Below are positions 1 to 38,665 of a DNA stretch of 38,665 bases, in pieces; the first letter of the stretch is position 1, and each line of letters starts with the position of its first letter. The DNA comes from a virus. The position numbers and the translations under genes were made by a program. The notes beneath the pieces were generated by a model. The model saw only the letters and a program-made list of their open reading frames with translations. It searched no databases and was not told where the DNA came from. The stretch spans positions 1 to 38,665 of the IMG/VR virus record IMGVR_UViG_3300045135_000358, one strand, 5' to 3'.

Positions 1-127
1 CTTTGGGTTTGGTCTTAACTCAAAGTTTAGAAAACGGTGGTGGATATACCAGCGGAAAATCTTTAAACAACGCTACTGGTTTTACTTACTATAATGATAC
101 GCAAACTACAACAATGAACAATGCTGC
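1..127. repeat. Terminal direct repeat, left copy
   Basis: These 127 bases are identical to 38539-38665. They lie inside a tail-protein reading frame, not in a non-coding end, and the length equals a k-mer size commonly used by assemblers. I read this as the overlap of a circular contig, so the true genome is 38,538 bp. A genuine packaged terminal repeat is less likely at this place. Confidence 0.95.
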
Positions 128-245
128 CCAAACTATAAGTTCAGCAGCGGTTAGCACCCTTAATTTTACTCCTACAACTGTTGATGCAAGTAGCGGTATT
201 ACAGTCACTACTAATCCAAACACCCACAACATAAATACTTGGTAA
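1..245 (+). CDS. C-terminal end of a fibre-like tail protein (gene starts at 37392 across the circular junction)
   Basis: This is the last 81 codons of the reading frame that opens at 37392. Joining 38538 to position 1 keeps the frame (37392 and base 3+38538 differ by a multiple of three), giving one 463-residue protein. The visible tail is Thr/Asn/Ser-rich and beta-prone, with a run resembling 'AAVSTLNFTPTTVDASSG', and stops with TAA at 243-245. There is no independent start signal here, so it should not be annotated as a separate 80-residue gene. It ends 17 bases before the next gene, whose AGGAAA ribosome binding site lies in that gap. Function is inferred from position among tail genes. 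Confidence 0.85.
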   Translation, partial: LGLVLTQSLENGGGYTSGKSLNNATGFTYYNDTQTTTMNNAAQTISSAAVSTLNFTPTTVDASSGITVTTNPNTHNINTW

Positions 246-262
246 TTTTAGGAAATTAAATT

Positions 263-763
263 ATGTCACAGTATCGCATTAGATCAACGGGTGAAGTCAA
301 AACTCAAGGCGAAATCCGAAAGATGCACTCAAATGTGTCACTCCCTAAAGTTTGGGGTGAAAACGTACACCAATCATTAGGCATTGACCCTGTAACGCCT
401 ACGGCACAACCTGAACCGTCTGGAGATTACAAGGTTGTAGTACGCAACGGTGTAGAGCAGGACGCCAACGGTAACTGGGTATGGGCTTGGACAGAAAACG
501 ATATGTTCCAAGAGTACACAGACGACGAAGGAACTGTTGTAACCGTACAGGATCAGATAGACGCTAAGGTAGCCGCTGACAATGCCGCTCTAGAGGCCAC
601 AGAACGAGCTACACGGGACGATCTGTTGAAGGCTACAGACCACTACGGGTTGTCTGATGTAACCATGACAGAGGCTATGACGGCTTACAGACAGGCCTTA
701 CGAGACGTACCACAGCAAGAAGGGTTTCCACAGACTATCACATGGCCTACGAAGCCAGAGTAA
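263..763 (+). CDS. Tail-fibre-assembly-like protein
   Basis: This 166-residue protein sits directly after the fibre-like gene. Its N-terminus is compact (about 1-50). A Trp-rich middle follows ('NGNWVWAW', about 73-80), then a long Ala/Glu/Asp helix (about 100-125). The C-terminus reads 'AYRQALRDVPQQEGFP' followed by 'TITWPTKPE'. That ending is typical of phage tail fibre assembly and DUF4376-like proteins, which end in a YRQALRDI...WP(V/T)KP motif and often lie just downstream of fibre genes. The ATG at 263 has AGGAAA about 7 bases upstream. The likely role is a fibre chaperone or small fibre accessory. The family call rests on the C-terminal motif and the position only. Confidence 0.55.
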   Translation: MSQYRIRSTGEVKTQGEIRKMHSNVSLPKVWGENVHQSLGIDPVTPTAQPEPSGDYKVVVRNGVEQDANGNWVWAWTENDMFQEYTDDEGTVVTVQDQIDAKVAADNAALEATERATRDDLLKATDHYGLSDVTMTEAMTAYRQALRDVPQQEGFPQTITWPTKPE

Positions 764-766
764 TCT

Positions 767-1243
767 ATGGACCCGTTGTCACTGGTTGCTATGGCGTCTA
801 CTGCGTTCAAGGGCGTACAAGTCCTTGTTGACAGAGGCGCTGAGTTTGAACACGTAGCAAAGAAGCTAGGCCAGTGGTACACGTTTGTTAGCGACCTGAA
901 GGAAGCAGAGAAGGAGATAGAAAACCCACCGTTGTTCAAGAAGATGTTCGACGGTAACTCTGTAGAAGAACAGGCGTTGAACGCTGTCATAGCTAAAAAG
1001 AAGATAGAAGAACAAGAGAGGCAAATCAGAGAGTTGATTACGTGGGCTTACGGAACTGAAACCTACGCTGAGATGATCCAGATGCGTCGAGACATCAAAG
1101 CTAAACGTGAACAACTTATATACAAACAGAGGCGCAGACAAAGACGTATGTTGGACGTGTCAGCAGTAATCATGGGTCTAATGGTTTCTGGTGGGGTTGT
1201 CTGGTTTACTGCCAATTTAATTCAGGGGTTTAGCAATGGATGA
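767..1243 (+). CDS. Membrane-anchored coiled-coil protein of the lysis region
   Basis: The 158-residue protein begins with a weakly hydrophobic helix (1-20). It continues as a charged, heptad-like stretch (about 37-125, rich in Glu, Lys, Arg and Gln) and ends with a basic patch 'KQRRRQRR' before a single hydrophobic segment (about 129-153). The positive-inside rule would place the coiled-coil in the cytoplasm with a C-terminal anchor. It overlaps the holin-like gene by 8 bases and is probably translated with it. I do not recognise a named family, although proteins of this shape often occur beside holins in marine podoviruses. A spanin is unlikely because there is no N-terminal signal or lipobox. 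Confidence 0.6.
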   Translation: MDPLSLVAMASTAFKGVQVLVDRGAEFEHVAKKLGQWYTFVSDLKEAEKEIENPPLFKKMFDGNSVEEQALNAVIAKKKIEEQERQIRELITWAYGTETYAEMIQMRRDIKAKREQLIYKQRRRQRRMLDVSAVIMGLMVSGGVVWFTANLIQGFSNG

Positions 1244-1439
1244 GTCCGCAAAGCAAGTTATTGATGTAATGAGCGTAGGAACTATGTTAGGTACTATTAG
1301 TGCAATTCTTCCTCCTATATCTGCCACGTTTACTATCGTATGGGTAGGCATCAGGATATGGGAAACCGATACAGTCCAAGGCTTGTTTGCAAAGAAACGC
1401 AAGCGTGACGATAAAGGTCGATTCGTAAAGGAAGACTGA
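1236..1439 (+). CDS. Small holin-like protein
   Basis: The 67-residue protein has one long hydrophobic hairpin (about 11-42, with a central Pro-Pro that could mark a turn), followed by a highly charged tail 'KKRKRDDKGRFVKED'. This is the shape of small phage holins: one or two membrane passes and a basic cytoplasmic C-terminus. The ATG lies inside the end of the previous gene (8-base overlap), so translation is probably coupled. With the next gene it forms a two-gene membrane cassette. The cognate muralytic enzymes would be the M15 peptidase at 27378 and the transglycosylase domain at 9660. Holin function is inferred from topology and position. Confidence 0.6.
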   Translation: MDESAKQVIDVMSVGTMLGTISAILPPISATFTIVWVGIRIWETDTVQGLFAKKRKRDDKGRFVKED

Positions 1440-1442
1440 AGT

Positions 1443-1817
1443 ATGTGGACTGCACTCATAGGCCCTATCGCTGGACTCGCTAAGACTTGGCTCAGTAACA
1501 AGCACGAGCAGTCACAAGCCAAACACGTAGCTAAGATGGAAGTCATCAAGAACACAGCTACGTGGGAACAAGAGATGGCTGCTGCTAGTGCAACCTCGTG
1601 GAAAGACGAATGGTTTACTGTGGTACTGTCGATGCCTCTGTTGGCTGTGTGTTACGGAGTGGCTATGGATGACTTGAGTATTATGCAACGGGTAGGTATG
1701 GCGTTTACTGAGCTAGACAAACTACCTGATTACTACCAGTACTTGCTTTACGTAGCAGTCACGGCCAGCTTTGGTATACGTGGTGCTGACAAGCTAATGC
1801 AGATGAAGGGTAAGTAG
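1443..1817 (+). CDS. Holin of the GTA/3TM type (putative)
   Basis: The 124-residue protein has a short hydrophobic N-terminus (about 3-16), then an amphipathic charged helix with 'SWKDEWFTVVLSMPLLAV' leading into a membrane segment (about 58-75). A second membrane segment follows (about 98-113), with a basic end 'KLMQMKGK'. The W-K-D-E-W-F signature before a hydrophobic stretch is typical of the 3TM holin family (PF11351 type) found in gene transfer agents and marine phages. It starts 3 bases after the preceding small holin-like gene and ends 2 bases before the next one. Having two holin-like genes in tandem could mean a holin plus a modulator. Confidence 0.6.
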   Translation: MWTALIGPIAGLAKTWLSNKHEQSQAKHVAKMEVIKNTATWEQEMAAASATSWKDEWFTVVLSMPLLAVCYGVAMDDLSIMQRVGMAFTELDKLPDYYQYLLYVAVTASFGIRGADKLMQMKGK

Positions 1818-1819
1818 AT

Positions 1820-4606
1820 ATGGCAACAGATGAATTAGATATTCTTGCTGATACTACCAACGAAGCTACTGGTTTAGAAGATACTACTGATTACACAGAA
1901 GCGTTGACTATATTAGCTAATGCTCCAGATACTATGGGGTTGGGTATACAAGCACAACTAAATGAAGATCGTCCTGATCCTGTTGTTGTAGGAGAAGACG
2001 GACAGTTTTATAGAAATAACGCAGAGCTTACATCAGAAGGTTGGGTATCTAATATTGATTACAGTGAGCCTGTTTATTATTTTACTCAGCCCCTTGAAGA
2101 TGATCGTTACAATAACTATGGCGAAGCCAGCGATGACTTTAGTAGAAACTATAGTCAAGGTAACTACTACACTAAAGATGAAATTAAAGCGTTTTGGGAT
2201 GGCGACAAAGGAACAGGCATGGGCTTGTTCAAAGAGCAAAACCCTAATTTAGATTTTGATTCGTATTTTAATTTTGTTCAGGAGTCTAGCTCTTTGTATA
2301 CAGGCAATATTAATGCTACGTATGCAGACAACCAAGAAGCTGTAGATGCGTTAGCCGCTAAGTACGGAATAGCTACTACGTACACAGATGATGATGGTCA
2401 GGTATGGGGTTTTAATGGTAGTGGTCTTAGTCAAACTAGATTTGTAGATACCAGTATAGACTTTGGTGGCATTATTATGTCTGTCGCTGCTGGTGCTATG
2501 ACAGGTGGTTTGTTAGCTGGTCCTCTTACTACAGCATTAGGATCAGTAGGAATAACAGGATCAGCAGCTACGGCGGCTGTACAAGGTATTAGTTCTGCGG
2601 CTGCTCAGTTAATAACTACAGGAGAAGTAGATTTAAAACAAGCATTAATTTCTGCTGCTACTGGTTATGCTGGTGATAAATTAGGTAATGTTTTAGAAGC
2701 CAGCACAGAAGTTGATGGTGTTATAGGAGAAATTTCTAACACTGTTTCTTCAACTGTCGACACTCTAAAAACTCTTACAGAAACTAATATACCTATAGTA
2801 GACGCTGCCATTAAAGCTGGCGGTATGTCACTGCTTACACAGCTTGTGTCTACAGGTGATATAGATTTAAAAGAAGCTGCTGTTGCCGCTGTTATTGGTG
2901 GAGGTATAGAAGCGTTTAATCAGTTTAATACGAACATGAATGCTTTAGGTATTCCTGAAGACGAGTACATGGCTGATCTTGCTGAGTACGAAGAGTTCCA
3001 ACAAGCCGCTATAAACGCAGACATAAAAGATCCGTTTTTGAATCCTAACTACACTACTGTAGGTGACGGAGTAATGGTTAACGCAGCGGGTGATGTATTT
3101 AACTACGCTGGTGATAACTTAGGCAATATGTCTACATTAGACACCAACAACGACGGTAAATTGTCAGGAGTAGATTTACAAGAAATTACTACTGATGTTA
3201 CAGCTAAAAACATTTATAACTATCAAATGGATGATCCTGTTTATGTTGATGAAAACGGAGTCCCAGTAGATCCAAAACTTGTTGGTCGTTCTGGTGATGA
3301 GTTTGTTGGTTATGACGCTGCTGGAAACCAAGTAACAGTTACCCAAAAATATTATGATGAAGTATTTGGTGGTGGTAAAGGTGATTTAGTTTGGACTTCT
3401 GAAGGCGGGACAGACGGTTACATTAGTTACGAAACTGGTGAGCTAGCTTACAAAAAGGTAGAAGGTCAGTGGGTTGATGCTCAAGGTAACGTAGTAGATG
3501 ATCCTCAAACAGTTGACGAACTAACTATGGTAGCAGCTAAAGCCATAGATGAGCCTTTAGAGTCTGTTACATATTTTGATCAAAGTGGTACTGCTATTAA
3601 TTATAAGTATCCTCCTGCTGGGTTACAAGATAACTTTGAACAAGGTCAGTTTTCTGGTCTTATTTTTGGGCCTAATGGTGAAGTTAATGAGGTATGGTAC
3701 GACCCTATAACTAACACTGAATATGTTAAAGCACAAGGCACTACTGAAATTACAGCCGTTAGAACTCCTGATACTCCACCAGAGACAGTAGATCCTACGG
3801 AAGTTACAGAGGTTACAAAAACAGATCCTGCTGGTGGTGTAGAAACTGCTAATAATACTGCGGATGCTATTTCTACTGCTACAAATACTAATCAAGTAAA
3901 CGAAATAGTTACTGCGGCAAGCCAACAAGGTGCCTCTGCTTCACAGTTAACAAACGCAATTAACGCGGCTGTTGCTGCTGGTACTATATCTGCTGAACAG
4001 GCTGCTGCTGCTTTAGGCGCTATTGATGTTACAGCATCTGTAGACTCAAGCACGACAAGCGTTTCTACGGGCGCTGGTGGTATGTTAACAGGCGGTGCTG
4101 GTGCTGATGTTGACACTGTTACTACTGGTGATGTAACTACTGGAAGTGGTGATGGTACTGATGTTACTGGTGGCGGTAATGGCACTAATGTTACTGGTGG
4201 TGGCGATAGTGGTGTAACTACTGGTGATGGTGGAGATGTTGATACTGGAACAGGTACTGGTAAAGGTACTGGATCTTTAATTACAGATACCATAACAGGC
4301 GCTCTTGGTGGTGTTATAGCTACAGTAGCAGGCACTGGTGATCCCGGTACAGGCGATCCCGGTACAGGTGATCCCGGTACAGGTGGCCCCGGTACAGGTG
4401 GACCGCCCGGAATAGATGGTGAAGACGGTAAAGACGGTAAAGATGGAAGAGATGGTGTATCAAGTAGACCGTTTACTCCCTATGAATTTAAAGGTCTTTC
4501 GTACCAGACACCAACAATACAAGAAATAGTTCAGAATCCTAACATTGATTACTCGGCTTCTCTTGATCGTATTATTAACCAAGGTATGTTCAAGGATTAC
4601 GTATGA
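1820..4606 (+). CDS. Large Gly-rich structural protein with collagen-like tail
   Basis: This 928-residue acidic protein is of unknown function. Visible parts: an Asp/Thr-rich N-terminus; an Ala/Gly-rich hydrophobic stretch (about 213-270) that could span or insert into membranes; a calcium-loop-like 'DTNNDGKLSGVDL' near residue 440 (dockerin/EF-hand style); a Gly/Thr/Asp-rich region (about 750-830); tandem G-D-P-G-T repeats and a collagen-like G-x-D/G-K-D stretch (about 838-885); and a short C-terminal module ending 'IINQGMFKDYV'. It lies between the holins and tail tubular protein A, and its stop overlaps the next ATG (ATGA). It is likely a virion or tail accessory protein. Nothing enzymatic is recognisable. 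Confidence 0.6.
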   Translation: MATDELDILADTTNEATGLEDTTDYTEALTILANAPDTMGLGIQAQLNEDRPDPVVVGEDGQFYRNNAELTSEGWVSNIDYSEPVYYFTQPLEDDRYNNYGEASDDFSRNYSQGNYYTKDEIKAFWDGDKGTGMGLFKEQNPNLDFDSYFNFVQESSSLYTGNINATYADNQEAVDALAAKYGIATTYTDDDGQVWGFNGSGLSQTRFVDTSIDFGGIIMSVAAGAMTGGLLAGPLTTALGSVGITGSAATAAVQGISSAAAQLITTGEVDLKQALISAATGYAGDKLGNVLEASTEVDGVIGEISNTVSSTVDTLKTLTETNIPIVDAAIKAGGMSLLTQLVSTGDIDLKEAAVAAVIGGGIEAFNQFNTNMNALGIPEDEYMADLAEYEEFQQAAINADIKDPFLNPNYTTVGDGVMVNAAGDVFNYAGDNLGNMSTLDTNNDGKLSGVDLQEITTDVTAKNIYNYQMDDPVYVDENGVPVDPKLVGRSGDEFVGYDAAGNQVTVTQKYYDEVFGGGKGDLVWTSEGGTDGYISYETGELAYKKVEGQWVDAQGNVVDDPQTVDELTMVAAKAIDEPLESVTYFDQSGTAINYKYPPAGLQDNFEQGQFSGLIFGPNGEVNEVWYDPITNTEYVKAQGTTEITAVRTPDTPPETVDPTEVTEVTKTDPAGGVETANNTADAISTATNTNQVNEIVTAASQQGASASQLTNAINAAVAAGTISAEQAAAALGAIDVTASVDSSTTSVSTGAGGMLTGGAGADVDTVTTGDVTTGSGDGTDVTGGGNGTNVTGGGDSGVTTGDGGDVDTGTGTGKGTGSLITDTITGALGGVIATVAGTGDPGTGDPGTGDPGTGGPGTGGPPGIDGEDGKDGKDGRDGVSSRPFTPYEFKGLSYQTPTIQEIVQNPNIDYSASLDRIINQGMFKDYV
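4337..4396 (+). repeat. Four tandem 15-bp units encoding G-D/G-P-G-T
   Basis: Units of the form GGTGATCCCGGTACA are repeated four times with only one or two substitutions each (4337, 4352, 4367, 4382). They encode the start of the collagen-like tail of the 928-residue protein. Copy number of such a repeat is expected to vary by slippage. Confidence 0.9.
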
Positions 4607-5250
4607 CATATTTAAATCTAGTAAACAACGTACTTAGGCGGTTACGAGAAGATGAAGTAACCACTGTAAGTAGCGATTCGTACAGTGCTATGGTTGGTGA
4701 CTACATTAACGATGCTAAACAGCTTGTAGAAAACGCATGGGATTGGTCTAATCTTAGGTCTACTCTTACAGTTTCTACGGTTGCTGATGACTACACTTAC
4801 TCGTTAACTGGCTACCAAGACCAAGGTAAAATCTTAAACATCATTAACGACACATCTAATATTGTTATGGAGTATAGACCACAAGAATGGTTTGACGATA
4901 AGTTCTTAGTACAGACTCCTGCTTCTGGTGAACCTCAGTACTACACCTTTAGCGGTATTGACGGTTCTGGTGACGCACAGATTGATGTGTATCCCAAGCC
5001 TGATGGTGTTTATTCTTTGAAGATTAAAAGCGTTATTAGAAACGTAGAACTGACTAACGACAGCGATACGCTTGCTATTCCTAGTCAACCTGTAATCCAT
5101 ATGGCTATTGCTATGCTAGCCCGTGAACGTGGTGAGACAGGTGGTACGTCAACTCCAGAGTACTTTGCCATTGCTGACAAGTATCTGTCTGATGCTATTG
5201 CTCTTGATGCACAAAAACATCCTGAAGAAACTATTTGGTTTACACCATAG
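4603..5250 (+). CDS. Tail tubular protein A-like (T7 gp11 family)
   Basis: The 215-residue length is close to T7 gp11 (about 196). The N-terminus 'MTYLNLVNNVLRRLRED' followed by 'YINDAKQLVENAWDW' is the characteristic opening of the gp11/phage adaptor family. It is followed by a beta-rich middle and a helical C-terminus. In T7 this protein forms the ring between portal and tail nozzle. The ATG overlaps the previous stop (ATGA). It is followed 11 bases later by the presumed partner nozzle gene, the usual gp11-gp12 order. The family assignment is from sequence pattern and synteny. Confidence 0.8.
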   Translation: MTYLNLVNNVLRRLREDEVTTVSSDSYSAMVGDYINDAKQLVENAWDWSNLRSTLTVSTVADDYTYSLTGYQDQGKILNIINDTSNIVMEYRPQEWFDDKFLVQTPASGEPQYYTFSGIDGSGDAQIDVYPKPDGVYSLKIKSVIRNVELTNDSDTLAIPSQPVIHMAIAMLARERGETGGTSTPEYFAIADKYLSDAIALDAQKHPEETIWFTP

Positions 5251-5261
5251 GGAGATACTAG

Positions 5262-6782
5262 ATGGCCCAGCCTCTACAAAGTATTAATCTAGTTGCTCCT
5301 GCGTTCAAAGGGATCAACACAGAAGACTCTCCACTTGCACAAGATCCTTCTTTTGCGGAGATTGCAGACAACGCTGTTATTGATAGACGAGGTAGGCTCG
5401 CATCAAGAAAAGGAAACCAAGTAATTACACAAGACAAAACTGTTCTTGGTACAGATTATATTAGCATTATTCACGAGTTCTACGACAACGCCGGTAACGA
5501 AGTAATCTTTAGTACTGGCAACAACAAGATCATGACAGGTACGACTACACTGGTTGACGCTACACCGGGATCGTACACGATTACAGACAACGATTGGAAG
5601 ATAATTAACTTTAACGATCACGCTTATTTCTTCCAACGTGGTTACGAACCTCTGGTGTACAGCAACAGTCTAGGCGCAGTAACCAAGATGTCCAGTGTAG
5701 CTGGTGCTTCTGTTTCGTCTACACAGTATTGCCACGAAGCCATCGCTGCATATGGGCGTATATGGTGCGTAGGTAACGCTACAGATGATAACACTATTTA
5801 CTGGTCTGACTTGTTAATAGGTCATGATTTTACTGGTGGGTCTAGTGGTTCTATTGATGTATCTAAGGCATGGCCCAGCGGTTTTGACAAGGTTGTAGCT
5901 ATTGCGGCACACAACGGCCTGCTAGTTATCTTTGGTGAGCATAGCATTATTACGTACAGTGGTGCAGAAAGCCCTGCTACTATGGCACTACAAGACACAA
6001 TACCAAACGTAGGCTGTGTTGGTAGAAAGACTGTGCAGAACATTGGTACAGACTTGTTGTTCTTGAGTGACGATGGTTTGCGTAGCTTGGGACGTTCTAT
6101 TCAAGAAAAGTCTCTGCCTATGTCTGACCTAAGTAGAAACGTCAAGCAAGAGATTATTGCTTACATTGCTACAACAACTGAACCTATTACATCTGTGTAC
6201 AGCCCAGAGAATTACTTTTATCTTTTGTCTTTCCCAGATGTGAATCTATCTTTTTGTTTTGATCTTAGAGGGGTTTTGGAAAACAACTCTTATAGGGTAA
6301 CAAGATGGCCTAGTGTTAACTTTAAGTGCTACCACAGAAACAGAAACGGTGACCTGTACATAGGCACTGTTGCTGGTATTGGCAAGTACTTTGGTTACTT
6401 TGACAACAACGAGACTTATCGTTTTCGTTATACAAGTCCCGGTCTTACGTTTGGTGACCCTTCTAAAATCAAAATGCTAAAGAAGGTACGGCCTACTATT
6501 ATTGGTGGCAACAACGCCAACATTATTCTCAAGTGGGCTTACGATTTTAAAACAGCAACCAACTCTAGAGTGTTTACAGTAAGTGATCTTATTCCCGGTT
6601 TTTACGGAGAGTCAGAATACAACGTAGCACAGTACTCTGAAGGCGAGCTTGTAAACAGAAAAGCGTTAAACACTACTGGTTACGGAACCGTAATTACTGT
6701 TGGTATTGAAACAGACATTAACGGTTACGGGTTGTCTATACAAGAAATGAATGTACTAGCACTAGTAGGTAAGACGCTATGA
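5262..6782 (+). CDS. Tail tubular protein B-like / tail nozzle protein
   Basis: The 506-residue beta-rich protein follows the gp11-like gene. The N-terminus runs 'PAFKGINTEDSPLAQDPSF' and then 'ADNAVIDRRGRLASRKG'. That pattern, in which the sample is mapped to its columns at the start of the chain, is typical of nozzle or stabilisation proteins of short-tailed phages. The remainder contains many short hydrophobic strands with Gly and Asn turns, such as around residues 200-260. It is shorter than T7 gp12 (about 794), so it belongs to a compact variant. GGGAGA lies just upstream of the ATG. The virion role is well supported by context; exact homology to gp12 is inferred. Confidence 0.65.
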   Translation: MAQPLQSINLVAPAFKGINTEDSPLAQDPSFAEIADNAVIDRRGRLASRKGNQVITQDKTVLGTDYISIIHEFYDNAGNEVIFSTGNNKIMTGTTTLVDATPGSYTITDNDWKIINFNDHAYFFQRGYEPLVYSNSLGAVTKMSSVAGASVSSTQYCHEAIAAYGRIWCVGNATDDNTIYWSDLLIGHDFTGGSSGSIDVSKAWPSGFDKVVAIAAHNGLLVIFGEHSIITYSGAESPATMALQDTIPNVGCVGRKTVQNIGTDLLFLSDDGLRSLGRSIQEKSLPMSDLSRNVKQEIIAYIATTTEPITSVYSPENYFYLLSFPDVNLSFCFDLRGVLENNSYRVTRWPSVNFKCYHRNRNGDLYIGTVAGIGKYFGYFDNNETYRFRYTSPGLTFGDPSKIKMLKKVRPTIIGGNNANIILKWAYDFKTATNSRVFTVSDLIPGFYGESEYNVAQYSEGELVNRKALNTTGYGTVITVGIETDINGYGLSIQEMNVLALVGKTL

Positions 6783-6813
6783 TGAATTATAACAAGAAAA
6801 GAGGTATTTGCTA

Positions 6814-8406
6814 ATGCCAACCGTAGAAGATTTTATAACAGGCGCTCAAGGACTGTTTGATGCTTTTGGCGCACCTATCTTGGGCGCTGGTGCTGTCATG
6901 GGAGCGTACAACCGTCTTGGAGGTATTGGTGAAGCTGCTCAACAGGGCGCTCAAACAATTGCTGCTCAACAATTAGAGCAGACACAGTTCCAACCTTTTG
7001 GTCTTACTACTAGTACCGGCTCAAGCTTTGGTTACGATCCTGTAACAGGACAAGCAGGCTTTTCTCTAGGCGGTGTAGAACAACAGGCACAGGGTCTTGG
7101 GTTAAATACTTTTAACCAGTTAATGGCTTCTGATCCTGAAGGTGCTGCAAGAATGATAGGGCTAGGAGATACCTTAGCCACTACAGGTGAGACTATTCTT
7201 GGTCAACAAGCATTTGGTATACCTCAAGCAGAGTTAGCTTCTGGACAGGCTTACGGTATGGGCCAGCAGTTTATGCGGGGCGCTCAAGCACAGCCTATGG
7301 ATATTAACCTGTTGCGTGGTCAGTTTGCTGGGCAGGTTCCCGGTATGTTGGCACAACGACCTAGCCAGCAGATTGGTGCCCTTGGTTCACAGGCTCTTAG
7401 CTTAGGCGCTAGAGGTCTACAAACAACAGCCCCTCAAGATGTAGAGGCACTACGCAGACAGTACGGAGCGTTAGCTGGACAAGCAGCACAAGACGTTCTG
7501 ATGCCTACAGGGGCTAGAGAACAGGATGTGTACAACCGTATCAGGGCTACACAGCTTGGAGAAGAAGAAAGACAACAGCTTGCATTAGAAGAGCGTCTGG
7601 CTAGTCAAGGCCGTTTAGGTGTTCGTACTTCTATGTTTGGTGGTACACCAGAGCAACTTGCACTATCTAAGGCACGAGAATCAGCACAGAACCAAGCATC
7701 TCTGATGGCTATGCAACAAGCACAACAAGAACGACAGCAAGCACTAGGCACTGCACAGACTCTTGGTGGTATGTTTGGTCAACAGGCTGGGTTGTCTAAC
7801 ACGTTGCAAAGTGCGGCACAACAGAGAGCGGCACAGCTTTCACAACTAGGACTGTCTGCTAACCAGATTGAAAGCCAGCTTAGGTCTGAAGGTCTAGGCA
7901 GAGCGGCTACAGCGGCAGGACAAGCAGGATCACTGGCTCAGATTGCTGGTGGATTACAAGCACAACAAGCTGGTCTTGGTCTTCAGTACACAGGTCTAGG
8001 CTCTACGTTGGCGCAACAACGTCAGGCTCTTGATGTAGCTAACCAAGCACAAGCACTACAAGCACTGCAAGCTTCACAAGGTATGTACACAGGTGCAGAA
8101 GCACTACGAGGTGCACAGCAACAGCGAGCGGCACAAGCTCTTGCGTCTGCTTACGTACCACAAGCACAAGCCATGCAAGCTCTACAAGCATCTTCCTTGT
8201 TCCCACAGTTACAACAACGTGGGCAACTTCAAGGTGCTGGCTTGTTTGGTGAAGCATCTATGGGTGGTCTTGAAGCGTTGCTGGCATCTGGTGTTGGTCA
8301 AGCTAACTTAATGGGACAAGTGGGTACTGGTTTGTTGTCAGGCAGTATGAACTCTAGTGATGATAGCAGTTGGTACGAAACACTTAAAGACGCATTAGGA
8401 ATCTAA
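6814..8406 (+). CDS. Internal virion protein (Gln/Ala-rich, helical)
   Basis: This 530-residue protein is dominated by Ala, Gln, Leu and Gly, with very few Cys, Lys or Trp. After a short hydrophobic N-terminus (about 10-30), long helical stretches of Q-A-L type run from about 200 to 480, and the end is acidic and Ser-rich. It is the first of three consecutive large genes between the tail nozzle gene and the end of the late arm, the place of T7 gp14-gp15-gp16. The ATG at 6814 is chosen over an in-frame TTG at 6808 because AAAGAGG lies 9 bases upstream of it. The likely role is an ejected core or internal protein. Confidence 0.6.
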   Translation: MPTVEDFITGAQGLFDAFGAPILGAGAVMGAYNRLGGIGEAAQQGAQTIAAQQLEQTQFQPFGLTTSTGSSFGYDPVTGQAGFSLGGVEQQAQGLGLNTFNQLMASDPEGAARMIGLGDTLATTGETILGQQAFGIPQAELASGQAYGMGQQFMRGAQAQPMDINLLRGQFAGQVPGMLAQRPSQQIGALGSQALSLGARGLQTTAPQDVEALRRQYGALAGQAAQDVLMPTGAREQDVYNRIRATQLGEEERQQLALEERLASQGRLGVRTSMFGGTPEQLALSKARESAQNQASLMAMQQAQQERQQALGTAQTLGGMFGQQAGLSNTLQSAAQQRAAQLSQLGLSANQIESQLRSEGLGRAATAAGQAGSLAQIAGGLQAQQAGLGLQYTGLGSTLAQQRQALDVANQAQALQALQASQGMYTGAEALRGAQQQRAAQALASAYVPQAQAMQALQASSLFPQLQQRGQLQGAGLFGEASMGGLEALLASGVGQANLMGQVGTGLLSGSMNSSDDSSWYETLKDALGI

Positions 8407-8417
8407 GAGGACGTAAA

Positions 8418-9644
8418 ATGGCTAGGTTTGGTGAAAGATTTTTAAGCAGTCTGACTACTCCCGGTTACGAATTAACAGGCGTAGGTAAAGCTATTGGTGA
8501 AGCCCCTGAAAGAAGAAAGCGTGTGGGTATGTTTAACGAGGCTATGGAGACAGGAGACTATAGCAAGTTAAACCCTTTGATTATGCAAGCAGCGGCACGG
8601 TCTGGTGATCCTATGGCTATGGCACAAGCTGCATTGTCCACTCGTAAATTAACAGAGTCTTCTATTACTAGGCAAGTAAACGGTCTAGAGCTACAGCGTA
8701 GTCAGTTGTTTAGCAGTGGAGATATAGACGGCGCTAAAGAAGTTGAAAGACAAATGGCAGAGTTGTTAGGTAACGCTGGCATGGACCCTAGTGGCGTTCA
8801 GGGACGTACAGCAGCAGCGTACTTTGCGGGTATCAAACAACAAGCAGACATTTTAAACAATCAAGCTACATTAGTCACTAACGATCTAGAGACAATTGCT
8901 AGGCAGTTTGGTATTGACTCTGAACAATATCAAACAAAATCGCAAATGTATATTAACAACAATATGGGCGAAGCTGTAAGCACACACCAAGATAACTTTT
9001 TAAAGCGAGAAAGTTTTAGAGCAGAACAATTAGAAAAACTTAAAAACAATGAACCTTTGTCTGAAGCAGAACTTAAATTTTTAGTAGACGCAGGCGCTGA
9101 TGAAGGGTTGTTAAAAGGTCAATCAAATGCACAAAACAGACGTTTGTATACTGACTTAAAAACAACTGAACTAGAAAATAATTTAAAATCTCGCGCTCCT
9201 ATTGCTACTAAACTACAAGCACAAGGACACGTAGACTTTGCTATAAATTCTCTTGCTAAAAAATATGACTACATTGATATATTTCAAGATGATCTTAAAT
9301 CAGAAATAGAAGAAGAAATGACACAAGACGATTACGATCAGCTTTATGGTCTTGTTATTAATGCTAAACCTAACGAAGTAGAAGGCATTGTAGAAGATTG
9401 GATGAGTAAAAGATTTAAGGCTGAATTTGATAGGTCTAAAGCATCATACGAACGTAGGCAAGATATTCAAACTTTAACAGCTACTATGATAAAAGAACAA
9501 GCAGTTCATAAAGGACTTCTAACAGAAGATCAAGACATTAATGAGCTTACTCCTGTTCAAAGACGTATGGTTCAAGATGAAGTTAACGCTGCATTAAGGG
9601 GCGAGCAAATAGCTCCCGTTGGTATTGAATCTGCTTTATTTTAA
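8418..9644 (+). CDS. Internal virion protein (gp15-position)
   Basis: The 408-residue, mostly helical, Gln/Glu/Lys-rich protein has 'ARFGERFLSSLTTPGYELTG' at the N-terminus. Helical repeats around 40-120 ('MQAAARSGDPMAMAQAALS') resemble short TPR-like hairpins. No enzyme motif is visible. AGAGGAC precedes the ATG. It lies between the Gln/Ala-rich internal protein and the transglycosylase-bearing giant, which is the T7 gp15 slot, so it probably forms part of the ejected internal core. Homology to gp15 itself cannot be claimed from sequence reading. Confidence 0.6.
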   Translation: MARFGERFLSSLTTPGYELTGVGKAIGEAPERRKRVGMFNEAMETGDYSKLNPLIMQAAARSGDPMAMAQAALSTRKLTESSITRQVNGLELQRSQLFSSGDIDGAKEVERQMAELLGNAGMDPSGVQGRTAAAYFAGIKQQADILNNQATLVTNDLETIARQFGIDSEQYQTKSQMYINNNMGEAVSTHQDNFLKRESFRAEQLEKLKNNEPLSEAELKFLVDAGADEGLLKGQSNAQNRRLYTDLKTTELENNLKSRAPIATKLQAQGHVDFAINSLAKKYDYIDIFQDDLKSEIEEEMTQDDYDQLYGLVINAKPNEVEGIVEDWMSKRFKAEFDRSKASYERRQDIQTLTATMIKEQAVHKGLLTEDQDINELTPVQRRMVQDEVNAALRGEQIAPVGIESALF

Positions 9645-9659
9645 ATGAGACTTTAGCAT

Positions 9660-12600
9660 ATGGCTGAGTTAGAAGCAAGAACAGCGCCTACTGCGTCAAG
9701 TGATCTTCCTACGTGGATGAATGATCCTGCGATGCTTGATATGTTAGAAGGCTTGGGTGTTGATCCTTATCAAGCAGCACCTAATTTTAATCTGTGGTTT
9801 GATACAGTAAAAGAGATTGAGTCTAGCGGTGGTTGGAATACGTACAATCCGTTTTCTTCTGCTAGAGGACCGTATCAAATACTAAAAGGTTCTTATCCTG
9901 TCATGCTCAGGAGAGCTATTCGTGCTTATAAAAAAGCCGATGTTGAGCCTCCTGAATGGATGACTGATGCTCTAGCAGACAAAGACAGAGATCCTGCTGA
10001 TTTATCTGAAGATGAAGTTAGACGTTTAATAATGTTTGACATACAGCAACGTCCTCAACAAAACAAAGAGGGTGTTGGTACTGACAAGTTGATTGTTGAT
10101 TTAGCTAATGGCAATTGGGATGCAGGCCAAGACCTGTATTTGGATCATCACCATACAGACAGAACAGATCAACCTACTTTAAAACGAAGCAATGAAAAGT
10201 TTGCGGAAGTAAAAGATCAGGTAGCTGTTCCTTTTAAACCTGAACCTCTTGGTCCTAAAGCTTTACAGGCGCTTGAGCAGTTTAAACAAGATCCTTCTTT
10301 ACTCAAGACCATTGCTGTAGACGCTACTCCTGTGCCTGAGTCTTACATATCTTCTGGTTTACTTAAAGAAATAGAAACACCACAACGCAGTGGTAGATTC
10401 CCTGAAGTAACTGTTGATGCACAACGTGTACCTGAACAAGCTGTTGGTCCTGTTAGTGTTCCTCAACGTGGCGGTAGATTCCCTGAAGTAACTGTTGATG
10501 CACAACGAGTTGATCCTACGCCTCCTCCTTTACCAGAATTGCAAGAGGTAGTGCCTACTCAGCGTGGGCAGATACCTATACCTCAAAAGCCTACTGTTCA
10601 AGAAGTAACAGTACCACAACGTGCTGGTCGTTTTCCAGAGGTAGACGTAACTGCACAAAGAGTAGATGAAACTCCACCACCCTTACCAGAGCTAGAAGAG
10701 ATAGTACCTACCCAACGTGGTCAAGTTCCTATTCCTAAAAAAGATGTTGCTCCTAAAGTTATCGAAGCAGCAAAGCAGCTTAAATCTCTTTATGAAGAGA
10801 TGGATAAACTTGATCCTAAGTATCGTAAGAAAACTTTACGAGAGGTAGATGTACCTGAGCGACCTTTAAAAGAAGCAGAAGTTAAAGCACAGCCTGTACA
10901 AGAACGGCCACCTGAAGTAGATTTAGCAACGCCTACTGAAAAAGATATGACTAATCCTGCTATCTCTCCAAAAGCGTTGGCTGCTGCTAGAGAGCTTCAA
11001 AGTATGCGTAATGCTCGTGGCGCTGGTTTAGCCACAGAACTTGGAGAAGGATTAACACTGGGTCTTCTTGGTGAGATTGTTGCTGCTGGTACTGCGCTTA
11101 CTTCAGACAAGTCTTATGCAAGAGCTAAGGCTGAATACGAAGTAGCACGAGAAGAGTTTAAAGGTTCTGATCCTGCGGCGGCACAGTTTTCTATGCCACT
11201 AGAAATTGCTGGTTCTCTTCCTACTGGTTCGTTCTTGTACAAAGGACTAACAAAAGCAGGAATGGGTTTAGTTGGCGCAACAGCTACAGAGGGCGGTTTG
11301 TACATGGCCGCTACTGGTGAAGGTTTTGATGATCGTCTTGCTCGTGGCGTAGGCGGTGCAGCTTTTGGTGCTGCGTTTGGTCGCTTGTTCCAAGGCATCA
11401 GCAACCCTGCTAATGGCAAGCTAGCAAGAACCCCTGAAGAGTTGTTTGAAATGCAGGCTGATGCTAATGCAAAGGCTATTAGTGGAGCTAAAATTGCAAG
11501 ACCTACGGCTGACATTACCGATGACGAATTAGCAACACAACTTCTTATCAGAGAAACAGAGTATTTGTCTGACGTTATTGCTAGACAAGGACGATTACCC
11601 CAAGAACTAGGCACTACGTTTTATCAACGTATGGCTAAGTATGCTGAAGATATGGGTATTAGTGGTAGGCAATACAACAAAGTTATTCGCAGTGACAAAG
11701 CTATAAAGAATATTCGTGCGCTTATTGACGAGCGTGGAGCAAAGAAAGGTCTTGAAGAACTAAATGTTTTGCGTCAAGAGCTTCTTGATCGTGTGTCTAG
11801 TTTTGTTTTGCGTGATGGTGCTAAGACAGTACCAGAGGCACAATCCATTATAGCTAGGTACAGGCAGTTTGTTTCTCCTACTTCTACTCTTGCTGAAACA
11901 ATGGTAGGTACTGCTTTTGCTCAACGTATTATCAGAGCTATGAACAGGGTAACTCGTGAGCAAGTTTACTTGGATAAAATGTGGAAAGGTATGGAACCGT
12001 TTCGACAGCTTGCACAAAACCCTAAGTTTAATGACGCTATGCACGATGCAGTTAACGCAGAAAACATAGGTGAAGCAGCGGCGTTGCAAGCACTACAAAA
12101 AGCAAAGAACATGGCTGTTACTAAAATAGGTAAAGGCGCTGATGTTAGGCTACAACAGTTTATTGATGATGCCTATGAGTTTAACAAGCGTTACAGAACA
12201 GAAGTGACTAGTGGTGTTTTGTCTAACGTGTGGATGCACTCAACTCCTACTTTGGTTATGCGTGATGTAGGTTTGAAACGTCCTATAGCTGCTGGTAAGG
12301 CTAAAGATGCAGCGTCAAAAGTACGTAGCCGAAAGACTATGGCTGAGTGGCGTAAAGCACAGGCAGAGAAACCACCAGAAAAACAGTTGGAGATGGCTAA
12401 TATTTTTGATTCTCATTGGACATGGCAGCGGCAGTCGCTTACTAGAATGGAGCTAGGCGCACAGCTTGGGTTACGTACTCATGGTAAACCGTTAGAGGCT
12501 TTAACGCCATCTCAAATACAGAAGAGAGGGGCTGCTAAGAAAGCTAAAAAGAAAGGTGCCAGTGATCTTGAGGCTACTGCTAGGTTTGAGGAAGGTGGTA

Positions 12601-13760
12601 CGTTAAAGCTGTTCGATGAAAAAATTATTGAAGAGTCGTTGAAGAGGCAGGGTTACTCACCCTTACAAATAAAGAATGCTATATCTATTATTGATAATCT
12701 TGGTGTCGATGCTAACAAAGCTATGTCCGCAGAGTTGGATATGGTTCGTAGTCTTGGCTATGTAGGGACTATTGCTAATCCTTACGGCGCATTAATGAAC
12801 GTACATGATTTGTTTAATGCTTCGTTTGAGCTAGGTATTGGAAACGTACTCCGTTCTTTGTTTAGCAAAGAAGGTATACAGTTTAGTCCATCTGATATGG
12901 GTCTAGCGAGGCAAGTTTTTGGTGAGTTTGTTCGTAAAGCTAGACGGGGTGAGACAACAACAGGTAATCAGTTCTTAGAGAATCTTGTTGCTGGTAGTGC
13001 TGACCTGCTTGATTGGTCTATGAAGTGGTCTGGTTTTGCCAAGCTTGATCGTTTTGGAAAAAGTAAAATCATGGGTGCTTCTTTTAACAAAGCAAAACAA
13101 GATATAGCTAGTGGTTCTTTTGATACCAAGTGGCAGTACAGTTTTAGTAGAGGAGAACTAGACCAGTTAAAGAGAGACATACTAGCTGGCGCAGAGACTG
13201 AGTTAGTTCGTGACTTGGTTATGTTTGACTTGTTTAAACTACAGCCTATTAATGCGGCGGCACAGACTTCGTTTGGTTTGGCTAATCCTAATGCTCGCAT
13301 AATGTATATGTTAAAAGGTTTTGCTATTAAACAGCTTGACTTACTAGAGCGTAGAATCATAGGAGAATGGAGAGCAGGAAACAAAGAGCAAGCTCTGAAG
13401 AACGCAGCTAAGTACCTTGTTATATCAGGTGGTGGTTATGGTCTTGTTAACGAAAGCAGACAAGTCCTGAAAGGAGAAGCACCTGATGCAGAGCAGGCGG
13501 CATGGAGTGCTTTGTACCAAGTAGGTTCTGTTATGACTCTTGGTGCTATGGGTGCTAATGATTATGGGTACGATAAGTTTATGAACGATCCTGCTAATGC
13601 TATGTTGAGCAACCTCTTCCCTCCTGTTACAGCTACATTCCCTGCCGCAGTTTTGAAAGATATGGCAGAAACTGTAAGAACAGGAGATCCTATTCCTGAT
13701 CAATCTATAAAAGCTTTACCGCTTGTTGGTAAAATTGCAGACGGAGTAATTAACGAATGA
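9660..13760 (+). CDS. Internal virion protein with N-terminal lytic transglycosylase domain (T7 gp16-like)
   Basis: At 1366 residues this is the size of T7 gp16 (1318). Residues about 40-180 form a soluble lytic transglycosylase-like domain. 'VKEIESSGGWNTYNP' carries the probable catalytic Glu54, followed by 'ARGPYQI', the usual Gly-x-x-Q signature. Residues about 240-360 are a Pro-rich spacer with three repeats of P-Q-R-x-G-R-F-P-E-V-x-V-x-A-Q-R-V. A hydrophobic, Gly-rich stretch (about 460-590) and long helical regions follow. By analogy with T7, the protein would be ejected, cut peptidoglycan locally and help form a trans-envelope conduit. Its stop overlaps the ATG of a small gene (ATGA). 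Confidence 0.8.
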   Translation: MAELEARTAPTASSDLPTWMNDPAMLDMLEGLGVDPYQAAPNFNLWFDTVKEIESSGGWNTYNPFSSARGPYQILKGSYPVMLRRAIRAYKKADVEPPEWMTDALADKDRDPADLSEDEVRRLIMFDIQQRPQQNKEGVGTDKLIVDLANGNWDAGQDLYLDHHHTDRTDQPTLKRSNEKFAEVKDQVAVPFKPEPLGPKALQALEQFKQDPSLLKTIAVDATPVPESYISSGLLKEIETPQRSGRFPEVTVDAQRVPEQAVGPVSVPQRGGRFPEVTVDAQRVDPTPPPLPELQEVVPTQRGQIPIPQKPTVQEVTVPQRAGRFPEVDVTAQRVDETPPPLPELEEIVPTQRGQVPIPKKDVAPKVIEAAKQLKSLYEEMDKLDPKYRKKTLREVDVPERPLKEAEVKAQPVQERPPEVDLATPTEKDMTNPAISPKALAAARELQSMRNARGAGLATELGEGLTLGLLGEIVAAGTALTSDKSYARAKAEYEVAREEFKGSDPAAAQFSMPLEIAGSLPTGSFLYKGLTKAGMGLVGATATEGGLYMAATGEGFDDRLARGVGGAAFGAAFGRLFQGISNPANGKLARTPEELFEMQADANAKAISGAKIARPTADITDDELATQLLIRETEYLSDVIARQGRLPQELGTTFYQRMAKYAEDMGISGRQYNKVIRSDKAIKNIRALIDERGAKKGLEELNVLRQELLDRVSSFVLRDGAKTVPEAQSIIARYRQFVSPTSTLAETMVGTAFAQRIIRAMNRVTREQVYLDKMWKGMEPFRQLAQNPKFNDAMHDAVNAENIGEAAALQALQKAKNMAVTKIGKGADVRLQQFIDDAYEFNKRYRTEVTSGVLSNVWMHSTPTLVMRDVGLKRPIAAGKAKDAASKVRSRKTMAEWRKAQAEKPPEKQLEMANIFDSHWTWQRQSLTRMELGAQLGLRTHGKPLEALTPSQIQKRGAAKKAKKKGASDLEATARFEEGGTLKLFDEKIIEESLKRQGYSPLQIKNAISIIDNLGVDANKAMSAELDMVRSLGYVGTIANPYGALMNVHDLFNASFELGIGNVLRSLFSKEGIQFSPSDMGLARQVFGEFVRKARRGETTTGNQFLENLVAGSADLLDWSMKWSGFAKLDRFGKSKIMGASFNKAKQDIASGSFDTKWQYSFSRGELDQLKRDILAGAETELVRDLVMFDLFKLQPINAAAQTSFGLANPNARIMYMLKGFAIKQLDLLERRIIGEWRAGNKEQALKNAAKYLVISGGGYGLVNESRQVLKGEAPDAEQAAWSALYQVGSVMTLGAMGANDYGYDKFMNDPANAMLSNLFPPVTATFPAAVLKDMAETVRTGDPIPDQSIKALPLVGKIADGVINE
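10380..10745 (+). repeat. Three Pro-rich repeats in the gp16-like protein
   Basis: Near-identical units beginning CCACAACG(C/T)...GG(T)AGATTCCCTGAAG encode P-Q-R-(S/G/A)-G-R-F-P-E-V. They start near 10380, 10461 and 10614. The second and third also share a following 'PPPLPELxE' and 'VPTQRGQ' segment. The repeats form a spacer between the transglycosylase domain and the helical body. Confidence 0.85.
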
Positions 13761-13936
13761 ACGACAAAGATCACAGTGTATCATACACATCTATAGACTA
13801 TCACACTATGTGTCAGCGATCTAAAGATCAAATAAAGAAGTTGCAATCTCAAGGAATACCTACGTCCCATGACCCGAAAGACAAGCCAGAGGACGTAGGC
13901 AAACGTGAAGGTTACTCTATTATCTTCATGTCATAG
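13757..13936 (+). CDS. Small hypothetical protein ending the late arm
   Basis: A 59-codon frame starts at an ATG that overlaps the stop of the 1366-residue gene (ATGA) and ends with TAG at 13934-13936. The product is hydrophilic (MNDKDHSVSYTSIDYHTMCQ at the start) with no motif. Its stop overlaps the stop of nrdJ on the opposite strand by six bases (13931-13936), so the two arms meet with no intergenic space and no visible terminator. Translational coupling and the full use of space support a real gene. The function is unknown. Confidence 0.55.
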   Translation: MNDKDHSVSYTSIDYHTMCQRSKDQIKKLQSQGIPTSHDPKDKPEDVGKREGYSIIFMS

Positions 13937-15802
13937 CTCACAGTTGTTACCTGTACAGGCTAACTGCTGACTACCTTCAGTCATATCAGACTCCTCACTG
14001 ATGTCCCAGTTGATCTCAGTAGGGAAGTCTTTCTTTAACTGGTTGTATGTTTTCTTATCAACAGGTTCGTATGGTGCTTGTTGATACGTGTGGTCTGAGT
14101 AAGGCAAGAAGCTGATACCAGATACCTTATCGAACTTGTTATACAACCACTGTCCCACCTCCAAGAACTCATCGTCACGATAGTAACAAGTCATTGATGG
14201 TTTGTGTTCACACCATTCGTCCTGATATATCTCCCACAGTTCTAGCTGCTCCATAGCGCCCATCTCAGCGGCTGTCACAGCGCCATCAGGAGACGCGATA
14301 GGGAAGCTGAATACCCTAGTACTGGGTGACATCACATCGTCCTCTACAGGGACACCAGCGGCCTCTAAGACGGTGCAAAGCGGGTCACGAGCATCTGCAC
14401 GTACACGTCGAATGTATTGATCAGAATAACGAGGATGGATACCGCTAGCAGAATCGACCAACTGACTAACAGTGCCTGAAGGCTTAACCGCAGTGATAGC
14501 GGTAGATATATTGATACCCAATCTGCCAGCCCATTCCTTGTTCGTTTTGATTGCTTCTTGTCGCATGGCTCTGAGCCACTTCTTGAGTTCACCTTTATCT
14601 CCTCGTCCTGATAACAACGGATGATCCATGATACCAGTAAGACTAACACCCAACAGTGCTTCGTCTTCTGTGTTTACTCGCCAGATGTTTCGTAGGTATC
14701 TGAAGTCAGTGAGGGTAGCCTGTAGAGTTCCAAGGATAGTCGCAATGCGTACTTTTCGTTTGAGACTAGCGAGCGTATCGGTTGACCGGACAACAACTTC
14801 CGATAGGTTGCAGAACTGGTAGGGTCTGAGGATGATTTCACTACATGGATTAGTTCCAAAATCATAGGTAGCATCTCGTCGCTCGTTCTTTGCAGCTTGC
14901 TTTTGACTTGCCACTCGACTAAAGACACCTCGTTCACCAGATCGTGATTCATACAAACTTGTCCATTCGTTTAAGAAAGCCTCAAAGTCTGGCTTCTCTG
15001 TGTAACAGGCTGAGTTGTTAGCTAGCCCACGTTGAGGATTATCTACCCACCACTGCCCATGTTTACAACGGCGCAGTCGGTCGTCTGTGAGGTTACTGAG
15101 ACTGATGAGTGCTGACCTTCGGACTCCTCCGACGACGACGATTTGAGCAATCTTGCAGCAAAGATCGTGGCATTCAACGGAGCTAAGTCTTCGGCCAGCC
15201 GCAGCTTGAAAGAGGTCAACTGTGAATCGGAACAGTTCGAGCAAAGGCTCTGGACCCGATGCTCTACCGCCAAAAACTCTGAGCGGGGAACCTGAAGGTC
15301 TAACTCTGCTTGTATCCCATTGGGGAATCTGACCTGAATACAGCAGTGATACCAACTCCCTAAACGATTTCGCCCATCCGATCTTCGAATCTGCCACATT
15401 AATAACTGTGTCGGTTGCATGGAATGTCTCCGCTACTTCTGGTAGTTTCTGTACGTACTGTCGTTCAACACTAAACCCTACACCTGTGCCACACATGAGG
15501 ACGTACATCATCTCATCGAATGCTTTGGGGTGGTCAATAGGTAGGTAGCTACAGTTAAACCCAGCTACGTTGTCACGATCCAGTGCCTCGCCAGCAGTCA
15601 TCAACGCTCGCATAGACGGCATGACATCTAGATCATTGACAGCTTTGAATATCTCTGACACCTCAAAGTCATTGAGGTTAGCACGATCTACCCAGTAGTT
15701 GACGTAGCGATTGACTGTTTCTTCCCACGTTTCCCTACGCTTTTCTTCTGGTAGGTATCGTGCGTATCGGCTCTTGTGTATGTATTGTTGATATGCGTCC
15801 AA
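13931..15802 (-). CDS. nrdJ: Adenosylcobalamin-dependent (class II) ribonucleoside-triphosphate reductase
   Basis: This 623-residue monomeric class II reductase makes deoxynucleotides using a B12-derived thiyl radical. Landmarks match the Lactobacillus leichmannii enzyme: redox Cys84 ('GFNCSYL'), radical-site 'NPCSEI' with Asn318, Cys320 and Glu322, and second redox Cys331 ('FCNLSEV'). The C-terminal shuttle pair is Cys616/Cys621 ('ACTGNNCEL'). The Cys320-Cys331 and Cys616-Cys621 spacings equal those of C408/C419 and C731/C736. The start is TTG at 15802, preceded by AAAGGAG at an 8-base gap. It overlaps the DUF1289 gene by 68 bases. No thioredoxin is encoded in the window, so a host reductant is implied. 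The host must import or make cobalamin. Confidence 0.93.
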   Translation of the reverse strand: MDAYQQYIHKSRYARYLPEEKRRETWEETVNRYVNYWVDRANLNDFEVSEIFKAVNDLDVMPSMRALMTAGEALDRDNVAGFNCSYLPIDHPKAFDEMMYVLMCGTGVGFSVERQYVQKLPEVAETFHATDTVINVADSKIGWAKSFRELVSLLYSGQIPQWDTSRVRPSGSPLRVFGGRASGPEPLLELFRFTVDLFQAAAGRRLSSVECHDLCCKIAQIVVVGGVRRSALISLSNLTDDRLRRCKHGQWWVDNPQRGLANNSACYTEKPDFEAFLNEWTSLYESRSGERGVFSRVASQKQAAKNERRDATYDFGTNPCSEIILRPYQFCNLSEVVVRSTDTLASLKRKVRIATILGTLQATLTDFRYLRNIWRVNTEDEALLGVSLTGIMDHPLLSGRGDKGELKKWLRAMRQEAIKTNKEWAGRLGINISTAITAVKPSGTVSQLVDSASGIHPRYSDQYIRRVRADARDPLCTVLEAAGVPVEDDVMSPSTRVFSFPIASPDGAVTAAEMGAMEQLELWEIYQDEWCEHKPSMTCYYRDDEFLEVGQWLYNKFDKVSGISFLPYSDHTYQQAPYEPVDKKTYNQLKKDFPTEINWDISEESDMTEGSQQLACTGNNCEL

Positions 15803-15923
15803 TTATGTTGCTCCTTTGTTCATCTGTAAATGTTGTCCACTTGGTTATCTCTTCCTTTGTTCTATGACAGCCAACACACTCATCGTTCACCAGCTTACAT
15901 AGCTTAACGCAGGGGCTTTGCAC
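15735..15923 (-). CDS. DUF1289 small four-cysteine protein
   Basis: The 62-residue protein has Cys5, Cys9, Cys16 and Cys19 in 'SPCVKLCKLVNDECVGC', followed by 'HRTKEEITKWTTFTDEQR'. That is the full signature of DUF1289, short proteobacterial proteins thought to bind a metal or Fe-S centre. It starts with GTG at 15923, two bases after the upstream stop, with AGGGAT before it. Its last 20 or so codons overlap the start of nrdJ in another frame and carry the nrdJ ribosome binding site. Translation of the two should therefore be linked. A role in redox or metal supply for NrdJ is only a hypothesis from this arrangement. Confidence 0.75.
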   Translation of the reverse strand: MQSPCVKLCKLVNDECVGCHRTKEEITKWTTFTDEQRSNIIGRISTIHTQEPIRTIPTRRKA

Positions 15924-15925
15924 TA

Positions 15926-16180
15926 CTAAGTTATCCCTAGCGTTTCGTTTTCAATTGCGGCCTTAGCCAATCCAAGAAGTAAGTATACACCATCAGGGTA
16001 TTGTTCGGTAGCTGTTACTTCAAACACAGCACCGTCTTCGTACATGACAACAACACACTTGATTGGTCTTCCTTCTTCTTCATACTCTTTGCTTCGTGCT
16101 GCTAGTACAGCCAGAAACTCAGATGTCTTGATAGAATCTTCACCGTCTTTGCTACCAAAGTTTCCTTCAACTATCTTCAT
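15926..16180 (-). CDS. Small conserved-type hypothetical protein
   Basis: The 84-residue alpha/beta protein shows alternating helix and strand ('FLAVLAARSKEYEEEGRP', then 'IKCVVVMYEDGAVFEV'). It has no motif I recognise. It begins with ATG inside the end of the DUF3310 gene (14-base overlap) and stops two bases before the DUF1289 start, so it is embedded in the metabolic end of the leftward operon. Length and codon pattern match its neighbours. Confidence 0.6.
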   Translation of the reverse strand: MKIVEGNFGSKDGEDSIKTSEFLAVLAARSKEYEEEGRPIKCVVVMYEDGAVFEVTATEQYPDGVYLLLGLAKAAIENETLGIT

Positions 16181-16460
16181 TTAGCTCTCGCTGTATTAGC
16201 ATTTCAATATAGTGGATAGCTTTACGTAGGTCTTCTACTCCGTTCTTGTCCTTCCATCTAGAAACATACTTAACAACTGCGTGTTCGCATATACCTAGAT
16301 CATTAGCAAGAGCGTACTCTATCGGTTGTATCTTTAGTTTCTTGTAGTGATCACCACCTACTTGTTTCTTCAGTGAGTGATCGTTGGGATGATACAAGCT
16401 ACCATAGACTGTCTTGCTAGCTTTGTCCCACTCTTTTGGCGTAGCGTTGTCAACACTCAC
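16167..16460 (-). CDS. DUF3310 family protein
   Basis: The 97-residue protein carries the hallmark of DUF3310: 'GGDHYKKLKIQPIEYA', then 'HAVVKYVSRWKDKNGVEDLRKA', then a helix 'IHYIEMLIQREL'. The family is a small nucleotide kinase-like domain of unknown activity, widespread in phages and usually near replication or nucleotide genes, as here. I place the start at GTG 16460, which has GGAGG six bases upstream. An in-frame TTG at 16478 lies upstream of that site and is less likely. It overlaps both neighbours by 11-14 bases. Confidence 0.75.
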   Translation of the reverse strand: MSVDNATPKEWDKASKTVYGSLYHPNDHSLKKQVGGDHYKKLKIQPIEYALANDLGICEHAVVKYVSRWKDKNGVEDLRKAIHYIEMLIQRELNEDS

Positions 16461-16614
16461 ACTCTTCCTCCAAGTCAAACTTCCAACTGTTAGTGTTTAC
16501 TTTATCAGCAAACCTTTCGACTAACTCTTCTGATGTGATCTCTAGTGCTTCCATTATTGTTACCTCATCATATCGTGAGGCTATTCGTTCTAGTATTTCA
16601 TCAAGAGTTAACAC
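16450..16614 (-). CDS. Small acidic hypothetical protein
   Basis: About 54 residues, two short helices ('LDEILERIASRYDEVTIMEA' and 'SEELVERFADKV') and an acidic Cys-containing tail 'EEECEC'. Small proteins of this D-E-(I/L)-L-E-R-I...E-I-(T/S)-S-E-E-L pattern are frequent in marine phages, but their function is not known. The start is placed at GTG 16614, preceded by GGGGGAAG, within the last 14 bases of the metallophosphoesterase gene. An ATG-rich extension to 16659 exists but lies wholly inside the upstream gene. Confidence 0.5.
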   Translation of the reverse strand: MLTLDEILERIASRYDEVTIMEALEITSEELVERFADKVNTNSWKFDLEEECEC

Positions 16615-17368
16615 CGTACTTCCCCCGCAGGTATGACATAGACACGGGCATCTCATCAAACGTGCCGTTATCTACTTCGTTGAACACCCACAAACCAGAC
16701 CATGATCCGTTAGTCTGTGGGTTTAGATACTCTTCGTCATGCTGATAGAAGATACCAGCGAACAGAGATGTCATTCTTTTTCCTGCTGCGTTTCTGTCGA
16801 ACGCGATGTCTCTGTCTTGTACGTGTCCCATGACGCATGACATATGCTTCTTTTGTAGCAGTAGCTTTGCATTCGTGACTGGGCGGCCCATAACACCGCT
16901 AGTGAAAAAATGACAATAAGCGATACCATCCACAATGATAGGCTGAAGATACGGAAGAACCTCCCAACCACGCAAGTTAAGGTCTTCATAGCTCATCAGT
17001 CCTTCTAGTTTAGCATCGTTCTCTACCGCACGCTCTATCCTGTACTCGTGATTACCAAGAGTAAAGATGAGACGTGGCTTCCATATCTTCTTCTTGCGTT
17101 TGCGTAGGCGTTGCTGCTCTGACCTGATGCAGTCCATGAATACCTGCATGGCTTCGTTGCCTGCCTCCACGTCAGCAGAGTAGCGCCTACCTTCAAAGGA
17201 CTTCTTGCCTACGTCATACGATGACAACGAAGGCATATCCCAGTGATCCCCCAGATGAATGATAACGTCAGGTTTCATAGCACAGGCATAGCGTCCTGCC
17301 CAGTACATATGATCAATAGGACAATCAGGTTTGATCTGTGTGTCAGGTATTACTAAATGCCTAGTCAT
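16601..17368 (-). CDS. Calcineurin-like metallophosphoesterase
   Basis: The 255-residue protein has the metallophosphoesterase motifs in order: 'IPDTQ' (Asp9, with Gln in place of the usual His at residue 11), 'HLGDHWD' (Asp41), 'LGNHEYR' (Asn106, His107, Glu108), an isolated 'CHFF' histidine, and 'MGHVQD' in place of the common GHTH. Substrates of phage members are mostly unknown. Nucleic-acid or nucleotide phosphoester hydrolysis fits its place beside endonuclease I and the flap exonuclease. The ATG at 17368 overlaps the endonuclease stop (ATGA) with AGGGTGG upstream. A GTG at 17377 is an alternative start. Confidence 0.8.
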   Translation of the reverse strand: MTRHLVIPDTQIKPDCPIDHMYWAGRYACAMKPDVIIHLGDHWDMPSLSSYDVGKKSFEGRRYSADVEAGNEAMQVFMDCIRSEQQRLRKRKKKIWKPRLIFTLGNHEYRIERAVENDAKLEGLMSYEDLNLRGWEVLPYLQPIIVDGIAYCHFFTSGVMGRPVTNAKLLLQKKHMSCVMGHVQDRDIAFDRNAAGKRMTSLFAGIFYQHDEEYLNPQTNGSWSGLWVFNEVDNGTFDEMPVSMSYLRGKYGVNS

Positions 17369-17742
17369 AGTTTCCACCCTGATGGTATTGTTTCAATAGT
17401 GTACCACTTGAATCCGTTCTTGTCTGCCCACTCTTCCATTGTGTAACGTGTACCGTCTTTTCTTCTTCGTGATCCCGGCATGGGGGTCTTGGGGCGTTGG
17501 AAGAGAAATACCAACTCCTCCTTTGGGCTGAGTGTTTCTGAGATAATGACATACTTACGTGCCTCTTCAGATGTACGGAACCGTCCCTTCGCTTCTATGT
17601 ATACAGTCTTGGATCTGTACTTGTAAACAAAGTCAGGCTCATAGTATTTAGGAACAAGATAAAACAGTCGTTCGTCTGGGTGATACTCGCAGCCCTGCAT
17701 AATCTCATGGGCTTCTTTCTCAAACTTGGAATCATATTTCAC
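17365..17742 (-). CDS. T7 endonuclease I-like Holliday-junction nuclease
   Basis: The 125-residue protein matches the T7 gp3 fold in outline: N-terminal Glu-bearing helix (Glu8), 'YEPDFVY' with Asp37, 'VYIEAKGRF' with Glu50 and Lys52 (the PD-ExK core), and a C-terminal 'YTMEEWADKNGFKW...IPSGW' that parallels the end of T7 endonuclease I. The enzyme would resolve branched replication intermediates and degrade host DNA. It starts with GTG (17742) inside the exonuclease gene (11-base overlap), with no strong ribosome binding site, so coupling is likely. Confidence 0.82.
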   Translation of the reverse strand: MKYDSKFEKEAHEIMQGCEYHPDERLFYLVPKYYEPDFVYKYRSKTVYIEAKGRFRTSEEARKYVIISETLSPKEELVFLFQRPKTPMPGSRRRKDGTRYTMEEWADKNGFKWYTIETIPSGWKL

Positions 17743-18424
17743 TTGGTTTAGTGTACCTATCGTCAGGTGAACGTAACAGATAAAGCAGGTTTAGACTTTC
17801 TAATAACCTGTCCTCATCCAACTCGTTGTCCCAGTAGTGAGTAAGACACACGCTGTAGCATTCCCATTCAGTAGTACAAGGATCAATGATCTTGTCTGCT
17901 TTCTTAGGACCGATACCATGTATGCCCGGTATGTTATCAACACGATCACCCATCAACGCCTGCTTGTACAACCAGCGCATAGCATCGTCAGGTAAACTTG
18001 AGTTTACTTTTTTCTTGGTGTAGTCATACATAGGACAAGGCACCTGCTTGAAGTCTTTGTCCAACGAACAGATGATGGCATTGTGGTCTAGCTCAGTAGC
18101 CTTGATAGCAATAGCATCATCAGCTTCCATACCATCAACAACTAGTGCGTTCCATTCTGACACCATAAAATCACGGAGCAGTTTCTTGTGTACTGGTACG
18201 CGCTTGTTATCACGGTTACCTTTGTATGGTTGGGTAACAGCAACCTCGTCCCTGAAGTTGCCTTTACCAGTGAGGTAGACAATGCTGGATGTGTAGTGGT
18301 CACATAGATCCATGACCATCTCAGACAGGTAGTTGTCTAGGGTCTGCGTTGCAACGTTCTCTGACTCGTTGTCACAAGCAAACCCCACACGGTATACCAG
18401 CATATCACCATCAATTAATATCAC
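17732..18424 (-). CDS. 5'-3' exonuclease / flap endonuclease
   Basis: The 230-residue protein is of the PolA N-terminal exonuclease and T7 gp6 type. It shows metal-binding 'ILIDGDMLVYR' (Asp5, Asp7), 'GMEADDAIA', 'SLDKDFKQV' and the helix-hairpin-helix region 'MGDRVDNIPGIHGIGPKKA'. It would remove primers and recess ends during replication and recombination. Its GTG start overlaps the stop of the SSB gene (GTGA), with GGAAG upstream. It contains one of the four GTAAAC-N4-GTTTAC palindromes at 17992-18007, which is coding here. Order SSB-exonuclease-endonuclease I is a replication cluster. Confidence 0.88.
   Translation of the reverse strand: MILIDGDMLVYRVGFACDNESENVATQTLDNYLSEMVMDLCDHYTSSIVYLTGKGNFRDEVAVTQPYKGNRDNKRVPVHKKLLRDFMVSEWNALVVDGMEADDAIAIKATELDHNAIICSLDKDFKQVPCPMYDYTKKKVNSSLPDDAMRWLYKQALMGDRVDNIPGIHGIGPKKADKIIDPCTTEWECYSVCLTHYWDNELDEDRLLESLNLLYLLRSPDDRYTKPSEI
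17992..18007. promoter_or_regulatory. Palindrome GTAAAC-TTGA-GTTTAC (intragenic copy)
   Basis: This 16-bp site has both conserved arms of the family also found at 24329, 25469 and 26441. It lies inside the flap exonuclease gene, about 250 bases upstream of the endonuclease I start. It is the only copy in coding sequence, so its function is the least certain. Confidence 0.5.
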
Positions 18425-18867
18425 AGAGCTTCCATCTCTACAACTTCAGGTGCGTACTCAAAAACCTCTTCAATCACAAGGCGCTTGAGCGTGGCACTAC
18501 GACCTTTCTTCTTGAGGTACTCCCAATCGTAATACCCGATGAGGCACTTGGCTTTGGAACCATTACCCACAATGACTCCTGATTCGGGGTCATCCATTTC
18601 GTCTCGTGGTGTTCGTCCCTTGATGAGCAACTCTGATCCATCTGGGTTGAATGCACGATACTTGTTGTTGGATTTACAGGTGATGTACTGTCCACGTTCA
18701 TCTCCCTTGTTGTTGATAGTAAGACCCATATCCTCCAACGCAGTCACCGCAGCGTCAGACAGGTTACCAAGATCGACCGTGTACTTACCAGCTAACTCAT
18801 TCTTGTGAGTCAGGTTGGGCCAGAACAAGTCACACTTGACCATTACATTGGGTGCTTCATTAGACAT
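18421..18867 (-). CDS. Single-stranded DNA-binding protein (T7 gp2.5-like)
   Basis: The 148-residue OB-fold-type protein begins 'SNEAPNVMVKCDLFWPNLT'. It continues with 'GKYTVDLGNLSDAAVTALED' and ends in an acidic tail '(E)EVFEYAPEVVEMEAL'. Phage SSBs of the T7 gp2.5/DUF2815 type use such a tail to contact polymerase and helicase. It follows the DNA polymerase gene and has its own putative promoter in the 60-base gap. Own ribosome binding site GGAG lies 9 bases before the ATG. Abundant expression would suit a stoichiometric DNA-coating protein. Confidence 0.82.
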   Translation of the reverse strand: MSNEAPNVMVKCDLFWPNLTHKNELAGKYTVDLGNLSDAAVTALEDMGLTINNKGDERGQYITCKSNNKYRAFNPDGSELLIKGRTPRDEMDDPESGVIVGNGSKAKCLIGYYDWEYLKKKGRSATLKRLVIEEVFEYAPEVVEMEAL

Positions 18868-18901
18868 ATAGCATATCTCCGCTAGTTAAACTTACCCTAA
18901 T

Positions 18902-18930
18902 ATTATACCACATAAAATAGAATTGCGCTA
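18902..18930 (-). promoter_or_regulatory. Leftward extended -10 promoter before the SSB gene
   Basis: On the minus strand ATGTGGTATAAT places a perfect -10 (18907-18902) with the extended TGn. The -35 position, 17 bases further up (about TAGCGC), is poor. The same ATGTGGTATAAT string occurs in the late promoter at 26811-26822 and a one-base variant at 32173-32183. Predicted start of RNA is near 18895, about 28 bases before the SSB ATG. Confidence 0.65.
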
Positions 18931-20619
18931 GTGTGTATCGCACCAACTAGTACCAACTCTATACTCTCCGTCCAACGGACAGTTCAGTTGCAGGACTTCG
19001 CCTGCGAATACCATTGCGTTAACACAAGACTTACCAATGAAGTCTGCGTCTTCTGGTTTGCATTCTATCTGCCACTCGTCGTGTACCTGTGCAACCAGCT
19101 TGAAGTCAACACGCTCCAGCAGGTCATACAGAATGACGATGGCTTGCTTCATCACCACAGCGCCAGCGCCCTGTAGCAGTGTATTCAGTGCGGCATGAGC
19201 AGATCGTACACGTATGCGTCTACCATCAAGACCACTGAGGAATCCTGTCTCTGCATCTGCCATAGTCTCAGCACGTAAGTCAGCCAGTGCTGGTGTGTTC
19301 TCAAGGAACGATGCCTTCAGTCTCTTACCATGAGCAGCAGTGCCACCCACGATGCTACCTATCTTGGCGTCACCTGCACCGTACAAGAAAGCATAGATAA
19401 ATGTCTTGGCATCATCCCTGTTGTCTAATCCTGCGGCCTTCTGGTTGGCTGTGTGTATATCACCAGTGAGTATCTCCTTGGTGTAGTTCTCATCGTCCAT
19501 GTAGTGAGCCAGCATACGTAGCTCAAGACCACTAGCATCAGCACCAACAAGAACATGACCATCAGGAACAGTGAACAACTCACGACACTGCTTACCATAC
19601 TCAGCCCTTACAGCAGGAACTTGAGCCATGTTAGGTTGTGAGTGTGCCATTCTTCCGGTAACCGCTCCAATGTGACGTACTCTCCCATGTATTCTGCTAC
19701 CTTCTCCAACTGCTTGAATCCACGAATCAACTTGTGACGCTCGCTTTTGACAAAGAAGATAACGAAGGATAATCTTTGCCTCGGGAATGTCATTCTGCTT
19801 TTTAAGCGTAGCCTCATCGACCTTCGGTTTTCCTGACGGAGTGAGTTCCTTCCACACTGCACCTTTGCTCGTAAGACGATCTGCGATTTGTTGTCTACTA
19901 CCGACATTGAACGTCGTAACTTTGTCCTTGAGTCTCTTCCCCGTCTTGTCACTGTACCTTTCCTCCACTATGGGTGGGAACACACGTTGTAGATCACTCT
20001 CAATCCTATGCATACGGGTAGTCAATTCTTCATACAGATCAATAGCTTTCTGTTTGTTGAACTCAAAGCCGTTGTCTTCCTGATCCTTGCATATGAACGC
20101 AACGCTATGCTCAAGATCAACACAGTGCTGGGTGAATCCAAACAACCTCATCTGTTGGATAAGAGAATCATGTAGTCTTTCAGTGACATCCACATCTCTC
20201 TTGCAATACTCCAACATCTCCTCAGAATACTCTGACCAATCCGAATGATCTCCTTTAGGAAAGCCGAGCCTAGTTCCCCAAGCAGCCAAGCTGTGACCAC
20301 CATCCAGATCGGGATGAAATAAACGAGAAAGTACAAGTGTGTCCACAACTCTGTGTTGAGGAACGTGTATACCCCATAGCCTGTGCAACACAGGAAGATC
20401 GTACCCGATAACGTTATGGCCGCATACCTGTCCACCTTTTGCCAGTTCATCCATCAAACTCCTTCTAGATAAGTGGGTCAAGTGAGCTTCGTTCGATCTC
20501 TTGGTAACCACGCAGTGTACTTTCGTAGGGTTCAGGCCGTCTGCCTCTATGTCTATAAACACAGTATTCGTAGTAGGCGAGATCAAGCTTCTGTCTTTCT
20601 GATAGTTCGCTACCACCAT
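18928..20619 (-). CDS. polA: Family A DNA polymerase (T7-like) with 3'-5' exonuclease
   Basis: 563 residues. The N-terminal proofreading domain has 'FIDIEADGL' (Asp23, Glu25), 'GHNVIGYDLP' (Asp74) and 'YCKRDVDVT' (Asp142). The polymerase domain has motif A 'GADASGLELRMLAH' (Asp361), motif B 'RDDAKTFIYAFLYGAG' (Arg401, Lys405, Tyr409) and motif C 'QVHDEW' (Asp514). Tyr409 is the position equivalent to E. coli Phe762, and Tyr there is shared with T7. No 5' nuclease domain is fused; that activity is encoded separately downstream. It is shorter than T7 gp5 (704), partly from a compact exonuclease region. The ATG overlaps the previous gene by 10 bases. Processivity may rely on host thioredoxin, but I cannot identify a binding loop. 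Confidence 0.93.
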   Translation of the reverse strand: MVVANYQKDRSLISPTTNTVFIDIEADGLNPTKVHCVVTKRSNEAHLTHLSRRSLMDELAKGGQVCGHNVIGYDLPVLHRLWGIHVPQHRVVDTLVLSRLFHPDLDGGHSLAAWGTRLGFPKGDHSDWSEYSEEMLEYCKRDVDVTERLHDSLIQQMRLFGFTQHCVDLEHSVAFICKDQEDNGFEFNKQKAIDLYEELTTRMHRIESDLQRVFPPIVEERYSDKTGKRLKDKVTTFNVGSRQQIADRLTSKGAVWKELTPSGKPKVDEATLKKQNDIPEAKIILRYLLCQKRASQVDSWIQAVGEGSRIHGRVRHIGAVTGRMAHSQPNMAQVPAVRAEYGKQCRELFTVPDGHVLVGADASGLELRMLAHYMDDENYTKEILTGDIHTANQKAAGLDNRDDAKTFIYAFLYGAGDAKIGSIVGGTAAHGKRLKASFLENTPALADLRAETMADAETGFLSGLDGRRIRVRSAHAALNTLLQGAGAVVMKQAIVILYDLLERVDFKLVAQVHDEWQIECKPEDADFIGKSCVNAMVFAGEVLQLNCPLDGEYRVGTSWCDTH

Positions 20620-20852
20620 CCCTCATCTCCCTGTTCTGTTCCTGTTCCATAATCCATTGTCCCATCTTCGACATCTCGTATCTCCTCTAGATCACTGAGC
20701 GTAGCATAATCTACATTACCTACCGCTGTCAAATCATCTTCGACAAGGAACCTACTACACTCGTTGCACATATCAACGAACTCCCCGCTGCCGCTGAACT
20801 TCTTGGTTAGCTCGTAGTCTGTCATTATCTTATCACAAGCAACACATCTCAT
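20610..20852 (-). CDS. Small zinc-ribbon protein
   Basis: The 80-residue protein has an N-terminal four-cysteine ribbon: 'RCVACDK' and 'DMCNECSRF', two CxxC knuckles about 23 residues apart. An acidic C-terminal half follows, ending 'GDEGWW'. It is wedged between primase-helicase and polymerase, overlapping both (ATGA with the former). It may be a replisome accessory or an anti-host factor. The acidic aromatic tail resembles the partner-binding tails of phage replication proteins. The named family is unknown to me. Confidence 0.65.
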   Translation of the reverse strand: MRCVACDKIMTDYELTKKFSGSGEFVDMCNECSRFLVEDDLTAVGNVDYATLSDLEEIRDVEDGTMDYGTGTEQGDEGWW

Positions 20853-22435
20853 TCAAATATCTCAGTGAGCCTCCCTGTCTCTTTGTCGTACATCAGCGCA
20901 GTGGCTGGTCCTGTCATACCACTGAACCTGTTCTTCAGCACACGCACGTTGGTGGTGTTACGTACCATTGGATCTTCTGCCTGTGCATTACGTTCTAATC
21001 CTAACACGATGTCACTAAGCTGTGCAATGGCGGCACTGCCACGTAGCTGACCAAGGCTGGTGTATGCACCGTCCTCGTGACCCTTACCATCAGGACGTTT
21101 CAGGTGTGACACAACAAACATAGCCACACGCATCTCCTGACAGAACATACGTAGCTTGGTCATGATCTCGTCGATAGCCTTGCGCTCGTCACCGTTGTCC
21201 TGATCTGACACCAGTATGGAGATGTGATCCAGCACGATGTACTGCACACCCAGTACCTTGATCTGGTAACGGAACCGTGCCAGTACGTTCTCAATCTTGT
21301 TGGAACCAAACGTATCCCACAGCACCACACGATCATCAAGATCCAGACTGTCGAACACTTGGTCTACCTCACTGGGTGAGTAGTCACAGCCCGGTAGGTG
21401 TATGGGTTTGTTGATCTGTAATCCTACCAAACCACGGGCAGTACGATCAGGCGTCTCTTCAAGGAACGCTAGTCCTACCCTGTCGTTGGTCTGTCCCAGT
21501 ATGGAGAACACTAGCTCACGCATGAACGTAGACTTACCCAGACCAGAGCCAGCACAGATGGTGACTAGCTCAGTCGGTCTGATACCAAACGTCATGTCAT
21601 CCAGCCCCTTGTATGGGTAGCGTACCTCTGCCTCCTCCAATGGTTTCTTCAGCGACTCACGCAGAGAACCCAGCATCACCATACCGTCAGGTGTGTAAGT
21701 CTTAGCCGCCCACCACCGCTTGACAAACTCTTCCTTGTCACCGTTCAGCAGGTAGTCACACGCATCCTTGTGTTCACCATGATGGAAGATGCGAGCCTTG
21801 CCACCAAAGATATCAGCACACTCTAGAGCAGCAGAGCGGCCATGATCGTCGTTGTCAAAGCAAAAGATAATATGATCGTACTGGTCGAGAAAGTCGTAGG
21901 CGCGGCGACAGTCAGCAGCAGCACCTTGGGCACCATTACGAATAGACACAACAGGATACTTACCACCAAACATTTGATAGGATGCCAGTGCATCGAACTC
22001 TCCCTCCACTACGGTTATGTATTGACCACCACTAGGGAACAGGTGCTGACCATACAACCCAGCCTTCTTCCAATCCCCTGCGATTTTGAACTGCTTGTCT
22101 GGATACCTAGTCTTCACCGCCACTAGCTCACCAACAGGATCATGATAACCAAACAGAATGTTACCTGCCTTCTGCTGTGCTGAGTACGCTGACATGGTGG
22201 TGGCAGTTAGACCCCTGTCCTGATAGCCCTTGTATGGCTCTGCAAAGGCCGATTTATCGAACCCTTGGCCCGGCACTACTCGTTCTTTAATGTTGCTCAC
22301 AGAGCCTCCTGTGCCCTCTGGTGAGGGGGTAAACTTAGCACAAGCAAAACAATAGCTAGACCCATCCTCGTTGTAGGACAACGCATCACTGGAACCACAG
22401 TCATCACAGTTCTGGTGCAGTTTAACGAATGCCAT
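20849..22435 (-). CDS. Primase-helicase (T7 gp4-like)
   Basis: The 528-residue fusion has a zinc finger (Cys10, Cys13, Cys29, Cys32), a TOPRIM primase core ('VVEGEFDAL' with Glu144; 'CFDNDDHG' with Asp194 and Asp196), and a RecA/DnaB-type helicase. The helicase has Walker A 'GSGLGKST' (296-303), Walker B 'YIVLDH' (Asp403) and 'LRGSAAIAQ'. T7 gp4 is 566 residues, so all domains fit. It would unwind DNA as a hexamer at the fork and prime the lagging strand. The ATG overlaps the stop of the preceding 59-residue gene (TGATG), and its own stop overlaps the zinc-ribbon gene. Confidence 0.93.
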   Translation of the reverse strand: MAFVKLHQNCDDCGSSDALSYNEDGSSYCFACAKFTPSPEGTGGSVSNIKERVVPGQGFDKSAFAEPYKGYQDRGLTATTMSAYSAQQKAGNILFGYHDPVGELVAVKTRYPDKQFKIAGDWKKAGLYGQHLFPSGGQYITVVEGEFDALASYQMFGGKYPVVSIRNGAQGAAADCRRAYDFLDQYDHIIFCFDNDDHGRSAALECADIFGGKARIFHHGEHKDACDYLLNGDKEEFVKRWWAAKTYTPDGMVMLGSLRESLKKPLEEAEVRYPYKGLDDMTFGIRPTELVTICAGSGLGKSTFMRELVFSILGQTNDRVGLAFLEETPDRTARGLVGLQINKPIHLPGCDYSPSEVDQVFDSLDLDDRVVLWDTFGSNKIENVLARFRYQIKVLGVQYIVLDHISILVSDQDNGDERKAIDEIMTKLRMFCQEMRVAMFVVSHLKRPDGKGHEDGAYTSLGQLRGSAAIAQLSDIVLGLERNAQAEDPMVRNTTNVRVLKNRFSGMTGPATALMYDKETGRLTEIFE

Positions 22436-22614
22436 CAGTGTACTACCTCCGCATCTCCGAATACCTGATTGTAACGTGTCGTGATCTCGTCATCATCAAA
22501 CGTCTGATCCATGAACTCACGTTGCAACTTGATGTATATCTGAACGATCTCCACCATCGTGACCTGTTGGAACTCGTACTCAACTAACTCTTCGATCATT
22601 TGTTCTCGTGTCAT
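22435..22614 (-). CDS. Small acidic hypothetical protein before primase-helicase
   Basis: A 59-codon frame starts at ATG 22614, has AGGAAC about 6 bases upstream, and stops in TGATG overlap with the primase-helicase start. The product begins 'MTREQMIEELVEYEFQQVTM' and is helical, acidic and free of Cys. It is the first gene after an AT-rich, roughly 100-base gap and so may head a transcript with the replication genes. Tight coupling to gp4 suggests a role linked to replication. No family is recognised. Confidence 0.7.
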   Translation of the reverse strand: MTREQMIEELVEYEFQQVTMVEIVQIYIKLQREFMDQTFDDDEITTRYNQVFGDAEVVH

Positions 22615-22714
22615 ATGTAGTTCCTATGTATTAGTAATAGTATTAGTAATAATATTAATACTTAGTTATCTATATAGTTTAGTTTACCACACTCCAACAG
22701 AAAAGGTAAGCGTA
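22615..22714. other. AT-rich intergenic gap with short repeats; candidate origin or promoter
   Basis: This 100-base non-coding gap is very AT-rich. It holds TTAGTAATA twice in direct repeat (from 22631 and from 22643), then TAATATTAATA. On the minus strand, GTGTGGTAAACT resembles the phage's own extended -10 (TGTGGTATAAT) and could drive the replication genes. An origin of replication upstream of the primase-helicase gene is also possible. Neither can be decided by eye. Confidence 0.35.
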
Positions 22715-22909
22715 CTATTCACACTGTTTAATAATTCTGTTTGATTCACCGTGGTACTCCTCAATGTCCATCTCAAGTAGACACAAGAACCTGTCCAGTT
22801 GTCCTGACCGCTTGAGTTTCCACAGTGCCCTGCGTTCTATGTTCTTCACTGACTGACGGGAGATGCCCAACGCCTCGGCTATCTCCGTGTATGTCATACC
22901 ATCCCTCAT
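22715..22909 (-). CDS. Sigma region 4-like helix-turn-helix protein
   Basis: The 64-residue protein opens with a near-complete sigma-70 region 4.2 pattern: 'TYTEIAEALGISRQSVKNIE' followed by 'RRALWKLKR'. The pattern E-I-(A/G)-x-x-L-G-(I/V)-S-R-x-x-V-x-x-I-E-x-R-A-L-x-K-L is the -35-binding helix-turn-helix of primary sigma factors. The rest (35-64) is acidic and leucine-rich with no region 2. It could compete with or redirect host sigma on phage promoters, or simply bind DNA. The ATG at 22909 has GAGG 8 bases upstream and follows the preceding stop by one base. It ends the early cluster, just before the AT-rich gap. Confidence 0.7.
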   Translation of the reverse strand: MRDGMTYTEIAEALGISRQSVKNIERRALWKLKRSGQLDRFLCLLEMDIEEYHGESNRIIKQCE

Positions 22910-22910
22910 G

Positions 22911-23126
22911 TTAGAACCTCAACACTGATCTGTCTTTGAGCTTGACTAGCTTACCATTCTTACCACAGTACAAGTCAATGAACATGGCGGTCTGTATTTC
23001 TTTCTTACTCCTGAACACCATGTACTCTGTCCCGTTGTCTGGCTTGAAGTCACGCAGTCGTTTGACTACACGGAACATAGAGATCCGTCCGTTCGGCTCT
23101 GAATACGGCTTGATGTAATAACTCAT
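22911..23126 (-). CDS. Small hypothetical protein
   Basis: 71 residues, basic, alternating strands and helices ('ISMFRVVKRLRDFKPDNGTE', 'EIQTAMFIDLYCGKNGKLVK'). No motif is recognised. The ATG overlaps the upstream stop (ATGA) and the gene abuts the sigma-like gene, so it belongs to the tightly packed early operon. Confidence 0.6.
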   Translation of the reverse strand: MSYYIKPYSEPNGRISMFRVVKRLRDFKPDNGTEYMVFRSKKEIQTAMFIDLYCGKNGKLVKLKDRSVLRF

Positions 23127-23485
23127 AGCTCAACACCTCCAAAGGCTTCGTCTAGTTTACGGTACACATTCTCGCACCACTCGTTGGCACTGTAGTCAGA
23201 GATAACAATCATGGGCTCACGCTCTGACCCGTTGTTGTAGATCAGAGAGAACCACCCACGGCAGTTACCCTCCACATCGTATGCCTCCACCTGATCCATG
23301 TCAGTCTGTGCTAGGTTCTTCAGGATGTGCAGCTTGTCACTACACCCATGCACAGCTAGCTCCTCACCATCCCACACTGACACCTTACCGTTGTCGTTGA
23401 GGCACAGGTCAATCAGCTTCTGAATAACAGGACGCTCACCTGCACCTGCATACTCTGGATACTTGTTGTCGAATACTACAATCAT
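23123..23485 (-). CDS. Hypothetical early protein
   Basis: The 120-residue acidic alpha/beta protein has 'MIVVFDNKYPEYAGAGERPV' at the start and three scattered cysteines. It has no motif I can name. It overlaps both neighbours by 4 bases (ATGA at each end), typical of the coupled early cluster. Its strand-helix alternation suggests a compact globular protein. Many T7-like phages encode host-takeover proteins of this size here, but no specific role can be assigned. Confidence 0.6.
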   Translation of the reverse strand: MIVVFDNKYPEYAGAGERPVIQKLIDLCLNDNGKVSVWDGEELAVHGCSDKLHILKNLAQTDMDQVEAYDVEGNCRGWFSLIYNNGSEREPMIVISDYSANEWCENVYRKLDEAFGGVEL

Positions 23486-23730
23486 ACTTCATCTCCATGA
23501 TCACTATAGTGATAGTCTGCATTGCTTATCTCATCAGCAATAAGATCAAATATATAACTAGAGTTGACCCAGTTAGTGATATCAACTCCCCGCGCTTTAA
23601 CTGATACGATCTCAACTAGATCCTCCTCGTCACCGTACACACTGTATTCGATGGTTGCATACAGAGTCATCCAATCACAGTCCAACTCCACATCCATCAC
23701 CTGATTACCATACATACTAGCTGTCCCCAT
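23482..23730 (-). CDS. Small acidic hypothetical protein
   Basis: 82 residues, strongly acidic. The start has 'MDVELDCDWMTLYATIEYSV' and 'YGDEEDLVEIVSVKARGVDI' follows; the C-terminus is 'ISNADYHYSDHGDEV'. A beta-strand pattern precedes the helix. Its acidity and size would fit a DNA-mimic or host-inhibitor protein, but there is no direct evidence. It overlaps the upstream gene by 14 bases and the downstream gene by 4. Confidence 0.6.
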   Translation of the reverse strand: MGTASMYGNQVMDVELDCDWMTLYATIEYSVYGDEEDLVEIVSVKARGVDITNWVNSSYIFDLIADEISNADYHYSDHGDEV

Positions 23731-23932
23731 CGTTGCTCTCCAACACGTTTATCATTCGATCAATGTACTCCAGCGCCGCTGTCTTACCCAGCGCCATGCC
23801 ATGCATGAAAGATCCTAAGCTAGTATCAAACCTATCACGCTTGTACCTACGCATCTGTCTCAGGTTGTCAGCCTTGAGATCACGCAGGTTCTGCCTGAAG
23901 TTACGCAGTTCTGTCAGTAGATCAGGACTCAT
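23717..23932 (-). CDS. Small basic helical protein
   Basis: 71 residues, basic N-terminal coiled-coil ('LRNFRQNLRDLKADNLRQMR', 'RYKRDRFD') followed by a Gly/Ala-rich amphipathic helix. It overlaps the upstream acidic coiled-coil gene by 11 bases and the downstream gene by 14. The two oppositely charged helical proteins encoded side by side might interact. The family is unknown. Confidence 0.6.
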   Translation of the reverse strand: MSPDLLTELRNFRQNLRDLKADNLRQMRRYKRDRFDTSLGSFMHGMALGKTAALEYIDRMINVLESNDGDS

Positions 23933-24311
23933 GTGTAGTCTCCTCCTTCTGTTCGGTGATGACAGTATGATTCAACGCCAACAGGTCGTCAACTCTCTGC
24001 TTCAACTCGTTGATCTGGTTCGACTTGGCCTCCAAGTTACGCACCTGAATACTATGACCGTACTCGTACACAGACTTGACCAGTGTCAGTGCAGACTCCA
24101 CCGTAAGTATGTCAGCTACCTTACTTAAGAACAACTCGTTGTCCATGTCCTCAAGCATATGATCGAGGATGTCACCATCACTATACCCCCACCTGTCCAT
24201 CATCTCCATAGCATCAATGATGTTGTCAGGCTCCACGTAATCCATGATCTCATCGTCATAGTCATCCAGATTAATGACACTTGTTACTTCAATTTCACTT
24301 CTCCAACCCAT
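23922..24311 (-). CDS. Acidic coiled-coil hypothetical protein
   Basis: 129 residues. The N-terminal half is very acidic ('INLDDYDDEIMDYVEPDNII', 'DAMEMMDRWGYSDGDILDHM') and the C-terminal third is a heptad coiled coil ('RNLEAKSNQINELKQRVDDL'). I place the start at ATG 24311, which has GAGGAG seven bases upstream; a TTG at 24326 is in frame but overlaps that site. The GTAAAC-N4-GTTTAC palindrome (24329-24344) ends 18 bases before the ATG, directly ahead of the ribosome binding site, and may control this gene. Confidence 0.65.
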   Translation of the reverse strand: MGWRSEIEVTSVINLDDYDDEIMDYVEPDNIIDAMEMMDRWGYSDGDILDHMLEDMDNELFLSKVADILTVESALTLVKSVYEYGHSIQVRNLEAKSNQINELKQRVDDLLALNHTVITEQKEETTHES

Positions 24312-24328
24312 GATACTTCTCCTCAATT

Positions 24329-24344
24329 GTAAACTCAGGTTTAC
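24329..24344. promoter_or_regulatory. Palindrome GTAAAC-TCAG-GTTTAC
   Basis: A perfect-armed 16-bp palindrome overlaps the TAA stop of the Gp88-like gene (24341-24343) and lies directly ahead of the GAGGAG ribosome binding site of the next leftward gene. The 25469 copy has the same layout (palindrome, SD, ATG within about 18 bases). It is a probable operator, either on DNA or on the leader RNA. Confidence 0.6.
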
Positions 24345-24928
24345 TTAACGTGTTCGACAATGACCGAAGCCGTGTCGAATTTGTAGCACAACTGGCAGTC
24401 GATACACTTCTGCCCCGTGCAGTTAGCGTCACCACGATACTTCTTAGTGACGTTGTTGAACACACGATGAAAACCACGAGGTGGCTTACGCATCACGCGA
24501 TCAATCTTTGGATTACTGTAAACAAGAATCATATTCTCAGGTACATGATGCCTGTTCGGACGCACTATGTCAACTCGCTTAGTCCACAGTGCAAACGTAC
24601 AGTGACCATTACTCTCTGCTATGTCACACAGATTGAGAAAGTGTGTGTCGTTGATCAACTCCCCGTGACCATGAAACCGCACGAATGCAGCGTTGATCTT
24701 GGGAATGTCAACCCCTCTATCACTACTCAACACGTCACTATTACGCTGGAATGATGGTTGACAATTCTTACGATAGGTACTCAGCATTCGCTGGCTGTAA
24801 CACATCGTGCAAATGTTGTCCGCTCCACCACTCGTGTACTGCTTGACACAGTACGGGTTCGTCGCTGTGTTGGTATTGATGGCAGGAATACCCGCCAACT
24901 TACCACTCATCTTGGATACGCTGACCAC
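24341..24928 (-). CDS. Gp88-like cysteine-rich protein
   Basis: About 195 residues. It has cysteines in 'NPYCVKQYTSGGADNICTMC' followed by 'YSQRMLSTYRKN', a middle region 'FVRFHGHGELIND', and a C-terminal cluster 'NCTGQKCIDCQLCYKFD' (C-x4-C-x2-C-x2-C). This pattern is reminiscent of the phage Gp88 family and suggests an Fe-S or zinc site. The activity is unknown. The start is placed at GTG 24928, five bases after GAGGAGG; ATG 24958 would overlap the upstream gene and has no clear ribosome binding site. It lies in the early operon among unknown genes. Confidence 0.6.
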   Translation of the reverse strand: MVSVSKMSGKLAGIPAINTNTATNPYCVKQYTSGGADNICTMCYSQRMLSTYRKNCQPSFQRNSDVLSSDRGVDIPKINAAFVRFHGHGELINDTHFLNLCDIAESNGHCTFALWTKRVDIVRPNRHHVPENMILVYSNPKIDRVMRKPPRGFHRVFNNVTKKYRGDANCTGQKCIDCQLCYKFDTASVIVEHVK

Positions 24929-24938
24929 CACATCCTCC

Positions 24939-25121
24939 TCAACTATGAGTGTAACCATCAGTCTCAATGGCGAGCCACATACCACACCACGGCACTACGA
25001 CTGCACCATCCATACAAAAACCAGACTCAACTGTACGCCTGAATTGGCGGTAACTCAAGTCTGACTCACCACGTTGCCACACACGTAACAGTGCGCGGCG
25101 TTGTTCTTTCGTTAGTACCAT
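24939..25121 (-). CDS. Small conserved-type phage protein
   Basis: 60 residues. It runs 'LTKEQRRALLRVWQRGE', 'SYRQFRRTVE' and, near the end, 'VPWCGMWLAIETDGYTHS'. Small proteins with this T-x-E-Q-R-R-A-L...S-Y-R-x-F-R-R...W-C-G-M-W-L ending recur in many T7-like phages without a known role. The ATG at 25121 is chosen over GTG 25124 because GAGGAG is 6 bases upstream; that site overlaps the previous stop. Strong basic-helical N-terminus, aromatic C-terminus. Confidence 0.7.
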   Translation of the reverse strand: MVLTKEQRRALLRVWQRGESDLSYRQFRRTVESGFCMDGAVVVPWCGMWLAIETDGYTHS

Positions 25122-25131
25122 CACTTACTCC

Positions 25132-25455
25132 TCAATAGTTACGACCAAAGTCAAGCTCAACGTATACATCACCACGATGTTCAACGATTAGTATGGTTGA
25201 TAAGAACACGCAACCACAGCAATCGTGCGAGTGCCAGCAGTCGCTACTGTACTCCTCGCGTAGCAGCTTCTTCAGCTTCACCTTTGCGTCACTATCCAGC
25301 ACACGTTCGCTGGACAAGGTGAAACTAGCAATGAAACCACCAGCGTCAGCCATATCATCCGGCTCTCGTGAATAAAACTTGAACCACATAGCGCCAAGCT
25401 CAGGCATCTCATCCTGAATCAACGCTTTAAATGCGGCTTGATCTTCACTGTGCAT
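25132..25455 (-). CDS. First gene of the main early operon, Cys/His-containing hypothetical protein
   Basis: 107 residues with an N-terminal helix, a beta region and the cluster 'SSDCWHSHDCCGCVF' (Cys, His, His, Cys, Cys, Cys), a possible metal site. The C-terminus 'GDVYVELDFGRNY' looks like a beta strand pair. AGGAGA precedes the ATG. This is the first gene after a strong leftward promoter (25526-25554) and a GTAAAC palindrome (25469-25484), so it should be expressed very early. No family is recognised. A host-takeover role is possible but unproven. Confidence 0.6.
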   Translation of the reverse strand: MHSEDQAAFKALIQDEMPELGAMWFKFYSREPDDMADAGGFIASFTLSSERVLDSDAKVKLKKLLREEYSSDCWHSHDCCGCVFLSTILIVEHRGDVYVELDFGRNY

Positions 25456-25468
25456 ACCAGTCTCCTAG

Positions 25469-25484
25469 GTAAACCCAAGTTTAC
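25469..25484. promoter_or_regulatory. Palindrome GTAAAC-CCAA-GTTTAC in the early leader
   Basis: Perfect six-base arms separated by four bases, located between the predicted RNA start (about 25519) and the AGGAGA ribosome binding site of the 25455 gene. A protein bound here would block elongation or translation initiation. It is one of four copies in the genome. Confidence 0.65.
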
Positions 25485-25525
25485 TTTTCAGATATAGCCA
25501 AACGTTATTGCCCGACCATGTACAT

Positions 25526-25554
25526 ATTATCGCATGGCATAGTGGCCATGTCAA
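25526..25554 (-). promoter_or_regulatory. Strong leftward sigma70-type promoter
   Basis: On the minus strand TTGACA (25554-25549), a 17-base spacer and GATAAT (25531-25526) give a near-consensus promoter. It follows the terminator at 25664-25692 and precedes the main early operon, whose first ATG is at 25455. Confidence 0.75.
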
Positions 25555-25663
25555 GCAGACGGCTCTGTGTGGCGCTGTGAGCGACGATAACAAAAGCAAG
25601 GGTAGGGTATAGGGTCAGACTAGAACGTGGCTTAGAGAGCGATTGAGAGCTTCTGGCGGGCAT

Positions 25664-25692
25664 AAAAAAGCCCCACCATGATGGCAGGGCTG
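25664..25692 (-). terminator. Leftward intrinsic terminator
   Basis: Read leftward: AGCCC, then an internal loop, CCA-TCA-TGG, GGGCT and six T's (25669-25664). An alternative longer stem uses CCCCAC/GTGGGG. It ends the short transcript from the 26330 promoter after the 181- and 26-residue genes. The rest of the 25456-25707 gap holds the leader and promoter described separately. Confidence 0.8.
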
Positions 25693-25707
25693 TGGGGTTG
25701 GACTGGG

Positions 25708-25788
25708 TTATTCTTCGATGATCTCGCAGTATCCGATCAGAATGATTCCAGCGATGATTAGCGGCCAAGCTATGTCGGGATCGATCAT
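25708..25788 (-). CDS. 26-residue single-pass membrane peptide
   Basis: The frame starts at an ATG that overlaps the stop of the 181-residue gene (ATGA) and ends with TAA 16 bases before the terminator hairpin. The peptide starts MIDPDIAWP, has a hydrophobic core 'LIIAGIILIGY' and ends 'CEIIEE', so it is an acidic-flanked single membrane helix. Coupling, position and clear hydrophobic pattern argue that it is real. It could be a small membrane effector, an exclusion factor or a regulator of an envelope protein. The function is unknown. Confidence 0.55.
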   Translation of the reverse strand: MIDPDIAWPLIIAGIILIGYCEIIEE

Positions 25789-26330
25789 GACGCTATGACC
25801 GTTGCTAGGAATGCGGCTATATCGTCTTTTGTGTGGCCATTGTTCATTGCCGCGCCAGTGAATTCCGCGTACAGCTCGGCCAGTGATTTGGCATCATTGG
25901 CGGTCGGTTCTGATCCTTCGCCCTCGCCCTCACTGTCACCTTCTGATTTGCCCGCGCTAGGCACTGCCAATGCTTTGTAAAGAGGTGCGATGCCGTCACA
26001 CTGTTTGGCCAGCTTGGCGACCAGCTTTTGACCGTCTGCGGGCTTCGATAGCTTGTGATATTCGTTTAGCTTCTTGTCTGATGCCAGCATGACCTTCACG
26101 ATCCGCGCCATGCGAGACTTGAGAGTCTTCACGCTATCTTTGTTGGTGGTTGCCATTTGGTCTGCGTATCCTTTCAGAAAGGCCTTGGCATCTTCATCAG
26201 TGAATACCTTCGCCTTGATCGTGCTGATGGCGATGTTGAGGACTTCGCGGCCAGCTTTCTGTTGCGCCTCGGCAACGTCTTTACCAGCAGTCTCAACCGG
26301 TAGGAATGCATTGTCGTTTACGTTTGTCAT
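25785..26330 (-). CDS. Unrecognised leftmost early gene, helical
   Basis: The 181-residue protein is Ala/Lys/Asp-rich and mostly helical. An N-terminal region (1-30) precedes a basic helical domain (about 30-120; 'ISTIKAKVFTDEDAKAFLKG', 'LKSRMARIVKVMLASDKKL'). A very acidic linker 'SEGDSEGEGEGSEP' (about 130-145) and a C-terminal helix pair follow. It is noticeably richer in G+C than its neighbours. It is the first gene of the leftward arm, transcribed from 26375-26403 and terminated at 25664-25692, separately from the main early operon. A DNA- or RNA-binding takeover protein would fit. I do not recognise a family. Confidence 0.7.
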   Translation of the reverse strand: MTNVNDNAFLPVETAGKDVAEAQQKAGREVLNIAISTIKAKVFTDEDAKAFLKGYADQMATTNKDSVKTLKSRMARIVKVMLASDKKLNEYHKLSKPADGQKLVAKLAKQCDGIAPLYKALAVPSAGKSEGDSEGEGEGSEPTANDAKSLAELYAEFTGAAMNNGHTKDDIAAFLATVIAS

Positions 26331-26374
26331 ATCAAAGTACCTTTATCAGTAGTGCGAAGTAGCACCATGCAAAG

Positions 26375-26403
26375 ATTCTCGGTGATGGTTTTGGAAATGT
26401 CAA
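26375..26403 (-). promoter_or_regulatory. Leftward promoter for the 26330 gene
   Basis: On the minus strand a perfect TTGACA (26403-26398) and a 17-base spacer lead to GAGAAT (26380-26375), which matches the -10 consensus at four of six positions. RNA would start near 26368, about 38 bases before the ATG. Confidence 0.5.
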
Positions 26404-26440
26404 CAACCAAAAGCAAAAATATTCAAATTATTTTCAGAAA

Positions 26441-26456
26441 GTAAACTCGGGTTTAC
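26441..26456. promoter_or_regulatory. Palindrome GTAAAC-TCGG-GTTTAC in the control region
   Basis: This copy of the 16-bp palindrome lies 38 bases upstream of the -35 of the leftward promoter, so here it could act as an activator or looping site rather than a block. Confidence 0.6.
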
Positions 26457-26687
26457 CTCATGAGATCCCACCAATGGCGCTGTGGCGGTCGGTAGCGTTG
26501 GGTTATGTGGTGCATCACTGACCCACACTTTGTCGATTCTGCGCAGATCATTATCATGGGGCGGTTCTATTTTGGCACCGGGGGAGGGGCTACGACGACT
26601 ATACAACGCGCGGCTACTACCCAGACACAAAAAAGAGTCAAATTAGGCCATAGTAATTCTAGTAATATGTTTTTATTTATCAATTAT

Positions 26688-26768
26688 TTGCATAATGCAA
26701 CTGCATATTGCTAATCTGCACTGTAAATGCACAGGAATCTGCACTGTAACTGGGTATTTACACTGTAA
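26688..26768. repeat. Palindrome and CACTGTAA repeats upstream of the late promoter
   Basis: TTGCATAATGCAA (26688-26700) is a perfect 13-bp palindrome. It is followed by AATCTGCACTGTAA at 26713 and again at 26736, and a third CACTGTAA in TTTACACTGTAA at 26757-26768. The core CACTGTAA starts at 26719, 26742 and 26761, about two DNA turns apart. The cluster ends 26 bases before the -35, as expected for activator or repressor sites, or for iterons. Confidence 0.65.
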
Positions 26769-26793
26769 ATTTTCCCTCTTTTCCAAATACCTC

Positions 26794-26822
26794 TTGACTT
26801 TTGTAAGAAAATGTGGTATAAT
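26794..26822 (+). promoter_or_regulatory. Main late promoter (rightward)
   Basis: TTGACT (26794-26799), a 17-base spacer and TATAAT (26817-26822) with extended TGG just before the -10. The string ATGTGGTATAAT is the same as in the SSB promoter. It would start RNA near 26829, with a leader of about 100 bases before the small terminase ATG. Confidence 0.8.
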
Positions 26823-26846
26823 AATACGTATATATAGAACAGTACA

Positions 26847-26882
26847 GTTCCTAACTACAAATTACATACAACTATTAGGAAC
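26847..26882 (+). other. Leader RNA hairpin of the late transcript
   Basis: GTTCCTAA (26847-26854) and TTAGGAAC (26875-26882) form a perfect 8-bp stem with a 20-base AT-rich loop, about 18 bases after the predicted RNA start. There is no T-run, so it is not a terminator. It could stabilise or regulate the late mRNA. Confidence 0.45.
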
Positions 26883-26930
26883 AAATATAAGAAAAGAACC
26901 AGAAACCCAACTAGGTTAAGTCTATATAGT

Positions 26931-27323
26931 ATGGATAACGACAAAAGTTCAGGTAATCCTGTTGGTCGCCCTAAGAAATCTTCTGTTTCCTCCAAGAAAA
27001 AAGGGGGCAGAGGGGCTGTAGGTAGACCAAAGGGTGATGCAGCCATCATAAATGAGTACAAAGCAAGGATGTTAAACTCTCCTCGCTCTCGTGCTGTGAT
27101 GGATGCTATATTTGATGCAGCATTAGACCCAGATCATAAGAACCAAGCAGCAGCATGGAAGTTAGTTATGGATCGTATTCTTCCTGTTGCTGCATTTGAA
27201 AAGGATGTGACTAAAGATGGTGGACGAAGTGCAATCCAGATTAATATCACTGGCGTTGGAACTACAACAATTACAGATGGCAGTGAAGAGAGTAGCGCAA
27301 TCGAAGGCGAACTCGCTGATTGA
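26931..27323 (+). CDS. Small terminase subunit (putative)
   Basis: 130 residues. The basic N-terminus has two AT-hook-like motifs (GRPKK at about 13 and GRPKG at about 32) linked by 'SVSSKKKGGRGAVGRP'. A helical core 'NSPRSRAVMDAIFDAALDP' and 'NQAAAWKLVMDRILPVAAFE' follows, then a beta-like tail. Small terminases bind the packaging site and assemble as rings, and this helical oligomerisation core with basic DNA-binding arms fits. It is the first gene of the late transcript and lies upstream of the large terminase. There is only a weak ribosome binding site (AGGTTAAG). Confidence 0.65.
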   Translation: MDNDKSSGNPVGRPKKSSVSSKKKGGRGAVGRPKGDAAIINEYKARMLNSPRSRAVMDAIFDAALDPDHKNQAAAWKLVMDRILPVAAFEKDVTKDGGRSAIQINITGVGTTTITDGSEESSAIEGELAD

Positions 27324-27381
27324 TCAAGCTGAAGAGCAATCTGCTTTATTCTTTGAGTACTTAAGGACTAAAACCAATTGA
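27283..27381 (+). CDS. Possible 32-codon overlapping ORF coupling to the endopeptidase gene
   Basis: A GTG-started frame overlaps the last 41 bases of the small terminase in the +1 frame and ends TGA at 27379-27381. That TGA shares bases with the TTG start of the M15 gene (TTGA). The peptide reads MKRVAQSKANSLIDQAEEQ and then SALFFEYLRTKTN, a credible amphipathic sequence with sensible codons. No clear ribosome binding site precedes the GTG. It could be a small gene providing translational coupling, or the product of a frameshift at the end of the terminase gene. Confidence 0.35.
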   Translation: MKRVAQSKANSLIDQAEEQSALFFEYLRTKTN

Positions 27382-27719
27382 GATATTTTACCGTATCTGA
27401 ATTCGACTGTCAACATACAGGTGAAAACAACATGGAACCTGAGTTCATGGAAAAAGTAGATGAACTTAGGGATCGTTGTGGTTTTCCTTTTGTTATCACT
27501 AGTGGCTACAGATCAGCCCAGCACCCAATAGAAGCAAAGAAAGATGTACCGGGAACACACGCGCAAGGCATAGCGGCAGACATAAAGATAACAAACGCTG
27601 CCCAACGGTACACAATAATAAGAGAGGCTTTGGCACTGGGTTTCGCTGGGATTGGTGTCGCTAGTGACTTTATTCACGTAGATACACGGGGTTCTGCCCC
27701 AGTAATCTGGACGTACTGA
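27378..27719 (+). CDS. M15-type peptidase / endolysin
   Basis: The 113-residue peptidase of M15_3 type (D-Ala-D-Ala or L-Ala-D-Glu cleaving) has zinc ligands His61 and Asp68 in 'GTHAQGIAADI' and His100 in 'SDFIHVD', plus 'SGYRS' in the substrate loop. The N-terminal 'FTVSEFDCQHTG' is the usual opening of the family, which requires the TTG start at 27378 (AAGGA 10 bases upstream; an in-frame TAA lies just above). There is no signal peptide, so it would need a holin (1236/1443) to reach the wall. Its stop overlaps the next ATG (TGATG). It is the best candidate for the phage endolysin. Confidence 0.82.
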   Translation: MRYFTVSEFDCQHTGENNMEPEFMEKVDELRDRCGFPFVITSGYRSAQHPIEAKKDVPGTHAQGIAADIKITNAAQRYTIIREALALGFAGIGVASDFIHVDTRGSAPVIWTY

Positions 27720-28075
27720 TGCTGTACACTAAGCACACAACGCTAACAACAACAGACCTAACCACACTGTTCACTATGCCTAGTGGTTTCCACGCTGTTA
27801 TAAACTACGTATTTGTAGCTAACCACGGCGGTGCTACAAACAGCATTGATTTGTACTGGGAAGTGTCTGGAACACCGCAAGTGTACATCTTTGACGGAAC
27901 TAACGTAGCTGGTGGAGGAAAAGAAACACTAAGCAACGGTGGTGGTCCTTTGTTTATCCTGCACGAGAACGAAGCGGTTAAATGCCAAGCATCTGGTGCA
28001 GGAAATTTAGAAGTAGTTGTAACCTTTGATCTGTTGCCAGCCCCGGCATCTCTTGTAAATTTTAACGGAGCTTAA
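27719..28075 (+). CDS. Beta-rich small structural protein (putative)
   Basis: The 118-residue Thr/Gly/Asn-rich protein has a jelly-roll-like pattern of short strands ('FHAVINYVFVANHGGATNSI', 'DLYWEVSGTPQVYIFDGT') and few charged residues. Proteins of this shape in phages are often head decorations or small tail spikes. It is coupled to the peptidase gene by TGATG overlap. No catalytic motif or signal sequence is visible. The virion role is inferred from composition only. Confidence 0.5.
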   Translation: MLYTKHTTLTTTDLTTLFTMPSGFHAVINYVFVANHGGATNSIDLYWEVSGTPQVYIFDGTNVAGGGKETLSNGGGPLFILHENEAVKCQASGAGNLEVVVTFDLLPAPASLVNFNGA

Positions 28076-28079
28076 CCTA

Positions 28080-28403
28080 ATGAAGTATCTTGCAGCCTTT
28101 TTGTTTCTTTTTTCTTCTTTGTCTTTTAGCCAAACGGTAATTAATTATCCTGACGGTACTACGTACACCCTAGAGAACGGTGAGTACATCGTAGTAGCCA
28201 AGGACAACGTGTTTAGCAAGAACACTTACAAGAGTGGTGGTGTACACTTCAAGCCGCTGAAGCCCAACGACAAGCGTGACTACGTACCTGAAGAGACTGA
28301 CGGCATGGAGCCGGGTTCTGAAGAGTGGTGTGAAACCTACGTACCGTATCAGAACGGTTACACGTTTGACGACCAGATGTGGCAGAGGGCTTGCCAAGGC
28401 TAA
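28080..28403 (+). CDS. Exported hypothetical protein with signal peptide
   Basis: 107 residues. The N-terminus 'MKYLAAFLFLFSSLSFSQT' is a clear Sec signal with likely cleavage after the Ser/Phe-Ser stretch (about residue 17-18). The mature part is hydrophilic, with two cysteines near the C-terminus ('EEWCETYVPY' and 'QRACQG') that could form a disulfide in the periplasm. There is no lipobox. Its placement between the endolysin and large terminase suggests a lysis or superinfection-exclusion role, but this is only inferred. Confidence 0.6.
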   Translation: MKYLAAFLFLFSSLSFSQTVINYPDGTTYTLENGEYIVVAKDNVFSKNTYKSGGVHFKPLKPNDKRDYVPEETDGMEPGSEEWCETYVPYQNGYTFDDQMWQRACQG

Positions 28404-28406
28404 ACC

Positions 28407-29657
28407 TTGACAGACTTAAATGTACAACTGTTGCCGTGGCAGCAGGAAGTCTACTCTGATCCAACACGGTTCAAAGTAGTAGCGGCTGGACGAAGGACAG
28501 GGAAGTCCCGTCTGGCTGCATGGTTACTTATTATTAATGGTTTACAGGCCGATAAAGGCCATGTTTTTTACGTTGCGCCTACACAGGGACAAGCCCGTGA
28601 CATCATGTGGCAGACCCTCTTAGAGCTAGGACACCCTGTTATATCTGGAAGTCACATTAACAACCTCCAGATCAGGCTGGTCAACGGGGCCACGATTAGT
28701 CTTAAAGGAGCCGATAGGCCAGAGACTATGCGTGGTGTGTCCTTGAAGTTTCTCGTGATGGACGAGTACGCAGACATGAAGCCTGACGTATGGGAACAGA
28801 TACTCCGTCCAGCACTGGCTGACCAAAAGGGTCAAGCGTTGTTCATAGGTACGCCTATGGGCAGGAACCACTTCTACGAGTTGTACAAGTACGCGGAGCT
28901 AGGTGACGATGAAACTTACAGGGGCTGGCATTTCACCAGCTACGACAACCCAATCTTGGACCCATCTGAAATCGACATGGCAAAGAAATCAATGTCGAGT
29001 TACGCCTTCAGACAAGAGTTCATGGCCTCGTTTGAAGCCAGAGGCTCAGAGATGTTCAAAGAAGATTGGGTCAAGTTCGGAGAGGAGCCAGAAGAAGGAG
29101 ACTACTACATAGCTGTTGACTTAGCTGGCTTTGAAGACGTAAACAAGAAAAGAACAAAGAATACTAAACTAGATGAAACTGCAATCGCTGTCGTTAAAGT
29201 TGGTACTGATGGTTGGTACGTTGATAACATTATACATGGGCGGTGGGAGCTTAACGAGACTGCCACCAAGATATTTCAGGCCGTTAGAGACTACAGACCC
29301 GTTAGCGTTGGTATTGAACGAGGGATTGCAAAGCAAGCCGTAATGAGTCCTCTTATGGACCTAATGAAGCGGTACGGTCAGTTCTTCAGGGTAGAAGAGT
29401 TAACACACGGTAACAAAAAGAAAACTGACAGGGTTATGTGGGCGTTACAAGGACGATTTGAAAACGGGTACGTAACGTTAAGACAAGCAGAATGGAACAC
29501 AAGATTCTTAGATCAGTTGTTTCAGTTTCCTGATGCCTTAACTCACGATGACTTGGTTGACGCATTGGCCTATATAGACCAGCTAGCTAAGGTAGCATAT
29601 AGCTACGACTTTGAAATAGATGATCACGAAATACTAGATGTAGTAGCAGGATACTAA
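28407..29657 (+). CDS. terL: Large terminase subunit
   Basis: The 416-residue packaging motor has ATPase Walker A 'AAGRRTGKS' (28-34), Walker B 'FLVMDE' (Asp119, Glu120), and an RNase H-like nuclease with 'YYIAVDLAG' and a C-terminal 'THDDLVDALAY'. It begins with TTG at 28407, three bases after the previous stop. The N-terminal 'QLLPWQQEVY' is the expected adenine-binding region just ahead of Walker A, so no downstream start is suitable. It would cut concatemers and pump DNA through the portal. Confidence 0.92.
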   Translation: MTDLNVQLLPWQQEVYSDPTRFKVVAAGRRTGKSRLAAWLLIINGLQADKGHVFYVAPTQGQARDIMWQTLLELGHPVISGSHINNLQIRLVNGATISLKGADRPETMRGVSLKFLVMDEYADMKPDVWEQILRPALADQKGQALFIGTPMGRNHFYELYKYAELGDDETYRGWHFTSYDNPILDPSEIDMAKKSMSSYAFRQEFMASFEARGSEMFKEDWVKFGEEPEEGDYYIAVDLAGFEDVNKKRTKNTKLDETAIAVVKVGTDGWYVDNIIHGRWELNETATKIFQAVRDYRPVSVGIERGIAKQAVMSPLMDLMKRYGQFFRVEELTHGNKKKTDRVMWALQGRFENGYVTLRQAEWNTRFLDQLFQFPDALTHDDLVDALAYIDQLAKVAYSYDFEIDDHEILDVVAGY

Positions 29658-29749
29658 TGAAAGTTTTTAGACCGTTCAATACCTACGGAATATATGCAAT
29701 TAGTGCCATAGTGTTTTTTACGCTAGGGTATTGTGTTGCTCTTATTTAA
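29657..29749 (+). CDS. 30-residue single-pass membrane peptide between terminase and portal
   Basis: The frame starts at an ATG sharing its first base with the terminase stop (TAATG) and ends in TAA, eleven bases before the portal ATG. The peptide starts MKVFRPFNTYG and then is hydrophobic ('IYAISAIVFFTLGYCVALI'). This is an N-in, basic-flanked single membrane helix. It may be a pinholin-like or modulating peptide, or only a translational bridge. Its clear topology and perfect overlap support reality. Confidence 0.55.
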   Translation: MKVFRPFNTYGIYAISAIVFFTLGYCVALI

Positions 29750-29759
29750 GGAACCTAAG

Positions 29760-31799
29760 ATGGCAGAAGATATTTATAGCCCAGACCCTTTTATTATGGG
29801 AGAGTCTTTGGAAGAGTGGGTAATGACCAAGTGTGAAAACTGGCGTGACCACTATGAGTCAAACTACGAACAAAAGTTTGAAGAGTATTACCGTTTGTGG
29901 CGAGGACAATGGGATCCTGCTGACTCAGAACGAACATCAGAACGATCACGTATTATTTCTCCTGCACTTCAACAAGCTGTAGAATCTAACGTAGCAGAAT
30001 TAGAAGAAGCCACGTTTGGTCGTGGTAAGTGGTTTGATATTACTGATGATGCTAATGATTCAGAAAGACAAGACATTCTGTATCTACGAAAAAAATTAAC
30101 AGAAGACTTTGAGTCTTGCAAAGTACGAAAAGCTGTGGCTGAGTGTCTTATTAATGCTGCTGTGTTTGGAACAGGCATTGGTGAAATTACGCTGGAAGAA
30201 ATTAAAGAGATGGCTCCAGCTACACAGCCTGTTATGGATGGACAGCTACAAGCTATTGGCGTAAACATTACTGATCGTGTAGTAGTAAAACTAAAACCTG
30301 TACTTCCTCAAAACTTTTTAATTGATCCTGTGGCTACATCCGTTGAAGATGCTATGGGTGTTGCTGTAGATGAGTTTGTATCTAAACACAGCGTAGAGTT
30401 ACTACAAGAACAAGGAGTGTATCGAGAAGCCTTTATTGAATCGGCTGCTCCTGATAGTGACCTAGAGCCAGACCAAGACTTAACACTGTACAACGATGAT
30501 AAGGTACGACTAACTAAGTATTATGGTCTTGTACCCAAAGAGTTGCTTGAGTCTGAAGACGTAGAGGTAGAAGAAAACTCACGTTACGTTGAGGCTATTG
30601 TAGTTATTGCTAATGGTGGTACGTTGCTCAAGGCAGAAGCTAACCCATATATGATGAAAGATCGTCCCGTTGTTGCGTTTCCTTGGGACGTAGTACCCGG
30701 ACGGTTCTGGGGTCGTGGTGTATGTGAGAAGGGTTATAACAGCCAAAAGGCGCTTGATACAGAGCTTCGGGCACGTATTGATGCCCTGAGTCTAACTATC
30801 CATCCAATGCTCGCTATCGACGCTACACGGCTTCCTAGAGGGGCTAGACCAGAAGTACGCCCCGGTAAGATGATACTAACTAATGGAGATCCTCGTGAAG
30901 TACTTCAACCTTTCAACTTTGGGCAAGTGGGGCAAATCACTTTTGCACAAGCTGCTAGCCTTCAACAAATGGTGCAACAAGCAACTGGAGCCGTTGATTC
31001 CGCAGGCATTGCAGGGCAAGTCAATGGCGAAGCAACCGCTGCTGGTATTAGTATGTCTCTCGGTGCTATTATTAAGCGTCATAAACGTACTCTTATAAAC
31101 TTCCAGCAGTCTTTCCTCTTGCCTTTTGTAGCCAAAGCAGCACACAGGTATATGCAGTTTGACCCTGAGAACTACCCCGTAGCTGACTATAAGTTTAACG
31201 CTACGAGTACTCTGGGTATTATTGCTCGTGAGTACGAGGTTACGCAATTGGTGCAACTCTTGCAGACTATGAAGCAAGACAGCCCACTGTACCCTGTACT
31301 GATCCAGAGCATCATTGACAACATGAACCTTAGTAATCGTGAAGACCTTATTGCAACTATGCAACAAGCTTCACAACCTAACCCGCAAGCACAACAAATG
31401 GCTATGATGGCACAGCAAGCACAGCTTGAGTTCCAGCAAAGTCAAACCGCTGCACTTAACGCACAGGCTGCTGAGTCGCAAGCTAGAGCCGCTAAGTACA
31501 ACATGGACACACAGTTAGCTCCTGAAGAATTAGAAATTGAACGTATTGAAGCAATTACTAGAAATCTTAAAGAAGGTGATGCAGACGATAAAGAGTTTGA
31601 ACGCCGTCTTAAAGTAGCTGAAGTAGCATTGAAAGAACGTAACCTAGAAAACCAAAGAACAAAAGGAGCAACTCCCCGTGTTAATGACACAAACCGAAAT
31701 GAACAACTTCCTCAACCAGATCAACGAGGCGTTCAAGGATCAATTCGACAAGCTGGAGCAACTCCAAGCCCGATTAGACCAGTTGGAGGAGAAGGTTAA
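29760..31799 (+). CDS. Portal / head-to-tail connector protein
   Basis: About 679 residues. The N-terminal 'GESLEEWVMTKCENWRDHYE' and 'FEEYYRLWRGQWD' are of the long-portal class of short-tailed phages. The central region holds 'NFLIDPVATSVEDAMG' and 'PWDVVPGRFWGRGVCE', and the long C-terminal end is Gln/Ala-rich and helical (about 545-620), like a portal barrel. It would form the dodecameric DNA gate. The ATG at 29760 is chosen over an upstream in-frame TTG because AAGGA lies 7 bases before it. Its last 120 bases are shared with another frame (31678-31872). Confidence 0.82.
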   Translation: MAEDIYSPDPFIMGESLEEWVMTKCENWRDHYESNYEQKFEEYYRLWRGQWDPADSERTSERSRIISPALQQAVESNVAELEEATFGRGKWFDITDDANDSERQDILYLRKKLTEDFESCKVRKAVAECLINAAVFGTGIGEITLEEIKEMAPATQPVMDGQLQAIGVNITDRVVVKLKPVLPQNFLIDPVATSVEDAMGVAVDEFVSKHSVELLQEQGVYREAFIESAAPDSDLEPDQDLTLYNDDKVRLTKYYGLVPKELLESEDVEVEENSRYVEAIVVIANGGTLLKAEANPYMMKDRPVVAFPWDVVPGRFWGRGVCEKGYNSQKALDTELRARIDALSLTIHPMLAIDATRLPRGARPEVRPGKMILTNGDPREVLQPFNFGQVGQITFAQAASLQQMVQQATGAVDSAGIAGQVNGEATAAGISMSLGAIIKRHKRTLINFQQSFLLPFVAKAAHRYMQFDPENYPVADYKFNATSTLGIIAREYEVTQLVQLLQTMKQDSPLYPVLIQSIIDNMNLSNREDLIATMQQASQPNPQAQQMAMMAQQAQLEFQQSQTAALNAQAAESQARAAKYNMDTQLAPEELEIERIEAITRNLKEGDADDKEFERRLKVAEVALKERNLENQRTKGATPRVNDTNRNEQLPQPDQRGVQGSIRQAGATPSPIRPVGGEG

Positions 31800-31872
31800 T
31801 GCCAAAGAAAAAGGATCCAAAACTAGAACGAGCGGGAGTAAGCGGGTACAACAAGCCGAAGAGGACGCCTAA
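31678..31872 (+). CDS. Overlapping coiled-coil protein across the portal 3' end
   Basis: A 64-codon frame starts with GTG 31678 (AAGGAG 9 bases upstream; ATG 31684 is an alternative). It overlaps the last 120 bases of the portal gene in one frame and the first 70 of the next gene in another. The product is a clear coiled coil ('NEAFKDQFDKLEQLQARLDQ', then 'LEEKVNAKEK') with a basic end. The heptad pattern in an overlapping frame is unlikely by chance. Its own SD and neighbouring small head genes suggest a genuine accessory protein. Confidence 0.5.
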   Translation: MLMTQTEMNNFLNQINEAFKDQFDKLEQLQARLDQLEEKVNAKEKGSKTRTSGSKRVQQAEEDA

Positions 31873-32065
31873 GCACCCAACTAAAAAGTTTGTTGTCGTA
31901 GCAAAAGAAGGTGACAAAACCAAACTTATTCGTTTTGGTGATCAAAAGATGACAATTAAAAAAGATCAACCAGCACGGCGTAAATCTTTTAGGGCTAGGC
32001 ACAAGTGTGATTCAAACCCGCCTAGTAAGTTAAGCGCAAGATATTGGTCTTGCAAAAAATGGTAA
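31799..32065 (+). CDS. Small very basic protein (DUF5872-like)
   Basis: 88 residues, rich in Lys, Arg and Pro. The C-terminal half 'KTKLIRFGDQKMTIKKDQ', then 'RRKSFRARHKCD...ARYWSCKKW', matches the pattern of DUF5872-type phage proteins (K-L-I-R-F-G-x-Q...A-R-R-K-x-F-x-A-R-H...S-A-x-Y-W...K-W). Function is unknown; DNA binding in the head is possible from its charge. The ATG shares a base with the portal stop (TAATG). Confidence 0.65.
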   Translation: MPKKKDPKLERAGVSGYNKPKRTPKHPTKKFVVVAKEGDKTKLIRFGDQKMTIKKDQPARRKSFRARHKCDSNPPSKLSARYWSCKKW

Positions 32066-32075
32066 GGAGATAGCT

Positions 32076-32153
32076 ATGCCAAGAGGACCGGGAACATACG
32101 GAACTAAAGTAGGTAGACCCCCTAAGAAGAAGAAAAAAGTACCTAAAAAATAA
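32076..32153 (+). CDS. 25-residue AT-hook-like basic peptide
   Basis: ATG 32076 follows an excellent AAGGAGATAG ribosome binding site. The product is MPRGPGTYGTKVGRPPKKKK plus a short tail KVPKK, containing the AT-hook core GRP. Short peptides starting M-P-R/K-G-x-G-T-Y-G and ending in polylysine are common beside capsid genes of marine phages. DNA condensation or packaging is a guess. The stop is 2 bases before the -35 of the second late promoter. Confidence 0.6.
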   Translation: MPRGPGTYGTKVGRPPKKKKKVPKK

Positions 32154-32154
32154 C

Positions 32155-32183
32155 TTGACAACACACCTAAAATATGGTATAAT
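32155..32183 (+). promoter_or_regulatory. Perfect consensus promoter before the capsid genes
   Basis: TTGACA (32155-32160), a 17-base spacer and TATAAT (32178-32183), with extended TGG before the -10. All twelve hexamer bases match the sigma70 consensus. Predicted start near 32190, giving a leader of about 15 bases. It should boost scaffold and capsid synthesis within the late arm. Confidence 0.85.
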
Positions 32184-32204
32184 AGGAGTTATAGAGATAA
32201 CCAC

Positions 32205-32459
32205 ATGGCCTCAATAGATCAAGAAACTGAACAGTATTACAACAAGTACTTTGACCTGTTTAACACCGCTGGTTGGAAACAGTTAATCGAAGAACTACAA
32301 CAAAATGCTCTCGTAATTAACAGCGTAGAAGCAACTAAAGATCAGAATGATTTGTATGTACGAAAAGGACAACTGAACGTACTTGCTTATATTCTTAGCT
32401 TTGAAAATACAATTAATAATAATTATGAAGAGCTAACTGCTGATGATCAAAGTATTTGA
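32205..32459 (+). CDS. Small helical hypothetical protein
   Basis: 84 residues. It shows 'YFDLFNTAGWKQLIEELQQN', then 'NSVEATKDQNDLYVRKGQLN' and 'VLAYILSFENTI', a three-helix pattern seen often in marine podoviruses just before scaffold genes. No function is established. It is the first gene after the consensus promoter, and its end overlaps the zinc-ribbon gene by 17 bases. Confidence 0.65.
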   Translation: MASIDQETEQYYNKYFDLFNTAGWKQLIEELQQNALVINSVEATKDQNDLYVRKGQLNVLAYILSFENTINNNYEELTADDQSI

Positions 32460-32664
32460 TTTTCGCTGCACAAACGGACATACCTTTGAAGAATTTGTAG
32501 ATGGAGATACCACGACCAGTAGGTGCGGTTGTGGAGCTAATGCTACAAAAATTGTTTCAGCAACTCAGCACATACTCGACGGTGCATCTGGGGATTTTCC
32601 CGGTAGACACATGAAGTGGGTACGTGAACACGAGAATGCTGGGCGATCTAGTCGGGAATCCTAG
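32443..32664 (+). CDS. Small zinc-ribbon (FmdB-like) protein
   Basis: 73 residues: the N-terminal 'FDFRCTNGHTFEEFVDGDTT' and 'SRCGCGA' make a C-x-N-G-H...C-x-C ribbon, followed by 'SATQHILDGASGDFPGRHMK' and a helix 'WVREHE'. Such short ribbons precede capsid genes in many marine phages. The role is unknown, possibly assembly or regulation. The ATG lies inside the previous gene. Confidence 0.7.
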   Translation: MIKVFDFRCTNGHTFEEFVDGDTTTSRCGCGANATKIVSATQHILDGASGDFPGRHMKWVREHENAGRSSRES

Positions 32665-32727
32665 TCTTAGGGCATCTCCCATTTTAATCCTCCATAACCT
32701 TAATAACAGGCGGGGTAAGTTTATATT

Positions 32728-33528
32728 ATGTCACGAGCACAATTAATTGATGAGCGTCCTGAAGAAGAACCCATCGAAACAACTGAAGAGCTAACTAACA
32801 ACTCTATTGAGAATCCTGAAGAGGAACAACCTCAAGAACCAGAGTTTGATGTTCCAGAAAAGTACCAAGGTAAGTCTGTCGAAGAACTCGTTCAGATGCA
32901 CCAAGAGCTTGAAAAGTTTTCAGGCAAGCAGAGTACGGAAGTAGGTGAACTCCGAAAGCTTGTAGATGATCATATTCAGACACAACTCTCAAACCAACAA
33001 GCACCTCAACAACAGCAACAAGAAGATGATGAAGTAGATTTCTTTGTCGATCCACAAAACGCTGTTAACCGAGCTATAGATAACCACCCTAAGATTAAAG
33101 AAGCAGAAGCTTACACACAACAAGCAAAACAACAGGCTACTCTTTCACAGTTGAAATCCAATCACCCTGATATGGAAAGTATTCTGCAAGATCCTAAGTT
33201 TGCTGAGTGGATTAAGGGGTCAAAAGTTAGAACAAATTTGTTTGTTCAAGCAGACCAAGGGTACGATTACGATGCTGCACACGAATTGTTTTCTCTCTGG
33301 AAAGAAAGAAACCAAGCCGTACAACAAACCGCACAAGCGGAAAAGGCAGTTCGTCAAAATACTTTAAAGTCTGCCAGTACAGGCAACGCTCGCGGAACAG
33401 CAGAGGGATCGCGTAAGAAAATTTATCGTCGTGCTGACTTAATAAAACTTATGCAAACTGACCCTGATCGCTACATGGCGCTACAGCCTGAAATTATGGC
33501 AGCGTATGCAGAGAAGAGGGTCAAATAG
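32728..33528 (+). CDS. Scaffolding protein
   Basis: 266 residues, very acidic N-terminus ('DERPEEEPIETTEE'), a Gln-rich middle ('APQQQQQEDDEVDF') and a basic helical C-terminus ('RKKIYRRADLIKLMQTDPD'). Acidic, Gln-rich, helical, with a basic coat-binding end, just before the capsid gene: this is the classic profile of podovirus scaffolds. 'PEKYQGKSVEELVQMHQELE' is a common scaffold motif. It would be absent from mature virions. A gap of 63 bases before it holds no clear signal apart from a GGCGGGG-type ribosome binding site. Confidence 0.82.
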   Translation: MSRAQLIDERPEEEPIETTEELTNNSIENPEEEQPQEPEFDVPEKYQGKSVEELVQMHQELEKFSGKQSTEVGELRKLVDDHIQTQLSNQQAPQQQQQEDDEVDFFVDPQNAVNRAIDNHPKIKEAEAYTQQAKQQATLSQLKSNHPDMESILQDPKFAEWIKGSKVRTNLFVQADQGYDYDAAHELFSLWKERNQAVQQTAQAEKAVRQNTLKSASTGNARGTAEGSRKKIYRRADLIKLMQTDPDRYMALQPEIMAAYAEKRVK

Positions 33529-33551
33529 CCTAACCTTTAAGGAGAATTAAA

Positions 33552-34544
33552 ATGGCTGGTGAAACCTCTGGTGCATATTTTACAGCTAATGCTGTAGTAG
33601 ACAAAACCGCAGCGGGCACTTTTATCCCCGAAATTTGGTCGGATGAGATTATCGCTGCATATCAAAAGAACCTGAAGATGGCTCCGCTTGTCAAGCGTAT
33701 GTCTATGACAGGCAAGAAGGGCGATGTAATCCACATCCCTAAGCCTACTCGTGGCGCTGCCTCTGCTAAGTCAGAAGCAACTGCGGTAACCATTCAGGCT
33801 AACCTTGAGTCAGAGTTGACTATCACTGTTGATCGTCACTTTGAGTACTCACGTCTGATTGAGGACATCGTAGAAGTACAGGCTCTGTCTTCTCTGCGAC
33901 AGTTCTACACTGAAGACGCTGGTTACCAACTGGCTCTGAAAGTTGACACCGATCTGATTAACGCTGCTACTGGCTTTGGTGATGGTACTCGTACTACCAC
34001 TCCTGCTAACACTGGCGCTAACTGGGTAAACAGCAACAGCTACTACTTCAATGCCACTTCTGGCCTTGCTGCATATGCTGCTGACACTGTTACTACTGGT
34101 GACAACTTTACTGACCTTGGCTTCCGTGAGGCTATCAAGCTGATGGACGATGCTGACGTACCTATGGACGGACGAGTTCTTGTAATTCCTCCGGCTGTTC
34201 GTAAGTCTTTGATGGGCATTGATCGTTACGTGTCTTCTGACTTTGTTGGTGGCCGTGGCGTTGAGTCTGGTTTGATTGGTAACCTGTACGGTGTAGACAT
34301 CTACGTTTCTAGCAACGCTCCGGTTATCGAAGCTTCTGCTCAGAACTCTGCGTCTACTGCTGATACTCGTGGTTGCTTGTTCTTCCACCAAGACGCTCTG
34401 GTTATGGCCGAGCAACTCGCTGTACGTTCTCAGACACAGTACAAGCAGGAATACCTGTCTACGCTGTTTACGTCTGACACGCTGTACGGTGTTGAGACTT
34501 ACCGTCCTGAAGCAGGATTCATCCTGTCTGTTTGCGACGAGTAA
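33552..34544 (+). CDS. Major capsid protein
   Basis: 330 residues, HK97-type by pattern. The N-terminal arm is 'ETSGAYFTANAVVDKTAAG'. It is followed by 'FIPEIWSDEIIAAYQKNL' (spine helix), 'VTIQANLESELTITVDRHFE' (P-domain beta), 'VLVIPPAVRKSLMGIDRY' (A-domain) and the C-terminal 'TLYGVETYRPEAGFILSV'. It follows the scaffold with strong AAGGAG before the ATG and precedes a terminator. Its codons look richer in GC and more uniform than nearby genes, as expected for a highly expressed protein. The family is clear. Confidence 0.88.
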   Translation: MAGETSGAYFTANAVVDKTAAGTFIPEIWSDEIIAAYQKNLKMAPLVKRMSMTGKKGDVIHIPKPTRGAASAKSEATAVTIQANLESELTITVDRHFEYSRLIEDIVEVQALSSLRQFYTEDAGYQLALKVDTDLINAATGFGDGTRTTTPANTGANWVNSNSYYFNATSGLAAYAADTVTTGDNFTDLGFREAIKLMDDADVPMDGRVLVIPPAVRKSLMGIDRYVSSDFVGGRGVESGLIGNLYGVDIYVSSNAPVIEASAQNSASTADTRGCLFFHQDALVMAEQLAVRSQTQYKQEYLSTLFTSDTLYGVETYRPEAGFILSVCDE

Positions 34545-34551
34545 ACTCTAC

Positions 34552-34580
34552 GGGGGTCGTAACTGGCCCCCTTTTATTTA
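34552..34580 (+). terminator. Intrinsic terminator after the capsid gene
   Basis: GGGGGTC, loop GTAACT and GGCCCCC form a 7-bp stem (34552-34571) followed by TTTTATTTA. It would uncouple high capsid expression from the tail-fibre genes, allowing partial read-through. Confidence 0.85.
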
Positions 34581-34600
34581 AACTTCTTGATAACAGGGTG

Positions 34601-34617
34601 TTTAACTAAAAGTTAAA
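34601..34617. repeat. Inverted repeat before the fibre gene
   Basis: TTTAACT-AAA-AGTTAAA is a perfect 7-bp inverted repeat immediately upstream of the AGGAT ribosome binding site of the fibre gene. It could be a weak operator or an mRNA hairpin that limits translation. Confidence 0.4.
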
Positions 34618-34629
34618 TAGGATAACCTT

Positions 34630-37395
34630 ATGACTAATTACGTAAAGTTTACTAATTTTACTGTTAAAGATTCTCTGCCTACGGGTGACACTAATAAGGT
34701 TATCCGTGGCTCAGAGTTTGATACAGAATTTGATGCTATTGCTACGGCAGTATCCACTAAATCTAATATTGCTAGTCCTACGTTTACGGGTACTGCTACG
34801 TTTGATGGCCTTACTGCTACAGGTACAGTTGACTTTTCAGGTGGTAACGTAACGACTAACATTGACGGTGGTACTATCGACGGTGTAATTATTGGTGGTT
34901 CTACTCCTGCCGCTATTTCAGGCACTACAGGTACATTCTCAGGTGTTGTCACAGGCTCTAACCTCAACGTATCTAATTGGGACACAGCGTTTGGTTGGGG
35001 CGACCACAGCACAGAAGGTTACCTGACTAGCGTTACGCTCTCTGATATAGACGCTGGAGCTATTACAACTTCTAGTGAAACCTTTGCAGATAGCGATACT
35101 CAGATTCCTACTAACGCCGCTGTGCGTAACTGGGTGTTGACTACGTACCCTACTATTGTAGAGCTTAACGATCTTACTGCTAACGTAACGTGGGCTAACG
35201 TACCTGACGCAAACATTACTGAGTCTTCTGTTACACAACACGAAGCTGCCCTGTCTATTAACACTAGCCAAATCAGTGGTGGTCTGTCGTTGTCTGACAT
35301 CACAGACGTTACTGCTACGGCTACTGAAGTTAACTACACAGACGGCGTTACGTCAAACATCCAGACACAGTTGGATTCCAAGGTAGGCGCTACTCACACA
35401 GGTGACGTAGACATCACAGGCGAATTGCTGGTTGATAGTTACAATGAAACTTTTAAAGCGCCTTCACCGTCAGCTACTACAAATCCGTTTGATTTTGATG
35501 CTATTACTGCGACAGGAAATACAGTCAATGTGCAAACCAATGGCGCTGGCGATCAACCTGTTGGCAACGTGTATTGGAAGCCTGACGGAACGGTATTTTG
35601 GGTACATGACCATGATAATACTCCCGGCGACAGGATTTATCAGTACACCCTTAGCACAGCTTGGGATTTAAGTACAGCTTCTTATGATACGTATTTAAGC
35701 TCAACGACAGCATTTGGAGTACAGAATGTTACTTTTGGCGTTACTAATGACGGAACAGTTCTAATAGGAACACCAAGAGGTTCTGGAACATCCGTAAGTC
35801 GGAAGATTACTCTTACTACTGCTTGGGATATTGGCGGCGGCTACACAAATAATGGAACAGGTGATGCCATTACTAACTTTGATTACGGATATTCATTACA
35901 GATAAAAAATGATGGTACAAAACTGTGGGCCTTAAACGATGGTGGTGAAATACACCAGTGGTCTTTTGGTACAGCGTTTGACCATACTACTCTTTCTTAT
36001 GATTCTAAGTCTTTTACTCCGGGTGGTACGCAAGACAGATCGTTTGAATTTAACAGCGACGGAACAAAAATATACGTTTCTAGCTCAAACGGACAAGCAG
36101 TAAATGAATACACCCTTTCTACGGCTTACGACATCAGCACCGCTAACTCTACGGCTACCAATACTTACGCTGTTGGTTTTAACGTAGCACTGATTGGCAT
36201 AGATCCTGACGGCTCTAAATTATATTTGGTTAGAGATGCGTTAGGTTTTACTGTTACAGAATATGACTTTGATTCTGCGGCTAACGGCTTAACTATTGAT
36301 TGCGAATCAGGAAATGTGTTTAGCCATACGCTTTCTGCTAACACCATTTTTACCTTTAGCAACCCGCCAGCTAGTGGGACGCCTGTTGTTAGTGGTTATC
36401 AACTGTCATCAGCGGCTTACGCATCTAAAAGTTTTAGCGTTGCTTCACAGGAAACTGCGCCAAGAGCCGTTGAGTTCAAATCGGACGGTACAAAAATGTA
36501 CGTTCTAGGAAGCATTAGCGATACGGTTTTCCAGTACGCTCTTTCTACTGCTTGGGACGTTAGCACAGCAAGTTACGAATCCAAAAGTTTTAGCGTAGCT
36601 AGTGAGCAAACTGTTCCAGACGGAATACGATTTAAACCTGACGGTACTAAGTTTTACATTATTGGTGATACTCCTGACAGCGTACATCAGTACTCTATGT
36701 CTACCGCTTGGGATATATCTACAGCTTCTTACGACTCTGTAACCTTTAGCGTTAGCTCGCAATTAAGCCAAGCAACAGGTTTATTCTTTAAGTCAGACGG
36801 TCTTTCCCTTTATGCGGTTGGTGCTGTTAATGATACTGTCTATCAATATACATTAAGCACTGCATGGGATTTAAGTACAGCTTCTTATGCATCTAAGAGT
36901 TTTAGTGTTGCGTCACAAGCAACTTTTCCTACTGACGTTAATTTTAATAATGATGGAACAAAAATGTTTGTGCAGTGCCTAAATACAGATTTTGTTTATC
37001 AATATTCATTAAGCACTGCTTGGGATGTTTCAACTGCTTCATATGACTCTGTAAGTTTTAGCACAGGAAGTCAAGAAGTAAATCCTTACGCTTGTACTTT
37101 TGGAGACAGCGGAACAAAAATGTATGTGGTTGGAAACTCAGGGGACACCGTTTATCAATACTCTACAAGCACATCATCCCTCAACGACAGCACAGCCTAC
37201 GCAATGTCACTCAAGGTTGTCCAAGATGCTGATGCCTCCGGGTACACTGTAACGTGGCCTACGTCTGTTGATTGGCCTAGTGCTACAGCGCCTACCCTGA
37301 CAGCTACAGCGTCTGCTGTGGATCAGTTTGTGTTTTACACATATGACGGTGGAACAACTTGGTACGGGTTTACAGCGGGGCAAGCACTAGGATGA
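34630..37395 (+). CDS. Tail fibre with nested beta-propeller-like repeats
   Basis: 921 residues. The N-terminal part is a short-repeat fibre shaft ('SPTFTGTATFDGLTATGTVD', 'SLSDITDVTATATEVNYTDG'). Repeats with Y-x-L-S-T-A-W-D-(L/V/I)-S-T-A-S-Y recur eight times (about residues 335-830) with a pitch near 50. Each is preceded by '(K/N)SDGTKMYV'-like strands, as in beta-propellers. Segments of a known fibre tip are split around them: 'GLTIDCESGNVFSHTLSANT' followed by 'FTFSNPPASGT', and the end 'AYAMSLKVVQDADASGYTV' to 'WYGFTAGQALG'. It likely binds the host receptor. AGGAT precedes the ATG; the stop overlaps the next gene (ATGA). Confidence 0.75.
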   Translation: MTNYVKFTNFTVKDSLPTGDTNKVIRGSEFDTEFDAIATAVSTKSNIASPTFTGTATFDGLTATGTVDFSGGNVTTNIDGGTIDGVIIGGSTPAAISGTTGTFSGVVTGSNLNVSNWDTAFGWGDHSTEGYLTSVTLSDIDAGAITTSSETFADSDTQIPTNAAVRNWVLTTYPTIVELNDLTANVTWANVPDANITESSVTQHEAALSINTSQISGGLSLSDITDVTATATEVNYTDGVTSNIQTQLDSKVGATHTGDVDITGELLVDSYNETFKAPSPSATTNPFDFDAITATGNTVNVQTNGAGDQPVGNVYWKPDGTVFWVHDHDNTPGDRIYQYTLSTAWDLSTASYDTYLSSTTAFGVQNVTFGVTNDGTVLIGTPRGSGTSVSRKITLTTAWDIGGGYTNNGTGDAITNFDYGYSLQIKNDGTKLWALNDGGEIHQWSFGTAFDHTTLSYDSKSFTPGGTQDRSFEFNSDGTKIYVSSSNGQAVNEYTLSTAYDISTANSTATNTYAVGFNVALIGIDPDGSKLYLVRDALGFTVTEYDFDSAANGLTIDCESGNVFSHTLSANTIFTFSNPPASGTPVVSGYQLSSAAYASKSFSVASQETAPRAVEFKSDGTKMYVLGSISDTVFQYALSTAWDVSTASYESKSFSVASEQTVPDGIRFKPDGTKFYIIGDTPDSVHQYSMSTAWDISTASYDSVTFSVSSQLSQATGLFFKSDGLSLYAVGAVNDTVYQYTLSTAWDLSTASYASKSFSVASQATFPTDVNFNNDGTKMFVQCLNTDFVYQYSLSTAWDVSTASYDSVSFSTGSQEVNPYACTFGDSGTKMYVVGNSGDTVYQYSTSTSSLNDSTAYAMSLKVVQDADASGYTVTWPTSVDWPSATAPTLTATASAVDQFVFYTYDGGTTWYGFTAGQALG

Positions 37396-38665
37396 GTGTA
37401 GGTAGGTTTTTACAACAGGCTGCGGCTGGGGCTGGAGGTTCAGCACCGATTGCTCAGTTTTACGATGTTGTTAGCGGCGGCGATATTACAGAAATAATAG
37501 GAACAGCTACTTCGTCTGACGGAAATGTGGCTTTTTGTGGTCATTCTGGCGGCTACAATGGAATTGTTGTATTAATTGACGCAGACGGTGCAAAAGTTTG
37601 GGAAGTTAAACTAGCTGCTCAAGTTTGTTATTTGTACGCCGTTACGTTTACCGCAGACGGAAATGTTGTAGCTGTAGGAACCTTGCAAGCTAGTTCTGCT
37701 GGAATAAGTCCCAGTCAAATGTTTGTTACTTGTCACGACTCTTCTGATGGAAGTGTTTTGTGGCAAAACGCCTACTATAACAATACATCTTATGCTTCTT
37801 ATGCTCGTGATGTTATTTTAGATGATAATGATAATCTTCTTGTTCCTTGCGGTTATGGTTGGGCTAGCTCAGATAGACGTAGGGCAGTGTTACTCTCTAT
37901 AGATCCATCAAACGGTTCTTTAATAGGATCAGAACAAAGAGGTTTAAGAATATCTACGAAGTCAATGGAGTTTACAGGAATTTGGAAAAACGACGACGGT
38001 AGTTATTATTTAAGTGGTGTTGGTCAAATTGTTAACACTAGTAATTACGCTTTTAGGGCTGAGTTATCATCTTTATCTGCTTCAGAAATTGATACAACAA
38101 CTTATTATATACAAGAAACAAGTGCTTCTTTTTATAACGACACGCCGCCTAAAATTGTAAGAACATCTGACGGTACTAATTTTTTAACGTATTCTTCTGG
38201 TAGGATAGCCAGCATAACCGATGATTGGTCTACCTTAAACGCAGCAAAAGACCTTAGGTATAGTTCTGCAACAGCTTTTATTCCTAATATGAAAATAACA
38301 TCTGACGATAAAATTTTACTTTCTCACAGAGTTGTTGGTAAATCTCCAGATTGGGCAGGACTTACTTTAATAGATCAAAGCACTAACAAGACACTTCTCG
38401 GTACTGACATTACTTGGAATGGACATATACAACACAATAGTTCTTCAAATGCAGATTTTTACGGCGTTGCTATAGATTCAGTATCAGAAAATTTTGTTGT
38501 TGTTGGTACATTAGATAATACTGGTGCTTCGGGCGGTCCTTTGGGTTTGGTCTTAACTCAAAGTTTAGAAAACGGTGGTGGATATACCAGCGGAAAATCT
38601 TTAAACAACGCTACTGGTTTTACTTACTATAATGATACGCAAACTACAACAATGAACAATGCTGC
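37392..38665 (+). CDS. Fibre-like tail protein, 5' part (continues at position 1, ends at 245)
   Basis: Starts with an ATG overlapping the fibre stop (ATGA) and stays open to the window end. On the circle it ends at 245, for 463 residues. The N-terminus 'MSVGRFLQQAAAGAGGSAPI' is an opening common in marine phage tail proteins. The body has repeated strand pairs with short turns ('SSDGNVAFCGHSGGYNG', 'TADGNVVAVGT', 'DDNDNLLVPCG'), a propeller-like pattern different from the preceding fibre. Together with that fibre it probably forms the receptor-binding tip. It was split by the linear representation, so it is easily missed. Confidence 0.75.
   Translation, partial: MSVGRFLQQAAAGAGGSAPIAQFYDVVSGGDITEIIGTATSSDGNVAFCGHSGGYNGIVVLIDADGAKVWEVKLAAQVCYLYAVTFTADGNVVAVGTLQASSAGISPSQMFVTCHDSSDGSVLWQNAYYNNTSYASYARDVILDDNDNLLVPCGYGWASSDRRRAVLLSIDPSNGSLIGSEQRGLRISTKSMEFTGIWKNDDGSYYLSGVGQIVNTSNYAFRAELSSLSASEIDTTTYYIQETSASFYNDTPPKIVRTSDGTNFLTYSSGRIASITDDWSTLNAAKDLRYSSATAFIPNMKITSDDKILLSHRVVGKSPDWAGLTLIDQSTNKTLLGTDITWNGHIQHNSSSNADFYGVAIDSVSENFVVVGTLDNTGASGGPLGLVLTQSLENGGGYTSGKSLNNATGFTYYNDTQTTTMNNA
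38539..38665. repeat. Terminal direct repeat, right copy
   Basis: The last 127 bases are identical to positions 1-127. Removing one copy gives the 38,538-bp circle and restores the 37392-to-245 reading frame. Confidence 0.95.

Follow-up and report, generated by a model that had tools for sequence, protein, structure and literature searches.

The conserved C-terminal tip of a tail fibre from an uncultured marine bacterial virus is probably a docking frame, within the loops of which five-bladed propellers, themselves the probable host-recognition surface, are nested and exchanged. The nesting of the propellers in the tip, their occurrence in whole sets of five blades, their presence or absence among relatives, their replacement and the appearance of one propeller at different sites are all observed. 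The DNA in question, referred to here as the window, is the whole 38,665-nucleotide (38.7 kb) record of the virus, with a GC content of 44%. From the order of its open reading frames and their PHROG matches, the fibre gene belongs to the structural or tail module, being the next gene after that of the major capsid protein; scaffold-like and major capsid genes precede it and a probable second fibre gene follows. The features of this region are listed below, where L numbers denote related loci.

33552-34544: major capsid gene, matching phrog_267, directly upstream of the fibre gene
34630..37395, + strand: tail-fibre gene, 921 aa, adjoining the 3' end of the major capsid gene (ORF list, PHROG)
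34630..35433, + strand: fibre stem, aa 1-268, divergent or replaced among relatives that have the tip in common
35434..35460, + strand: tip piece A (SYNETFKA, first strand), aa 269-277, aligning to the uninterrupted tips of CRP-4, CRP-603 and CRP-13
35461..36282, + strand: propeller 1 at site 1, aa 278-551, five blades (AlphaFold2 strands; identity to L015)
36283..36381, + strand: tip piece B (NGLTIDCESG...PPASGT), aa 552-584, at positions 15-50 of the intact-tip HMM
36382..37194, + strand: propeller 2 at site 2 with its linkers, aa 585-855, five 52-aa blades (20 strands, 156-nt period)
36390..37179, + strand: stretch in common with site 1 of L017, 95.9% nt identity over 790 bp
36390..37167, + strand: stretch in common with site 1 of L016, 88.8% nt identity
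37195..37392, + strand: tip piece C (AYAMSLK...WYGFTAGQALG), aa 856-921, at positions 1-66 of the intact-tip HMM, E 5e-37
37359..38663, + strand: next gene, for a probable second fibre protein, its ORF overlapping the end of the fibre gene and leaving the record

The initial annotation had proposed that pieces of a tip which read continuously in other marine phages are here pushed apart by two blocks of repeats of about 50 residues. The pieces are indeed present and in the order proposed, with SYNETFKA at aa 269-277, GLTIDCESG from aa 552, TFSNPPASGT at aa 575-584, AYAMSLK at aa 856-862 and WYGFTAGQALG at aa 911-921. The first block (aa 278-551) precedes GLTIDCESG, and the second begins at aa 585, immediately after PPASGT, its last blade ending near aa 848 and being followed by a short linker, ending NDST, that leads into AYAMSLK. 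The repeats themselves are real, the best 50-residue self-alignments scoring 180, 178, 164 and 133 against some 27-40 for unrelated parts of the fibre, but the exact unit is 52 aa, visible in the DNA of block 2 as a period of 156 nt. The motif Y-x-L-S-T-A-W-D-x-S-T-A-S-Y, said to be common to both blocks, recurs in block 2 and is complete just once in block 1, which is much the more divergent of the two and about 35% identical to propellers of the block 2 type. The PHROG 7760 and 9017 ‘tail fiber protein’ families match aa 843-917 of the fibre (aa 843-914 and 853-917, E 5e-11); this alignment covers just the region at and after the end of site 2, as would be expected if the domain is interrupted. 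The fibre carries no accepted Pfam domain, a match to CsgF falling under its cut-off.

Nesting is supported in that the same tip occurs uninterrupted in many relatives, while others are filled at site 1 alone or at site 2 alone. Among named phages searched with tblastn, the tip pieces are contiguous in CRP-4 gp53 (205 aa) and CRP-603 gp53 (471 aa), where the matched pieces are 78% and 60% identical, respectively, to those of the window; CRP-13 gp46 (274 aa), which came alongside a neighbouring match, also has an uninterrupted tip. These three roseophage fibres thus possess the tip domain of the window with every site free of propellers. More than 300 loci from IMG/VR and named phages, in a sample whose composition depends on the queries chosen, were then classified with HMMs for both halves of the tip, giving 307 distinct tips. 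The uninterrupted relatives that the initial annotation had suggested seeking by alignment turn out to be the commonest form, 227 of the 307 tips being scored empty; this count is approximate, the true figure being slightly lower, because the automatic adjacency rule overlooked a small number of site-1 propellers, as in L026 and L085, which are filled on inspection.

In terms of the tip itself, site 1 is the turn between strands 1 and 2, and site 2 the loop between strands 4 and 5, that is, between PPASGT and AYAMSLK. The relatives also reveal a third insertion loop, missed by the initial annotation, which follows strand 5, precedes GYTVTWP and takes propellers. Forms filled at site 1 only, at site 2 only, at both sites 1 and 2, and at site 3 are all observed, and tips that are about 90% identical at their C-terminal end occur empty or with site 1, site 2 or both of these filled. 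Metagenomic contigs are the source of almost every filled form; the example from an isolate is the divergent ICBM2 gp51, filled at site 3. In L047 (1845-3956) and L040 (5911-7197), site 3 holds, instead of a propeller, a domain homologous (38-39% identity) to CRP-4 gp52, the next fibre gene; the loop therefore accepts another fold. At L036, L038, L048 and similar loci, consecutive genes encode the same tip in different states, such that in the runs at L038 and L048 a single phage carries empty, one-propeller and two-propeller tips. Such runs suggest that one genome can supply several alternative fibres. Both sites are also filled in a phage-type fibre (L315:7-3000) on a contig binned as Flavobacteriales (TaraRedSea MAG), which is probably a misplaced phage contig.

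As to the structure, an AlphaFold2 prediction of aa 262-921, made as a monomer, gives two separate propellers, each consisting of five four-stranded blades (20 strands), at a pLDDT of about 90-97 for propeller 2 and mostly 60-88 for propeller 1. The order of the strands (one, then sets, then three) fits a 1+3 closure, in which the N-terminal strand would close the last blade. Such a closure should bring the two ends of a propeller side by side, and with its ends adjacent a propeller could be accommodated in a loop while the frame stays whole. The number of blades rests on strands and repeats, since a structural search with the two-propeller model finds generic propellers (Pizza6 designs at Z 17.4), matches which do not tell blade number. 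The lengths of the inserts are in keeping with whole propellers only: at sites 2 and 3 they measure 250-278 aa in 65 cases (that of propeller 2 in the window is 271 aa) and 517-519 aa in four, with none between, such that all 69 propeller inserts amount to approximately five or ten blades. The ten-blade inserts, of about 518 aa and composed of two five-blade propellers in series, lie at site 3 (L061:19-1938, L065, L066, L073).

The intact tip of one relative, L056, folds alone in its AlphaFold2 model with a core pLDDT of about 77-90; all three points of insertion map to loops of this model, near residues 35-37, 63-70 and 80-87. A structural search with this tip returns weak matches in the uninformative range of the tool, the best at Z 7.0 to the capsid spike of Pa223, with T4 gp9 and CBA120 TSP4 among the others, and for this reason the fold is called here only beta-sandwich-like; nothing useful came from a PDB sequence search with the tip. 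The initial annotation had suggested a structure prediction to look for one or two propellers on an intact tip domain. Two propellers are predicted, but the pieces of the split tip have a pLDDT of <50 in the same model, so the reassembly of pieces A, B and C into one domain is drawn from homology.

Comparison of close relatives shows propeller modules gained, lost and replaced and passing between loops, movement that can be read in the DNA. The clearest case concerns propeller 2 of the window, which lies at site 2 and is 97.7% identical in amino acids (95.9% in nucleotides over 790 bp) to the site-1 propeller of L017, and 92% identical in amino acids to that of L016. The identity of the window and L017 drops to about 40-50% at the ends of the propeller, other aligned regions being 85-92% identical. 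The propellers at site 2 of L042 and site 1 of L041 (93% aa) form a second cross-site case. The proposal of the initial annotation that propellers can be swapped without disturbing the tip is borne out by L015, which keeps propeller 1 of the window at site 1 (95.7% aa) together with a different propeller 2 (55.7%), and by L012 and L013 (99.9% identical to each other), which differ from L027 by one site-2 propeller within DNA that is about 97.6% identical over flanks of 3382 bp to the left of site 2 and 253 bp to its right. The pairs L014/L028 and L009/L023 each have propeller 2 in common, with site 1 filled in one member and empty in the other. The three site labels are strongly mixed when placed on a tree of 117 propellers: they require 36 changes, where the minimum is 2 and the mean for shuffled labels 47.6, and the well-supported branches force at least seven changes for site 1 and at least six for site 2.

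Since IMG/VR contigs supply most of these forms and repeats can mislead assemblers, the filled, empty and cross-site forms might be thought to be chimeras of metagenome assembly. This is very improbable: the site-1 copies of propeller 2 of the window are found in two contigs, the sequences differ close to the junctions, which deprives an assembler of any long exact word by which to bridge them, the filled partner of the near-isogenic pair is present in two assemblies (L012 and L013, at 99.9%), several contigs have the empty junction PPAAGTATDSTAYAM, and among cultured isolates the tip is empty in CRP-4 and filled in ICBM2 gp51. It is scarcely credible that the repeats form one continuous large propeller, or unrelated tandem domains whose flanks resemble other fibres by chance. 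Nothing beyond the raw order of the repeats speaks for such an arrangement, which the intact relatives already contradict; each tip piece matches its own place in one intact domain, and a single long propeller was rejected in view of the two separate five-blade propellers predicted by AlphaFold2, a choice between one and two which the initial annotation had left to structure prediction.

The tip and its inserts also differ in how strongly they are conserved. Across 21 relatives with a tip of the window type, mean identity is 95% for the C piece of the tip, 84% for the middle piece and 53% for the propellers. In a set of 550 distinct blades, the variable positions cluster in the A strand and in two loops, D-to-A and B-to-C, with the A-to-B and C-to-D loops conserved. 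By the layout usual for propellers, the two variable loops share one face, a face which commonly binds ligands. With strands named, and loops hence assigned to faces, by the usual propeller order, loop variability is 1.52 bits higher on one face than on the other, a difference matched in none of 20,000 permutations. Such variation on one face is expected of a binding surface. As regards a diversity-generating retroelement (DGR) as the driver of this diversity, which would call for a reverse transcriptase and a template repeat nearby, no reverse transcriptase was found among the larger window proteins, the set that was scanned.

These patterns bear on two further explanations of the propellers. 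They might serve to make the fibre longer or stiffer, as spacers or stabilisers, and leave receptor binding to the conserved tip; this would agree with a C-terminal tip piece that is 95% conserved and keeps its terminal position whatever the form, and with the many phages that manage without propellers. Neither the concentration of variation on one face nor the exchange of near-identical cassettes across otherwise divergent genomes is expected of spacers, however, and we regard this explanation as unlikely. That the propellers are enzymes, for instance glycan-cleaving ones, rather than pure binding modules is suggested by the propeller enzymes contained in phage tails (endosialidases, cited in PMC4901313) and by weak sequence matches to PDB chains of the 6-phosphogluconolactonase type. 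An enzymatic role is nevertheless distinctly unlikely, given that in the blade profile the five blades share one consensus, with no extra set of conserved residues in one blade, and that no enzyme family attains the Pfam cut-off. The preferred explanation, then, is that of propellers as recognition modules docked in a conserved frame. In this regard, swapping, as proposed by the initial annotation, is supported, and its description of the propellers as receptor-binding can be put as a likelihood: their position, their one hypervariable face and the precedent of phi11 Gp45 lead us to infer that they bind a host receptor.

That precedent is a receptor-binding protein of a Staphylococcus phage which contains a five-bladed propeller and whose receptor is glycosylated teichoic acid (PMC4901313). 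In Gp45 the last blade is closed by the N-terminal strand, an arrangement that the strand order of the window propellers would also fit, but the one propeller of Gp45 stands in line between the stem and a beta ‘tower’ which comes after it, and is not nested in another domain (PMC4901313). The two phages also differ in host and virion type, and no Gp45 chain is among the PDB chains listed at E up to 1 in a profile search, a comparison at the level of sequence and not of fold. A protein of the Gp45 type would also be a homotrimer with a glycan-binding cavity, whereas the window fibre was modelled as a monomer. The evolved Dit proteins of siphophages offer a different parallel: carbohydrate-binding modules (CBMs) are inserted in this conserved tail protein in some relatives, whereas others lack them (PMC8540738 and work cited there). 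Unlike the fibre of the window, Dit is a baseplate hub protein with CBM inserts and not propellers, and the passages of PMC8540738 consulted do not describe one module moving between different loops. The window fibre gene resembles a podovirus-type fibre and not Dit, which would have a belt/galectin core, and no Dit profile is among the Pfam or PHROG matches of the window proteins. Among cultured phages, ICBM2 gp51, annotated as hypothetical and from a Lentibacter phage of the cobavirus group, has a five-bladed propeller of the same family and a divergent form of the same tip, but differs from the window in its stem and in its single propeller at site 3, after strand 5. The cobavirus paper describes the tail-fibre region as variable and does not mention propellers (PMC6775973). 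The literature searched, with subscription papers mostly outside its coverage and hence as weak evidence, describes modular and inserted recognition domains and did not yield the arrangement of the window.

The same blade family is also found outside phages. A scan of bacterial genomes places it in proteins of Pelagibacteraceae (SAR11) that measure about 700-850 aa and almost all contain exactly five blades. Where tested, these proteins carry an autotransporter beta-domain at the C terminus (Pfam Autotransporter, E 1e-31 to 1e-39). Autotransporters with propeller passengers in SAR11 and other alphaproteobacterial genomes, some of which have an Ig-like domain between the two parts, are as follows.

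L335:2848-5022: propeller-passenger autotransporter
L354:2785-5322: propeller-passenger autotransporter
L350:2830-5301: propeller-passenger autotransporter
L328:2971-5148: propeller-passenger autotransporter

The variable positions of the blades in phages and SAR11 correlate at 0.84. Unlike the window fibre, these are bacterial outer-membrane proteins and have no tip domain. With the same blade family and the same variable positions on both sides, phages and bacteria draw on one family of surface propellers, and, on this sequence resemblance, a common pool of propellers between phage fibres and autotransporters is possible.

In the mechanism proposed, the C-terminal tip, a small beta-sandwich-like domain at the end of the fibre, would act as the docking frame and the propellers nested in its loops would present the host-contacting surface, the hypervariable face of which may bind a cell-surface glycan or another receptor. 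The phage would then alter recognition by gaining, losing or exchanging propellers, and it is probably in this way that these viruses vary the host-gripping part of the fibre. Homologous recombination between co-infecting phages would be the simplest means of exchange, for which the tip and the ends of the blades, both conserved, could supply the homology. Extending this beyond the window, we consider it somewhat likely that the tip is a general docking frame in many marine phages, with at least three loops, between which recognition modules, mostly five-bladed propellers and occasionally another fibre domain, move as whole cassettes, and that the propeller pool is common with autotransporters of abundant marine bacteria such as SAR11. 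Modularity itself is already known, as is the exchange of whole receptor-binding domains at the fibre end; what is new is the nested, multi-loop exchange of whole cassettes, the unit here lying inside a conserved domain and the same module being traceable from one loop to another in nature. The natural set of empty, one-propeller, two-propeller and replaced tips allows comparison of how fibre composition sets the host range of ocean phages, and the data on the tip point to loops that tolerate folded inserts. The occurrence of the family on SAR11 surface proteins, for its part, prompts one to ask whether bacteria were the source from which phages took these modules.

With respect to the remainder of the window, the product of the gene at 37359..38663 has a weak Pfam match to the PQQ_2 propeller, and LQQAAAGAGG near its start resembles CRP-4 gp52 by eye. 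The region 3' of the fibre in L017 matches positions 542-1828 of the window at 85%, from which it follows that the record is probably circularly permuted, with the gene after the fibre spanning its ends. A nucleotide-level search of named phages found none closely related to the window. Its DNA polymerase (18928-20619) is closest to those of the Pelagibacter phages HTVC103P/104P (46%), although the GC content of 44% far exceeds the approximately 28-32% of the SAR11 loci in this analysis, and its ribonucleotide reductase (13931-15802) has a weak match to the insertion domain of the B12-dependent (class II) enzymes.
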